From an uncultured Kiritimatiellota bacterium (GTDB lineage Bacteria > Verrucomicrobiota > Kiritimatiellia > RFP12 > DVOR01), in NCBI GenBank assembly GCA_944389545.1, contig CALXMT010000016.1:1-54196 (forward strand): a stretch of 54,196 bases of DNA. Direction: 5' to 3'. Of this stretch, positions 1-54,196 are shown piece after piece (positions within the stretch are counted from its first letter, which is position 1; each line of letters opens with the position of its first letter). A program made the position numbers and the translations under genes. The notes below the pieces were generated by a model. The model made no database searches. It was not told where the DNA came from and saw only the letters and a program-made list of their open reading frames with translations.

Positions 1-69
1 ATCGCTCCCCCCTTCTTAGGAAACCTTATCGCGACATCCCCGAGACTACCCCCGTGCGATTACTTTTCG

Positions 70-112
70 ATTTGGCGTTGTGTCTTCGTGGAAAACTTCC
101 CTGGGCACGACT
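70..112. repeat. Degenerate end of a mosaic intergenic repeat
   Basis: The stretch containing GTGTCTTCGTGGAAAACT followed by a degraded CCTGGGCACGAC matches the right-hand end of the composite repeats at 31.6 kb and 36.0 kb (TTCGTGTCTTCGTGGAAA followed by a CCCCGGG/TCTCGGG end). It is probably the decayed terminus of an element that continues off or was deleted from the left of the window. Nothing else is recognisable in the 176 bases before aspS except the promoter. Confidence 0.5.
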
Positions 113-133
113 ACGGCAAGGGGGAGCGCAATG

Positions 134-142
134 TGCTATACT
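134..142 (+). promoter_or_regulatory. Extended -10 promoter of aspS
   Basis: TGC-TATACT is an extended -10 box. No TTGACA-like -35 lies 16-18 bases upstream. The start codon is 34 bases downstream, leaving a leader of roughly 28 bases. Confidence 0.65.
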
Positions 143-176
143 ATCGGACGTTTTTGTTTGAACCAAAGGTTTTGCC

Positions 177-1982
177 ATGCATCCTTATCGCACGCACACC
201 TGCAATGAGCTCCGCGCCGCCGACGCCGGCAAGACGGCCCGCCTGTCGGGTTGGGTCTTCCGTAAGCGCGACCACGGCGGCATTCTCTTCATCGACCTGC
301 GCGACCATTACGGTCTGACCCAGGTGGTGGTCCACCCCAGCCGCAGCTTCTTTGGCGACATCGAGAAGATCAAGCTCGAGAGCGTCGTCACCTTCACCGG
401 CGAGGTCGTCCTGCGCGAGCCCTCGACCGTGAATCCCGAGCTGCCCACGGGCGAGGTGGAGCTGGTGGCGAACGAGTGCGTCATCGAGTCCGCCTCCGAG
501 ACGACCCCGCTCTACATCCCGGACGAGACCGACCCGGCCGAGGATATGCGCCTGACCTACCGTTACCTCGACCTGCGCCGTGAGCGCGTGCACAAGAACA
601 TCGTTTTGCGCTCCAAGCTCATCTCTTTCCTGCGCAAGCAGATGGAGGCCCACGGCTTCAGCGAGTACCAGACGCCGATTCTGACCTGCTCCAGCCCCGA
701 GGGCGCGCGCGACTACCTCGTGCCTTCGCGTGTGCACCACGGCAAGTTTTACGCCCTGCCGCAGGCCCCGCAGCTCTTCAAGCAGCTCCTGATGGTGGCC
801 GGCTTCGACCGCTACTTCCAGATCGCCCCCTGCTTCCGCGACGAGGATTCCCGCGCGGACCGCTCCCCGGGCGAGTTCTACCAGCTCGACATCGAGATGT
901 CCTACGCCACGCAGGAAGATGTCTTCGCCGTGGTCGAGGACGTGCTCTCCAAGGCCTTCGCCGAGTTCGCCCCCAAAGGCTGGAAGATCGACCAGGCCCC
1001 CTGGCGCCGCATCCCTTACCGCGAGGCCATGCTGACCTACGGCTCCGACAAGCCCGACCTGCGCAACCCGCTGAAGATCATCGACGTCACCGACCTCTTC
1101 GCGACGAGCGGCTTCGGCGCCTTCGCCAAGGCCATCGCCGGCGGCGCCATCGTCCGCGCCCTGCCCGTGCCGCAGATCAAGACCAAGCCCCGCAGCTTCT
1201 TCGACAAGCTCGAGCCTTGGGCCAAGCAGGAGCTCGGCGCCAAGGGCCTCGCCTACCTCGTCTGGGACACCGACAAGATCAAGGGCCCCATCGCCAAGTT
1301 CCTCAAGCCCGAGGAGCTCGACGCCCTGGCCCAGCGCGGCAACCTCAAGGACGGCGACGCCATCTTCTTCATCTGCGACACCGCGGAGAAGACCCCCACC
1401 ATGATGGGCGCCCTGCGCAAGAAGATGGGCCAGGACCTCGACCTCATCGAGCAGGATGCCTACCGCTTCTGCTGGATCACCGACTTCCCCTTCTTCGAGA
1501 AGGACCCCGAGACCGGCGCGACCATCTTCTCGCACAACCCCTTCTCGATGCCCCAGGGCGGCCTCGAGGCGCTCAACACCAAGGACCCGCTCGACATCCT
1601 CGCCTATCAGTACGACGTCGTCTGCAACGGCATCGAGCTCTCCTCCGGCGCCGTGCGCAACCACCGCCCCGACATCATGTACCGCGCGTTCGAGATCGCC
1701 GGTTATGGTCCCGAGGTCGTGGAGCAGAAGTTCTCTTGCCTGCTCAACGCCTTCAAGTATGGTGCGCCGCCGCACGCCGGCGTCGCCCCGGGCGTCGACC
1801 GCATGGTCATGCTCCTGGCCGGCGAAGAGAACATCCGTGAAGTCATCGCCTTCCCCATGAACCAGAAGGCCGAAGACCTCATGATGCACGCCCCCAGCGA
1901 GGTCACCGAGAAGCAGCTCCGCGAGCTCCACATCTCGGTTCGCCCCCACGGCGGCCAGCCCAAGCCCGCCACCCAGGCCTAA
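177..1982 (+). CDS. aspS: Aspartyl-tRNA synthetase
   Basis: Class II aminoacyl-tRNA synthetase of 601 residues that charges tRNA-Asp in the cytoplasm. The N-terminal OB-fold anticodon-binding domain begins with the typical RTHTCNELR and [12 protein letters not shown] stretches (residues 5-35). The catalytic domain shows motif 2 ([10 protein letters not shown], about 221-230, followed by [13 protein letters not shown]), a bacterial GAD-like insertion in the middle, and motif 3 ([13 protein letters not shown], about 535-547) with its ATP-binding Arg. Length and the C-terminal ELHI end match the bacterial AspRS type of about 590-600 residues. It stands alone between its own promoter and terminator. 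Whether it also acts on tRNA-Asn cannot be decided here because no asnS or gatCAB is visible. Confidence 0.97.
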
Positions 1983-2002
1983 GCCTCCGGGCAACACAAA
2001 AG

Positions 2003-2031
2003 GCGCACGGATTGCTCCGTGCGCTTTTTTA
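2003..2031 (+). terminator. Rho-independent terminator of aspS
   Basis: A perfect 8-bp stem GCGCACGG / CCGTGCGC (2003-2010 and 2017-2024) with a 6-base loop is followed directly by six T residues. It lies 20 bases after the aspS stop. Confidence 0.92.
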
Positions 2032-2039
2032 TTTGGCTC

Positions 2040-2660
2040 GCACAAGGGGAACCGCCGATTCCGCCGATTGGAGCCGATTAGGGGCCGGCTACCGCCGGCA
2101 GGACGCTCCAGGAAAGCTTGGAAGTTTGGAGGTTTGGAAGCTTGGAGGAGCCCCAGAGGTTGAAGCCCGAGCCGCCGCCCTTGGCGGCAATGAAGCCGGA
2201 CGCTACGCGGCTATCACGAAGTCCACGAAGAACCACGAAGGAACACGAAGACTGCCAAAATAGGGAACCGCAGATTGTTCCGTTGCTTCGCTAGGAAGAC
2301 CTTCGGTAACACAGATTCTGAGCAGATTTAGGGCGTGCTAGCGCACGCAGGACGCTCCAGGGAAGCTTGGAGGTTTGGAGGCTTGGAGGAGCCCCGGAGG
2401 TTTGGGCCCGGGCTGTCGCCTTCGACGACGATGAGACCGAAAGAAGTTTTGGGCGACTCAAGTGACGTTGCGGTAGGACCAATAGGACTTATAGGACCTC
2501 TAGGACGGGGACGTCGCAAGGCAGCCAATTCCCAAAATAGTCTGGCAGTCCTGCGTGCGATAGCACGCCCTCAATCTGCAACCAATCTGCGAAATCTGCG
2601 GTTCCTCACGGTGCAATGGCACCAAGCCTCCAAGCTTCTAAACCTCCAAGCTTCCTATCT
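2040..2660. repeat. Mosaic intergenic repeat region between aspS and hrpA
   Basis: 620 bases without a convincing gene. Two related copies of about 80 bases lie at roughly 2080-2165 and 2325-2410: a small hairpin, then GCAGGACGCTCCAGG, then AAGCTTGGA/GGTTTGGAGG runs and GGAGCCCC. The first copy has stem GCCGGC/GCCGGC and the second GCGTGC/GCACGC in the same place. Other modules present are a CACGAAG run (2215-2255), a CGCAGATTGTTCC / GCTTCGCTAGGAAG module (2265-2330), a TAGGAC run (2473-2510) and an inverted copy of the CAGATT-hairpin module (2537-2577). The same modules recur at 6.4, 13.3, 20.4, 31.4, 42.7, 52.2 and 53.9 kb. Confidence 0.8.
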
Positions 2661-2669
2661 TGCTATAAT
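2661..2669 (+). promoter_or_regulatory. Extended -10 promoter of hrpA (possible leaderless start)
   Basis: TGC-TATAAT with only 7 bases between the -10 hexamer and the ATG at 2677. Transcription would begin at or within a base or two of the start codon, so the mRNA is probably leaderless. Confidence 0.7.
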
Positions 2670-2676
2670 TCTCCGC

Positions 2677-5600
2677 ATGAATCGCCTGACCATCCCGCCT
2701 GAATTGCCCATCGCCGCGCACGCGGACGAATTGATTGAGACGCTCCGCAAGAGTCCCGTCACGATTGTTTGCGGCGACACGGGCAGTGGCAAGACCACTC
2801 AGCTCCCCAAGCTCGCGCACCTGGCTCGCCCTGAGGCCCGCGGGATGATCGGCGTCACCCAACCGCGGCGTCTGGCGGCCATCGCCATGGCTCGTCGTCT
2901 GGCCGAGGAAATCGGTACGCCCTTGGGTGCGGCCGTGGGTTATCAGCACCGTTTCGAACGCAAGACCTCGGCCCAGACACGCTTTAAGCTGATGACCGAC
3001 GGCATCCTGTTGGCCGAGACGCGCGATGACCCGCTCTTCCGCCGTTACTCCACCCTTATCATCGACGAGGCCCACGAGCGTTCGCTCAACATCGACTTCC
3101 TGCTCGGTCTGCTCAAGCGCGCCCTGCCGCGCCGCCCCGACCTCCGCGTCATCGTCTCCTCCGCCACGCTTGACGCCGAGCGCTTCGCCGACTTCTTCGA
3201 CGGCGCCCCCGTTGTCACCATCCCCGGCCGCCTCTTCCCCATCGAGACCATCTGGCTCCCCGAGGAAGACGCGGAGGACGACGACCTGCCGCGCCGCGTG
3301 GCCAACGCCGTCGACCTGCTCGGCCCCGAGAGCGGCGACATCCTGGTCTTCCTCCCCGGCGAACGCGACATCCGCGAGTGCATGGCCTTCCTGGAAGGCC
3401 GCCGCCTGCCGCGCACGGAGTGTCTGCCCCTGTTGGCGAGCCTGCCGCCCGGCGAACAGGCCCGCGCCTTCCGTCCCTCGCAGAATCGCCGCATCATCCT
3501 GGCCACCAACGTCGCCGAGACCTCCGTCACCATCCCCGGCATCCGCGCCGTCATCGACTCCGGCCTCGCCCGCATCAAGCGCTACTCCGCCCAACGCCAC
3601 GTCCAGACCCTCCGCGTGGAGCCCATCAGCCAGGCCTCCGCCCGCCAACGCATGGGCCGCTGCGGCCGCGTCGGCCCCGGCACCTGCGTCCGCCTCTACT
3701 CGCAGGAAGACTACGCCCGCCGCGAGGCTCACACCGCCCCCGAAATCAAGCGCACCGCCCTGGCCGGCGTCATCCTCACCATGGCCGACCACCGCTTTGG
3801 CCGTATCGAGGACTTCCCCTTCTTGGAGCCTCCCGCCGGCGCCGCCATTCGCGAAGGTTACCGCGAACTCCTCGAACTCGGCGCCATCCGCCGCCGCGAG
3901 TCCCCCGACAAATCCGAGGGCTGGAGCCTCACCGGTATCGGCCGCGCTCTCGCCGCCTTCCCGCTCGAGCCCCGCTTCGCCCGCATCCTCCTCGCCGCTG
4001 AGAGCGAACAGAACCTCCGCGACGCCCTCACCGTCGTCGCCGCCCTCGCCTGCGACGAACCCCTCCTCCGTCCCCTCGACAAGTCCGCCCAAGCCGATCA
4101 GCAACACGCCCGTTTCCGTTCGCCCAACTCCGACTTCACCGCCCGCCTCCGCCTCTGGGCCTGGTGGAACGACCCTTCGCAGGGCACCAGCGAGACCCAG
4201 CGCCGCCGTCGGTGCAAGTCCGCCTTCGTCTCCTATCCCAAGATGCGCGAGTGGGCCAACATCCGCGCCCAGCTCGAGGACCTCTGCCTCCAGCGCCGCC
4301 TCTCCGTGGCCGAGAACCGCGGCGGCGAGGCCGGCCTCCACCGCGCCCTCCTCTGCGGACTCCTCTCGCGCATCGGCCACTACGACCGCGAGGCCCGCGA
4401 CTACCGCGGCGCCTTCGCCATCCGCTTTGCCCTCTTCCCAGGATCCGGCCTCGCCAAGGCCGCCAAACGTGAGGAGCGCCGCCCCGAGCGTCCCGCCGCC
4501 AAGCCTAAGGGCGACGTCCTGCCCGATTCCCGCGAGTGGGTCCTCGCCGGCGAACTCGTCGAGACCTCGCGCCTCTTCGGCCGCACCGTCGCCTGCATCG
4601 ACCCGCGCTGGATCGAGCCCATCGCCGGCCCCCTCTGCCGCGTCCACCGCCACTCCGCCTTCTGGGATCCCGACAAAGGCTTCGTCCGCGTCCACGAGGA
4701 CGTCACCCTCTTCGGTCTGCCCCTCGCCAAAGGCCGCCTCCGCGACCTCTCGCGCCTCGACCCCGAGGCCGCCCGCCGCTTCTTCATCGCCGACGCCCTC
4801 ACCGTCCCCGACGCCATCCGCAACCCGCCCGCCTGGCTCGCCGCCAACTGGGCCCGGCAACGACTCCTGGAGCAGCTCACCGCCCTCCGCCGCGACGCCC
4901 GCGACACCCTCCGCGAACGCCTCATCGCCTTCTACGAGGAGCGCCTCCCCGCCGACGTTTGCAACGCCCCGGCCCTCAAGAAGTGTCCGCCCCTCCCCCT
5001 CGCGGGCGACGCCTTCGCCGTTGACGACGACACCCTGCGCGACTTCCCCGACACCCTCACCGTCGGCGGCCACCCCTTCCCGCTCGTCTACAAACACGCC
5101 CCCGGCGCCTCGGACGACGGCGTCACCCTCGTGACCGACCCCGACCACCTGCCGCTCCTCCAGGGCTTCCATGCCGAGTGGCTCGTGCCAGGCCTCCTCC
5201 CCGACAAGGTCATGTGGCTCCTCAACGCGCTCCCCAGCCGCGTCCGCCACGTCCTTGGCCCCCTCCCGGAGCTCCAGTCGCTCATCCTCTCCCGCGCCAA
5301 GCCCTACGCCCGCCCCCTCGGCGAGACCCTCTTCTGTCTCCTTCGCGATGAACGCGGCGTCCGCGTCGACGAGACCCCGTGGGCCGAGGACAAACTGCCC
5401 CCGCACTTGCGCATGAACTTCCGCGTCGAGAAGGACGGCGACGTCCTCGGGCAGGGGCGCAACCTCAAGCCGCTCCTCGACCTCTTCGCCCCCCAGTCCG
5501 CCCCCAAGCCCAAGTCCACCGCCATCGCCGACCCCGCCCTCGCGGCCCTCGCCCGCCGCAAAGAGTGCCTTGACGAACTCCGCGCCCTCCTCGGCAATCA

Positions 5601-6261
5601 GGCCAAGAACCTCGAGGCCATCCCGTCCCCCACTGCCAACGTCAAGCTCTTCGCCAAGAACGCCGGTCTCTCCCTCGAGCGTCTTGGTCGCGACATTCTC
5701 GATCGCGCCCTCCAAGAGGTCTGCCTCTCCCCTGACCTCCCGCCCGACGCCGACGCCCTCAAGTCTCGCCTCTCGGCCTGCCGCAAACGTCTCCAAAGCA
5801 CCGTGGCCGACCTCCGCCGCCGCGCCCTCTACATCCTCGCCGAGACCGCCCGCCTCGAGCACGCCGCCCAGACCGCCACCGGCGTCTACCCCGACACCCT
5901 CGAAGACGTCCTCGACCAACTCGCCTGGCTCGTCTTCGATGGCTTTGTCGCCGCCACTCCACAGGCTTGGCTCGACCGCTATCCCCTCATCCTCGAAGGT
6001 GTTGCCGACCGTCTTGAACGCGCCCGCAACAACCCCGCCGGCGACCGCCGCAAGGCTGAGCCCGTCCTCCGCCATTGGCAGCGTTACAAAGACTTCCTCG
6101 CCCTCCCCAAAAAGCCCCGCCACGACCCCATTGCCCTCACCGACTACCGTTGGTCCATCGAGGCCCTCCGCCTCTGCGCCTTCTCCCCGAACCTCCCTCC
6201 GCCCTCCCGTCCCACCGACAAAACCCTCGACGCCCTCTGGACCCGCGTCCTCAACCCCTGA
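2677..6261 (+). CDS. hrpA: ATP-dependent RNA helicase, DEAH-box HrpA family
   Basis: Protein of 1,194 residues from the ATG at 2677; an open frame continues upstream but runs through repeats and the promoter, so the internal ATG is preferred. Walker A GDTGSGKT lies at residues 33-40, the DEAH box at 130-133 (IIDEAHERS), motif III SATLDAERF shortly after, and motif VI QRMGRCGRVGPG near 323. These define a DEAH/RHA helicase. The long C-terminal half (helicase-associated, OB-fold and a DUF3418-like region) gives a length close to that of E. coli HrpA (about 1,300). Family members act on RNA and stalled ribosomes in the cytoplasm. There is no ribosome binding site, consistent with a leaderless transcript. 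No clear terminator follows; a repeat begins 6 bases after the stop. Confidence 0.93.
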   Translation: MNRLTIPPELPIAAHADELIETLRKSPVTIVCGDTGSGKTTQLPKLAHLARPEARGMIGVTQPRRLAAIAMARRLAEEIGTPLGAAVGYQHRFERKTSAQTRFKLMTDGILLAETRDDPLFRRYSTLIIDEAHERSLNIDFLLGLLKRALPRRPDLRVIVSSATLDAERFADFFDGAPVVTIPGRLFPIETIWLPEEDAEDDDLPRRVANAVDLLGPESGDILVFLPGERDIRECMAFLEGRRLPRTECLPLLASLPPGEQARAFRPSQNRRIILATNVAETSVTIPGIRAVIDSGLARIKRYSAQRHVQTLRVEPISQASARQRMGRCGRVGPGTCVRLYSQEDYARREAHTAPEIKRTALAGVILTMADHRFGRIEDFPFLEPPAGAAIREGYRELLELGAIRRRESPDKSEGWSLTGIGRALAAFPLEPRFARILLAAESEQNLRDALTVVAALACDEPLLRPLDKSAQADQQHARFRSPNSDFTARLRLWAWWNDPSQGTSETQRRRRCKSAFVSYPKMREWANIRAQLEDLCLQRRLSVAENRGGEAGLHRALLCGLLSRIGHYDREARDYRGAFAIRFALFPGSGLAKAAKREERRPERPAAKPKGDVLPDSREWVLAGELVETSRLFGRTVACIDPRWIEPIAGPLCRVHRHSAFWDPDKGFVRVHEDVTLFGLPLAKGRLRDLSRLDPEAARRFFIADALTVPDAIRNPPAWLAANWARQRLLEQLTALRRDARDTLRERLIAFYEERLPADVCNAPALKKCPPLPLAGDAFAVDDDTLRDFPDTLTVGGHPFPLVYKHAPGASDDGVTLVTDPDHLPLLQGFHAEWLVPGLLPDKVMWLLNALPSRVRHVLGPLPELQSLILSRAKPYARPLGETLFCLLRDERGVRVDETPWAEDKLPPHLRMNFRVEKDGDVLGQGRNLKPLLDLFAPQSAPKPKSTAIADPALAALARRKECLDELRALLGNQAKNLEAIPSPTANVKLFAKNAGLSLERLGRDILDRALQEVCLSPDLPPDADALKSRLSACRKRLQSTVADLRRRALYILAETARLEHAAQTATGVYPDTLEDVLDQLAWLVFDGFVAATPQAWLDRYPLILEGVADRLERARNNPAGDRRKAEPVLRHWQRYKDFLALPKKPRHDPIALTDYRWSIEALRLCAFSPNLPPPSRPTDKTLDALWTRVLNP

Positions 6262-6266
6262 CCCAA

Positions 6267-6570
6267 GATTGTCCGGGAGAGTTTTCCACGAAGACACGAA
6301 GGGAACGCAAGGGATGGGCACTTCACCGTTCGGCCCTTCGGGCCTCACTACCGTGCCCATCCCTTACGTTTCTTCCGCTTTCTTGAAAAGTCCCCACAGG
6401 CGATTCGGCAGGACGACTAAGACGGCGTCTCCACGATGTCAACTTCCCAATAATCTGGCAGTTCTGCGTGCGGTAACACGCCCTAAATCTGCCAAAATCT
6501 GTGTGCCGAAGGTCTTCCTAGCGAAGCGACGGAACAATCTGTGGTTCCCTACACTGGCAGTTCCTCGCGA
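6267..6570. repeat. Composite repeat element after hrpA
   Basis: Starts with GATTGTCCGGGAGAG, a degenerate form of the 18-base terminal repeat. It contains a long hairpin (AAGGGATGGGCAC at 6309 pairing with GTGCCCATCCCTT ending at 6364, with an inner GGCCC/GGGCC stem), a CGACTAAGAC run, and an inverted copy of the CAGATT/GCGTGC-hairpin module (6455-6490, stem with a G-T wobble). It ends with the GGTCTTCCTAGCGAAGC / ATCTGTGGTTCCC module. No gene is seen. Confidence 0.75.
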
Positions 6571-6614
6571 TTTTTTTATTTTCCCCGGACACTGCTGCCT
6601 CTGCCCCGTGATTG

Positions 6615-6623
6615 TGTTATACT
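6615..6623 (+). promoter_or_regulatory. Extended -10 promoter of the RhuM-family gene
   Basis: TGT-TATACT, 37 bases before the ATG at 6661. No -35 match is seen at the usual spacing. Confidence 0.6.
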
Positions 6624-6660
6624 ACCTTCAGTTGTTTACCTCCAAGCCCTTGAAGATGCC

Positions 6661-7731
6661 ATGAAAAAGCCCAAGAAACCTGACCTTGCCCAATCCTCCG
6701 CAGCCGAATATCTCACCTACGTTGTCGCAGCCGGGGACACCGAAGAATCCTTCGATCTCCGCTACGAAGACGAGACCCTCTGGATGACTCAGCGCCTCAT
6801 GGCCGCGCTCTACGATATCACGGTTCAAGGGATTGGACAACATATCAAGCAGATTTATGCAGATGGGGAATTGTTAGAGGAGGCAACTATAAAGAAATTC
6901 TTGATAGTTCAGCAAGAGGGCACTAGACAAGTCGCCCGTCAGGTGGCGCATTACAACCTACGGATGATTATCGCTGTCGGCTTCAAGGTCAATAGTCCCC
7001 GCGCCGTCCAGTTCCGCAAATGGGCCAACGCCATCATCCAAGACTTTACCGTCAAGGGTTGGGCCATGGACGAGGAGCGCCTCAAAAACGGAGGCTCACG
7101 TCTCACCGAGCGCTACTTCGACGAACTCCTCCAAAAGATTCGCGAGATTCGCCTCTCCGAACGTCGTTTCTACCAAAAGGTCACCGATATCTACGCCACG
7201 GCTCTTGACTACGACCCCTCCGCCGAGGCCACGCGTACCTTTTTCGCCGCCGTCCAAAACAAGCTCCATTACGCCATCACCGGCCAGACCGCCGCCGAGC
7301 TCATCTATCACCGTGCCGACGCCTCCAAGCCACACATGGGCCTGACCAACTGGAAGGACGCGCCCGAGGGCAAGATTCAGAAGTATGATATCGGCGTGGC
7401 AAAAGACTATCTCACTGAAGAGGAACTTACCCAACTTTCCCGAATCGTCTCCGCCTATCTCGACTATGCCGAGGACCAGGCCAAGCGCCACATCCCCATG
7501 ACGATGGAGGATTGGATTAAGCGATTGGACGCGTTTCTCACTCTCTGGGGGCGCGGAATCTTGCAGGGCAACGGCGCCGTCTCCATGGAAGCTGCCAAGC
7601 TCCACGCAGAGACCGAGTTTGAGAAGTATCGTCGCCTCCAAGACCGGGCTTACCGTTCCGACTTTGACCGCTTTCTTGAGGAGACCGAAGGCAAAGACCT
7701 GCCGCCTTTGCCGCCTGAACCGTCGCGGTAA
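6661..7731 (+). CDS. RhuM-family protein
   Basis: 356 residues, starting at ATG 6661; an in-frame upstream extension would cross the promoter. The conserved block matches RhuM-family proteins (named after Salmonella SPI-3 RhuM): LWMTQRLMAALYDITVQGIGQHIKQIYADGEL at about 41-72, then a RQVAHYNLRMIIAVGFKVNS-type stretch and a middle FDELLQKIREIRLSERRFYQKV segment. The family looks like a DNA-binding (Bro-N/KilA-like) N-terminus joined to a helical C-terminus. It is common on mobile or accessory DNA and has no settled biochemical function. The C-terminus ends in a proline-rich tail. The gene stands alone, flanked upstream by repeats and downstream by a bidirectional terminator. AT content is higher in part of the N-terminal coding region than in neighbouring genes. 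Confidence 0.85.
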   Translation: MKKPKKPDLAQSSAAEYLTYVVAAGDTEESFDLRYEDETLWMTQRLMAALYDITVQGIGQHIKQIYADGELLEEATIKKFLIVQQEGTRQVARQVAHYNLRMIIAVGFKVNSPRAVQFRKWANAIIQDFTVKGWAMDEERLKNGGSRLTERYFDELLQKIREIRLSERRFYQKVTDIYATALDYDPSAEATRTFFAAVQNKLHYAITGQTAAELIYHRADASKPHMGLTNWKDAPEGKIQKYDIGVAKDYLTEEELTQLSRIVSAYLDYAEDQAKRHIPMTMEDWIKRLDAFLTLWGRGILQGNGAVSMEAAKLHAETEFEKYRRLQDRAYRSDFDRFLEETEGKDLPPLPPEPSR

Positions 7732-7760
7732 TCATGGGGTGTCGTGCGCCCATGCAATGA

Positions 7761-7789
7761 AAAGGCCGCCCGGGTGGGGCGGCCTTTTT
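7761..7789. terminator. Bidirectional terminator
   Basis: AAAGGCCGCC / GGCGGCCTTT stem (7761-7770 and 7778-7787) with a 7-base loop. Five Ts follow on the plus strand and four on the minus strand. It sits between the convergent RhuM-family gene and the lysA operon and can serve both. Confidence 0.85.
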
Positions 7790-7811
7790 GTTGTCGTGGC
7801 GGCAGAGGGGA

Positions 7812-9296
7812 TCAGGGGAGGGTGCGGGCGCCGGTGGTCTGACCGGGTTGGGCGGGGTGGAGTTTCCAGAGGAGGGTTTGGCCCTCGGCGCCGGAGACGG
7901 TGACGGTTTGGCTCTGCCAGTAGGTCTCGGGGGAGAATTCCAGTGTGTCGGGCTCAACGCGGCCGGCGTCCTTGCCGGGCTGGTCCCAGAGGGAGAGTTC
8001 CAGCGTGACGTCGTCGGTGGGGGCGCGCCAGAGGGTGAAGGCGCAACGGCCGTTGCCGAGGGGACGGAAGAAGACGGCGTTGGGCGCGGCGGAGAGGGTG
8101 GCGGGGCGAAGGATGGTGTCCAGGCCGATGGAGATGGCGACGGTCTCGGTCTGGGTGCAGTCTTTGGGGAGGACTGCGGAACCGGTCCACTTGAGGTAGA
8201 TCATCGCGGCGAACATGGCGGCGGCGGGGCCGGAGGGCTTGGCGCCGTCGTAGACGGGCTGGGTGGGGAGACGGCGGGTGAAGTCGGCGACGGCGAGGGG
8301 GAAGGGGAGCCAGTTGTCCTTGGCGCCGTCGTTGCGGAGGATGGCGTCGAGGTGGGCGAGCTCCTCGTGGGCGTCGGCGAAGGGCGGACGGGTGTAGAGG
8401 AGGGCGTTGGGGACGTCGCCCGTGGGAGGCTGGGCGGTGCGGAAGAGGCAGGGAAGGCCGGTGGAGAGGTCGCGCTCGGTGGTGTAGCGGAGGGTGAGCT
8501 CGCGGCCATCGGCCTTGGCGAGGCGGAGGAGCCAATCGCCGAGGGCGCGCTCGAAGGTGCCATCGTAGAGGACGGCGGTGAAGGCCTTTTCGGCGCGGAG
8601 CGGAAGGGCGGGGAGGCGGAGGCGCGCGGCGAGGTGGCGGATGTCCTCGGTGTGGTCGAAACCGTCGCGGATGGAGTCGATGAGGTCTTCGGCGACTTCG
8701 GGGTGGATGCCGGGGAAGGCGGGCAGGGGGGCTTCGCGGCCGTGGAGGGCCAAGGTGACGGCGGCGGCCTGGACGTAGGCCTCGGCGCGGGCACCCTTGG
8801 GGACGAGGCCGTTGTAGAAGGTATCGTCGGTGTAGACGCGTTCCCAGGCCTTCGGGGTGGCGGCGAGGGGGCAACCGGCGGCCTCGGCGAGGCGCCAGGC
8901 ACGGGCCAAGGCGTTGTCATCGCAGAGGCCGGACATCTTGTAGACAGGGGTCTGCGCGGCCACGACGAGGGGCGGGAGGGCGCCCAACGGGCGGGCTTCG
9001 CGGAGGGCGCGGAGGCCCATCAAGGCCAGGTTCTCGGGTTCTTCGGCGGGGAGGGAGACCAGGAGGGTGTCCGCGGCGAGCTGGGCGCGGCGGGCCTCGT
9101 CGGGCGGGGTGTTGGCCCAGGCGGAGAGGTAAGGCCCGCACTCAACGGTCTCGACGGGCTCGCCGAGCATGTCGGAGAGCCATTCGGTGAAGGCCGGGGC
9201 GTTGATGGGGGCGCCTTCGCCGACGAGCCAGACGGTCTTGGCCCAGGCAGGGAGGGCAAGGGCGAACAGTGCAGCAAGTGCGGCGAGGCGTTTCAT
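7812..9296 (-). CDS. Secreted protein of unknown function
   Basis: 494 residues. The start at 9296 gives a classic Sec signal peptide (MKRLAALAALFALALPAWA, cleavage after AWA near 19). The mature part opens with KTVWLVGEGAPINAPAFTEWL, which looks like the first strand of an alpha/beta fold, and ends in a beta-rich segment (TLELSLWDQPGKDAG, TVTVSGAEGQTLLWKL). I see no transmembrane segment and no motif I can name. It lies 8 bases downstream of lysA and is the last gene of the minus operon, before the shared terminator. A secreted or periplasmic hydrolase-like fold is possible, but no catalytic signature is clear, so function is left open. Confidence 0.8.
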   Translation of the reverse strand: MKRLAALAALFALALPAWAKTVWLVGEGAPINAPAFTEWLSDMLGEPVETVECGPYLSAWANTPPDEARRAQLAADTLLVSLPAEEPENLALMGLRALREARPLGALPPLVVAAQTPVYKMSGLCDDNALARAWRLAEAAGCPLAATPKAWERVYTDDTFYNGLVPKGARAEAYVQAAAVTLALHGREAPLPAFPGIHPEVAEDLIDSIRDGFDHTEDIRHLAARLRLPALPLRAEKAFTAVLYDGTFERALGDWLLRLAKADGRELTLRYTTERDLSTGLPCLFRTAQPPTGDVPNALLYTRPPFADAHEELAHLDAILRNDGAKDNWLPFPLAVADFTRRLPTQPVYDGAKPSGPAAAMFAAMIYLKWTGSAVLPKDCTQTETVAISIGLDTILRPATLSAAPNAVFFRPLGNGRCAFTLWRAPTDDVTLELSLWDQPGKDAGRVEPDTLEFSPETYWQSQTVTVSGAEGQTLLWKLHPAQPGQTTGARTLP

Positions 9297-9304
9297 GGCG
9301 CTCC

Positions 9305-10567
9305 TTAGCGGAAGTCGGGGAGTTGGGTGAAGTCGAGGGTGGCGAAGTAGTCGTCGATCGTCTCGGCGCGGCGGATTTGGACCACGGAGCCATCCTCGCG
9401 GAGGAGGAGCTCGGCGGAGCGGAGCTTGCCGTTGTAGTTGAAGCCCATGGCGTGGCCGTGGGCGCCGGCGTCGTGGAGGACGAGCAGGTCGCCGGGGACG
9501 ACCTCGGGGAGGGCGCGCTGGATGGCGAACTTGTCGTTGTTCTCGCAGAGCGAGCCGGTGACGTCGTAGACGTGGTCGGCGGGGAGACCCTGCTTGCCCA
9601 GGACGGTGATGTGGTGGTAGGCGCCGTAGAGGGCCGGGCGCATGAGGTTGGCCATGCAGGCGTCGAGGCCGACGTAGTCGCGGTAGGTGTGCTTGAGGTG
9701 GCGGACGGTGGAGACGAGGTAGCCCGCGGGGCCGGTGATGCAACGGCCGCACTCGAAGCAGAGGGGCACGTCGGGTAGGCCGCGGCCGGTGACGCGCTCG
9801 GCGTAGGCCTTGCGGATGCCTTCGCCGACGGCCTCGAGGTCGACGGCGTCCTGCTCGGGACGGTAGGGGATGCCGATGCCGCCGCCCAGGTTGATGAAGT
9901 CGAACCAGATGCCGAGCTTCTCGTGGAGTTCGGCGGCGAGGTCGAAGAGGAGGATGGCGGTGTCGACGAAGTACTGCGGGTTGAGCTCGTTGCTGGCCAC
10001 CATGGTGTGCAGGCCGAAGCGCTTGACGCCCTTGGCCTTGAGCATGGCGTAGGCCTCGAAGAGCTGGTCGCGGGTGAGACCGTACTTCGCCTCCTCGGGC
10101 TTGCCGATGATGGCGTTGCCGCCCTTGAGGGGGCCGGGGTTGTAGCGGAGGCAGACGCGCTCGGGGAGACCGGCGACCTGCTCGAGGAAGGGGATGTGGG
10201 AGATGTCGTCGAGGTTGATGTTGGCGCCCAGCTCCTTGGCCTTCACGAACTCCTCGGCAGGGGTGTCGTTGGAGGTGAACATGATGGCGTCGCCGGGCAG
10301 ACCGACGCGCTCGGAGAGGAGCAGCTCGGGCAGGGACGAGCAGTCGGCGCCGAAGCCCTCCTCCTGCAGGATGCGCATGAGGTAGGGGTTGGGCGCGGCC
10401 TTGACGGCGAAGAAGTTGCGGAAACCCTTGTTCCAAGCGAAGGCGTTGCGCAGGCGGCGGGCGGCGGCGCGGATGGTGCGCTCATCGTAGAGGTGGAAGG
10501 GGGTGGGCCAACGGTCCGCGATCTCGCGGATCTTGGCTTCGTTGCAGGGGAGGTTCTTTTCGGTCAT
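9305..10567 (-). CDS. lysA: Diaminopimelate decarboxylase
   Basis: 420 residues; PLP-dependent fold-III decarboxylase producing L-lysine from meso-diaminopimelate in the cytoplasm. It shows the PLP lysine motif NFFAVKAAPN (Lys56), the glycine-rich phosphate-binding stretch NLGGGIGIPY, and the active-site motif GSLCENNDKFA near residue 338-348, which corresponds to the CESGD-type motif of the family in the CENNDKFA variant. The N-terminal TPFHLYDE is typical. Length agrees with the family (about 415-450). It lies 9 bases downstream of rsfS. Carboxynorspermidine decarboxylase is a relative, but these motifs fit LysA better. Confidence 0.9.
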   Translation of the reverse strand: MTEKNLPCNEAKIREIADRWPTPFHLYDERTIRAAARRLRNAFAWNKGFRNFFAVKAAPNPYLMRILQEEGFGADCSSLPELLLSERVGLPGDAIMFTSNDTPAEEFVKAKELGANINLDDISHIPFLEQVAGLPERVCLRYNPGPLKGGNAIIGKPEEAKYGLTRDQLFEAYAMLKAKGVKRFGLHTMVASNELNPQYFVDTAILLFDLAAELHEKLGIWFDFINLGGGIGIPYRPEQDAVDLEAVGEGIRKAYAERVTGRGLPDVPLCFECGRCITGPAGYLVSTVRHLKHTYRDYVGLDACMANLMRPALYGAYHHITVLGKQGLPADHVYDVTGSLCENNDKFAIQRALPEVVPGDLLVLHDAGAHGHAMGFNYNGKLRSAELLLREDGSVVQIRRAETIDDYFATLDFTQLPDFR

Positions 10568-10576
10568 GGCGTTTGC

Positions 10577-10948
10577 TCAGGCCTGGGGGATGAAGGGGAT
10601 TTCGGCGGCGCCCTTCCAGAGGGTCTCGATGTCGTAGTAGGCGCGGGCCTCGGGGGCGAAGATGTGGGCCACCACGGTGAAGGCGTCGAGCAGCACCCAG
10701 CCGCTGTCGGCGTCGCCGGAGAGACGGTAATGGGTCTCCTCCTGGCTCTTGAGGTAGGCCACGGCGGCCTTTTGGAGGGCCTTGAGGTGGGGCGTGGAGG
10801 TGCCGGAGGCGACCACGCAGACATCGGTGACGGTGGAGACGCCGCGCACGTCGAGCACGCGGATGTCTTCGGCCTGTTTGTCGTAGAGGGCCTGGGCGAT
10901 GCCCAGCGCCAGCTCTTCTGTCGTCCGCTTCATGGGGGATTCCTTCAT
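10577..10948 (-). CDS. rsfS: Ribosomal silencing factor RsfS
   Basis: 123 residues; binds ribosomal protein uL14 and blocks subunit joining under starvation. The family core is present: ALYDKQAEDIRVLDVRGVSTVTDVCVVASGTSTPHLKAL, followed by SGWVLLDAFTVVAHIFAPEARAYYDIETLW. The ATG at 10948 overlaps the nadD stop as ATGA. A second ATG at 10933 (MKRTTEE) has an AAGGA 8 bases upstream and is an equally good start. The nadD-rsfS neighbourhood is widespread in bacteria and supports the call. Confidence 0.93.
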   Translation of the reverse strand: MKESPMKRTTEELALGIAQALYDKQAEDIRVLDVRGVSTVTDVCVVASGTSTPHLKALQKAAVAYLKSQEETHYRLSGDADSGWVLLDAFTVVAHIFAPEARAYYDIETLWKGAAEIPFIPQA

Positions 10949-11526
10949 CGGTGGTAAAGGGCTTTGGCGCGGAGATACCGCGCCTCAAAATCGTTTATAG
11001 GATACCGCATCGCGGCGTCCTTCGCAACCGCGGCGCGGATGGCCGTGCTGGAAACGTCCATCAGGGGGCCGCGGAGACGGTGCGCCAGGAGGCGCGGGTC
11101 GAAGGGCTTTTCCGGCGGTTCCACGCCGGGGCGGTCAAAGGCAATGAAGTCGCAGAGCCCCACCAATTCCTCCGCCCGCCGCCAGCGGGGGAAGTCCACC
11201 ACCGAGTCCATGCCCAGGATGAACCAGAAGCGCGCGTCCGGCGATTCTTGGCGCAGTTCCAGGAGGGTGTCGATGGTGTAGGTCTTGCCCGGGCGCCAGA
11301 GCTCGCGACAGTCCAGGGTCAGCCGCGGGTCGTCGGCCAGGGCCAGGCGCAGGAGGGCGCAGCGGTCCTCCGCGGGGGAGGGGTGACGGTCCTTCAGCGC
11401 CTGTTGGGCGCAGGGCATGAGGCGCACTTCATCGAGGGCAAAGGCATCGGCCGCGGCCTTGGCGAGGGCCAAGTGCGCCGCGTGCACGGGGTCGAACGAC
11501 CCGCCCAAGATGCCGATTTGCCTCAT
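10945..11526 (-). CDS. nadD: Nicotinate-nucleotide adenylyltransferase
   Basis: 193 residues; converts nicotinate mononucleotide and ATP to deamido-NAD in NAD synthesis. The nucleotidyltransferase signature GGSFDPVHAAHL is at residues 8-19 and the second motif VSSTAIR at 158-164. Length fits NadD (about 190-215). Its start overlaps the end of the upstream CorC-like gene by 4 bases and its stop overlaps the rsfS start, so the three are probably translationally coupled. Confidence 0.94.
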   Translation of the reverse strand: MRQIGILGGSFDPVHAAHLALAKAAADAFALDEVRLMPCAQQALKDRHPSPAEDRCALLRLALADDPRLTLDCRELWRPGKTYTIDTLLELRQESPDARFWFILGMDSVVDFPRWRRAEELVGLCDFIAFDRPGVEPPEKPFDPRLLAHRLRGPLMDVSSTAIRAAVAKDAAMRYPINDFEARYLRAKALYHR

Positions 11527-12869
11527 TCCTCCGCGTCTTCCTCATCTTCGGCCTTGGGCGCCGGCAAAACGGTCACCAAGGCCATCGGCACGCGCTTGTC
11601 GCGCACCTCGGGGATTTCCACGGAGAGGCGGTCGGTCTGCACCTTTGCGGCGGTGCCGTCCGCCGGGATGGCGCCCAGCTGCGCCAGCAGGAAGCCGCCG
11701 AAGGTGTCGCAGTCTTCCGCGTCGATGGGCACGCCCAAGGCCTTGGCGACCTCGTCGAGGGGTGCGGACCCCTGCACGCGCCAGACATCGGGACCGACCT
11801 TCTCCACGTCGGGCGGCGTCTCGCCGGCGGCGCTGTCCTCGTCGGGCGTTTCGCCCACCAGGCACTCCACCAGGTCGCTCATGGTGATGACGCCGCTCAT
11901 GCCGCCGTACTCATCGCACACGATGGCGAAGGGATTGTGACGGCGCTTCATGTCGCGGAAGAGCACGTCGGCCTTGACACCTTCGGGCACGAAGACGGGC
12001 GGACGGACGGCCTGCGCCATCACCGCCGTGCGCTCATGTTTCTCCAGGCGGAACCAATCCTTGGCGATGAGCACGCCCACCACCTTGTCCAGGCTGCCAT
12101 CGCACACGGGATAACGCGAATGGCGCGTCTCGTGGATGGTCTTGGCCCAGGTGGCCTCGTCGTCCTCCAGCCAGAGCGCCGCCACGTCGGTGCGGTGCGT
12201 GGCGATCTCGTCGGCCGTCAGGTCGTCAAACTCAAAGACATTCTGAATGAAGGTCCGTTCCTCGGTGTCGATGGCGCCCTTTTCGCAGCCCACGTCCACC
12301 GTCATGCGAATCTCTTCCTCGCTGATGGAGTCGTCTTCCTTGGTCGGGTCGATGCCCAGCAGACGCAACACGGCGTTCGTCGAGACCGTGAGCATCCACA
12401 CAATCGGCGCGAAGAGCTTGGCGATGGTGCTGACCAAGCCCGACATCCCCAGCGCCAGCGGCTCAGCCTTGCGCATCGCCAAACGCTTGGGCACCAGCTC
12501 GCCGAAGACCAACGTCACATAGGAGAGGATCAGCGTGATGAGGATGATGGAGACCGAGTTCCACATCGCCATCGAGCCGCCCAGCCACTTCTGCAACGGA
12601 TTCGCCAGGTACTCCGAGAAGTTCTCCGCCGCGAAGGCGCTGCCCAGGAATCCCGAGAGCGTGATCGCCACTTGAATCGTCGCCAAAAACTTCGCCGGCT
12701 GTTCCGTCAGCTTTGCCAACCGCTTTGCGCGCCGGTTCCCCGTCTTCGCGAGACGGTCCAGCCGCCGATCGTTCATCGAGATTACCGCGATTTCCATGCA
12801 CGCGAAGACCGCGTTCGCCAAAATCAGCGCGACTTGCAACAATATCAACAGGAAGAGCTCGCTTCCCAT
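11523..12869 (-). CDS. CNNM/CorC-type CBS-domain membrane protein (hemolysin family)
   Basis: 448 residues from the ATG at 12869, chosen because GGAGAA lies just upstream and a hydrophobic segment begins immediately (MGSELFLLILLQVALILANAVFACMEIAVISM). Upstream in-frame codons add a charged, non-conserved stretch. The N-terminal DUF21/CNNM membrane domain spans about residues 1-190 with the LSYVTLVFGELVPKRLAM motif. A CBS pair follows at about 200-330 (HETRHSRYPVCDGSLDKVVGVLIAKD; FAIVCDEYGGMSGVITMSDLVECLVGE), then a CorC/HlyC C-terminal domain (TFGGFLLAQLGAIP). An acidic tail ends the protein. The family is linked to Mg/Co efflux. First gene of the minus operon. Confidence 0.9.
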   Translation of the reverse strand: MGSELFLLILLQVALILANAVFACMEIAVISMNDRRLDRLAKTGNRRAKRLAKLTEQPAKFLATIQVAITLSGFLGSAFAAENFSEYLANPLQKWLGGSMAMWNSVSIILITLILSYVTLVFGELVPKRLAMRKAEPLALGMSGLVSTIAKLFAPIVWMLTVSTNAVLRLLGIDPTKEDDSISEEEIRMTVDVGCEKGAIDTEERTFIQNVFEFDDLTADEIATHRTDVAALWLEDDEATWAKTIHETRHSRYPVCDGSLDKVVGVLIAKDWFRLEKHERTAVMAQAVRPPVFVPEGVKADVLFRDMKRRHNPFAIVCDEYGGMSGVITMSDLVECLVGETPDEDSAAGETPPDVEKVGPDVWRVQGSAPLDEVAKALGVPIDAEDCDTFGGFLLAQLGAIPADGTAAKVQTDRLSVEIPEVRDKRVPMALVTVLPAPKAEDEEDAEE

Positions 12870-13006
12870 ATCTTCTCCAAGAAATCCGCGCAGGCACGGC
12901 CACCCGCGCCGGCATCCCCCTGGGACGCCCGCGTTGGCCTGCAAAAGAGACTCGACAGCGAACTACTGAACGCGTACCTCACGGCATAAACAAATAAAGC
13001 GTCAAT

Positions 13007-13035
13007 ATCCTACCGAATCCCCGCCTCGCCGTCAA
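13007..13035 (-). promoter_or_regulatory. Promoter of the corC-like/nadD/rsfS/lysA operon
   Basis: Read on the minus strand: TTGACG (13035-13030), 17-base spacer, TAGGAT (13012-13007). The predicted transcript starts near 13000, giving about 130 bases of leader before the ATG at 12869. Confidence 0.6.
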
Positions 13036-13055
13036 GTCGCGCTCCGTGCCACCGG

Positions 13056-13325
13056 TCGTGTCCGGGGAAATCGGCAAGCCTCCTTTTCCCACAAAAACGC
13101 TAATGCGCGCGAAGCCAGATGGGCTAACGCCGGTCGCTTTGCGGGCTAAACGCCCGCTGATCGCTCCCTCCCGCCCATCAGCTTCGCGCTTGGGCCGTCT
13201 TAAGAAGTCCTTTTGGCGCAGGAAAGTGGGGCGCGGGAGGGTGCACGGATGTGCACCCGGCGTTAGCGCCCCACCTTTCCTGCAAGCGTTGCGTCTTTGC
13301 GGTAAAACTTCCCCGGACAGTATTG
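13056..13325. repeat. Terminal-inverted-repeat element, 270 bp
   Basis: Left end TGTCCGGGGAAA (13059) and right end TTCCCCGGACAGTATTG (to 13325) are inverted copies. Inside are two hairpin modules. The first (about 13110-13193) begins GCGCGAAGCCAGATGGGC and ends CTTCGCGCTT. The second (13216-13283) has an outer stem GCAGGAAAGTGGGGCGC with GCGCCCCACCTTTCCTGC and an inner stem GTGCAC/GTGCAC. No ORF or transposase is present. Close copies are at 22228-22500, 35680-36016 (reversed) and 42296-42650. Confidence 0.85.
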
Positions 13326-13514
13326 GAGCCTCACCAATAAAACCAAGCTTCTAAATCTCCAAGCCGCGAAACTTCCCAATTCCCTTTTGAGCGCCCCTTC
13401 AGGGGCGCGATAGCGTGGAAATCCCAAGGGCGGCGTGACCAAAGGGAACGACGGAGCCCGTAGGGTTTCCACGCAAGAGCGTCTTTGCGGTAAAACTTCC
13501 CCGGACAGTATTGC
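13326..13514. repeat. Second, half-length repeat element abutting the first
   Basis: The last 35 bases (13479-13513) are an exact copy of 13291-13325, i.e. the right end of the preceding element. The interior has an AAGCTTCTAAATCTCCAAG run and an inverted copy of the GCGTGGAAA...TTTCCACGC hairpin module (13409-13475). No left terminal repeat is present, so it looks like a nested or recombined copy. The remaining bases to 13674 hold nothing recognisable. Confidence 0.8.
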
Positions 13515-13674
13515 CAGGCGACTGTTAAACGCGGCGCGTTCGCGGCGTATCGCCGAGGTTGTCGCATCCTTGGGAAAGGAAGAAAGGTTTTAGGATAAAG
13601 GGTTAGAGCGGGAGTAAAGACCGGCGACTGCCAGTGGAAAGAGGGTTAAGAGCGGCTCTAAAGCAAAAAGGGTG

Positions 13675-13704
13675 TTGACAGGGCGTGTGGGGCGGGACTA
13701 TACT
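13675..13704 (+). promoter_or_regulatory. Promoter of the HU-like / efflux operon
   Basis: Consensus TTGACA (13675-13680), 18-base spacer, TATACT (13699-13704). It is the best -35/-10 pair in the window and it lacks a TGN extension. Confidence 0.85.
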
Positions 13705-13728
13705 AGGGGCGAAAGTTGAGGAATGACC

Positions 13729-14160
13729 ATGGCAAAGCACACAGATGAACAGGGGAACCAGGAAGCGCAGACAGGGGTGCAGTATGTGGTGCACCCGACG
13801 CCGCCGGACAAGCAGGGGCATCGGCAGTGGTGCGCGCAACCGGTGACGCGCAAGACCTATTCGCAGGAAGAGCTGGCGGCCTATGTGGCGGCGCGGTCGC
13901 CGCTCTTGAGCGCCGCGACGGTGATGTTCGTGCAGCAAGAGGTGCACAAGGCGGTGAAGGAGATTCTGCGGCAGGGCGACAGTGTGGCCTTCCAGAATCT
14001 CTTCACGATGCAGCTGTCCATTTCCGGGACCTTTGAGGAGGGCGGCGCGCCCGACCCGGCCAAAGGGAACGTGCTTAAGCCGCGCGTGCGGATTGCGCCG
14101 GCCTTCATCAAGGACTTGAACCAGGGCATCGCCTTTGTGCCGAAGGAGGAGACACCATGA
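13729..14160 (+). CDS. HU-like DNA-binding domain protein
   Basis: 143 residues from ATG 13729, which has GAGG 7 bases upstream; the ATG two codons earlier has that site too close. The N-terminus is polar (KHTDEQGNQEAQ). The middle and end (YSQEELAAYVAARSPLLSAATVMFVQQEVHKAVKEILRQGDSV, then FTMQLSISGTFEE and VLKPRVRIAPAFIKDL) follow the HU/IHF pattern: a helical dimerisation part, then a beta-arm region. They resemble the HU-like (HU-HIG/DUF4469-type) proteins common in Bacteroides-like bacteria. Stop and next start overlap as ATGA. Its position at the head of an efflux operon could mean it regulates or is merely cotranscribed with it. Confidence 0.65.
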   Translation: MAKHTDEQGNQEAQTGVQYVVHPTPPDKQGHRQWCAQPVTRKTYSQEELAAYVAARSPLLSAATVMFVQQEVHKAVKEILRQGDSVAFQNLFTMQLSISGTFEEGGAPDPAKGNVLKPRVRIAPAFIKDLNQGIAFVPKEETP

Positions 14161-15779
14161 AAGGATGGCGTTGTCTGGGCGCGGCGGCGTTGTTGCTCGG
14201 GCTGTCGGCGTGCGCGCCGGGACTCGAGGAGCGGTTGGAGTCCGCGCGGGCCTATCAGGCCGGCAAGGCCGAGGAGACAGAGGCCTTCTTCAAGGATCGG
14301 ACGGCGCCGCTGACGTTGCCGGAGTGCCGGGAGTGGGCGCAGACACGGACGTTGAAGCTGACGCAGGCGCGGTTGGACGCGAGCCTGGCGCGGATCCAGA
14401 GCACGGCGGCCTTTTCGGCCTTTCTGCCGCAGGTGGAGTGGAGCTATCAGCGGTCGGGCACGGACAAGACGTTGCGGACGACCGTGCCGTCGCTGGGGCT
14501 CTCGATGCAGATGCAGGACAAGTGGATGACGCAATCGGCGCTCACCATCAGCCAGCCCGTCTTCGCGCCGAACGCGTGGCTCCTGTGGTTGGCCGCACGG
14601 CGCGGGGCCGACCTGCAGAAACTCACCGTGGCGCGCAACGAGGAGATGCTCGACGTGCAGGTGGCCACGCTCTTCTATCAGGCGGCGGTGGCGGCCCGCA
14701 CCATCGAGGCCTATGACGCGCAGGCCGAGGCCTCCGCCGAATTGGTGCGTCAAATCGAGGCGCTCGAGGCCGAGGGGCTGGCCCTGCGGGGCGAGGCCGC
14801 GCGGGCCCGGGCCTTCCATGAGAACGACCTTTACAACGCGCAAGTGGCGCGCGACAACGCCTTCGCCGCCAAGGCCAACCTCTTGGATTTGATGAACCTC
14901 CACCCGCTCTCCGACGCCGCGCCGCCGCTCGACGGCGAGAGCCTCCTGGCCGTGCAGACCTTGCCGTGGGGGACGATGGACGCCGAGGGCAAGTGGACGC
15001 CTCAGCCGCGCGAGGACGCGTTGGCGTTGCCGTTGGAGGAGTGGCTCTGGACGGCCCTCGTGGCCCGCAAGGAGATGTGGGCCGGCGACCTGACCATCAC
15101 GTTGCGGAAGGTCGAGGCGCTGGCGGCGCTGGCGCACTTCCTGCCCACGCTCTCGGTCACCGGCGGCCGGGCCTACGCGGGGAGCGACTTCATCACGCCG
15201 CACAGCTATCTGACCGGCGGCATCGGCGGGGTGATGAGCATCTTTGATGGCTTGCAGTCCATCGCCGACTACCAGGCCGCGCGTGAGCAGGAGAAGGCCG
15301 CCTATGCCCTGCGCGAGGACGCCGCCGCCACGCTGATGGTCTCGGTGTGGCAGGCGTGGACGAATTGGCGTCAGGCGCGGGACCTCAAGGCCGTCGCGGC
15401 CATCGCCTTGCAGGCCGCGGAGGTCGACTACGCCGAGACCAAGTCCCGCTATGAGAATGACCAAGAGACCCTCTCTGAAGTGCTCGACAAGTTCTCCGCC
15501 CTGGAACAGGCCCGCATCGATGCGGTCGCCTCGGAATACGCCGATGCCCTGGCGGAATATGTCTTCCGCGACACCGTCGGACTGGGGTGGGGAGGGGCGC
15601 TGACGCGCCCCGGAGAACAGAGAACGGAAAACGGAGAACAGAACGCCCCTGACGGGGCGACGGAAGGGGCGGCAAGCCGCCCCAGAGAACAGAAAACAGT
15701 GAACAGAGAACAGAACGCCCCTGACGGGGCGACGGAGAAGCCTTTGCTGAAAGATTTGTCGGAGGTGCCCAATGAATAA
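14157..15779 (+). CDS. TolC-family outer membrane efflux lipoprotein with repeat-derived tail
   Basis: 540 residues. Lipoprotein signal with lipobox LSAC (Cys19). Two halves with long helices follow the TolC pattern (SLARIQSTAAFSAFLPQVEWSYQRS; AALAHFLPTLSVTGGRAYAG; LISPQ-type TISQPVFAPN). It would form the outer-membrane channel of the tripartite pump made with the next two genes. The last 62 residues (about 479-540) are not TolC-like: two tandem copies of an EQxTxNxEQNAPDGATE peptide, encoded by the same GGAGAACAGAGAACGG / CGCCCCTGACGGGGCG repeat found in intergenic regions. So a dispersed repeat has extended the reading frame. The stop overlaps the next start by 8 bases. Confidence 0.88.
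   Translation: MKGWRCLGAAALLLGLSACAPGLEERLESARAYQAGKAEETEAFFKDRTAPLTLPECREWAQTRTLKLTQARLDASLARIQSTAAFSAFLPQVEWSYQRSGTDKTLRTTVPSLGLSMQMQDKWMTQSALTISQPVFAPNAWLLWLAARRGADLQKLTVARNEEMLDVQVATLFYQAAVAARTIEAYDAQAEASAELVRQIEALEAEGLALRGEAARARAFHENDLYNAQVARDNAFAAKANLLDLMNLHPLSDAAPPLDGESLLAVQTLPWGTMDAEGKWTPQPREDALALPLEEWLWTALVARKEMWAGDLTITLRKVEALAALAHFLPTLSVTGGRAYAGSDFITPHSYLTGGIGGVMSIFDGLQSIADYQAAREQEKAAYALREDAAATLMVSVWQAWTNWRQARDLKAVAAIALQAAEVDYAETKSRYENDQETLSEVLDKFSALEQARIDAVASEYADALAEYVFRDTVGLGWGGALTRPGEQRTENGEQNAPDGATEGAASRPREQKTVNREQNAPDGATEKPLLKDLSEVPNE
15600..15740 (+). repeat. Intergenic-type repeat embedded in tolC-like coding sequence
   Basis: Two direct copies of a unit with GAACAGAGAACGG runs and the hairpin CGCCCCTGACGGGGCG (15644-15659 and 15716-15731). 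Equivalent runs occur outside genes near 20450-20510, 26963-27005, 35510-35600, 42795-42860 and 54065-54120. Here both copies keep the frame open. Confidence 0.85.
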
Positions 15780-16995
15780 GAATCGCCTTTGCTTGAATTC
15801 CCGGACGGAAGATTGCCCGTCGCGCGCCGGCGCGCGCTCCGTTTTCCGTTTTCCGTTCTCCGTTCTCCCCATTTTGGGACTCTGCTCACTCCTCCTCGCA
15901 ACGGGTTGCCAGAAAGAGGAGGCCGCCCAGCAGGCCGACAATCGGCCGCGGGTGAAGGTGTGTGAGTTGACGCCGGAGCTGACCTTCGAGGATGTGGCCG
16001 TGGTGCAGGGCTCCATCCGCACGAAATACACCGCCGCCGTGGCCTCGCGTCTGCCCGGGACGATTGACGAGGTGCTCGCGGACGAGGGCGATGTGGTCAA
16101 GGCCGGACAGCCGCTCTTCCAGGTGGACCGCATCAATCTGGAGAACCAGGTCGCCATCGCCAAGGACGACCAGGCCGTCGCCCACGCCGCGAAGGAAGAG
16201 GCCGTCGCCGCACAGGCCGAGGCCGAAGCCGCGCACGAGAAGGCCAAGACCGACGCCGAGCGTTATCGCCGCCTGTACAACGAGTCGCGCTCCGTCACCA
16301 AGGACGCGTGGGAAAAGGCCGAACTCCAGCTCCGCAGCGCCGCGGCCACCCTGGCCCGCGCCAAGGCCGCCGTGGCCTCGGCCGACGCCAAGATCCAACA
16401 GGCCGACACGGCCCTGCGCATCGCCGAGAAAAACCTCTCCGATTCGCGCGGCCTGGCGCCCTTCGACGGCATCATCACCCAGAAGTTGCAGGACCGCGGC
16501 GACTACGTGGACGCCGGCACGCCCATCTTCACGATGGACGACCCGCGCGTGCACGAGCTTTGCCTGACCCTCACCGCCGACCGTTACGCCGAGGTCGCCG
16601 TGGGCAAGACCCTGGTGAACGCGGCCTTCGGACAGGAGCTGCCCGTGACCTACAAGTCGCCCACCATCAACCCCATGACGCGGACCTTTGAGTTGCGGGC
16701 CATCACCAAACCCGACCCCGCGGTCGCGCCGGGCCTGCTCTGCGATGCGCGCATCGTCTTCGACCGTCGCCAAGGCTTCGGCCTGCCCGCGGGCGCGGTG
16801 GCCAAGCGCGGCGGGCGCGAAGTCGCCTTTGTCGTCGGCGACGACGGCACGGTGACCTCGGTCGAGGTCAAGAAGGGCGCCACCGCCGGCGCCATGGTCG
16901 AGGTGCTCAACCCCGAGGATTTCCAAGGCAAGCGCGTCGTGGCCGAAGGCATGCTGTTGCTGAACGTGGGCGACGTCGTCGTGCCCGTGGAGTGA
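15772..16995 (+). CDS. RND efflux periplasmic adaptor (HlyD/MFP family) lipoprotein
   Basis: 407 residues. Lipobox LLLATGC puts the lipid on Cys46, a late position. The 45-residue leader contains SVFRFPFSVLP, the translation of the GTTTTCCGTTCTCCGTTCTC repeat in inverted orientation. The mature part has the adaptor layout: barrel-sandwich/lipoyl start (TIDEVLADEGDVVKAGQPLFQVD), a long helical hairpin (about 125-225, rich in Ala/Glu), return of the lipoyl half (APFDGIITQKLQDRGDYVDAGTPIFTMDD), a beta-barrel domain and a membrane-proximal domain. It would link the RND pump to the TolC-like channel. An internal ATG cannot replace the start without losing the signal peptide. Confidence 0.9.
   Translation: MNKNRLCLNSRTEDCPSRAGARSVFRFPFSVLPILGLCSLLLATGCQKEEAAQQADNRPRVKVCELTPELTFEDVAVVQGSIRTKYTAAVASRLPGTIDEVLADEGDVVKAGQPLFQVDRINLENQVAIAKDDQAVAHAAKEEAVAAQAEAEAAHEKAKTDAERYRRLYNESRSVTKDAWEKAELQLRSAAATLARAKAAVASADAKIQQADTALRIAEKNLSDSRGLAPFDGIITQKLQDRGDYVDAGTPIFTMDDPRVHELCLTLTADRYAEVAVGKTLVNAAFGQELPVTYKSPTINPMTRTFELRAITKPDPAVAPGLLCDARIVFDRRQGFGLPAGAVAKRGGREVAFVVGDDGTVTSVEVKKGATAGAMVEVLNPEDFQGKRVVAEGMLLLNVGDVVVPVE
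15822..15872 (-). repeat. Intergenic-type repeat within the signal peptide of the HlyD-like gene
   Basis: GCGCGCCGGCGCGCGC followed by CCGTTTTCCGTTTTCCGTTC runs. This is the reverse orientation of the GGAGAACGGAAAACGG module. It encodes part of the leader of the adaptor lipoprotein. Confidence 0.75.
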
Positions 16996-17013
16996 GGAAA
17001 GGAGGGCTGCGCC

Positions 17014-20000
17014 ATGTTCCTTGCAGACGCGTCCGTCAAACGGCCCATCGCGATGAGCGTGCTCATCATCATGCTCTCGTTCCTGGGCGTGATGTCGCTT
17101 CGTAACCTGGGCAACGACCTCCTGCCCACCGTCGACATCCCCTACGTCACCATCTCCGTGACCTACTCCGGCGCCTCGCCGGACGAGATTGAGACCTCCA
17201 TCACCCGAAAAATCGAGGACGCCATCTCGCAGGTCGAAGGCATCAAGCACATCACCTCCACCTGCTTGAACAACTTCACGCAGGTGCTCATCGAGTTCGA
17301 GCTCGACCGCGACGTCGACGTCGCCGCGACAGACGTCCGCGAGAAGATCGACCTCATCCTCGATGAGTTGCCGGAGGACGCCGAGGAACCGGAAATCCTC
17401 AAGTATGACATCAACGCCACGCCTGTCGTCACGATGGTCCTCAAGGCCAAAGGCGATACCCTCAAGGGCGCGACACCGGAACAGACGGCGGAGTTCATCG
17501 ACGAACTCTACGACTATGCTGACGACAAACTGAGCGACCGCTTCTCCTCTCTGGCCGGCGTGGCCAGCGTCGACCTCATCGGCGGCATGGAGCGCGAGGT
17601 CATCGTGGACGTCGACCGCGAGAAACTCGCCGGCCGCGGCCTCTCCATGGCCGATGTCGTCCAAGCCGTCGGCCAGGGCAACATCAAGATCCCGATGGGA
17701 CAGATTGACGCCGGCGACCGTGAGATCTCCCTCACCTTCGATGGCGAACCCGATGAGCCCGAGGGACTCGGCGACATCCAGGTGGGCGTCGTCGAAGGCC
17801 AGCGCGTCTATCTCCGCGACATCGCGACCTTCCACTTCGGCACCGAGCGCGTCACCTCCCGCTCCTTCTACGACGGCGAGCCTTGCGTCACCATGAAGGT
17901 CACGAAGAAGGGCGACGCCAACGGCACGCAGGTCGTCGCGGAAGTCGAGCGCGTGGTCAAGGAACTGGAAGGCAATCTGCCCGGCGGCATGGAGCTGGTC
18001 TGGTTCCGTGACGACGGCACCTACATCAACGCCACGGTCAGCGACGGTTTCGTCTCGGTCTGGCAGGGCGTCCTCCTCACGGGTCTGGTGCTCCTCCTCT
18101 TCTTGGCCGACATCCGCACCGCCTTCGCCGCCTTCGTCTCCATCCCCGTGACGATGTTGGTGACCGCGGGCGTCTTCCCCCTCTTCGGCTATACCTTCAA
18201 TATCATCACCATGTGCGCCGTGGGCATCTCGGTGGGCATCCTGGTGGCAAACTCCATCGTGGTGCTCGAGAATATCGGCGCAGAGTTCGCCAAACGCCGC
18301 GGCACGAAGTACGAAATCGGCCCCGTCGTCGCCTCCGCCACGAGCTACGTCGCCCTCGCGGTCGCGGCCTCGGCCCTCACCAACGTGGTCGTCTTCCTGC
18401 CCATCGCCACGATGTCCTCGCTCGCGGGCAAGTTCCTCTCGCCCTTCGCCGTGGTCGTCACGGTGGCGACCTTCGCCTCGCTCCTCATCTCCTTCACGCT
18501 CACGCCCATCCTTGCCATGGTCACCGTGAACTGGGGCCAGCGCTGGATCAACCCCGCCCTCGCCTGGTGCCTCCGTCCCTGGAATTGGTTCTACCGCCGC
18601 ATGGAGCGCGCCTACGTCAAGTCCGTCAAGTGGGTGGCCCGCGCGCCGTGGCTCTTCCTGGGCGTGGCCACCGGCCTCACCGTCCTCGGCTTCCTCTACT
18701 TCCCCTCGCGCGTCGAGATGGACTTCGTCTCCGAGGTCGACCAGGGCGACGTCACCGTCCGCCTGGAATTCCCCGCCGACTACAACCTGCAGCGGAGCAT
18801 CGAGCGCACCACCTCCATCGCCAATCGCATCCTCGCCACCGAGCCCGCCGTCACCCATTCCAATATCAACTGCGGCAAGGTCCAGGGCCAGATGGGCACC
18901 GTCTCGGAAGGTCCCTATCTCGCCGAGATCAACCTCCGCCTCACCCCCATGACCGAGCGCCCGGAGGACCCCATCGGCGCCATCCGCGCACGCCTCCGCA
19001 CCCTGCTCGCCGAGGAACCCGACTGTATCTACTCCGTCCTGATCCCCTCCGCCGCCGGCGGCGCCAGCCAGGACATCGTGCAGTACGTCAAAGGCCCTGA
19101 CCTCGACGTCATCGACCAGGCCGGCCTCAAGATGCAGAAGGCCTTCGCCGCCGACCCCGTCAACACCGACATCGCCTCCTCCATCCGCCCCGGCCGCCCC
19201 GAGGTCCGCTTCCTCCCCGACCGCGCCGTCCTTCACGACCTCTCCGTCCCCGCCGCCACGCTGGGGCAGTCCCTCCGCGCCAACGTCGCCGGCCTCGAGC
19301 AGACCGTCTACAAGCGCGGCGACCGCTCCTACGACATCCGCGTCCGCTACAGCCAGCGCAACGGCGAGGACCAGATTCCCGCGATGAATCTGCCCGGTCC
19401 CGACGGCTTGCCCTTCACCATCGGCGCCGTCGCCGAGCTCCAGGAAGGTCTCCAGCCCACCATCATCAACCGCTACGACAAGTCCCGCACCGTCGTGCTC
19501 TACGCCAACGCCTCCCGCGGCCACGGCATGGGCACCGCCCTCGCCCACCAGGCCGAGGACATCCAGGAGAACCTGCCCCCCGGTTGCACCGCCACCATCG
19601 GCGGCATGGCCGAGAAGATGAACGAGACTTTCACCGAGTTCGCCACCGTCACCTTCGTTGCCATCGTCCTCACCTACCTCCTCCTCTGCGCCATGATGGA
19701 GTCCTGGACCCAGCCCTTCATCATCCTGCTCACCGTGCCCTTCTCCTACCTCGGGCTCTACATCGCCCTCTGGCTCACCGGCGAGAGCATGTCCATGTTC
19801 GGCCTCCTCGCCGGCGTCATGCTCGTGGGCGTGGTGGTCAACGCCGCCATCCTCCTCATCGACGAGATCAACATCATCCGCCGCACCTATGGCACACCCA
19901 AGCACATCGCCCTCATCCGCGCCGCCAAGCGCAAGTTCCGCCCCATCCTCATGAGCTGCGTCGCCGCCCTCTTCGGCATGCTGCCCATGGCCACCGGCAC

Positions 20001-20127
20001 CGGTCTGGGCTCCGAACTCCGCGCCTCTATCGGCATCGGCTCCGTCGGCGGCATCATCCTCTCCTCCCTCATGGCCCTCTACTTCATCCCCGCCGCCTAC
20101 CTCATCCTCACCCGCCGCAACGCTTAA
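17014..20127 (+). CDS. RND efflux transporter (HAE1/AcrB-like)
   Basis: 1,037 residues, inner-membrane antiporter of the tripartite pump. GGAGG sits 10 bases before the ATG. The N-terminus FLADASVKRPIAMSVLIIM begins TM1; the two large periplasmic loops and 12 TM segments follow the family plan. Hallmarks are PTVDIPYVTISVTYSGASPDEIE, FVSIPVTMLVTAG near TM3, and the TM10 stretch LAGVMLVGVVVNAAILLIDEIN. In TM4, where relatives read GxxVDDxIV or GxxVDNSIV, this protein reads GILVANSIVVLENI: the proton-relay Asp position is Ala412. The rest of the fold is intact. Substrate cannot be inferred. The gap to the adaptor gene is 18 bases. Confidence 0.94.
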   Translation: MFLADASVKRPIAMSVLIIMLSFLGVMSLRNLGNDLLPTVDIPYVTISVTYSGASPDEIETSITRKIEDAISQVEGIKHITSTCLNNFTQVLIEFELDRDVDVAATDVREKIDLILDELPEDAEEPEILKYDINATPVVTMVLKAKGDTLKGATPEQTAEFIDELYDYADDKLSDRFSSLAGVASVDLIGGMEREVIVDVDREKLAGRGLSMADVVQAVGQGNIKIPMGQIDAGDREISLTFDGEPDEPEGLGDIQVGVVEGQRVYLRDIATFHFGTERVTSRSFYDGEPCVTMKVTKKGDANGTQVVAEVERVVKELEGNLPGGMELVWFRDDGTYINATVSDGFVSVWQGVLLTGLVLLLFLADIRTAFAAFVSIPVTMLVTAGVFPLFGYTFNIITMCAVGISVGILVANSIVVLENIGAEFAKRRGTKYEIGPVVASATSYVALAVAASALTNVVVFLPIATMSSLAGKFLSPFAVVVTVATFASLLISFTLTPILAMVTVNWGQRWINPALAWCLRPWNWFYRRMERAYVKSVKWVARAPWLFLGVATGLTVLGFLYFPSRVEMDFVSEVDQGDVTVRLEFPADYNLQRSIERTTSIANRILATEPAVTHSNINCGKVQGQMGTVSEGPYLAEINLRLTPMTERPEDPIGAIRARLRTLLAEEPDCIYSVLIPSAAGGASQDIVQYVKGPDLDVIDQAGLKMQKAFAADPVNTDIASSIRPGRPEVRFLPDRAVLHDLSVPAATLGQSLRANVAGLEQTVYKRGDRSYDIRVRYSQRNGEDQIPAMNLPGPDGLPFTIGAVAELQEGLQPTIINRYDKSRTVVLYANASRGHGMGTALAHQAEDIQENLPPGCTATIGGMAEKMNETFTEFATVTFVAIVLTYLLLCAMMESWTQPFIILLTVPFSYLGLYIALWLTGESMSMFGLLAGVMLVGVVVNAAILLIDEINIIRRTYGTPKHIALIRAAKRKFRPILMSCVAALFGMLPMATGTGLGSELRASIGIGSVGGIILSSLMALYFIPAAYLILTRRNA

Positions 20128-20150
20128 CCGGAGAACAGGGCGCGCGAAGG

Positions 20151-20185
20151 GCGGGGCCACCAAAAGGCGGCCCCGCCGCTTTTTT
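20151..20185 (+). terminator. Terminator of the efflux operon
   Basis: GCGGGGCC (20151-20158) pairs with GGCCCCGC (20169-20176), followed by CGC and six Ts. Confidence 0.9.
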
Positions 20186-20238
20186 CATCCCAGGGGAAAT
20201 AAACCGTAAAAAATACGCAGAATCGTCAGGGGAACAAG

Positions 20239-20512
20239 AGTGTCCGGGGAAATCGCAAGCCTTCTTTTCCGCAAAGACGACCTTGCGTGGAAACCCTGCG
20301 GGCTCCGTCGCTCCCTTCGGTCACGCCGCCCTTGGGATTTCCTCGCTATCGCGTCCCTGACGGGACGCTCAGAAGAGGAATTTAGAAGTTTGGGAGTTTG
20401 GAGGCTTGGAAGCTTGGCCCTGGCCTCGCCTGTCGCGCGCTTGCCGCGCGTTCCGTTCTTCGTTCTCTGTCCTCCGTTCTCCGGGGCGGCGCTAGCCGCC
20501 CCTTTTCCCTTA
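20239..20512. repeat. Composite repeat element with one terminal repeat
   Basis: Begins AGTGTCCGGGGAAATCG (left terminal repeat at 20240). It contains the hairpin module GCGTGGAAACCCTGCGGG ... GGGATTTCCTCGC (20285-20346), a TTTGGGAGTTTGGAGG run (20388-20420), GCGCGCTTGCCGCGCG, and GTTCTCTGTCCTCCGTTCTC with a GGGGCGGCGCTAGCCGCCCC hairpin. No right-hand terminal repeat is found before the palindrome array. Confidence 0.75.
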
Positions 20513-20536
20513 CCTTATTATATAGTACCTTCTGGA

Positions 20537-20732
20537 GGCCCAAAAAGGGTCTTTGGAGAGACGCTTAAGGGGTCTTTCTGAGACCCTATAAGGGTCCGAG
20601 GTCAACCACTATAGGGGTCGGTGGTGAGACCCTATAAGGGTCGAGGGTCAACCCTTATAGTGGTCCAAGGCCGACCCTTATAGGGTCTCAAAAGAGGGGC
20701 AAAAAGGGCCTTTGAGAGGTGCCTTTCGGGTG
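20537..20732. repeat. Phased array of about nine 15-bp palindromes
   Basis: Near-palindromic units of consensus GACCC-NNNNN-GGGTC with A/T-rich cores lie at 20537-20551, 20560-20574, 20582-20596, 20604-20619, 20628-20642, 20650-20665, 20673-20687, 20696-20710 and 20718-20732. Centres are 22-23.5 bases apart throughout, about two helical turns. Units 3 and 5 are identical and unit 7 is their reverse complement core; outer units diverge. Spacers of 7-8 bases are themselves G-rich or C-rich, so GGGTC and GACCC blocks alternate about every 11 bases. A TATATATAAGG palindrome at 20763-20776 falls on the same phase two steps later. No ORF covers it. It could be a protein-binding array or an RNA hairpin series. 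Confidence 0.8.
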
Positions 20733-21020
20733 ATTGCGAGGGAGAATTTGGCTCTGTGAGGTCCCTATATATAAGGTAGGGGGCAATAGGCCACTCCGGC
20801 GAACAGAGCGTGCAGGCCCAAAGGGCCAAACCTTCCACGGCCACGGAAAACGGAGCGCGCGGCAAGCGCGACGGGTGAGGGCGTAGTGCAAAGCGGCGAA
20901 ACCGCCCTCCTAGTCGTCCTATAGGTCCTATATGTCCTACCGTGTCGTCTAAGAACTGCCAATCAGCCAATCTGCTAATCAGCCGGGCGCTCTGATGGAG
21001 CGCCCGTCCCTTCGTGGAAA
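20733..21020. repeat. Mosaic repeat region downstream of the AAA-ATPase gene
   Basis: No gene seen. It contains fragments of the CGGAAAACGGAGCGCGCGG module (20835-20870), a TAGTCGTCCTATAGGTCC run (20910-20940), an AATCAGCCAATCTGCTAATC run, and a hairpin GGGCGCTC/GAGCGCCC (20985-20992 and 20998-21005) that recurs inverted at 31271-31291 with the same GCTGATTAGC tail. The hairpin lacks a T-run, so I do not call it a terminator. Confidence 0.65.
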
Positions 21021-22163
21021 TCAAGTGCGCGGTTCGGCGAGCAGGGCATAGAGGGCTCGGCGGACTTCCTCGTTCGGCACGCCGAGGGTGAAGCGAGGGT
21101 TCTTGAAGGCTTTGATGGAGAGGTATCCGCCTTGATAAAGAATGGAATTCGCCGTGATGGCCTCCAGATCGCAGATATCCAAATCTTCCTCGGAGAGATG
21201 CTCCACGTTGTCGTAATCCTCCTCTGTCAAGTTACGTGCGGTGAGCGCGTTGATCAAGGCAGGGCGATCGGCGTTCGTCCATGTGGACACAAACGTTTTC
21301 TCTTTTGCCCCAAGCGTCTTGGCAATGGAGGCTGGATTGTAGACTTTGGTCGTGTTCCAGCGGGCAAAACGGTAGCCGCTGTACCACCGGCGGAGCTCTG
21401 TGCGATAATCCTCATACGCAAGCCCCATCACCTCGGCGTGCGCGTGCATATCCACGCTGAAGGTGGACTCCAACTCTTCATCGGTGTAGCCCAACAAAGT
21501 GGCGTAACGGTCGTCCAGCGTCAAGTCGTTGAGGTTGTTCAACGTTGAAAAGATAGAGTCTGGCACATAGCGTGTGATACCGGTCATCATCGAGAAGCGG
21601 ATGTCGGCGGCTTCGTTCTTGATTTCACCGCAGAAGTTGATGAGCTCAGAACGGATTGCCTTGGCCTTGGCGACATCATTCAGCGCGGCATTGATCGGCG
21701 CATCGTAGTCGTCGATGAGAATAACAACGCATTTGCCGTTGATTTGCTTAAGGAAGTTGATGGCTTTGGCAAAGTTGGCATGGGGGAAAATCGCGTCATC
21801 CCACTTACATCCAGCCTCGATTAAGACCTTTCTGACATGGTTGCGGAAATCACGCTCGAACGCCTCCAAGGTCTCCACATTGAGACCCGAGAAGTTGAAA
21901 TGGAGGATGGGATATTCCGCCCAGTCGTAGTCCAACTTATCGATGGCAAGGCCCTTGAAGAGCTCGCGTTGCCCGCGGAAGAGACACTCCAGCGTGGAGA
22001 GCATCAGCGATTTGCCGAAACGCCGCGGACGCGAGATGAAATAGAGCGAACGCGTCGGATCACACGCCAATTCGTGCAGAATCGCGGTCTTATCCACGTA
22101 AATGCACCCATTCTCCCGCAACTTGCGGAAGTCTGCGATGTCTTGTGCGATTCTCGGTTCCAT
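21021..22163 (-). CDS. AAA-ATPase-like protein (PF09820-type), short form
   Basis: 380 residues; start at 22163 chosen for the AAGGAG 8 bases upstream and the promoter just before it. The family opening FRKLRENGCIYVDKTAILHEL (12-32) precedes a variant Walker A RPRRFGKS (45-52) and Walker B CVVILIDDYDAPI (145-157), with the typical ITRYVPDSIFSTLNNLNDLTLD and YGxRF-like WYSGYRFARWN stretches. These large families (AAA-ATPase_like, often with a PD-(D/E)XK nuclease domain at the C-terminus) are usually over 500 residues. Here the protein stops at ALYALLAEPRT, just after the LYQGGYLSIK segment, so the nuclease domain is absent. Function is unknown; the family is variable and often found in accessory regions. 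Confidence 0.85.
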   Translation of the reverse strand: MEPRIAQDIADFRKLRENGCIYVDKTAILHELACDPTRSLYFISRPRRFGKSLMLSTLECLFRGQRELFKGLAIDKLDYDWAEYPILHFNFSGLNVETLEAFERDFRNHVRKVLIEAGCKWDDAIFPHANFAKAINFLKQINGKCVVILIDDYDAPINAALNDVAKAKAIRSELINFCGEIKNEAADIRFSMMTGITRYVPDSIFSTLNNLNDLTLDDRYATLLGYTDEELESTFSVDMHAHAEVMGLAYEDYRTELRRWYSGYRFARWNTTKVYNPASIAKTLGAKEKTFVSTWTNADRPALINALTARNLTEEDYDNVEHLSEEDLDICDLEAITANSILYQGGYLSIKAFKNPRFTLGVPNEEVRRALYALLAEPRT

Positions 22164-22182
22164 AACCAAACTCCTTGCCCAC

Positions 22183-22191
22183 AGTATAGCA
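22183..22191 (-). promoter_or_regulatory. Extended -10 promoter of the AAA-ATPase gene
   Basis: Minus-strand TGC-TATACT, 19 bases before the ATG at 22163, with AAGGAG between. Confidence 0.65.
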
Positions 22192-22227
22192 TAAGGGGCA
22201 CCCGCGCGCCCCGGAAACCGGAACACC

Positions 22228-22500
22228 CAATAGTGTCCGGGGAAATCGGCAAGCCTCCTTCTCCCGCAAAAACGCCAGTACGCGCGAAGCCAGATGGGCT
22301 GACGCCGGTCGCTTTGCGGGCTAAACGCCCGCTGATCGCTCCCTCCCGCCATCGTCTTCGCGCTTGGGCCGTCTTTCATGTCTCTCCCGCGCAGGAAAGT
22401 GGGGCGCGGGAGGGCGCACGACCGTGTGCCCGGCGTTAGCGCCCCACATTTCCTGCAAGAGTTGCGTCTTTGCGGTCTCCATTTTCCCCGGACAGTATTG
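22228..22500. repeat. Complete terminal-inverted-repeat element, 273 bp
   Basis: The best-preserved copy. Left end CAATAGTGTCCGGGGAAA and right end TTTCCCCGGACAGTATTG differ at one base over 18. It contains the GCGAAGCCAGATGGGC...CTTCGCGCTT hairpin module (about 22275-22370) and the GCAGGAAAGTGGGGCGC hairpin module (22389-22456), whose inner stem GCGCAC/GTGTGC holds a G-T wobble. It has no ORF. It separates the AAA-ATPase gene from the restriction-modification gene. Confidence 0.9.
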
Positions 22501-22516
22501 ATGACATTCCTTAGTA

Positions 22517-22545
22517 TTGGTTTCGGGCTAGAGATTTGCTACAAT
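22517..22545 (+). promoter_or_regulatory. Probable promoter of the restriction-modification gene
   Basis: TTGGTT (22517-22522), 17-base spacer, TACAAT (22540-22545), starting 17 bases after the end of the repeat element. It predicts a leader of about 185 bases before the ATG at 22738. Confidence 0.5.
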
Positions 22546-22606
22546 GCGCCTACGTTGCGGGGAGACATCCCGTAATGGTGATTGTGCTGACGCACGAATG
22601 ATTGCT

Positions 22607-22732
22607 TGACCTGAAGTCTGGTAAACAAAGAGAGAGCAACGTTCGAGTGTGGCATACGTGCATACGTATGCCCTCTCGTCTGTTTCTCTCGAGGCTATAC
22701 CAGACGCCCAGGTCAGAACAGACGAGAGGGCG
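22607..22732 (+). promoter_or_regulatory. Structured leader with SD-sequestering stem
   Basis: Three perfect pairings are visible. Helix A: TGACCT + GTCTGGTA (22607-22612, 22616-22623) with TACCAGAC + AGGTCA (22698-22705, 22710-22715). Helix B: GGCATACG (22651-22658) with CGTATGCC (22665-22672). Helix C: CCCTCTCGTCTGTT (22671-22684) with AACAGACGAGAGGG (22717-22730). Helix C contains the only plausible ribosome binding site (GAGAGGG, 7 bases from the ATG at 22738). Its left arm lies inside helix A's loop and its right arm outside, so A and C would either form a pseudoknot or exclude each other. An alternative partner CAGACG (22701-22706) also exists. I recognise no known riboswitch class. Confidence 0.7.
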
Positions 22733-22737
22733 CCTTT

Positions 22738-25700
22738 ATGTCCACAGAAACGAACGAAGCCGCACGCACCGCCAATGTCGCATTGGCGCGTTATGCCAAT
22801 CAAGTGGCCTCGGTGGCGGATGTGGCGCGTGAGCAGACCCTGCGCCCGGCTCTTCAACAGTTGCTCGAAGACTATCGAAATGTCCCGGGGCTCTCGCTGC
22901 GGTGCCTCAATGAAGGCCGTGCCAAGGACTTGGAGGGAGTGGGGATCCCTGATTTCTTGGTCTACTCCGATGCGGATACGCTCTTCAATCGCCGTGTTGG
23001 CCTTATCGAATGCAAGCGGTTGGGCACACCGCTCGATCCGCTCGTCGAATCTGAACAAATCAAGCGCTATGCCGAGGCTTGCCCCAATATCCTGCTGACG
23101 GACTATCGCCGCTTCCTGGTCATCCACGGCAATGAGGTTTGCTCGGATGTGACTGTGCTGGATGAGTACAATAATGCACTGAAACCAAATGTCGAAGTGG
23201 CTTTCAATAGCCTCTTGATGGACTTCTCCGGCTATGAGTACGCCTCCATCAGCTCCAAGGCCTCCTTGGTCGATACGTTGGCGAACGTGGCTTACGCATT
23301 TGCCAAGGACCTTACCTCCTATCTTTTGGACGACACCAACAAGGAAGAGCCCTGGTACATCAAGTTTCATGCGCTCAAGGAGAGTTTCAAGACCTCGGTA
23401 CAGATGATTTATACCATTGTGGACTTCTGTGACATCTATGCACAGAGTCTTGTCTATGGTTTGTTGATGGCGCGGTTGGACGGCGCCCGACTGAACGAAA
23501 AGGATATTTCGGGCTATCTTAATACACTCCCCAAGAACTTTAACCTGCTCTATGAGTTTCTCAACCAAGCCTATGACCGAACGATTCCAGATCGGTTGTG
23601 TCTCACACTCTCGCGCATCGCCCGTCACTTGAACCTGATTGATGCCGCGGCCATCCGCAAGGAGTTTCAAGAGTCGCGCAGCCGCAACTCCATCGCCGTC
23701 TATCTCTACGAAGACTTTCTCCGTCATTACGATTACCTTGCCAAATCGGATCAACGCGATCGTAATGGCGTTTACTACACGCCTCATCAGGTGGCGGACT
23801 TCATTGTTCGCGCGGTGGATGAGTTGTCCCGTGAGGCCTTTGAGCTGAAGGACGGAATCGCCGCAGAGGAGATGAAGGTGCTCGACTTCGCGTGCGGCAC
23901 GGGTACCTTCCTCAAAGCCACACTGGAACGTATGCTCCCCAAGCACCACCTGACTTCGGTTGAGGTTGCACGGTGGCGTGAGAAGATTTTGCGCGACCTG
24001 TACGGTTTCGAGTTGCTCTTCACCCCCTACGTCATCGCCCACACGCTCCTTGGGCAGACACTTCAAGAACACGGCATTATCCTACAACCGCGGGACCACC
24101 TCAAGGTCTTCCTCACCAACACGCTTGACCTTGCTCGAAATGTCATTCCGCCCAGCTTACCTAACCTTCAACGAGAGGGTGAGGGCGCCTATCTGGCCAA
24201 GACGGCGACTTCCATTCTCTCCATCATCGGCAATCCGCCCTATTTCAATGGCGACTCACAAGAGAACAAATGCGAATTCATCGACAGGCTCTTGGCCGAC
24301 TATAAGCCCAAAGGGGAGCGCAAGACCAATCTCACCGACCTGTACGTCAAGTTCTTCCGTTTCGCCGACTGGAAAATCGCCACGCAAGGGCGTGGCATCT
24401 TAGGGCTGATCACCAACAACAAATATCTCTATGGCCCGACCTTTCGCCAGATGCGCGCCCATCTGATGGAGACGTTCGACGACCTCTACATTCTCAACCT
24501 TCACGGCAATGCCCTCATTGGTGAGAAGGATACCAATATCTTCACGATTCGCGTTGGTGTCGCTATTGTGCTCTTCGTCCGCCACGCCACACGCCCCACC
24601 CAGAAACGGATTCGTTATGCCTCCATCGTCGAGCAGGGATGTGTCACGGCCGCAGAGAAACTCGCCTATCTTGAGGCGCATTCGCTTGGGGATATCCCTT
24701 GGAAGGACCTCCCCGCCGAAGCACCCATGCACCTTTTCGTTGACTACGACGCCACCAACGACAGCCGCTACGCGCAGTTCTGGTCCATCAAAGACATCTT
24801 CGACCACTCCAACAGTGGGATGAAGACACATTGCGATAAACTGTGCATTCAACCGACACGTGCGGCCTTGGACAAAATCTATGAGGACTTCTGTTCGCTT
24901 TCAGTCGACCAATTGCGGCAGCGATATGAGTTGAAGGATGGGAAGAATTGGGATGTTGCCAGTGCCAAGCACGATTTAAGCTCTTCCTACAATCCACAGC
25001 GGGATTATTATCGTCCCTTTGACAAACGCTGGACCTCACTCAGTCAGGTTTCGCATGGTTTCCTCGCGCGCCCCATCTATGCCACCATGCAGCATCTGTG
25101 CGAACCGAATCTCGGGCTTTGTTTTCCTCGTCAAGTGCATGAATGGCATGGTGCTCTTGTCACGGATACTCCCATTGACATCCATTATCTCTGTGACCAG
25201 ACCTACGTGGCGCCGCTCTATCTCTTTGGAATTGACGAAGGGCGAGAGGATGTGAATTGGAGCCCACGCTTTAGGAAAGAATGGTTGGAGACCTTGGACT
25301 TCACACCGACGTCGGAAGAGGTCTTCGCCTGCATCTATGCCATTTTGTGGTCGCCCACGTATGCTGAGCGTTACAAGGAACAACTGCGTTTTGACTTCCC
25401 TCGCATTCCTTTGCCGCGCGAGGAGGCGACCTTCCGTGCTTACGCGGAAATTGGTACGAAACTGATTGACCTCCACCTCCTGCGCAAACGCTTGGACTCC
25501 CCGGACATCCACGTGAAAGGCGAGATCCCAAGAGAATCGTTCACAATTGGCAAAGTGCAGTATTACAAAGGTGACGTACTGAAACTACCCGTCTCCAATG
25601 GACCCGTGCTGGAGATCAACAACCTTCCTTCGGAGCTGTGGGAGTTCACCGTTGGCGCATTCGCCCCGCTGCAACAGTGGCTCAAACTCCGAGCACGCGA

Positions 25701-25809
25701 TAAAATCCCGTTGACCTTCACAGACCTGGACACTCTTGAGCAAATGGCGCGTGCCATTGCCCACACGCTTACACTTCAAAAAGAGTTGGCAGAGTTGCCC
25801 CTTGCGTGA
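22738..25809 (+). CDS. Type IIG-like restriction-modification enzyme (fused nuclease and N6-adenine methyltransferase)
   Basis: 1,023 residues. N-terminal PD-(D/E)XK nuclease signature: PDF at 71-73 and ECK at 91-93 (GIPDFLVYSD ... VGLIECKRLG). A helical connector leads to the gamma-type N6-adenine methyltransferase: RNGVYYTPHQVADFIV, SAM motif I VLDFACGTGTFL (about 381-392) and catalytic motif IV NPPYF (499-503). The C-terminal 350 residues, with PRIPLPR and IDLHLLRKRL, resemble target-recognition domains of such enzymes. One protein would both cut and modify; no separate specificity or methylase gene is adjacent. The structured leader and flanking repeat elements suggest an accessory cassette with tight expression control. 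No frameshift is seen. Target sequence unknown. Confidence 0.92.
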   Translation: MSTETNEAARTANVALARYANQVASVADVAREQTLRPALQQLLEDYRNVPGLSLRCLNEGRAKDLEGVGIPDFLVYSDADTLFNRRVGLIECKRLGTPLDPLVESEQIKRYAEACPNILLTDYRRFLVIHGNEVCSDVTVLDEYNNALKPNVEVAFNSLLMDFSGYEYASISSKASLVDTLANVAYAFAKDLTSYLLDDTNKEEPWYIKFHALKESFKTSVQMIYTIVDFCDIYAQSLVYGLLMARLDGARLNEKDISGYLNTLPKNFNLLYEFLNQAYDRTIPDRLCLTLSRIARHLNLIDAAAIRKEFQESRSRNSIAVYLYEDFLRHYDYLAKSDQRDRNGVYYTPHQVADFIVRAVDELSREAFELKDGIAAEEMKVLDFACGTGTFLKATLERMLPKHHLTSVEVARWREKILRDLYGFELLFTPYVIAHTLLGQTLQEHGIILQPRDHLKVFLTNTLDLARNVIPPSLPNLQREGEGAYLAKTATSILSIIGNPPYFNGDSQENKCEFIDRLLADYKPKGERKTNLTDLYVKFFRFADWKIATQGRGILGLITNNKYLYGPTFRQMRAHLMETFDDLYILNLHGNALIGEKDTNIFTIRVGVAIVLFVRHATRPTQKRIRYASIVEQGCVTAAEKLAYLEAHSLGDIPWKDLPAEAPMHLFVDYDATNDSRYAQFWSIKDIFDHSNSGMKTHCDKLCIQPTRAALDKIYEDFCSLSVDQLRQRYELKDGKNWDVASAKHDLSSSYNPQRDYYRPFDKRWTSLSQVSHGFLARPIYATMQHLCEPNLGLCFPRQVHEWHGALVTDTPIDIHYLCDQTYVAPLYLFGIDEGREDVNWSPRFRKEWLETLDFTPTSEEVFACIYAILWSPTYAERYKEQLRFDFPRIPLPREEATFRAYAEIGTKLIDLHLLRKRLDSPDIHVKGEIPRESFTIGKVQYYKGDVLKLPVSNGPVLEINNLPSELWEFTVGAFAPLQQWLKLRARDKIPLTFTDLDTLEQMARAIAHTLTLQKELAELPLA

Positions 25810-25870
25810 CGCCTTGGCTGTCATGCAAATAGAATAAGGCGGAGATACGCAACAAGGGACAGGCGTGCAT

Positions 25871-26725
25871 TTAGACAGGGTCATAGCCTGTCTTTGCGCC
25901 GGGTGGGAGGCGTGAGCGCCGATGGATGAGGGTGGGGCCGTAGGGCTCGACGCTCATCATGACGCTGCGGTGCAGGGGATAATCGTGGGCTTTGAAACGT
26001 TGGTCGAGGGGGATGATTTCGCCGGCGCGATTACGGACGATGGGTTCCTGCGAGGCGATGCTGACCCCGATGAAGTAACCATCGCGCAGGAACATGGGCG
26101 GACGGTCGTTCGCGAAGGTCCGGAAGTCGTCCGCGGATGGCGCGGCGGGGTCGTCCCCAATCCATTCGCGCACCAGGCACCAACAAATCCGTCCTTCGCG
26201 GTCCTTGAAGACCACCTGTGGGTCAATCTCCGGGATGGTGCAGAAGCTGTCGATCTCGTAGCCTTTCTCCTTCAAGACGCCGACCGCGATGTCGATGGAG
26301 AGGGCTCGGCGTTCCCATTCTGACATTTCGGACGGCGTGTCGTCCGCCATGCGCCGGGGATCGACCGGGCGTTGCGTCACCAGGTGCCACAGTCCCCACG
26401 GGTTGAATTGTCCTGAGATTTGACCCGAGAAGACGCATGGCACCAAGTCCCACCGTTCGGCGGCCTCCCGCAGGCGGTTGGCATGGGCCACCGGCATGGC
26501 GCCGTCCAAATCCACATAGACGGCGAAGACCTTGTTCTTGTAGATGAAGACCATGTGGGCGAAGAGGATTTGGTACTGCGTCTCCAGCCAACGGAAGTTC
26601 GGCACCTCTTGCCCTTCCGGTGTCGTGAGCCACTTGTCTGCGAGTTTCTGAATGGTCTTTCCTGCGAATTCAATCGCGGTGAGCTGCACGGAAGACCACT
26701 TGTCCGGATAACATTGATAGGCCAT
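25871..26725 (-). CDS. Uncharacterised protein
   Basis: 284 residues from the ATG at 26725, which has AAAGG 8 bases upstream; further upstream codons overlap the promoter. The sequence is globular, without signal peptide or membrane segments. It has aromatic-rich stretches (WLETQYQILFAHMVFIYKNKVFAVYVDLDGAMPVAHANRLREAAERWDLVPCVF) and a second half with FKDREGRICWCLVREWIGDDP and DDFRTFANDRPPMFLRDGYFIGVSIAS. I do not recognise the family. It converges on the restriction-modification gene with only 61 bases between stops, and shares the segment bounded by two repeat elements (22.5 and 26.8 kb), so a link to that system is possible but unproven. Confidence 0.8.
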   Translation of the reverse strand: MAYQCYPDKWSSVQLTAIEFAGKTIQKLADKWLTTPEGQEVPNFRWLETQYQILFAHMVFIYKNKVFAVYVDLDGAMPVAHANRLREAAERWDLVPCVFSGQISGQFNPWGLWHLVTQRPVDPRRMADDTPSEMSEWERRALSIDIAVGVLKEKGYEIDSFCTIPEIDPQVVFKDREGRICWCLVREWIGDDPAAPSADDFRTFANDRPPMFLRDGYFIGVSIASQEPIVRNRAGEIIPLDQRFKAHDYPLHRSVMMSVEPYGPTLIHRRSRLPPGAKTGYDPV

Positions 26726-26791
26726 GGCACACACCTTTCTCCTTACGGGCCGCGGCATCCCTCGGCACCCGCCTTTGCTAATGACAAAGAG

Positions 26792-26800
26792 AGTATAACA
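26792..26800 (-). promoter_or_regulatory. Extended -10 promoter of the uncharacterised gene
   Basis: Minus-strand TGT-TATACT, 66 bases upstream of the start at 26725. The repeat element begins 38 bases further upstream. Confidence 0.6.
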
Positions 26801-26837
26801 TATCCTCTCTTCAATAGAACACAAATCCCTTCGCAGG

Positions 26838-27166
26838 CAATAGTGTCCGGGGAGGTTTTACCGCGAAGACGGTCTTGCGTGGAAACCCGGCGGGCTCCAT
26901 CGCTCCCGTTGGTCGCGCCGCCCTAGGGATTTCCACGCTATCGCGCCAAAGGGGTGGCGTTGCCGCCCCGGAGAACGGAGAAAGGAGAACGGAGAACAGA
27001 ACGCCCCAGCGGGGTGAAGGATGGACTTTCCGAGAAGTCGGCAAGGCGCGAAACGGAGAGCGGCGGTCGCGGTCAGCGGCGAAGCCGCAGAGCGACCGAT
27101 GGAGCCCGAAGCGGTTCGCGCCTCCCCGCGCGTCTTTGCGGTTCTCATTTTCCCCGGACAGCATTG
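26838..27166. repeat. Terminal-inverted-repeat element, 329 bp
   Basis: Left end CAATAGTGTCCGGGGA, right end TCCCCGGACAGCATTG. The interior differs from the 13 kb and 22 kb copies: the GCGTGGAAACCCGGCGGG ... GGGATTTCCACGC hairpin (26879-26940), GGAGAACGGAGAAAGG runs (26968-27000) and a GCGGTCAGCGGCGAAGCCGC module that recurs inverted at 31326-31350. So the same ends enclose different modules. Confidence 0.87.
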
Positions 27167-27174
27167 ACCGCGCC

Positions 27175-27203
27175 TTGACGGAGCAATAAGAATGGGTTAG
27201 AAT
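27175..27203 (+). promoter_or_regulatory. Promoter of the lipoprotein-family operon
   Basis: TTGACG (27175-27180), exactly 17 bases, TAGAAT (27198-27203). It starts 9 bases after the repeat element ends. Confidence 0.75.
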
Positions 27204-27232
27204 GATTTCGTATGTGAGACAAGGATATAACC

Positions 27233-27367
27233 ATGGCTCAAGAGAACTTTAAGCGTACACTTTTCGCGGCGGCGGTCGTCGTTACGGGGGTGATTTCCTT
27301 GCTTACCATGGGGTGCACTCAGACATCAAAGATCGGCCGTATCCATTTGTTCGTGCTTTATTTTTGA
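27233..27367 (+). pseudogene. Remnant of a lipoprotein-family gene
   Basis: A 44-codon frame (MAQENFKRTLFAAAVVVTG...). Its middle VISLLTMGC is almost identical, including at base level (GATTTCCTNGCTTACCATGG), to the leader of the paralogue at 29694. After the Cys the frame loses all similarity and stops. It retains the operon promoter and start, so it is most simply a copy truncated by deletion, leaving its promoter to drive the downstream paralogues. It could still be translated as a small lipopeptide. Confidence 0.65.
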
Positions 27368-27391
27368 GTATCCTGCAGAGAGGCGGTTTAT

Positions 27392-28687
27392 ATGACTAGG
27401 TTGAGTTTATTGTTTCTTGTTGGTTTGTTTACCCATGCTGTTTTAGCAGAGACCCTTGCCATGGCGCTTATGCGCGATGGCGCTATCGCGACAATCCAAT
27501 TGCATGTCGTGGATGAGCAGGGGCGGCCAATCGAGGACGTGGAGGCACATCTTGGTTTTTGGAAACCGGCATCGGCACTTTTTGCCTTGAACAGAGATTC
27601 CGGAACTACGGATGAGGAGGGGAACGTCCAGTTGTCTGCGCGGTGTTTCACGGACGGCGACTATATTTTGAGAAAAGATGGGTACTATCCGACACAACGA
27701 CATATCCGAACACCAACGCCATATCATGAGACAATTGAAGAGGGGTTCTTTTCTTATCGTTGGCGAGACCCTTATGTCAAGACAGAGGTGTTGCGGGACA
27801 TCAGAAATCCTTGTCCGATGAAGGCCTATTCTTGCGTAATACTGAAGTCCCCACCGAAAGGGGAGACATGGGGCCTTGACTTGGAGCTCATGGAGTGGCT
27901 TCCGCCAAACGGAAATGGAAAACACTTGGATATGCTTGTCTCCCTTGAATTGGAACCCCGTCAGAATCGGCAGGACAAGTGGGAAGAGGTCATGGCGGTG
28001 AATCTCTCATTTCCTAACCCAATGGATGGCGTACAACTTTGTGACAAAATAGAGGAATCAGATTTTTATTCCACTTATCAAGTCGACCTGACGCGTCCGT
28101 TTGAGACACAGTTGCGTTTGGTCGGTTCCGAAGATAGGTATCATTTTTTGCCCTATAAGCAGTACCTCGTGTTTAGGGTGCGAAGTGTCGTCTCAGAATC
28201 CGGAGAAATTGTTTCGGCCCATTACGGGAAGATTTATCCAACCACCAATATCACCAGTGAAGAGTTTTCATTTCGTACCGTCTACTTCAATCCTGTGCCG
28301 AATGACACGAACTTGGAGTTTGATCCGGAGCGGAATCTGGCACCGGATGAGACGTTGCGCACCAATCCACTCTTTCTTCATAATCCCCCACTCATCCTTG
28401 GCGCAGATGCCTCCGTCATCCTTGCCCAGCGTGACCAACTCCTCGCTCAAGGCATCCCCGCCCTCTCCCAAGCGACAGGACGATTTAAACTCACACAGGA
28501 GCAAATTGAAAACGTGGATTTTCAATCGAAGTATGTGAATAATGAAAATCTTCTTCCATGGCCACGAAAGCAAGACGAATTCGGTGATTTGGCGGACAGA
28601 TGGCTTCATTCAGACATCAAGGATTTGCCATTTCCTTATGGGCGTTTATTGTTTAAGAATTTGATTCAACAAGGAGACTTGAGATGA
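27392..28687 (+). CDS. Secreted protein of a tandem paralogous family, long form
   Basis: 431 residues. Signal peptide MTRLSLLFLVGLFTHAVLA (no lipobox Cys). A carboxypeptidase-regulatory/Ig-like domain follows (IQLHVVDEQGRPIEDVEAHLGFW ... DEEGNVQLSARCFTDGDYILRKDGYYPTQ, about 32-110). The middle part has the family stretches LDLELMEWLPP, YQVDLTRPFETQL and YLVFRVRSV ... AHYGKIY. The signature YFNPVPNDTNLEFDPERNLAPDE is near residues 299-321. Unlike the two downstream paralogues, which end soon after the signature, it carries about 105 more residues (QRDQLLAQGIPALSQATGRF...). It overlaps the next gene by 4 bases. I do not recognise a known family name; a cell-surface role is an inference. Confidence 0.82.
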   Translation: MTRLSLLFLVGLFTHAVLAETLAMALMRDGAIATIQLHVVDEQGRPIEDVEAHLGFWKPASALFALNRDSGTTDEEGNVQLSARCFTDGDYILRKDGYYPTQRHIRTPTPYHETIEEGFFSYRWRDPYVKTEVLRDIRNPCPMKAYSCVILKSPPKGETWGLDLELMEWLPPNGNGKHLDMLVSLELEPRQNRQDKWEEVMAVNLSFPNPMDGVQLCDKIEESDFYSTYQVDLTRPFETQLRLVGSEDRYHFLPYKQYLVFRVRSVVSESGEIVSAHYGKIYPTTNITSEEFSFRTVYFNPVPNDTNLEFDPERNLAPDETLRTNPLFLHNPPLILGADASVILAQRDQLLAQGIPALSQATGRFKLTQEQIENVDFQSKYVNNENLLPWPRKQDEFGDLADRWLHSDIKDLPFPYGRLLFKNLIQQGDLR

Positions 28688-29673
28688 AGAAAATCTCGAT
28701 TTCGTTGTTACTCATTTGTACAATCTCGAGTATCTCTGTCGGATGCGTTGCTCTTTCCACATACGATAATCTCTGGTTGAATGGGGGTAAAGCAACGTTT
28801 ATTCTCCATGTTCGGGATGATGCAGGGCTTCCTGTTGAGGACGCAGAAGCGTTTGCCTCTTTTTGGGATCCCAAGAGAATACATAATACCGACACGGATT
28901 CTACTGACAAAGAGGGCAATGTTGAGCTCTCTGGTCGGGCCTGGACAGATGGTTCTTTTTGGATTTCAAAGGAAGGATATTATTCGACAAAAGGACGCGC
29001 GGATTTCGTTCTCTCTCGTCAAGAGTTCGAGCGATTGGGACTCAAGGAATGGCCGGTTTCTGAACAAAACGTGGAGCTGAAAAAGAAACGTAATCCTCAT
29101 CCCATGATAGTGCTTGGTCGTGTGGAACTGATCCTGCCTGAGGATGGGAGCTTTGTAGGTGTAGACCTTGAGAAAGGCAATCTTGTCAAACCTCATGGAG
29201 AAGGAACTCAAGCAGACCTTTATGTGGCGGTAAAAACGAAGGAGGTCCCATTTGGAAAGCGTACTCGCCTTCACCCACTCTCTGTGACACTCATGTGTAA
29301 AGGCGAGGGAAATGGCATTCAGCTTTGCGAAGCGGATAGTTATTCCGAATTTCGCTCTGATTACCAAGTGGATTTAACCCGTCCTTTCCAAACCAGATTG
29401 AGTTGGGAGGTCAAGGAGGACTCTTTCTTGGGAACAAAGAAGTATTTGACTTTTCGTGTTCGCAGTGTCCTTGATAAAAACGGAAAGATAGTCAAAGCGA
29501 ATTACGGAAAGATTTATTTTGATCTTATCTATAGAAATGAATTACAGTTCGATGCTATTTATTTTAACCCTGTGCCGAATGATACAAACTTGGAGTTTGA
29601 TCCGGAGCGAAATCTGGAGCCGGGCGAGAGGCAGGCGCAACGTTTTCGTCGTCGCCGGGTCTATAGACCTTGA
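28684..29673 (+). CDS. Lipoprotein of the tandem paralogous family
   Basis: 329 residues. Lipoprotein leader MKKISISLLLICTISSISVGC (Cys21). Same layout as its neighbours: an Ig-like/CarboxypepD_reg-type domain (FILHVRDDAGLPVEDAEAFASFW; DKEGNVELSGRAWTDGSFWISKEGYY), the YQVDLTRPFQTRL block, YLTFRVRSV ... ANYGKIYF and the signature YFNPVPNDTNLEFDPERN, then a short basic C-terminus ending RRRRVYRP. Its start overlaps the previous stop (ATGA). Identity to the paralogues is modest overall but very high at the signature, including at base level. Codon use is visibly more A/T-rich than in the housekeeping genes. Confidence 0.82.
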   Translation: MKKISISLLLICTISSISVGCVALSTYDNLWLNGGKATFILHVRDDAGLPVEDAEAFASFWDPKRIHNTDTDSTDKEGNVELSGRAWTDGSFWISKEGYYSTKGRADFVLSRQEFERLGLKEWPVSEQNVELKKKRNPHPMIVLGRVELILPEDGSFVGVDLEKGNLVKPHGEGTQADLYVAVKTKEVPFGKRTRLHPLSVTLMCKGEGNGIQLCEADSYSEFRSDYQVDLTRPFQTRLSWEVKEDSFLGTKKYLTFRVRSVLDKNGKIVKANYGKIYFDLIYRNELQFDAIYFNPVPNDTNLEFDPERNLEPGERQAQRFRRRRVYRP

Positions 29674-29693
29674 ATTCTGAAGGAAGTGTTGAG

Positions 29694-30716
29694 ATGAAAT
29701 GTGTCACAAAGCTCTTCTGTCTTGCGGGGATGATTTCCTCGCTTACCATGGGGTGTGCTACGGAGCAGCCGTGGTGGGAGGCAACCCCGGCACGGCGGGC
29801 GCGGGCGGATGGGGCACTTGTCACCCTTCAGGTCCATGTGGTGGATGAGACCGGGGCTCCGGTGGAAGACGCCTATGTAGGCGTTGGATTCTGGGCGCCA
29901 CGAGGGCCAGAGAGGGACAATGGGGAAACGGACGAGAACGGTTACATTGAGCTTGAGGCACGGTGTTGCACGGACGGTACGTTAGTGGCCAAAAAAGAGG
30001 GCTATTACCCTTCTCGTCTGCACGTGGATTACACTGCCACCGATGACGAAACCATCGAGGAAACTATATTCTCGCGCAGATGGAAGGAGCCACAACCGGT
30101 CACCATTGAACTTAGGAAAGTGCATAATCCCACACCATTGATTGCATGGGGCGGGATTTTCTTGTCATTGCCTCGTACAGACAAAACCTTGGCATTGGAT
30201 TTAGAACTTATGGATTGGCTTCCCCCCTATGGGGAGGGAAAAGTTAAAGATGTGTTTATCACTCCAAAACGAATTGTAACACAAAGAGGGCAAACAAAAC
30301 TGTGTAAAACAGAAAGTCTGATATTGACGTTCCCGAATGCTGGGGATGGCGTGTGGGTTCGGAATGTAACACAAGCATCATTATTAAAATCTCAGTATCA
30401 ATGTGATACCAATGGGATGTTTGAACCCATGTTAGAGTTACATCGTAGCAAAGAAATGGGCCCCATATTCCTTTCTGAGAAAAAATATCTTTTCTTTCGT
30501 GTTAGAAGCGTTTTCTCTTCTGAAGGCAGGCTACTTAAGGCGCATTATGGTAAAATTTATGGGACGATATCAATAGAACTTGGAGATTTACTCATTACCG
30601 GCAGTTACTTCAATCCTGTTCCGAATGAGACGAACTTGGAGTTTGACCCGAAACGGAATCTGGCCCCGGATGAGACGCTGGAGCAACGTCAGCGGCGGCG
30701 GGTTTATTTGCCGTGA
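29694..30716 (+). CDS. Lipoprotein of the tandem paralogous family
   Basis: 340 residues from ATG 29694, with GGAAG upstream; a TTG-started extension into the intergenic gap is less likely. Leader MKCVTKLFCLAGMISSLTMGC, putative lipid Cys21 with a non-standard -2 Met. Ig-like segment LQVHVVDETGAPVEDAYVGVGFW ... DENGYIELEARCCTDGTLVAKKEGYYPS, then LDLELMDWLPPYGEGK, YLFFRVRSV ... AHYGKIY, the signature YFNPVPNETNLEFDPKRN and an RQRRRVYLP end. The second half (30240-30600) is strongly A/T-rich compared with the first third, which may reflect recombination between paralogues. Confidence 0.82.
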   Translation: MKCVTKLFCLAGMISSLTMGCATEQPWWEATPARRARADGALVTLQVHVVDETGAPVEDAYVGVGFWAPRGPERDNGETDENGYIELEARCCTDGTLVAKKEGYYPSRLHVDYTATDDETIEETIFSRRWKEPQPVTIELRKVHNPTPLIAWGGIFLSLPRTDKTLALDLELMDWLPPYGEGKVKDVFITPKRIVTQRGQTKLCKTESLILTFPNAGDGVWVRNVTQASLLKSQYQCDTNGMFEPMLELHRSKEMGPIFLSEKKYLFFRVRSVFSSEGRLLKAHYGKIYGTISIELGDLLITGSYFNPVPNETNLEFDPKRNLAPDETLEQRQRRRVYLP

Positions 30717-30748
30717 AGTCGGTTGTATTCAGGAAGGAGAGTAGACTG

Positions 30749-31225
30749 ATGAAACGGATAATCTGCATGGTGATGGCGATGTTGGCGGCGGGAATGGCGA
30801 TGGGTGCCACACGGCTGGTGCCGCGGTTGTTGGTCTTGGAGTCGGCAAGCGTGGGGGAGAAGACATGGATTTATCGGACGCCTAAGCAGGGCAGTATCGT
30901 CAAAGGGGAATCACGGGGGGATTATCCGGAGGGCGGGACGGCGTGGACGTTTCGCGTCTATCTGTGGATGGAGCAGGAGCAGGAAGGCATCACGCTCCGC
31001 TTTGATGGAGAGCAGGTGGTGGGATGTAGAGTCGGGTATTATGGACCCGGCATGGAACTTTATGCATTGGGAACGCCGAATTCATATTGCTCGATGGCAG
31101 ATGGCATCTATAAGGTTTCAGATCCTCGCAGTGCACCGGACCGGGCTTCAGAGCGTTTCCCAAACGGTGCCACACTGAATTGGAAGTTTCTTGTTTTCTG
31201 GGAGTATGAGGAGATTGCGGAGTAA
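30749..31225 (+). CDS. Small secreted protein of unknown function
   Basis: 158 residues from ATG 30749, with AAGGAGA 8 bases upstream; a GTG at 30713 overlapping the previous stop would add 12 residues before the signal. Signal peptide MKRIICMVMAMLAAGMAMGA. The mature part is beta-rich and compact (RLVPRLLVLESASVGEKTWIY, TAWTFRVYLWMEQEQEGITLRFDGEQVVGCRVGYYGPG). No paralogy to the three larger proteins is evident. It is the last gene of the operon and is followed after 8 bases by the next repeat element. Confidence 0.78.
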   Translation: MKRIICMVMAMLAAGMAMGATRLVPRLLVLESASVGEKTWIYRTPKQGSIVKGESRGDYPEGGTAWTFRVYLWMEQEQEGITLRFDGEQVVGCRVGYYGPGMELYALGTPNSYCSMADGIYKVSDPRSAPDRASERFPNGATLNWKFLVFWEYEEIAE

Positions 31226-31233
31226 GCCCATCG

Positions 31234-31655
31234 CAATACTGTCCGGGGAAAATGGGAACCGCAAAGACGTAGGCGCTCCGACGGAGCGCCTGCTGATTAG
31301 CTGAATTGGTTGATTAGCTGATTGGACGGCGGCTTCGCCGCTGACCGCGACCAACGCCCTCCGTTTCGCGCCGTGAGATAAGAAGTCTGGGTGTGGGATA
31401 ATGCCCCACCAACAACACCCGGGAGCGCAAAGCGCAATCCTTCCACGGCTAGTTTCCAAGCCTCCAAGCCTCTAAACTTTCCAATTCCCCTTTGAGCGCC
31501 CCTGTGGGGCGATGAAGAAACGGCTTTCCAAGAAACGACAGAAACGCAAGGGATGGGCACGGTAGTGAGGCCCGGAGGGCCGAACGGTGAAGTGCCCAGG
31601 CCCTTGCGTTCCTTCGTGTCTTCGTGGAAACTCCCCCGGGTCGTGTTGGGGCGGC
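31234..31655. repeat. Composite repeat element between the lipoprotein operon and rpe
   Basis: Left terminal repeat CAATACTGTCCGGGGAAAA (31234-31252). Modules in order: hairpin GGCGCTCC/GGAGCGCC (31272-31290) with GCTGATTAGCTGA runs, an inverted GCGGCTTCGCCGCTGACCGC module (31329-31350), a CAAGCCTCCAAGCCTC run (31455-31480), and the CGCAAGGGATGGGCAC ... GTGCCCAGGCCCTTGCG hairpin (31548-31611). It ends in a degraded CCCCCGGGTCGTGTTGG (31634-31650). It contains no gene. Confidence 0.78.
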
Positions 31656-31674
31656 GGAGGGAATGGGGGCATTA

Positions 31675-31683
31675 TGGTATAAT
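31675..31683 (+). promoter_or_regulatory. Extended -10 promoter of the rpe operon
   Basis: TGG-TATAAT within TATGGTATAAT, the same 11-mer as before icd. TSS is predicted about 15 bases before the ATG. Confidence 0.72.
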
Positions 31684-31705
31684 GGGAGAAAAAGGAACAG
31701 CGGAC

Positions 31706-32389
31706 ATGAAGATTCGGATTTTGCCTTCGTTGTTGGCGGCGGATTTGGGACGCCTGGGGGAAGAGATCGCACGCGCGGCGGCAAGCGGCGCGGATGGTTT
31801 GCATTTGGATATTATGGATGGCCACTTTGTGCCGAATCTCTCCTTCGCGCCGGCCACGGCCGCGCTGTGCGCCAAGCTCCTGCCGGAGGGCATCGAGCTG
31901 AACACGCACTTGATGATGACCAACCCGCACAAGTATGCGGGGCGTTTCGTCGAGGCGGGCAGCGACACGGTGCAGTTTCATCTCGAGGTGCGCGACACGG
32001 TGAACGTCCGCGCCTTGGTCGCCGAGCTGGAGGCCCACAAGGCCCGTGTGGGCCTGGCCATCAATCCCGAGACGCCCGTCGAGGTCGCCTTCCCTTACCT
32101 GGACTGCGCCGACGAGGTGCTCTGCATGACCGTCCATCCCGGTTATGGCGGCCAGGCCTTCATCGCCGAGGTGTTGCCGAAGATTCGCGCCATCCGTGAG
32201 CGCGCCCCCGCCCTGGACATCATGGTCGACGGCGGCGTGAACGGCGAGACCGCGGTCTTGGCCGCGGAGGCCGGCGCCAACGCCTTTGTGGCCGGCTCTT
32301 ACCTCTTCGCCCAACCGGACATGGCCGCCGCCGTGGCTGAGATGCGCGCCTCTTGCGAGGCGGCCTTCGCGCGGGCGTGGGGTAAGTGA
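31706..32389 (+). CDS. rpe: Ribulose-phosphate 3-epimerase
   Basis: 227 residues; interconverts ribulose-5-P and xylulose-5-P in the pentose phosphate pathway. TIM-barrel hallmarks: ILPSLLAADLGRL (4-16), the metal/catalytic stretch HLDIMDGHFVPNLSF (33-47), LNTHLMM, MTVHPGYGGQAF and the phosphate-binding DGGVNGET / AGSYLF near the C-terminus. Length is standard. AAGGAA lies upstream of the ATG. The stop overlaps the MATE start as TGATG. Confidence 0.96.
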   Translation: MKIRILPSLLAADLGRLGEEIARAAASGADGLHLDIMDGHFVPNLSFAPATAALCAKLLPEGIELNTHLMMTNPHKYAGRFVEAGSDTVQFHLEVRDTVNVRALVAELEAHKARVGLAINPETPVEVAFPYLDCADEVLCMTVHPGYGGQAFIAEVLPKIRAIRERAPALDIMVDGGVNGETAVLAAEAGANAFVAGSYLFAQPDMAAAVAEMRASCEAAFARAWGK

Positions 32390-33825
32390 TGGCGGCGACG
32401 ACGCGGGCCTCGAAGGAGTTGGCGCGCTTCCCGGTGGGGAGCCTGCTGTGGAAGTATTCGTTGCCGGCCATCATCGGGATGTTGGTGATGGCGCTCTACA
32501 ACGTGGTGGACCGTCTCTACGTGGGGCGGTGCGTGGGGCCGACGGGGTTGGCGGGCTTCTCGCTGACCTTCCCGCCGATGATGGTGATGTTGGCCTTCGG
32601 CCTGCTCTTGGGCGTGGGGACGGCCACGCGCATCTCCATCGCGATGGGGCAAGGCAAACGCAGCGTGGCGCAGTGTTATCTGGGCCAGGCGGTTTTCATC
32701 TACCTGATTCTCTCCTTCATCTTCTATCCGCTCTGCGCGCTCTTCGTGGAGCCGCTCTTGGCGTGGACGGGCGGGACGCCCACGACCATCCCGGTGGCGG
32801 CGGGCTATCTGCGCATTGTCTTCTGTTGCGCCATCTTCCAGTATCTGAGCTTTGGTCTGAACCACACGATGCGCGCGGAGGGCTATCCCACCAAGGCCCT
32901 CATGACGATGCTCATCGGGGCGGTGCTCAACGCCATCCTCGACCCCTTCTTTATCTTCAAGGAGGTGCCGCTCTACTTCTTCACGGTCCCCGGCCTGGGG
33001 ATGGAGGTGAAGGGCGCGGCGGTGGCGACGGTGCTGGCACAGGCGGTCTCGATGGTCTGGGTGCTGGCGCACTTCCTGCGCAAGAACGCGGGGGTGCGGT
33101 TGCGTCCCGGCTTTGTGCGGCTCTATCGTCCGCTGATTTGGGGCGTGATTGTGGCGGGGCTGCCGCCCTTCGCGCTGAACCTGGTGGGCAGCGGCATCAC
33201 CGCGCTCTACAACGTGCTCTTCAAGTTCTATGCGCCGACCGAGGCCATCGCCGCGCGGGAAATCGCGACCATCGGCATTGTGATGACGGTGCAGATGCTC
33301 ATCTGCATGCCGGTGCTTGGCGTGGCGCAGGGGATGCAGCCCATCCTGGGCTTCAACTACGGCGCGCGCAACTACCGCCGGATGCGGCAGACCTTCAACC
33401 TCGCGGCTTGGTGGGGTGGGGGCTACATCGCCGTGATGTCCGCCCTCGTGTTGATTTTCCGCCGTCCGCTCTTCCTGCTGTTCTGCAAGGAAGAGGCCGC
33501 AGGCGACCTGTTGGCGGTGGGGCCGTCGGAAATGGCGGTCTTCTTCTGCGGCTTCACCTTCGTGGGCTATGCCATCCTGGTGGGGCAATACTTCCAGAGC
33601 ATCGGCCGTGGCGGCGTGGCGTTGGCCATGAGCCTCTCGCGCCAGTGCTTCCTGTTGGTGCCGCTGATGCTCCTGCTGCCGCGCGTGATGGAACCACACC
33701 TGGGCGTGTGGTGGGCCGCGCCGATCTCCGATGTTTTGTCCGTGCTCATTGCGTTGGGCTTCCACCTCCATGAGCGCCGCCGCCTGAACCGTCTTATCGC
33801 CGCGCAGGAAGCCGCCTGCGCCTGA
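32389..33825 (+). CDS. MATE-family efflux transporter
   Basis: 478 residues from ATG 32389 (a GTG one codon earlier is possible). Twelve predicted membrane segments in two halves. Family stretches: YSLPAIIGMLVMALYNVVDRLYVGRCVG (start of the first half), GVGTATRISIAMGQGKR, LGVAQGMQPILGFNYGARNY in the second half. It is an inner-membrane multidrug/cation antiporter; substrate not predictable. The second gene of a three-gene operon with rpe and a thioredoxin-like protein, a mix suggesting simple cotranscription rather than one pathway. Confidence 0.92.
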   Translation: MAATTRASKELARFPVGSLLWKYSLPAIIGMLVMALYNVVDRLYVGRCVGPTGLAGFSLTFPPMMVMLAFGLLLGVGTATRISIAMGQGKRSVAQCYLGQAVFIYLILSFIFYPLCALFVEPLLAWTGGTPTTIPVAAGYLRIVFCCAIFQYLSFGLNHTMRAEGYPTKALMTMLIGAVLNAILDPFFIFKEVPLYFFTVPGLGMEVKGAAVATVLAQAVSMVWVLAHFLRKNAGVRLRPGFVRLYRPLIWGVIVAGLPPFALNLVGSGITALYNVLFKFYAPTEAIAAREIATIGIVMTVQMLICMPVLGVAQGMQPILGFNYGARNYRRMRQTFNLAAWWGGGYIAVMSALVLIFRRPLFLLFCKEEAAGDLLAVGPSEMAVFFCGFTFVGYAILVGQYFQSIGRGGVALAMSLSRQCFLLVPLMLLLPRVMEPHLGVWWAAPISDVLSVLIALGFHLHERRRLNRLIAAQEAACA

Positions 33826-33842
33826 CCCAAGGAGGAACCGCC

Positions 33843-35498
33843 ATGCGCCTTGCCGCCACCCTCGTCGCGCTTTGCCTTGCCGCCGCGCTCCATGCCGAAT
33901 CCCTGCCCATCGAGGCCCTGCCCATCGAGGCCCTGCCCGCGGACTTCCTGCGCGGCGAACGCCCCGCCGCCTGGCCCGAGGACGAGGTCACCGTGGTGGA
34001 ATGTTGGGCCCGTTGGTGCGGTCCTTGCGTCCGCGCCATGCCCCATCTCGAGGAACTCCACCAAGAACTGAAGGACGAAGGCGTCCATATCATCGGACTC
34101 AACGTTTGGGACCGCGGCACCGACGCTGAAATCCTCGACTTCCTCTCCAAGCAACCCACGCCTCCGACCTACGCCATCGCCATCGATCGCGCGGGCGCCC
34201 TGCCCAAGCGCCTCGGCGTCAAGGGCATCCCCCACGCCATCGTCGTCCGCGAAGGCGAAATCGTCTGGCAGGGCCACCCCGCCTCCCTCACCGTCGAGAA
34301 ACTCCGCGCCTGGCGCGACGAACGCAAGGCCAAGGTCGAGCAAAAGGCTGACCCCCTGGCCGCCACCCTTGACCTCGAAGCCCAGGCCGATGCCGCCGCC
34401 GCCAAGGGCGATTGGGTCGCCGCCGTGGACTTGCAGCGCCGCGCCCTCGCCGCCCATCCCCTCGCCGCGAAGGCCGGCCGGCTTCCCTCCTTTGACGGCG
34501 CCGCGCCCGTGCTCCCCAAGCTTGATCCTCCGGCTCCCACCGCCACCTCCGCCGAGGGTGACGCCGCCCCCTACGCCACGCTCCTCGGCGCGCCCCTCCC
34601 TGCCGACGATGTGCCCACCGTCTTGGCCTACTGGCCCAATCCCTTCTGGATCGCCAAGCTCAACTGGACGACCCTCTCCACGTTCCCCGACCGCCGCGTC
34701 GACAAGGCCCTCCCTTACGCCCACCGCACCATCGTCGTCATGCCCGACCATACCCGGCTCCATCTGGAGAAGCTCCTTGCGCCGTTGGCCTGGCGTGGCA
34801 TCGACCTCCGCTTTGTTCCCGGCGACCCCCGCGACCTCTTCGGTTTCAACGGCCGGAACGACCCGCCCTTCATTGCTTACTTCCGCGGCGGGCGCCTGCT
34901 CTGGAAGGGCCCGCTTGAAGTGATGCCCGCCGCGCTCCGCGCCCCAACGCCGCCCGCCGACCCCGAGGCGCTTCAGACCGCCCTTGCCGCCGAGAAGGAG
35001 ACCCAAGACTTCTTCGGTGCGCTCTTCCGCGAGCTTCGCACGGCAGATGCCGCCACCCGAGACGCATGGTTGCGTGAGGCCGCCAAGCGCCCCATTCCCC
35101 GTGGGTGGGGCACCTTGTTGGTGCCGCAGTTCCTCGCCACCCCCTACCAGGCCAAAGACCTCTCCGAGGGCAAGCGCCGTCTGGCTTGGGCCATGAAGAC
35201 CTTCCACAACGACCCCGGCGCGCTGGAGATGCTCCGTAAGGTCATCGACGCCTGGCCCGAACTTTCCCTCGAATCCGCTGCCGAGCGCAGCCGCATCGCC
35301 GAACGCCTCGGCGAACTCAACGACCGCGATGAGCCCGCCTACGCGCAGGCTTGGTTCGCCGTCGCCGCCGAGGAGGCCGAGCGCGCCGGCGACACCGCCC
35401 GCGCCAAGATGCTCTATGGCCGCGCCCTCGATGTCTCCCCCGCCGCCTGCCGCTTGCGTCAATTCCAGTCCAAGCTCCCCGCCCTCCCCACCCGCTGA
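33843..35498 (+). CDS. Secreted thioredoxin-fold protein (TlpA-like) with helical C-terminal extension
   Basis: 551 residues. Signal peptide MRLAATLVALCLAAALHA. A short tandem repeat LPIEA-LPIEA-LP follows, encoded by a duplicated 15-base unit. The thioredoxin domain has WARWCGPC (residues 55-62, active pair Cys59/Cys62) and VKGIPHAIVV with the cis-Pro, as in TlpA/ResA periplasmic reductases. After about residue 165 comes a longer region with a degenerate second alpha/beta segment (VLAYWPNPFWIAKLNWTTLST; TIVVMPDHTRLHLEKLL) and a helical, TPR-like end (RLGELNDRDEPAYAQAWFAVAAEEAERAGDTARAKMLYGRAL). GGAGG lies 7 bases before the ATG. Likely periplasmic. Confidence 0.85.
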   Translation: MRLAATLVALCLAAALHAESLPIEALPIEALPADFLRGERPAAWPEDEVTVVECWARWCGPCVRAMPHLEELHQELKDEGVHIIGLNVWDRGTDAEILDFLSKQPTPPTYAIAIDRAGALPKRLGVKGIPHAIVVREGEIVWQGHPASLTVEKLRAWRDERKAKVEQKADPLAATLDLEAQADAAAAKGDWVAAVDLQRRALAAHPLAAKAGRLPSFDGAAPVLPKLDPPAPTATSAEGDAAPYATLLGAPLPADDVPTVLAYWPNPFWIAKLNWTTLSTFPDRRVDKALPYAHRTIVVMPDHTRLHLEKLLAPLAWRGIDLRFVPGDPRDLFGFNGRNDPPFIAYFRGGRLLWKGPLEVMPAALRAPTPPADPEALQTALAAEKETQDFFGALFRELRTADAATRDAWLREAAKRPIPRGWGTLLVPQFLATPYQAKDLSEGKRRLAWAMKTFHNDPGALEMLRKVIDAWPELSLESAAERSRIAERLGELNDRDEPAYAQAWFAVAAEEAERAGDTARAKMLYGRALDVSPAACRLRQFQSKLPALPTR

Positions 35499-35504
35499 TG
35501 GGCG

Positions 35505-35605
35505 GCATTGCCGCCCCGGAGAACGGAGCGTGCAGCGGCGAAGCCGCAAACCTTCCACGGCCACAGAGAACGGAGAACAGAACGCGCGACAAGCGCGCGA
35601 CGAAC
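35505..35605. repeat. GGAGAACGG-type repeat after the thioredoxin gene
   Basis: GGCGGCATTGCCGCCCC hairpin, GGAGAACGGAGCGTGC, GCGGCGAAGCCGC, and ACAGAGAACGGAGAACAG runs with GCGCGCGACAAGCGCGC. These are the same modules as in the tolC-like gene and at 42.8 and 54.1 kb. Confidence 0.75.
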
Positions 35606-35616
35606 AAAGTCCTGTA

Positions 35617-35653
35617 AGAGGCGTGGCAAGCCCTGCTCGCCATGCCTCTTTTT
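35617..35653 (+). terminator. Terminator of the rpe operon
   Basis: AAGAGGCGTGGC (35617-35628) pairs with GCCATGCCTCTT (35639-35650) with one G-T wobble, followed by a T-run ending at 35653. Confidence 0.85.
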
Positions 35654-35659
35654 ATATAA

Positions 35660-36016
35660 CCGCGAAGACGCAAATCTTACAGGAAAGATGGGGCGCTAAC
35701 GCCGGGCGCACAGTCGTGCGCCCTCCCGCGCCCCATTTTCCTGCGCAATAACAAGCTTGAAGCGCGAAGCCGATGGGCGGGAGGGAGCGATCAGCGGGCG
35801 TTTAGCCCGCAAAGCGACCGGCGTTAACCCATCTGGCTTCGCACGTGCCGGCGTCCTTGCGGAAAAAGGTGCCATCCAGGCAATGTGGACTTTCCCGCGA
35901 AAACAAGAGAAACGCAAGGGATGGGCACGGTAGTGAGGCCCAACGGGTCGAACGGTGAAGTGCCCAGGCCCTTGCGTTCCTTCGTGTCTTCGTGGAAAAC
36001 TCTCGGGCGTTATTGG
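35660..36016. repeat. Composite repeat element, reversed orientation
   Basis: Contains, reversed relative to the 13 kb and 22 kb copies, the GCAGGAAA hairpin (35680-35746, inner stem GCGCAC/GTGCGC) and the GCGAAGCC...GATGGGC hairpin (about 35760-35850). Then come the CGCAAGGGATGGGCAC ... GTGCCCAGGCCCTTGCG hairpin (35914-35978) and a degraded terminal repeat CTCTCGGGCGTTATTGG ending at 36016, which overlaps the last codons of the PHP gene. Confidence 0.78.
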
Positions 36017-37035
36017 ATGGCCGGGCGGAGGGTCTCGGAGAGGGGGAGGCCCAGCTCATCGAGGGTGCGGAGGTGGGGAAGCAGGTCGGCGATGTCGCGG
36101 GTGACGTGGGCGTCGGTGCCGAGGGAGATGCGGGTGCCCTCTTCGAGGCAGGCACGGAAGAAGTCGAGCTCGAAGGGGTTCTTGTGGTGGTTGATCTCGG
36201 CGGCGATGCCGGCCTGGGCAAGCATACGGGCGACGGGACGGTAGAGGTGGCGGGGCACGGGGAGGCCGGCCCAGGGGAAGTAGCGGAAGGGGTGGGCGAG
36301 GATGGCGATGGGCATGGTCAAGAGCCGCTCGACATCGCGCAACCAAGCGCTCTCGATTTCGGCTTGGGTGGCGCCGGGGGTGAGTCCTTCGACCTCATGG
36401 ACGGCGCCGATGAGGTAGTCCCAGCCCTCCAGGTCCTCGGGAGCCAGGCAGAAGCGTCCGCCGCCGAAGAGGTCGACCTCCAACCCAAAACGGACGCGGG
36501 GGCCGAGGAGCGGGCGCAGGGATTTGACCCATTCGCGGTAGGCGGCCATGCGTCCACGCCCGGGGGTGGCCCAGACCTGCTCGACGAAGGCAGGGTTGCC
36601 CTGCCAGCGGAACTTGAGGGCATCGCCGGGGAAGTAGAGCGCGAAGGCGTGTTCCGAGAAGCCCTGCGTCTCAACACCCAGCGCGAGGGAGAGGGCGGCG
36701 GCGTCCTGCAGGTCGATGCCACGCCCGCAGTAGGCGAATTGGGTGTGGGCGTGCCAATCGTGGAGGCCGGCGGGGAGGCGGAGGTCGAGGGGAACCTCCG
36801 CGAGGAAGGCGGTGAAGGGGTCGTCGGAATCGGGGGTGGGACCCTCGACGCAAGGAAGCCCCTGCCGGGCGGCCTCGCCGATGAACCGCGCGCGCAAGGC
36901 GGGGTCAAGCCCGCGAGGAAGTACGATGCGGTTGGGCGAAGCGCCGGCGGCATGCGCGGCCTTGAGGGCCTTGTCGAGCAAGAAGAGCCCGAAGGGGGAG
37001 GCGGTCAGCGCAGGGGTGAGGAGGATGGCGTCCAT
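36010..37035 (-). CDS. PHP-domain phosphoesterase, histidinol-phosphatase-like
   Basis: 341 residues. The PHP metal-binding motifs appear in order: HDWHAHTQ (92-99), GFSEHA, GLEVDLF, GAVHEVEG, LAHPFRYF, EINHHKNP and GTDAH near the end. These define a trinuclear-metal PHP hydrolase like HisK-type histidinol phosphatase. About 90 residues precede the PHP domain (LLTPALTASPFGLFLLDKALKAAHAAG...), which is unusual. No his genes are nearby, so the substrate is open. The last codons (PAIQ) overlap the decayed repeat end, suggesting the C-terminus was set by repeat insertion. It is separated by 19 bases from the TPR gene upstream. Confidence 0.85.
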   Translation of the reverse strand: MDAILLTPALTASPFGLFLLDKALKAAHAAGASPNRIVLPRGLDPALRARFIGEAARQGLPCVEGPTPDSDDPFTAFLAEVPLDLRLPAGLHDWHAHTQFAYCGRGIDLQDAAALSLALGVETQGFSEHAFALYFPGDALKFRWQGNPAFVEQVWATPGRGRMAAYREWVKSLRPLLGPRVRFGLEVDLFGGGRFCLAPEDLEGWDYLIGAVHEVEGLTPGATQAEIESAWLRDVERLLTMPIAILAHPFRYFPWAGLPVPRHLYRPVARMLAQAGIAAEINHHKNPFELDFFRACLEEGTRISLGTDAHVTRDIADLLPHLRTLDELGLPLSETLRPAIQ

Positions 37036-37054
37036 GGCTTTGGGTCAGGTTGCC

Positions 37055-40000
37055 TCAGTTTCCGAGCCCGGCGCGGAAGGCGTCGTAGTCGGCGCGGGAG
37101 AAGGCGTCGAGGTCGTTGTAGCGGGGGCGGACTTCCTCCAGCATCTGCTTGGCCTCGGCGGTCTTGCCGCGTGCGGCGAGGAGCTTGGCGCGGGTGAGGA
37201 CGAAGCGGGGGTCGACGGGCTGATTGGGGGCGACTTGCTGGGAGATGGCGAAGGCCTGCCCGAGCGCCGATTCGGCGTTCGCGAGGTCGCCCTTGCCGAG
37301 GTAGGCGGAGGCGGCGGTCTCGTGGGCGACGGCGAGTTCGGGGGCGAGGCGGATGGCCTCGTTGGCGGCGGCGATGGCGTCCTCCCAACGGTTGGTTCGG
37401 CGATAGGCCTCGGCGAGGTCGTTGTAGGCCGCGGGGGCGTAGGGCATGCGGGAGTCCTGGACGGCGGCGCGGCGGAGGTAGACAATGGCGTCTTGAGGAC
37501 GGTTGTCGATGAGGGCATTGGACCCCATGGCGTAGTTGGCGAAGGGGAAGGTGGGGTCGTAGCTCAAGAACTCCTTGGCGTGGACGCCGAGGGTGACGCG
37601 GTCATCCAAGCGGAGGTCGAGCTCCAGGATGGCGTTGCGGACGGGCTCGTTTTCGGGGCGGACCTTGAGGGCGTTGAGGAAGGCCTCGCGGGCATCCTTG
37701 AGGTTGCCTTCGGCGAGGGCGACCTGCGCCTGGACGACGTAGAGATAATAGTTGTCGCGATTGTTCGGATCGGCGCGGCCCGTGTTCTTGGCCCGCTCCT
37801 CGGCCCGCTTCTCGATGGCGACTTTGAGGCGCGTGAGGGTGACGTCGCGGACGGCTTGGAGGTCACCGCGGCTGATTTGAAGGGCGGCCAAGAAGGTGAT
37901 GGCGTCGAGGTCGTCGTTGTGGGCTTTGTCGTCCTTGGAGGGTTTGGTTTCGAGGTAACGATCGAGCGCCTGGCCGGCCAGTTCGGTTTCGCCGGTGACG
38001 GCGTGGAGGAGGGCGCGCTCGAAGGTGAAGGCGTTCGGATCGCCCAGGGACTCACCCTGGAGGATGGCATCGCGGAGGGCGTTGATGTTGTTGTCCTGGA
38101 GGTGGAGGCGGGCGAGGTTGCGGAGGGCTTCCGTCTTGGCCTCGATGAGTTGCTCGCGGGTGGGGAGTTGCGCGTTGGGTTCGGCCTTCAGGGCCTCCGG
38201 GTCGTCGAGCAGGGCGAGGGCGGCGTCGGCGTTGCGGAGGATCTCGTTGAACTTGGCGATCGCCTCGCCGCGACGGGCGGGGTCGTTGGCGGCGGCCTGG
38301 AGGTCGGCGGCCAGGATTTGGCCGGGGTTCTGCAGGAGCGCGGCGGATTGGTCACGGACGTTCTCGGCGATCCGGCGGAGCGTGGTGACGGCCTCCTGCG
38401 CACGGATGTTGCGGGCGTATTGAACGACGAAGGCCTGGAGCAGGGGCTGCAGGGGGAGGTTGCCCTGCTCGATGCGGATTTCCTCGAAGGAGAGGATGCG
38501 CTTTTCCTCGCGGGAGCGGTTGTAGAAGGCGATGAGGTCGGCTTCGCAACGGTCGCGCAGGGGCTCATCGCCGCCACGGACGGCGAAGTCGTGGAGGAAG
38601 ATGAGGGCGGAGAGGTTGTTGGGGTCGAAGGCGTGGACCTTGAGGAGGAGGGCCTTGGCGGCGTCGGCCTCGCCGGAGACGGCCAGGGCGAAGGCGGTGT
38701 TGACCGCGGAGGCGGAGAGGCGGCTCCGGAGATTGTCGGCGAAGATGTCGAGCACCGGGCCGGCGGCCGTCTCGAGCGTCTTGCTCAGCGAGGGGACGGT
38801 CGCGGTGAGGTCTTCCGGCACGGCGAGGTTCTCGCGGCGCACCTGCTGATTCGGCGCCAGACGGTAGATCAACCCCTCAGGGAGCAGATTGTTGTTGAAG
38901 AGGCGCTGGGTGAAGTTGGTCTTAGAGGGGTCGCGGGAAGAGGCGAGGAAGCCGGGCGAGAGGAAGGCCAGGTGTTCGTAGACGGCCTGCGGGTCGCGGT
39001 TGAACCAGGCCTGCAGGAAGGCGAGGAAGCCGAAGTCATGGAGCCAGAGGCGAAGGTCCTCGCGGTAGGAGCCGTTGATGAAGTCGGCTTTGTCGAAGGC
39101 GGCGATGAGGGCCTCGCGGTCGTCCACGTGAAGAATCGTGGGCTTTTTGTCGCGCGTGGCGGCACGAAGGGCGAGATAGGGGTCGAGCTCGCCATCGACC
39201 AAGAGCCAGTCTTCGCCGACGGCATCCAGGATGGAATCGGCGGCCTCACGGGAGAGGCCTTGGGCGGTTTTGACGTCCTCCACGGACAACAACGACCAGA
39301 GCCCCCCGCGATCAAAGGCGGCGGCGTTGGCCTTGTTTTGGGGAATCGTGACGGTCGCGTCGCGCGGCACGGTGCGCAACGTGAGGAAGCTCCCGCCGAT
39401 TAAGACGATCAGGGCGAGGGGAAGCGCAACGAAGGCCGCCTTGCGGGCAATGTGGCGGCAGAACGTCCGATCGACGCCCTCCGGCGGGGTGCGGACCAGG
39501 GCGAAGAGGGCCAGCGCACCGCAGGCGGCGCCAAACCCAAGCGCCACGCAGACAATCGGGACAAGGGGATAGGCATCGGCCCATTCCGGGGCCAAGGCGC
39601 TCGGGGAAACGGCGATGGGCAGCGCGGCGACCAGGGAGAGGATCAGGAGGCTGTAGACCGTGACGACGGCCGAGGGCGTGCGGGTGTTGGCGCCGGCCGT
39701 GCCGATGACGAAGGTCGCGAGCACCCCCGGGACCAGGCCAAAGAGGGCCATGAGAATCCACGGGCCGTCCCGGAAGAAGCCGACGATGTCGTAGGCCAGA
39801 CCGGCCCCATGGCCGGCGATGCCGTTGAGGAAGGTGGCCGAAGTGGCGCCAAGCAAGCAGCAGGTGAGCGCGAAGCCAACGGCGGCGGGAAGCACCAAGG
39901 CGCGCAGATAGCTCCTGATGGAGAGGCGTTCGCGCGCGAAGAAGAAGCCCACGATGAGGGCGATGGTGAGGATGGGCGCCAACAGCAGGAGCTCGGCGGA

Positions 40001-40549
40001 CTCCATGGCAATGAGGCCGATGAGGCCGGCCGCGGCACCCATGCGAATGGCACTGCCGTTGAAGGCCGTGCGGAGGACCAGGAGCGCGGCAGCAAGCGCC
40101 AGGAAGAGGTCGAAGGTCTGCCACTGGAAGTGGGTGGCGGCACGGAAGAAGGCCGGGGCTAAGAGGCAGGCCAGGGCGGTGGCGGGGACGGCGGTGGCGA
40201 TGGCCCAGGGCACGTGCGGCAGGGTGCGGGGTTCATCGTTGGCCAGCAGACGGAAGAGTCCGCCCACCACGGCGCAGGCCAGCGCCACGCTCAGCGCGCC
40301 AAAGACGGCCGAGGCGACATTCATGCCCCCGACGGCGATGGCGTCCGGCAGGCAGGACCCCAGCGCCGTGAAGAAGAGCCTGGCCAAGGGGTGCGACTGC
40401 CCCGCGTCGGGGAGCGCGCCAAGCGTCTGGGCCATGAACGCGGCCCCCTCGCCGGGGAAGACCCAAGTCGCGAGGCCCGCCAGGAAGAGAATCAGGGCGA
40501 CAAGGCCCCAAAGCAAGGGGGAAGCCAACAGGATGCGTACAATCTTCAT
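37055..40549 (-). CDS. Large membrane protein with C-terminal TPR repeats
   Basis: 1,164 residues. About the first 420 are a polytopic membrane domain with roughly ten hydrophobic segments (LLASPLLWGLVALILFLAGLATWVF; ALSVALACAVVGGLFRLL; ALIVGFFFARERL; FVALPLALIVLIGGSFLTL). The layout recalls DUF2723/glycosyltransferase-like membrane proteins, but I cannot confirm that. A periplasmic alpha-rich middle follows, then classic TPR units in the last 350 residues (NYYLYVVQAQVALAEGNLKDAREAFLNALKVRPEN; AYNDLAEAYRRTNRWEDAIAAANEAIRLAPELAVAHETAASAYLGKGDLANAESAL). The start overlaps the preceding gene by 4 bases. Probably part of an envelope assembly or glycan process; exact role unknown. Confidence 0.82.
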   Translation of the reverse strand: MKIVRILLASPLLWGLVALILFLAGLATWVFPGEGAAFMAQTLGALPDAGQSHPLARLFFTALGSCLPDAIAVGGMNVASAVFGALSVALACAVVGGLFRLLANDEPRTLPHVPWAIATAVPATALACLLAPAFFRAATHFQWQTFDLFLALAAALLVLRTAFNGSAIRMGAAAGLIGLIAMESAELLLLAPILTIALIVGFFFARERLSIRSYLRALVLPAAVGFALTCCLLGATSATFLNGIAGHGAGLAYDIVGFFRDGPWILMALFGLVPGVLATFVIGTAGANTRTPSAVVTVYSLLILSLVAALPIAVSPSALAPEWADAYPLVPIVCVALGFGAACGALALFALVRTPPEGVDRTFCRHIARKAAFVALPLALIVLIGGSFLTLRTVPRDATVTIPQNKANAAAFDRGGLWSLLSVEDVKTAQGLSREAADSILDAVGEDWLLVDGELDPYLALRAATRDKKPTILHVDDREALIAAFDKADFINGSYREDLRLWLHDFGFLAFLQAWFNRDPQAVYEHLAFLSPGFLASSRDPSKTNFTQRLFNNNLLPEGLIYRLAPNQQVRRENLAVPEDLTATVPSLSKTLETAAGPVLDIFADNLRSRLSASAVNTAFALAVSGEADAAKALLLKVHAFDPNNLSALIFLHDFAVRGGDEPLRDRCEADLIAFYNRSREEKRILSFEEIRIEQGNLPLQPLLQAFVVQYARNIRAQEAVTTLRRIAENVRDQSAALLQNPGQILAADLQAAANDPARRGEAIAKFNEILRNADAALALLDDPEALKAEPNAQLPTREQLIEAKTEALRNLARLHLQDNNINALRDAILQGESLGDPNAFTFERALLHAVTGETELAGQALDRYLETKPSKDDKAHNDDLDAITFLAALQISRGDLQAVRDVTLTRLKVAIEKRAEERAKNTGRADPNNRDNYYLYVVQAQVALAEGNLKDAREAFLNALKVRPENEPVRNAILELDLRLDDRVTLGVHAKEFLSYDPTFPFANYAMGSNALIDNRPQDAIVYLRRAAVQDSRMPYAPAAYNDLAEAYRRTNRWEDAIAAANEAIRLAPELAVAHETAASAYLGKGDLANAESALGQAFAISQQVAPNQPVDPRFVLTRAKLLAARGKTAEAKQMLEEVRPRYNDLDAFSRADYDAFRAGLGN

Positions 40550-41229
40550 GGGGTCACCTTTTCTGCCTGGGTTGAATCTGTCTGCTGTTCGTTTGGTTCC
40601 TCAACGCGATGCCACGTGCCTTCGTCACACACGAAGTCTTCGGGGGTCGCGCGGATGTCGTCGTCGGTGTTCGGGAGCTTGTCCGGTCCGCAAGAGAAGA
40701 AGATGGGCGCCTCGTAACGGGAGGCGGGCGCTTGGTAGACGTATTCCGTGCCCCAAGGGTCGGTGGGCGCCCAGTTGATGTAGGGGCCCTTCCAGCCATA
40801 GACGTGGTCGCGGTTGTGGGCCAGCGCGTAGAGACCTTGGCGGTCGTTGGGCCACTGCAGGGTGTGGACGCGGTAGTAGGTGAAGGCCTGGGCCGCGAGC
40901 TTGACGCTCCGCGTGGCGCGATTGATCATCATGAGCGTCTCGTCCGGGCGGCGCTTGACGGGCTTTTTGAGGACCGAGGTGATGGCCACGCCAAGGATCA
41001 AGAAGAGCATCAAGATGCCCAGCATGACGCGTGGCGACCGCAACACCCGCAAATCCACGCGGATTTCGTTGATGCGGCGGGCCGCGGCCTCACGGCGGAT
41101 GGCGTCGATCTTCCGCTTGGCCTCACGGCGCTCCTCGGCACTGCGCCAGCGAAGCCCGCGCACGGGCTCGGAGCGGGTCACGCGCAACGGGGGGCGCTTG
41201 GGGGTGGAAGAGGAATCCGGCGTGGTCAT
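40546..41229 (-). CDS. GspG-like (T2SS pseudopilin G C-terminal) domain protein
   Basis: 227 residues. A charged N-terminal coil (about 20-60) precedes one membrane segment (about 66-86, [15 protein letters not shown]). The periplasmic part matches the type II secretion G-pseudopilin C-terminus: QGLYALAHN ... [23 protein letters not shown] (about 131-167) and the Ca-binding-type [12 protein letters not shown]. The type IV pilin cleavage motif (G-FTLxE) is missing and the hydrophobic helix is internal, so this is not a normal pseudopilin but a membrane-anchored relative. It overlaps ruvB and the TPR gene by 4 bases each, so the three are translated together. Confidence 0.8.
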
Positions 41230-42242
41230 TGGAAGAGGGAGTCCTGTTGGCCCAGGGGCGAGAGCCCGAGGCGTTTGAAGGCTTTTGGCAGGGCCACGCG
41301 ACCCTTGGGCGTGCGGTCGATGTAGCCCTCTTGGATGAGGTAAGGCTCGTAGACTTCCTCAACGGTGTCGGGCTCCTCGCCCACGGCCACGGCGATGGTC
41401 GCCACGCCCACGGGGCCGCCGCCGAACTTCGCGACGATGGCCTCCAGGATGCGCACGTCCATCTCGTCCAGGCCCTGCGGGTCGATTTCCAGGAGCGCGA
41501 GCGCCTTGTCGGCCACTTCGCCGGTGATCTTGTTGTCGGCGCGGACTTGGGCGTAGTCGCGCACGCGGCGGAGGAGGTTGTTGGCGATGCGCGGGGTGCC
41601 GCGGCTGCGCGAGGCGATCTCCATGGCGCCGCGGTTGTCAATCTCCACGCCCAATTTGCCGGCGTTGCGGGCGACGATCTGGGCCAACTCCTCGTGCGAA
41701 TAGTAGTCCAAGCGGTTCTGCAGGCCGAAGCGCGACCGGAGCGGGGCGGAGATCAGGCCGCTGCGCGTGGTGGCGCCCACCAAGGTGAAGTGGGGCAACT
41801 CCAGACGCACGCTTCGCGCGTTCGGGCCCTGGTCGATCATGATGTCGATGACGAAGTCTTCCATCGCCGAGTAGAGATATTCCTCGACGGTGCGCTGCAT
41901 GCGGTGAATCTCGTCGATGAAGACGATGTCGCCCGGCTCCAGCGAGGTCAGCAGGCCGGCCAGGTCGGCGGGCTTTTCGATGACGGGGCCGCTCGTGGCC
42001 TTCACGTGCACGCCCATCGCCTCGCCCAGGATATAGGCCAGCGTGGTCTTGCCCAGGCCGGGCGGGCCGGAAAGGAGCACGTGGTCGAGCTGTTCGCCGC
42101 GCCCCAACGCCGCCTCCACCGCCAACATCAAGCGGTCGCGCACCTTCTGTTGCCCCAGAAAGTCGTCAAAGCGGGTGGGACGCAGTCGATTGTCGAACGA
42201 CGCGTTCCGTTGGTTCATTTCGTCAGCAGGCCTCATGCTCAT
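41226..42242 (-). CDS. ruvB: Holliday junction branch migration ATPase RuvB
   Basis: 338 residues; hexameric motor that drives branch migration with RuvA during recombinational repair. RFDDFLGQ (24-31), Walker [10 protein letters not shown] (59-67), Walker B IDEIHR (109-114), the sensor [17 protein letters not shown] (156-172) and the C-terminal winged helix with [15 protein letters not shown]. The ATG at 42242 lies 8 bases after a -10 box, so the mRNA may be leaderless. Met9 (42218) is an alternative start but lacks a ribosome binding site. ruvA and ruvC are not adjacent. Confidence 0.96.
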
Positions 42243-42250
42243 GTCATTTC

Positions 42251-42259
42251 ATTATAGCA
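42251..42259 (-). promoter_or_regulatory. Extended -10 promoter of the ruvB operon (possible leaderless start)
   Basis: Minus-strand TGC-TATAAT, 8 bases before the ATG at 42242. Confidence 0.7.
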
Positions 42260-42295
42260 CATCGCCTCTCCGCCGTTTCATCGTAAAAATTGGCC

Positions 42296-42870
42296 CATTA
42301 CTGTCCGGGGACGTTTCCACGAAGACATAAAGGAACGCAAGGGCCTGGGCACTTCACCGTTCGGCGCGTTGCACCTCACTACCGTGCCCATCCCTTGCGT
42401 TTCTGGCGTTTTCTTGGGAAAGTCCACATTGCCTGGATGGCACCTTTTTCCGCAAGGACGCCGGCACGTGCGAAGCCAGATGGGCTAACGCCGGTCGCTT
42501 TACGGGCTAATCGCCCGCAGATCGCTCCCTCCCGCCCATCGTCTTCGCGCTTCAAGCTTGTCATTGCGCAGGAAAGTGGGGCGCGGGAGGGCGCACGACT
42601 GTGCGCCCGGCGTTAGCGCCCCAGCTTTCCTGTAAGACTTGCGTCGTTGCGGTCCATTTGACGCCCCGCAGGGGCGCTCCTGTTTCTCCAGCACCTCCTG
42701 TATCTCCTGACCCCGAGCCGTGGGCAACGCGATAGGACCAATAGGACGCATAGGACCAATAGGACGGCGGTTGACGCCGCTTGCACAGTACCCCGCCCGT
42801 CGCCCCACAGGGGCGTTCTGTTCTCTGTTCTCTGTTCTCCGTTCTCCGGGGCGGCAATGCCGCCCCTTAG
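42296..42870. repeat. Composite repeat region between ruvB and icd
   Basis: Left terminal repeat CATTACTGTCCGGGGAC (42296). Modules: CGCAAGGGCCTGGGCAC ... GTGCCCATCCCTTGCG hairpin (42335-42401), GCGAAGCCAGATGGGC ... CTTCGCGCTT hairpin (about 42470-42553), GCAGGAAAGTGGGGCGC hairpin (42566-42632, inner stem GCGCAC/GTGCGC), then GACGCCCCGCAGGGGCG, a run of AATAGGACCAATAGGAC units (42733-42770), CGCCCCACAGGGGCG and TTCTCTGTTCTCCGTTC runs, and GGGGCGGCAATGCCGCCCC. The right terminal repeat is missing. There is no gene. Confidence 0.8.
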
Positions 42871-42889
42871 GCGAGGGGGGCACCAAATA

Positions 42890-42898
42890 TGGTATAAT
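42890..42898 (+). promoter_or_regulatory. Extended -10 promoter of the icd operon
   Basis: TGG-TATAAT within TATGGTATAAT, followed by a GAGAGGAAG ribosome binding site before the ATG at 42932. Confidence 0.72.
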
Positions 42899-42931
42899 AA
42901 GGCGTTTTGTTTTTTGAGAGGAAGTATCGCC

Positions 42932-44197
42932 ATGGCTTACGATAAGATTGTGGAACCGTCGTTCGGTGAGAAGATTACAATGGGCGAGGATGGTCGCCTG
43001 CGGGTGCCGGATTGCCCGATCATCCCCTTTGTGGAGGGTGACGGGACGGGCCCGGACATCACGGCGGCCGCGATGACGGTGTGGAACGCGGCGGTGAAGG
43101 CGGCCTATGGCGACAGCCGTAAAATCGCCTGGATGGAGGTCTACGCGGGTGAGAAGGCCAACGCGGTCTATGGCCCGAACACGTGGCTGCCGGATGAGAC
43201 GATCGCGGCGTGCCGGGACTGCCTGGTCTCGATCAAGGGCCCACTGACGACGCCGGTGGGCGGCGGCATCCGCTCGATCAACGTGGCGATGCGTCAGTTG
43301 CTCGACCTCTACGTCTGCCTGCGCCCGGTGCGTTGGTTCAAGGGGGTGCCTTCGCCGGTGCTGCACCCGGAGCTGACGGACATGGTGATTTTCCGCGAGA
43401 ACACGGAGGACATCTACGCGGGCATCGAGTGGATGAGCGGCACGCCCGAGGTCAAGAAGGTCATCGACTTCCTCACCAAGGAGATGGGCGTGAAGAAGAT
43501 TCGCTTCCCGGAGACGAGCTCCATCGGCATCAAGCCGGTCTCCAGCGAGGGCAGCGAGCGTCTCATCAAGGCCGCCATCGAGTACGCCATCGCGAACGAC
43601 CGCAAGTCGGTGACGCTGGTGCACAAGGGCAACATCCAGAAGTTCACGGAAGGCGCCTTCCGCGACTGGGGCTATGCGCTGGCCGAGCGCGAGTACGGCG
43701 CGCAGAAGATCGGCGACGGCCCCTGGCGCAGCTTCAAGAACCCCAAGACGGGCCGCGAGATCGTGGTCAAGGACTGCATCTGCGACGCCTTCCTGCAACA
43801 GATTCTGACGCGTCCGGCGGAGTATGACGTGATCGCGACGCTGAACCTGAACGGTGACTACGTGTCGGACGCGTTGGCGGCGTGCGTGGGCGGCATCGGC
43901 ATCGCGCCCGGCGCGAACATCAACTACGCCACGGGCGTGGCGGTCTTCGAGGCCACGCATGGGACGGCGCCGAAGTACGCCGGCCTGGACAAGGTGAACC
44001 CCGGCTCGTTGATTCTCTCCGGCGAGATGATGCTGCGCTACATGGGCTGGACCGAGGCCGCGGACAAGATCATCGCGGCGATGGACAAGGTGATCGCGGA
44101 CAAGGTGGTGACCTATGACTTCGCGCGCCTGATGGACGGTGCGCGCGAGGTGAAGTGCTCCGAGTTCGGCCGCGCGCTGGCGGAGGCGATGGCGTGA
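42932..44197 (+). CDS. icd: NADP-type isocitrate dehydrogenase
   Basis: 421 residues, E. coli-type; oxidises isocitrate to 2-oxoglutarate in the TCA cycle. Substrate and phosphorylation loop [16 protein letters not shown] with Ser115 (equivalent of the AceK-targeted Ser113 in E. coli), LRPVRWF (Arg131), [13 protein letters not shown] (Arg155, Tyr162), and the C-terminal [26 protein letters not shown] and [11 protein letters not shown] cofactor stretches. Length fits the 416-residue class. No aceK is in the window. It leads an eight-gene operon; the stop overlaps a GTG start of rmuC by 3 bases. Confidence 0.95.
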
Positions 44198-45303
44198 TTG
44201 AAGTCGCGCTGCTGATTCTGCTGCTGGTCGTGGTGGCCCTGTTGGCGGCGCTCCTGCTGAGGAAGCCGCCGGCCCCCGCGCAGGCCGTTTCGCCGGAGGC
44301 GTTGGCCGCGGCGGAGGAGCGCCTGCGCAACGACTTGGCGCGGAACCAGAGCCTCTCCGCGGCGAACGACAAGGCGCAACGCGAAGAGGTGCGCGGACAG
44401 TTGGGCGAGATGCGGACGCTGGTCTCCGAGCAGGTGCCGACGCAGGTCGGCAAGGCGGTGGAGGCCCGTTTCCAGGCGGACTTCGGCAAGGTCGCCGTGC
44501 TGCTCGACGAGGTGCGCACGCGCCTCTCCAAGTTGGAGCCGCTGCAGGGCGGCATCGGCGCGTTGCAGGCCAGCGTGACGACCTTCTCGAAGATGCTCGG
44601 CAACGTGAAGGCGCGCGGGACGTGGGGGGAGTTCCAGCTCGGGAACATCCTCAAGGACATGCTGGCGCCCGGCCAGTATGAGCAGAACGTCCATCCCAAT
44701 ACGCGCTCGCGGCGGGTGGTGGAATACGCCATCGTCCTGCCGGGGGCCGAGGACGGCAAGCGCGTCTATCTGCCCATCGACGCCAAGTTCCCGCAAGAGG
44801 ACTACGCGCGGTTGGTGCAGGCGGCCGAGGCCGGCGACGCCGAGGCCGAGGAGCGCGCGGCGAAGGCCCTGGCGGACCGCGTCAAGACCTTCGCCAAGGA
44901 TGTGCGGGACAGTTATATCGACCCGCCCTACACGACCGACTTCGCCATCCTCTTCCTGCCCACGGAGGGCCTTTACCAGGAGCTGACGCGTCGCGCGGAC
45001 GTGATGGACCGCATCCGCGTGGAGGACAAGGTGCTCCTGGCCGGGCCCTCGACGTTGGCCGCGCTGATCAATGCGTTGCAGATGGGCTTCCAGACGCTGG
45101 CCGTGCAGCGAAACACGGTCCAGGTGATGACGCTGTTGGGCAAGATAAAGAAATTGCTGGAAACCTTCGACTTGCAGAACGAGAAGGTGGCCAAGAACTT
45201 AGAGACAGCCCTCAAGGCCAATGAAGAGAACGCCAAGCGCGTGGACCAACTGCGCAAGGCGTTGGACAAGGTCTCGACGGGCACGGAGGAACAGGATGCG
45301 TAA
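44194..45303 (+). CDS. rmuC: RmuC-family DNA recombination protein
   Basis: 369 residues with a GTG start overlapping the icd stop (GTGA); no better ATG exists near the hydrophobic N-terminus. One membrane anchor ([18 protein letters not shown], about 5-22), a coiled-coil stretch rich in Glu/Arg, then the RmuC nuclease-like domain with [40 protein letters not shown]-type [15 protein letters not shown] and [16 protein letters not shown] ... [25 protein letters not shown]. The family limits rearrangements between short inverted repeats in E. coli, notable in a genome rich in inverted repeats. The stop overlaps the next start by 8 bases. Confidence 0.93.
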
Positions 45304-46924
45304 TCTGTGGCAAGACAAGACGACGTTGGCAATCACCTGCGGCAAGGGCATCGTGCCCTTCCTGAAGCAGGAATTGACCGAGATGGGCTATGAAATCCTG
45401 GGCAACAACGAGACGATGGTGGGCATCCGTGCGAAGAACGCCTGCCGCGACATCCTGCGCCTGAACCTCCACCTGCGGACGGCCCAGCGCGTGCTCTGGC
45501 CCTTTGTGCAGGACGTGCGGTGCCGTTCGTTGGACGACCTCTACCGTCTGGCCTACTATGCGCCGTGGGAGCAGGTGTTGGACGTGGACCAGCCCTTCTT
45601 CGTGAGCAACGCGACGACCAACGTGGAGTCCATCCGCGACACGCGTATGCCCACGTTGCGCCTGAAGGACGCCATCGTCGACCGGATGCGCGACAAGTGC
45701 GGCCGCCGCCCGACGGTGGGCGACTATGTCCCCGTGCGCGTGGAGGCCGACGGCAAGCCCCTCTTCGAGAAGCGCGCCCCCCTGCGCGGGGCCATGCGCG
45801 TGGTCCGCGCCGCGCTCGAGGATTGGCTGGCGGAGCTCCCCGAGGAGCAGGAGCGCGCGGAGCTCTTGGTCGAGGTGGACGGCTACGACCTGATGTCGGG
45901 CGAACTGCCGGTCTCGCGCATCGATTTCCAGACCCTCAAGCGCCGTTTCGAGCGCACCTTCGGGTCGCGCCTGACGGAAGGCACGCCCGGCGCGGCGGTC
46001 TTCCTGTGGTGGGAAGGTTCCCACGCCAAGATCTATCTCGACACCTCCGGCACGTCGCTCTCCCGCCGCGGTTACCGCAAGGAAGGCTGGGTGGCGCCGA
46101 TGCAAGAGGCTCTCGCCGCCGCCTGCGTGCTCGCCACGGGGTGGGACCGCAAGTCGCCCTTCGTGGTGCCCTTCAGCGGGTCCGGCACGCCGGCCATCGA
46201 GGCCGCGATGCTGGCGCGCAACATCGCGCCCGGCCTCACGCGCAGTGACTTCGCCTTCATGCACCTCAAGGGGTGGGACAGCATCATCCCCGGGGAAAGC
46301 GCGGGCGTCTCGGCCCGGAAGCGCTTCGGCGCCACGCCGCATGAGATTTGGCGTGAAGTGGTTGCCCAGGCCAAGGCCGCCGAGCGCCCCTTCAACGACC
46401 CAGACCTGCCGAAGATCCTCGGCGTGGACTGGGAAGAGGAGGCCGTGGACATCGCCGACCGCAACGCGAACGCCGCCGGCGTGGGGCAGAACGTCGACTT
46501 CTTCGTGGAGGACTTCACGGACACGCCCTTGCCCAAGACGCCCGGCGTCATCTTCATGAACCCGCCTTACGGCGAGCGCTTGGAGGACGAGACCTCCTTG
46601 GAGCCGCTCTATGAGGGCATCGGCACGTGGTTGCGCGAGACGGTGCCGGAGGGCTGGCGCGCGTGGGTCTTCACCTCGTCGCGTCCGCTCTCGCTGAAGA
46701 TTCACCTGCGCCACCGCGACCTTCTGCCCTTCAAGAACGGCCCGCTGGATTGCCGCCTCATCAGTTACGACGTGGGCGGGGACTTCTTCAACGAGGCCCC
46801 CGAGACCCCCGCCGAGCCTGAAACGGCCGAGTCTGCGGACAACGCGCCCGAGGCCGAACCCGCGACCAACGCGGAAGAAGCGTCCGAGTCTGTGCCTTCG
46901 GACGACAAAGAATCGGAGGCCTGA
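45296..46924 (+). CDS. RlmL-like 23S rRNA guanine-N2 methyltransferase
   Basis: 542 residues from ATG 45296, overlapping rmuC by 8 bases. The N-terminal THUMP-type domain begins AITCGKGIVPFLKQELTEMGYEI, followed by a UPF0020/RlmL methyltransferase region with GWVAPMQEALAAACVLATGW, PFSGSGTPAIEAAMLARNIAPG and catalytic NPPYGERL (422-429). The family makes m2G in 23S rRNA (position 2445 in E. coli RlmL, whose second RlmK domain is absent here). The last 50 residues are an acidic, Ala/Glu/Pro-rich low-complexity tail with no obvious function. The stop overlaps rex as TGATG. Confidence 0.87.
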   Translation: MRNLWQDKTTLAITCGKGIVPFLKQELTEMGYEILGNNETMVGIRAKNACRDILRLNLHLRTAQRVLWPFVQDVRCRSLDDLYRLAYYAPWEQVLDVDQPFFVSNATTNVESIRDTRMPTLRLKDAIVDRMRDKCGRRPTVGDYVPVRVEADGKPLFEKRAPLRGAMRVVRAALEDWLAELPEEQERAELLVEVDGYDLMSGELPVSRIDFQTLKRRFERTFGSRLTEGTPGAAVFLWWEGSHAKIYLDTSGTSLSRRGYRKEGWVAPMQEALAAACVLATGWDRKSPFVVPFSGSGTPAIEAAMLARNIAPGLTRSDFAFMHLKGWDSIIPGESAGVSARKRFGATPHEIWREVVAQAKAAERPFNDPDLPKILGVDWEEEAVDIADRNANAAGVGQNVDFFVEDFTDTPLPKTPGVIFMNPPYGERLEDETSLEPLYEGIGTWLRETVPEGWRAWVFTSSRPLSLKIHLRHRDLLPFKNGPLDCRLISYDVGGDFFNEAPETPAEPETAESADNAPEAEPATNAEEASESVPSDDKESEA

Positions 46925-47550
46925 TGACCGCGTTCGGATCCAAGGCCTTGCACCGTCTGCCGCTCTACTTGCGCGTCTTGCGCGAGTTGGGGCGGGATGG
47001 GCGAAGCCACGCCTCCGGGTCCGTGCTGGCCGCCGCGCTGGGGCTTGACCCCATTGTGGTGCGCAAAGACTTGGCGCGAACCGGCGTGCGCGGCACGCCG
47101 CGCGTGGGCTTCCCGATTGCGGAGTTGGTCGATGCCCTGGAGCGTCTCACGGGGGCGGCGTCGGAGCAGACGGCGGTGCTCGCCGGGGTGGGGCGCCTGG
47201 GGTCCGCGCTCTTGGGTTATCCGGGCTTTCGCCGGCAGGGGTTGCGCATCGTGGCGGCCTTTGACGCGGCGCCCGAGCGGTGCAACCTGATTCTCGCGGG
47301 CACGCCGGTCTTCCCCGCCAACTCCATCACCGAGAAGGTCATGCGCCTGGGCGTGCCGCTCGGTATCCTCACGGTGCCGGCCGAACGCGCCCAACGGGTG
47401 GCCGAGCAGATGGTGGCCGGCGGCATCCGGGCCATCTGGAACTTCACGCCCGCGCAGTTGGAGGTGCCAGAGGAGGTCATCGTCCAGCGCGAGGACTTGG
47501 CCGTGAGCTTGGCCGTGCTCCTTCATCGCATCCAGGAGAGGGCCGACTGA
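46924..47550 (+). CDS. rex: Redox-sensing transcriptional repressor Rex
   Basis: 208 residues. N-terminal winged helix (RLPLYLRVLRELGRDGRSHASGSVLAAALGLDPIVVRKDLARTGVRGTPRVGF, about 11-63) and an NAD(H)-binding Rossmann domain with GVGRLGSAL (88-96), followed by FDAAPERCNLILAGTPVF and the C-terminal swapped helix (LAVLLHRIQ). Rex senses the NADH/NAD ratio and represses respiration and fermentation genes. I found no clear TTGTGA-N6-TCACAA operator in the window, so its targets lie elsewhere. It overlaps both neighbours by one base. Confidence 0.93.
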   Translation: MTAFGSKALHRLPLYLRVLRELGRDGRSHASGSVLAAALGLDPIVVRKDLARTGVRGTPRVGFPIAELVDALERLTGAASEQTAVLAGVGRLGSALLGYPGFRRQGLRIVAAFDAAPERCNLILAGTPVFPANSITEKVMRLGVPLGILTVPAERAQRVAEQMVAGGIRAIWNFTPAQLEVPEEVIVQREDLAVSLAVLLHRIQERAD

Positions 47551-48353
47551 TGTTCACGTATGTTCTCTTCAAGTATCTCACCTGGCTGTGCATGCCCTAT
47601 ACCTTGGCCATGCTGGCGTTGGTGGCGATCGGCGTGTGGTTGCTCTGTTGCAAACAGCGGTGGCCGGCCCTGTGCGTCTTCGCGGTGGCCCTGTTTCTCT
47701 TCGTGCAGGCCTTGCCGTGGACGATGACGCGCGTGGGGGCGACCCTGGAGCGTCGCTATCCGCCCGTGACGATGGACGCCATCCCTCAGGCCGATGCCAT
47801 CGTGGTCTTGGGAGGAAGCATTGCTCCCACCACGGCGACCATGCCTTATCCCGAGCTCAATTGGAGCGCCGATCGTGTGGTCATGGCGTTGCGCCTCTTC
47901 CACGCCGGCAAGGCGCCCATCATCATCCCTTCCGGGGGCGGCGCAACCCACGCAGAGCGTCCGTTCTTCGAGTCCTTGGGCGTGCCGCCGGAGGCCATCC
48001 TCTGCGAGAATGAATCGCTCGACACCGCCGGCAACGCCGAGAAGACCGTCGCCATCCTTCGTGAACGCGGCTTCAAGAAGGTGCTCCTGGTCACCTCCGC
48101 GTGGCATATGCGCCGATCGATGATGCTTTTTGAGGGCGCCACCGACATCACCTTCATCCCCGTGCCGTGCGACTATGAGAGCCTTCCGCTTATCGATCGT
48201 GCCCCAGAAATCGCCATATGGGCCAAGATGCCGAGCCCCGAGGCCGCCGGCCGTCTGACCTACTATCTCAAGGAGTGGTTGGGAATCCTCTTCTATACGC
48301 TTCGCACGCCATCGCTTGCGAAAGAGCAGGATTCCGCAGAAAGGAACGTGTGA
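47550..48353 (+). CDS. DUF218 (YdcF/ElyC-type) membrane protein, copy 1
   Basis: 267 residues. Two N-terminal membrane segments (LTWLCMPYTLAMLALVAIGVWLL; ALCVFAVALFLFVQALPW), then the DUF218 domain with ADAIVVLGGS, DRVVMALRLFHAGKAPIIIPSGGG, E-x-DTAGNAEKT and KKVLLVTSAWHMRRSMMLF, which includes the conserved TSAxHMxR motif. The family (ElyC, SanA) is tied to envelope and polysaccharide integrity. Located one base-overlap downstream of rex and directly upstream of a paralogue. Confidence 0.9.
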   Translation: MFTYVLFKYLTWLCMPYTLAMLALVAIGVWLLCCKQRWPALCVFAVALFLFVQALPWTMTRVGATLERRYPPVTMDAIPQADAIVVLGGSIAPTTATMPYPELNWSADRVVMALRLFHAGKAPIIIPSGGGATHAERPFFESLGVPPEAILCENESLDTAGNAEKTVAILRERGFKKVLLVTSAWHMRRSMMLFEGATDITFIPVPCDYESLPLIDRAPEIAIWAKMPSPEAAGRLTYYLKEWLGILFYTLRTPSLAKEQDSAERNV

Positions 48354-49114
48354 TGGTCTTTGCGCTCTTCAAGTGGTTGACGTGGCTCTGTATGCCCTAC
48401 ACGCTGATTATGCTGGGGCTGGTCGCGACAGGGGTGTGGCTGATCCGTAGGCGGGTTTTTCGTCCGGCGATTTGCGTCTTTTCCTTGGCCGTGCTGATGT
48501 TTGCCGGCGGGTTGCCGTTGGTTTCCGCGACCTTGGGCCATGCGCTGGAGCGGCAGTGCCCGCCCACGCCCCTGGACGACATCCCTCCGGCCGATGCCAT
48601 CGTCGTGCTCGGCGGTGGCGTCGCGGAGATGAACGAGGAGCGCCCCTATCCGGAACTCTACCCCGCGGCCGACCGCGCCATCATGGCCGTGCGCCTCTTC
48701 CGGGCCGGCAAGGCCCCAATCGTCATCCCGACGGGTGTCGGCGCCGAGCGCGCGGAAAAGCCGTTGATGGAGGACCTCGGCGTGCCGGCCTCCTCCATCG
48801 TCTGCGAGAGCGAGGCCCGCGACACGGCCGAAAACGCCTCCAAGACCTTCGCCTTGTTGCGTGAACGGGGCTGCAAGAAGGTCCTCCTCGTCACCTCGGC
48901 CTGGCATATGCCCCGCGCCAAGATGCTCTTCAAGGCCGACGACATCACCTTCATCCCCGTGGGGTGCGACTACGAGAACACCCCTTACGCGCCCTTCTCT
49001 GCGCCGCTCTGGATGCAGTTGCCCGGCCCGGAGGCCGCCGGCAAGTCCGTCTACTATATCAAGGAACTGCTCGGCATCCTCTTCTATTCCATCCGCACCC
49101 CTCCCGCGCAATGA
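48353..49114 (+). CDS. DUF218 (YdcF/ElyC-type) membrane protein, copy 2
   Basis: 253 residues with the same plan as copy 1: FKWLTWLCMPYTLIMLGLVATGVWL, second segment PAICVFSLAVLMFAGGLPLV, then ADAIVVLGGGV, DRAIMAVRLFRAGKAPIVIPTGVG, SEARDTAENASKT and KKVLLVTSAWHMPRAKMLF. The two copies are collinear without gaps of note over most of their length, pointing to a tandem duplication followed by divergence. Start overlaps the stop of copy 1 (TGATG) and the stop overlaps the aminotransferase start (ATGA). Confidence 0.9.
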   Translation: MVFALFKWLTWLCMPYTLIMLGLVATGVWLIRRRVFRPAICVFSLAVLMFAGGLPLVSATLGHALERQCPPTPLDDIPPADAIVVLGGGVAEMNEERPYPELYPAADRAIMAVRLFRAGKAPIVIPTGVGAERAEKPLMEDLGVPASSIVCESEARDTAENASKTFALLRERGCKKVLLVTSAWHMPRAKMLFKADDITFIPVGCDYENTPYAPFSAPLWMQLPGPEAAGKSVYYIKELLGILFYSIRTPPAQ

Positions 49115-50205
49115 AGGCCTTCCTTTCCCCTCCTTACATGAACGGTGACGATGAGCGGAAGCTCGTTGCCCAGGCCTTCGATTCCAACTATATCGCCCCT
49201 TGCGGACCGATGGTGGACGCGCTTGAGCGTGAGGCTGCGGCCCGCTTCGGCTTCGACGGCGCACTCGCGACGGTCTCCGGCACCATGGCCTTGGACCTCT
49301 TGTCCCGGGCGCTGGACATCAAGCCCGGCGATGCGGTCATTGCCAGCGACCTCACCTTCATCGCCTCCGTCGCGCCCTTCGTCGACCGCGGCGCCACGCC
49401 CATCTTCGTGGATGCCGACCCCGCCACGTGGTGCATGGACGTCTCCCTCGCCGCCCGTGCCTTGGAGTCGCATCCCCGCGTCCGCGCCCTCATCGCCACC
49501 GATCTCTACGGTCAATCCTGTGACATCGATGCCTTGGCCGACCTCTGTCTCGCCCGCGGCGTCTACCTCATCGTTGACGCGGCCGAGTCGGTCGGCGCCA
49601 CCTATCGCGGTCGTCCCGCCGGCAAGGGGGCCTGGGCCGCCGTCCACTCGCTCAACGGCAACAAAATCATCACCTCGGGCGGCGGCGGCCTCCTGCTGAC
49701 GGACGACCCCGACCTGCTCGCCCTCTGCCGCAAGCTCGCCGGACAGGCCCGCGAGCCCGTCCCGTGGTACGAGCACAACCGTCTGGGCACCCATGGCCGC
49801 TTGGGCAACGTCCCCGCCGCCATCGGCTTGGCCCAGCTCCGTCACCTGGATGAGGCCCTGCGCGACAAGCAACGCGTGTGGGACGATTGGTTGGCTCGCT
49901 TGCCCGAATGGGCCACGCCCATGCCCACCGCCGACTATGGCGTGCCCAACCGCTGGCTCACCGTCGTCACGCTGACCGGGCGCGACCCGCTCCAAGCCGT
50001 CGCCGCCCTGGCCGGGGGAGGGTTCGAATCCCGCCCCCTCTGGAAGCCGATGCACCTGCAACCTGTCTTCCGGGACGCGCCCGCCTTCCTCTCCGGCGTG
50101 GACGACGCCCTCTTCGCCCATGGCCTTTGCCTGCCCTCCGGCCGAGGCCTCACCCCTGAACTGATGGACGAGGCCATCGCCCTCTTGGAGGCCCTGCCAT
50201 GCTGA
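49111..50205 (+). CDS. DegT/DnrJ/EryC1-type sugar aminotransferase
   Basis: 364 residues; PLP enzyme moving an amino group to a nucleotide-linked keto sugar. Fold-I hallmarks: N-terminal LSPPYMNGDDERKLVAQAFDSNYIAPCGPMV, SGTMALDLLSRAL, the PLP-contacting VDAAESVGATY (Asp156) and the Schiff-base Lys185 in SLNGNKIITSGGGG. The C-terminal ESRPLWKPMHLQPVF is typical of the PglE/ PseC/ArnB-like group. It is coupled to the WecA-CapD fusion gene downstream (7-base overlap), which suggests synthesis of an amino-deoxy sugar linked to undecaprenyl phosphate. The 4,6-dehydratase that should act before it is not in the window. Confidence 0.92.
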   Translation: MKAFLSPPYMNGDDERKLVAQAFDSNYIAPCGPMVDALEREAAARFGFDGALATVSGTMALDLLSRALDIKPGDAVIASDLTFIASVAPFVDRGATPIFVDADPATWCMDVSLAARALESHPRVRALIATDLYGQSCDIDALADLCLARGVYLIVDAAESVGATYRGRPAGKGAWAAVHSLNGNKIITSGGGGLLLTDDPDLLALCRKLAGQAREPVPWYEHNRLGTHGRLGNVPAAIGLAQLRHLDEALRDKQRVWDDWLARLPEWATPMPTADYGVPNRWLTVVTLTGRDPLQAVAALAGGGFESRPLWKPMHLQPVFRDAPAFLSGVDDALFAHGLCLPSGRGLTPELMDEAIALLEALPC

Positions 50206-52118
50206 CCCAGATTTTACGCTGCCTGGCGCTCGGTGCGCTGGCTTGTGGGCTCTCTTTGGTGCTGACGCCGCTGGCGCGTTGGTTCATGCGCCGCATCGGC
50301 GCCGTCGACCAACCCGACAGCCGCCGCGTCAACAAGGTCCCCATCCCGCGCGGCGGCGGGCTCGCGGTCGTTGCCTCCTGCTTCTTGGCGCTGGGGGTCG
50401 GACTCTGGTTGTGGCCGGGAGTTTTGGCGGCTTCCCCCTTCTTTAAGGTTCTGCCGGCCTTCGCGGTCTCCTCGGCGATCTTGGTCGGCGTGGGCTTTGT
50501 GGACGACCGCTTTGGGGTTCCGCCGATTCTCAAGCTGGGTGCGCAGATTGTGGCCGCCGGCATCCTCTGTTGGGCCGGGGCGCGCCTCACCCTGCCGGCT
50601 GCTTGGGGCGACTGGGCGCACGCCGCGTGGGTCTACGTCCCGCTCACCCTCGCGTGGTACATCGGCGTCGTCAACGCCTTCAACCTCATCGATGGTCTGG
50701 ACGGACTCTCCTCCGGCCTGGCCATCATCGCCACCATTGGCATGGTTGGCGCAGCCTTCTTCGTGGATGCCGCCATCCTGCCCGCCTTCTCCTTCATCTT
50801 CATCGGTGCCCTCCTCGGCTTCCTGCGCTACAACTACAATCCCGCCTCGGTCTTCTTGGGCGATTCCGGCAGCCTCTTCGTCGGCCTCACCCTCGCCACC
50901 ATCGCCCTTGTCTCCCGCCGCAGCGATGCCTTCATCGTCTCCATGGGCGTCCCGATTCTCTGCATCGGCGTCCCGCTCATCGACACCTGCCTGGCCATTC
51001 TCCGTCGCACCCTCCGCGCCATCCTCCGACGCGTCACCCCCGCCGACACCCTCCCGCAGGACGGCGCACACTCCGCCGCCGTCATGACCGCCGACCGCGA
51101 CCACATCCACCACCGTTTTCTCACCCTGGCCGGCGGCAACCAACGCCGCGCCGTCTGGGGACTCTATGGTCTGGCCGTTGGCTTCCTGGCTGTCGGCTTC
51201 CTGGCCCTTGCCTTGCGCGAGGCCAAGGCCACTGTCTTCATCATCGGCTTCGGCGCCTTCGCGACCGTCGTCGTCCGCGCCATGACCAACGTGGAACTCT
51301 GGGACGCCGGCCGCCTCCTGGCCCGTCCCGGCGCACGTTGCGGACGCCGCTCCATCACCGTCATCCTCTATCTCATCGGCGACCTCGTCTGCATGGTCGG
51401 CCTCTACGTCGCGGTCCTCCTCTTCCACTTCGGATGCGTCTGGCCCGAGGCTTGGCCCCGCTTGGTCAACGTCTTCCTGGCCTTCATGGTGCCGGTCGCC
51501 CTCTGCCTGGTCGCCGTCCGCGCCTACACGCGCATTTGGGGCCGCTCCACCCGTAAAGACTCCTTCATGCTGATTGCCGCCGTCGCCATCGGCTCTCTCT
51601 TCTCCCATCTCATCATTGCTTACCTCGTCCCCGAGTTGGCCACCCGTTTCCGCTCGGCCCACATCCTCTGGGCGGCCTTTCTGCCCATGCCGCTTCTCCT
51701 GATGCGCCTGGCCAAACCGGCCTTCCTCCAGTGGCTCGCCGCCAGCGAAAACGCGCGCCTCCGCCGCCGTTCCCTCACCGATCCCGCCATCCCCCGCGTC
51801 CTCTTCTACGGCGCCGGCGTCAACCTCCGCGCCTACATCACCCTCTTCGAGACCAACGTCACCCGCAACAACGTCGCCCTCATCGGCATCCTCGACGACA
51901 ACCCTGGCCTCCGCGGACGCATCTTCCGCGACCTACCCATCCTTGGCCCCCTCGAGATTCTTACCCCCGAGCGCCTCGCCCAACTCAAGCCCACGCGCAT
52001 CATCGTCACCACCCCCGCCATCGGCCCCGACCGCCTCGCCGACATCCAAGCCTTCTGCAAACAACACTTCATCACCCTCGCCCGCTCCTCCATTGAAGAA
52101 TCCATCCTCCCCCTCTGA
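50199..52118 (+). CDS. Fusion: WecA/MraY-type phosphoglycosyltransferase with CapD/PglF N-terminal half
   Basis: 639 residues. First half (1 to about 335): polyprenyl-phosphate N-acetylhexosamine-1-phosphate transferase of the WecA class, with DQPDSRRVNKVPIPRGGG (37-54), GFVDDRFG (99-106), NAFNLIDGLDGLSSG (159-173), FLGDSGSLFVG (219-229) and the DHIHHR motif (301-306). Second half (about 340 to 639): four membrane segments plus a Rossmann domain (VLFYGAGVNLRAYITLFE ... IGILDDNPGLRGRIFRDLPILG) as in the N-terminus of CapD/PglF/WbpM dehydratases. It stops before the catalytic SDR domain. So a lipid-carrier transferase is fused to a sensor-like membrane module without dehydratase activity. Last gene of the operon; a perfect palindrome CTCTGATCAGAG spans the stop. 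Confidence 0.88.
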   Translation: MLTQILRCLALGALACGLSLVLTPLARWFMRRIGAVDQPDSRRVNKVPIPRGGGLAVVASCFLALGVGLWLWPGVLAASPFFKVLPAFAVSSAILVGVGFVDDRFGVPPILKLGAQIVAAGILCWAGARLTLPAAWGDWAHAAWVYVPLTLAWYIGVVNAFNLIDGLDGLSSGLAIIATIGMVGAAFFVDAAILPAFSFIFIGALLGFLRYNYNPASVFLGDSGSLFVGLTLATIALVSRRSDAFIVSMGVPILCIGVPLIDTCLAILRRTLRAILRRVTPADTLPQDGAHSAAVMTADRDHIHHRFLTLAGGNQRRAVWGLYGLAVGFLAVGFLALALREAKATVFIIGFGAFATVVVRAMTNVELWDAGRLLARPGARCGRRSITVILYLIGDLVCMVGLYVAVLLFHFGCVWPEAWPRLVNVFLAFMVPVALCLVAVRAYTRIWGRSTRKDSFMLIAAVAIGSLFSHLIIAYLVPELATRFRSAHILWAAFLPMPLLLMRLAKPAFLQWLAASENARLRRRSLTDPAIPRVLFYGAGVNLRAYITLFETNVTRNNVALIGILDDNPGLRGRIFRDLPILGPLEILTPERLAQLKPTRIIVTTPAIGPDRLADIQAFCKQHFITLARSSIEESILPL

Positions 52119-52299
52119 TCAGAGTACCTAGGGGAACCGCAGATTTCACAGATTTTGAGCAGATTAAGGGCGTGCTAGCGCACGCAGGACGCTTCGCACA
52201 GTTGGGTGTGCCGTCCTAGTCGTCCTATAGGTCCTATATGTCCTACCGCATCGCCAGAGTATACTTTTCTCGAAACCGACAAAAGCGCAACGCAGGACA
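52119..52299. repeat. Mosaic repeat segment after the glycan gene
   Basis: GGGGAACCGCAGATTTCACAG and TTTTGAGCAGATTAAGGG, then the hairpin GCGTGCTAGCGCACGC with GCAGGAC (52170-52192), and TCCTATAGGTCC runs (52216-52245). The same units occur at 2.3, 2.5, 6.5, 20.9 and 53.9 kb. Confidence 0.7.
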
Positions 52300-53535
52300 T
52301 CACTCAAGCTTTTCCAATACTTCTGCCGCTTGGATGTTCCCTTGCATTGCGGCTTGCCGCAACCAAAATCTTGCCATCACGTTGGATTGCTCCACACCTT
52401 TGCCTACAGAGTAGCACAAGCCGAGGTTGTATTGCGCCTTTGCATCTCCTTGATCGGCGGCTTTGCGGAACCACTTGGTGGCCTCGGTGTAGGATTGCTC
52501 CACGCCTTGGCCGTTATAATAGCTCGCACCGAGGTTGAATTGCGCACTGGCGTTTCCTTGTTCTGCGGCTTTACGGAAACACTTGGCGGCCTCTGTGTAG
52601 GATTGGACCACACCTTGCCCATTGCGATAGCATTGGCCGAGATTGTATTGCGCCTTTGCGTATCCTTGCTCTGCGGCCTTGCGGTACCACTTGACGGCCT
52701 CCGTGTAAGATTGTCCCACACCTTGGCCATTATGATAGAAGTTGCCGAGGCTGAATTGCGCACTGGCGTTTCCTTGTTCCGCGGCTTTACGGTACCACTT
52801 GGCGGCCTCCGTGTAGGACTGCTCCACGCCTCGGCCACGATCATAGCACACACCTAGGTTATATTGCGCATCGGCATCTCCTTGCTCCGCCGCCTTACGG
52901 TACCACTTGGCGGCCTCCGTGTAGGATTGCTCCACGCCTTGACCGTCACGATAGCACAGAGCGAGGTTGACTTGCGCCTGGACCAATTCTTGTTCGGCAG
53001 CCTTGTGGAACCATTTGACGGCTTCTGTGTAGGATTGCCTCACACCTTGGCCAGTGTAGTAGTACACGCCAAGGTTGAATTGTGCTTCGGCGTATCTTTG
53101 CTCAGCAGCCCTGCGGAACCATTTGGTCGCTTCTGTATAAGACTGCTCCACACCTTGGCCATTGGCATAGATCACACCGAGGTTAAACTGTGCTTGGGCG
53201 TATCCTTGTTCGGCAGCCTTACGGAACCACTTGACGGACTCCGTGTAGGACTGGCTCACACCTTGACCATTGCCATAGCACACGCCGAGTGCGTTTTGCG
53301 CTTTGCCATATCCTTGCTCCGCGGCTTTTCGAAACCAGTTTACAGCCTCTGTGTAGGATTGCTCTACGTCTTCACCCTTGAGATAACACATGCCAAGTTC
53401 GTATTGGGAAGGCGCGTCTTCTAGTTCTGCACCCTTACGGAATCTCTCGATATCCGTCTCGGCGAAGGCTGTCGTGGCGCAGATGAGACATCCGAGGCAA
53501 AGGGTTAGCCAAGCAAACAAACGCGTTCTTTTCAT
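52300..53535 (-). CDS. Secreted Sel1-repeat protein
   Basis: 411 residues. Signal peptide MKRTRLFAWLTLCLGCLICATTAFA. The rest is about eleven 36-residue Sel1 repeats of consensus EQSYTEAxKWxRKAAEQGxAxAQxNLGxxYxNGQGV; the first and last are degenerate. Sel1 solenoids bind protein partners; secreted ones often act in the periplasm. Repeats are very similar at base level (108-base period), so copy number probably changes by recombination. Ribosome binding site GGAGG lies 5 bases before the ATG. Monocistronic. Partner unknown. Confidence 0.92.
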   Translation of the reverse strand: MKRTRLFAWLTLCLGCLICATTAFAETDIERFRKGAELEDAPSQYELGMCYLKGEDVEQSYTEAVNWFRKAAEQGYGKAQNALGVCYGNGQGVSQSYTESVKWFRKAAEQGYAQAQFNLGVIYANGQGVEQSYTEATKWFRRAAEQRYAEAQFNLGVYYYTGQGVRQSYTEAVKWFHKAAEQELVQAQVNLALCYRDGQGVEQSYTEAAKWYRKAAEQGDADAQYNLGVCYDRGRGVEQSYTEAAKWYRKAAEQGNASAQFSLGNFYHNGQGVGQSYTEAVKWYRKAAEQGYAKAQYNLGQCYRNGQGVVQSYTEAAKCFRKAAEQGNASAQFNLGASYYNGQGVEQSYTEATKWFRKAADQGDAKAQYNLGLCYSVGKGVEQSNVMARFWLRQAAMQGNIQAAEVLEKLE

Positions 53536-53558
53536 AGAAACCTCCAATAGACAATGAG

Positions 53559-53587
53559 AGTATACCCAATTAGGGCGAGGTGCGCAA
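53559..53587 (-). promoter_or_regulatory. Promoter of the Sel1-repeat gene
   Basis: Minus strand: TTGCGC (53587-53582), 17-base spacer, TATACT (53564-53559), 24 bases before the ATG at 53535. Confidence 0.65.
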
Positions 53588-53588
53588 C

Positions 53589-54150
53589 CGATTGTCTGGG
53601 GAAGGTTTTTGCGAAGACTGCGCGGTAGGACGAATAAGACCAATAAGACAACAAGGACGGCGCTGTCGCCGGAGGACTCCCAAAACCAAAGCATGGCGTG
53701 CGAAGCCCGCCATGCCCCTACAGGCCTTTCGGGTCGGACGTGCGCTTTACGCGCACGCACGGCCCGCTCCCCTGCGTCGCTTGCCTTTGTGCACTTTGTG
53801 ATAAACCTACACTGGTAGTCTTCTTTGTGTACCTTCGTGGTTCTTCGTGCACTTTGTGATAAACCCACACTGGCAGTCCTGCGTGCGGTAGCACGCCCTT
53901 AATCTGCTCAAAATCTGTGTTACCGAAGGTCTTCCTAGCGAAGCGACGGAACAATCTGCGGTTCCCTTCTCTGGCAGTCGTCTTTGTGTGCCTTTGTGGT
54001 CCTTCGTGTTCTTCGTGTCTGCCCCGCAGGGTAAACCTTCCACACCCATTCTGCGGCTTCACCCGTCGCGCGCTTGCCGCGCGTTCTGTTCTCTGTTTTC
54101 CGTTCTCTGTTCTCCGGGGCGCTGGAGAATGCAAGTGTTTTTGCGCAGGT
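53589..54150. repeat. Mosaic intergenic repeat region at the right end
   Basis: Starts with a degenerate terminal repeat GATTGTCTGGGGAAGG. Contains GGACGAATAAGACC runs (53627-53660), two near-identical CACTTTGTGATAAACC units (53789 and 53849) with TCGTGGTTCTTCGTG runs, an inverted CAGATT/GCGTGC hairpin (53875-53910), a GGTCTTCCTAGCGAAGC module (53929-53970), CTTCGTGTTCTTCGTGTC runs, and GTTCTCTGTTTTCCGTTCTC with GCGCGCTTGCCGCGCG (54068-54118). No gene is supported to the window's end. Confidence 0.7.
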
Positions 54151-54196
54151 TTTAAGGCGGAGAATTAAACCTTTGTGGCGTCTTTCTTTTTGAGGT

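What the first reader, a model, noticed from the sequence alone, without database searches (positions are those of the whole stretch)
20537..20776. Nine palindromes phased at 22-23 bases: an undescribed array
Seen directly: nine near-palindromic 15-mers of form GACCC-AT core-GGGTC, with centres at about 20544, 20567, 20589, 20611, 20635, 20657, 20680, 20703 and 20725. The step is 22-23.5 bases each time, about two helical turns, and GACCC and GGGTC blocks alternate roughly every turn. A TATATATA-centred palindrome at 20769 falls on the same phase. Units vary in sequence but keep symmetry and phase, which suggests selection on shape or binding rather than recent tandem copying. Candidates: a cooperative repressor/partition-protein array, a nucleoid-protein docking site (an HU-like gene lies at 13.7 kb), or an RNA of serial hairpins. 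Spacing is not a multiple of three, so it is not coding.
Basis: partly seen in the sequence, partly recalled or inferred. Interest (0 to 1): 0.8.

Follow-up and report, generated by a model that had tools for sequence, protein, structure and literature searches.

The report
Dispersed 23-bp phased palindrome arrays
A run of evenly spaced mirror-like DNA motifs beside a bacterial pump gene is one of at least 62 such runs in gaps between genes of this gut Kiritimatiellota genome; they occur in only three related species, and their fixed 23-base spacing suggests docking sites for an unknown DNA-binding protein.

Summary
Five strong palindromes (centres 20589, 20611.5, 20635, 20657.5, 20680), one moderate (20567) and three weak outer ones step at 22-24 bp; the window has no comparable chain. 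The array is not unique: I verified 62 arrays in this genome, 77 in a sister species (scan truncated) and 4 in a third. Of 388 phylum genomes only these three have it; viruses, phages, plasmids and Rfam have none. Arrays hold 2-8 units. TATA centres are 22 or 23 bp apart in all 431 measured steps, although linkers take 127 sequences. Between species, ACC/TATA/GGT positions changed in 1 of 440 columns versus 35 of 687 elsewhere (after removing search-biased columns, 1/175 versus 23/425). Length changes between reliably aligned arrays come in whole 23- or 46-bp units. All but one array are intergenic, near gene 3' ends and enriched between convergent genes, without strand bias, base-pair covariation or terminators; no RAYT transposase was found in the three species. 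Best reading: a BIME-like dispersed mosaic repeat whose core works as double-stranded DNA, as a docking array for an unidentified dimeric protein. The protein is inferred, not found. Strict same-face phasing is doubtful, since 23 bp is 2.2 turns.

The parts
20582..20596 (+). core unit 1, GACCCTATAAGGGTC preceded by GA (directional 'GAGACCC' type)
20605..20618 (.). core unit 2, ACCACTATAGGGGT
20628..20642 (+). core unit 3, GACCCTATAAGGGTC (GAGACCC type)
20651..20664 (.). core unit 4, ACCCTTATAGTGGT
20673..20687 (-). core unit 5, GACCCTTATAGGGTC followed by TC (GAGACCC type, reversed; closes the array as an inverted repeat)
20560..20574 (.). outer moderate palindrome GACGCTTAAGGGGTC, in register (5/7)
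20537..20551 (.). outer weak palindrome GGCCCAAAAAGGGTC (4/7)
20696..20710 (.). outer weak palindrome (3/7) in a right-hand module that resembles the one at the sister-species locus
20511..20529 (+). left terminal inverted repeat TACCTTATTATATAGTACC, present at about 20 arrays in this genome only
20760..20778 (-). right terminal inverted repeat (reverse complement TACCTTATATATAGGGACC)
20483..20502 (+). intrinsic-terminator-like hairpin just before the array
17014..20127 (+). flanking AcrB/AcrD/AcrF-type RND transporter gene (PF00873), convergent neighbour
21021..22379 (-). flanking AAA-ATPase_like gene (PF09820), convergent neighbour

Best explanation
The locus is one member of a lineage-specific, high-copy, dispersed intergenic repeat family. 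SHOWN: tandem 22-23-bp units, each an imperfect dyad ACC-N(1-2)-TATA-N(1-2)-GGT (or ACCCTTAAGGGT), 2-8 per array, in at least 62 arrays of this genome; unit register fixed while linker sequence varies; half-site letters conserved between species; length changes mostly in whole units; no strand preference; no base-pair covariation. INFERRED: the arrays act as double-stranded DNA. A dimeric DNA-binding protein occupies each dyad and a fixed 23-bp pitch lets neighbouring dimers contact each other, giving nucleoprotein patches at the 3' ends of transcription units. The likeliest use is chromosome organisation or supercoil/transcription insulation, as proposed for BIMEs. Copies are mosaics: cores are exchanged between loci and grow or shrink by 23- or 46-bp steps, presumably by recombination. 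The protein has not been identified.
For: Copies and controls: (96 and 159 exact sites in two species, reversed control 0). TATA-centre spacing 23 bp in 394 and 22 bp in 37 of 431 steps, nothing else, with 127 distinct linkers that differ from each other by about 45%; single steps have SD 0.5 bp. Orthologous arrays: core letters 1/440 changed versus 25/539 in linkers and 10/148 in variable positions, and 1/175 versus 23/425 (p = 0.005) after removing columns that the searches had selected for. Indels within reliably aligned orthologous arrays are 23 or 46 bp, while intergenic flanks carry about 1 indel per 8 substitutions. The two halves of a dyad vary independently (94 observed perfect against 94.9 expected), as expected for two protein half-sites. 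No orientation bias against genes (40:30, p = 0.28). Convergent enrichment 21/70 versus 13/130, p = 0.0006.
Against: No binding protein identified and no experimental data. 23 bp is 2.2 turns of relaxed B-DNA, so sites rotate by about 70 degrees per unit unless the protein follows a spiral or wraps the DNA. Some orthologous arrays have wholly different cores, so exact content is not conserved. Overall array divergence is only slightly below that of the flanks (69/1243 versus 524/7246). Position near 3' ends is also what a tolerated selfish element would show. Units within arrays share ancestry, so the 431 steps are not independent.
Confidence: 0.45

Rival explanations
1. Selfish palindromic repeat (MITE- or REP-like) that spread in the ancestor of three species, tolerated in intergenic DNA, with no host function. 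Register is inherited from a recent ancestor and maintained by homogenisation among copies.
For: High copy number and narrow distribution (3 of 388 phylum genomes); about 20 copies carry terminal inverted repeats TACCTTAT..; the cores sit among mosaic repeat modules; at least one G000 array region (L014) has no counterpart at the matching G003 site, though the extra segment is about 930 bp and holds more than the array.
Against: Most arrays lack the terminal repeats; no target-site duplication found; no Y1/RAYT transposase in the three species; invariant spacing despite variable linkers, and conserved half-sites between species; arrays kept at matching sites in sister species.
Confidence: 0.35
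2. Transcribed hairpin element: transcription terminator, 3' mRNA stabiliser or structured RNA.
For: Single-strand folding is far stronger than shuffles (z = -8.2 and -7.1); arrays lie near gene 3' ends (60 of 71 in tandem contexts).
Against: Folding follows trivially from near-palindromic tandem units. 52 distinct arrays show no compensatory change and no more pairing than column-shuffled controls. The commonest unit pairs poorly. No strand bias. Terminator-like sites in only 14 of 268 array strands. Half of the gene ends have a terminator-like hairpin before the array (64 of 128; reverse-strand control 44), as here at 20483-20502. No Rfam match at gathering score.
Confidence: 0.15
3. Recombination sites: inverted arms TATARKGGT-(9-10 bp)-ACCMYTATA resemble a tyrosine-recombinase core site, and the array is a substrate for a site-specific recombinase.
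For: Geometry (two arms, short spacer); the core is in the opposite orientation at the matching site downstream of acrB in the sister species; one G003 array joins flanks that belong to two G000 loci.
Against: Spacers are not conserved; no recombinase linked to the arrays; homologous recombination among many copies, or draft-assembly joins, explain the rearrangements.
Confidence: 0.05

Closest known systems
BIME / REP (palindromic unit) mosaics of enterobacteria, Stenotrophomonas and others
   Same: High copy number, extragenic, several palindromic units per element in tandem, mosaic composition, variable unit number, lineage-specific sequence; BIMEs bind gyrase, IHF and Pol I (PMC2817692).
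   Different: Dyads of 12-14 bp at a fixed 22-23-bp pitch, where inter-REP segments can vary substantially in length (Stenotrophomonas). Halves vary independently, whereas REP palindromes are reported to be preserved by complementary changes. No RAYT in these species.
MITEs
   Same: Short non-coding dispersed elements; some copies end in terminal inverted repeats.
   Different: Most copies lack terminal repeats; no target-site duplication or parent element found; the tandem core varies in unit number.
Plasmid iterons and partition-site arrays (from general knowledge)
   Same: Tandem protein-binding sites of about 20-22 bp with a fixed pitch.
   Different: Scores of chromosomal loci, none tied to a replication or partition gene here.
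Small dispersed repeats of cyanobacteria (from general knowledge; not read here)
   Same: Units of about 20-25 nt, partly palindromic, dispersed between genes.
   Different: No sequence comparison was made; fixed-register arrays are not, to my knowledge, their defining feature.

Membership tests
REP/BIME | high-copy extragenic palindromic units in composite tandem arrangements | tested here: met
   62 and 77 verified arrays in two species; only one array context overlaps a predicted gene
REP/BIME | cognate RAYT (PF01797) in the genome | tested here: not met
   no match in the three carrier species; matches only in two genomes of the genus that lack the arrays
REP/BIME | palindromy preserved by complementary changes (hairpin needed) | tested here: not met
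   no compensatory changes in 52 arrays, halves independent
REP/BIME | binding of gyrase, IHF or Pol I | not testable with these tools
   needs ChIP or EMSA
MITE | terminal inverted repeats | tested here: inconclusive
   present at about 20 of at least 62 arrays in this genome; the same ends head other repeats
MITE | target-site duplication and clean empty sites | tested here: inconclusive
   candidate empty sites (for example L014 against L124) differ by more than the array; no duplication seen
Intrinsic terminator / structured RNA | conserved base pairing, strand-specific placement, U-run | tested here: not met
Structured RNA of a known family | Rfam match | tested here: not met
   nothing at gathering score over 20000-21100
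Cooperative protein-docking array | conserved half-sites, fixed pitch, strand symmetry | tested here: met
Cooperative protein-docking array | a cognate protein that binds | not testable with these tools
   no candidate identified

The most novel reading that the evidence does not exclude
A clade-specific chromosome-organising system: a dedicated DNA-binding protein assembles on 23-bp-pitch arrays at scores of gene 3' ends, forming spiral nucleoprotein patches that insulate neighbouring transcription units. It arose within one genus of Kiritimatiellota.
Probability: 0.2. Interest if true: 0.8.

Novelty: new variant of a known kind. Interest (0 to 1): 0.5.

Why it matters
It is a high-copy palindromic repeat family without the usual transposase and without covariation for hairpins, but with strict register and conserved half-sites. 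That separates 'DNA-binding array' from 'hairpin' for such repeats with sequence data alone. If a binder exists, a lineage has built a genome-wide docking system that its congeners lack, which offers natural with/without comparisons between closely related species.

Tried and rejected
RAYT/REPtron origin: PF01797 absent from carriers. Rfam family: none at gathering score. Phage or plasmid origin: no match in viral contigs, phages or plasmids. A counterpart with another sequence in two congeners: no excess of phased palindromes and no palindromic repeat family in 200 kb of G007 and 85 kb of G006. Association with AAA-ATPase_like genes: 1.8 hits per 100 kb near arrays against 0.65 and 2.5 in small controls, no association. 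The single site in G004 lies inside a predicted gene and is taken as chance. Gene calls came from a simple codon-usage caller of my own, so distances to genes are approximate. A literature search for this phylum with repeat terms found nothing.

Full report
OBSERVATION. The window was read at 19.5-21.8 kb. Dyad scoring gives five strong centres (20589, 20611.5, 20635, 20657.5, 20680), a moderate one at 20567, and weak ones at 20544, 20703 and 20725; this is the longest such chain in the window, 6 members against 3 elsewhere. So the finding is real, but 'nine' overstates it.

IT IS A REPEAT FAMILY. A blastn search of the own genome gave 40 scored copies of the core. The palindrome ACCMYTATARKGGT occurs 96 times, its reversed control 0. 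In the genus, G003 has 159, G005 has 8, G004 has 1 and thirteen others have none; the G004 site lies in a predicted gene. A two-unit pattern is found in 3 of 388 genomes of the phylum, all in this genus. G003 is CALXOF01, an uncultured Kiritimatiellaeota bacterium. Viral contigs, phages and plasmids have none. Reading loci gave 62, 77 and 4 distinct arrays in G000, G003 and G005; these are lower bounds.

ANATOMY. Units are of three kinds: directional GAGACCC-TATA-(RK)GGTC, near-symmetric ACC(AC/CC/CT)TATA(GT/GG/AG)GGT, and ACCCTTAAGGGT. The commonest order is directional, symmetric, directional, TTAA-type. Linkers are 9 or 10 nt in 429 of 431 cases, with 127 sequences. When the left arm is one base shorter the linker before it is one base longer, so TATA-to-TATA spacing is 23 (394) or 22 (37) and never anything else. 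The regular expression allowed any linker up to 13 nt, so the tightness is not imposed by it. About 20 copies, including this one (20511-20778), carry outer inverted repeats TACCTTAT..; the same ends also head unrelated repeats.

EVOLUTION. Sister-species loci often carry an array at the matching place. In reliably aligned pairs, length differences are 23 or 46 bp (L018/L156; L082 against L042 of G005). One pair shows a unit-type swap (L080/L144), and some cores are replaced outright (L072/L150). Downstream of acrB, the sister species has an array whose right-hand module resembles the window's and whose core has the other orientation. G005 has an array beyond a small gene downstream of its acrB, but the flanks do not let me call it orthologous. 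Core letters changed in 1 of 440 columns, linkers 25 of 539, variable positions 10 of 148. Because loci had been fetched with motif patterns, I removed all pattern-matched columns: 1 of 175 against 23 of 425, p = 0.005.

CONTEXT. Of the roughly 138 array contexts one overlaps a predicted gene, at its edge. Convergent gaps are enriched (21/70 versus 13/130) and 60 of 71 tandem-context arrays are nearer the upstream gene's 3' end. There is no strand bias. In G005 one array lies in the 132-bp gap between cas4 and cas1, an unlikely place for a terminator.

DNA OR RNA. The strand folds strongly, but any tandem of near-palindromes does. Tests on 52 distinct arrays of one architecture: no compensatory changes; pairing not above column shuffles (1516 against 1517 +/- 1); intra-unit pairing 73%. 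Halves of symmetric dyads combine at random. Arrays carry few terminator-like sites (14 of 268 strands), and here a terminator-like hairpin precedes the array. This favours action as duplex DNA.

MECHANISM (inferred). Conserved half-sites, fixed pitch, strand symmetry and unit-wise growth point to docking of a dimeric protein with contacts between neighbours. At 23 bp (2.2 turns) the dimers would follow a spiral rather than one face. No protein is identified, and a selfish repeat remains a serious rival (0.35).

COMPARISON. It works most like BIMEs, which are reported to bind gyrase and IHF (PMC2817692). It fails two REP/BIME features tested (RAYT, complementary changes), so it is not filed as a REP.

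Noticed in passing
L153 (G003) against L034 and L019 (G000): One G003 array joins flanks that lie at two different G000 loci: a rearrangement or assembly breakpoint at an array.
   Followed up: partly
L029, about 1600-2000; L022 after the array: An array is split by an element of about 300 bp with ends GGTCGCTGATGAAAAAGT / ACTTTTTCATCACCGACC, entering at the TATA centre; the same kind of end follows the array in L022.
   Followed up: no
L087, L090, L094-L096, L098: TACCTTATATATAAGG heads another intergenic repeat family with CAAAGACCTGTCATT motifs.
   Followed up: no
L207 1635-1767 (G005): A four-unit array fills most of the gap between cas4 and cas1.
   Followed up: partly
L126 (G003): Four tandem blast matches to an AAA-ATPase_like (PF09820) gene region near an array.
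   Followed up: partly
window 20436-20463 and 20843-20870: A 28-nt inverted repeat (89%) encloses the whole element; such CGCGC/ACGGAGAACGGA modules are common intergenic repeats in these two species.
   Followed up: no
window about 20912-20942: Tandem GTCCTATAGGTCCTATATGTCCTA repeats, related to a TATAGGACCTATAGGAC family in G003.
   Followed up: no
L186-L195 (G007): A tandem TGGTAAGTGGTAAATGG repeat is the top repeated word in this congener sample.
   Followed up: no
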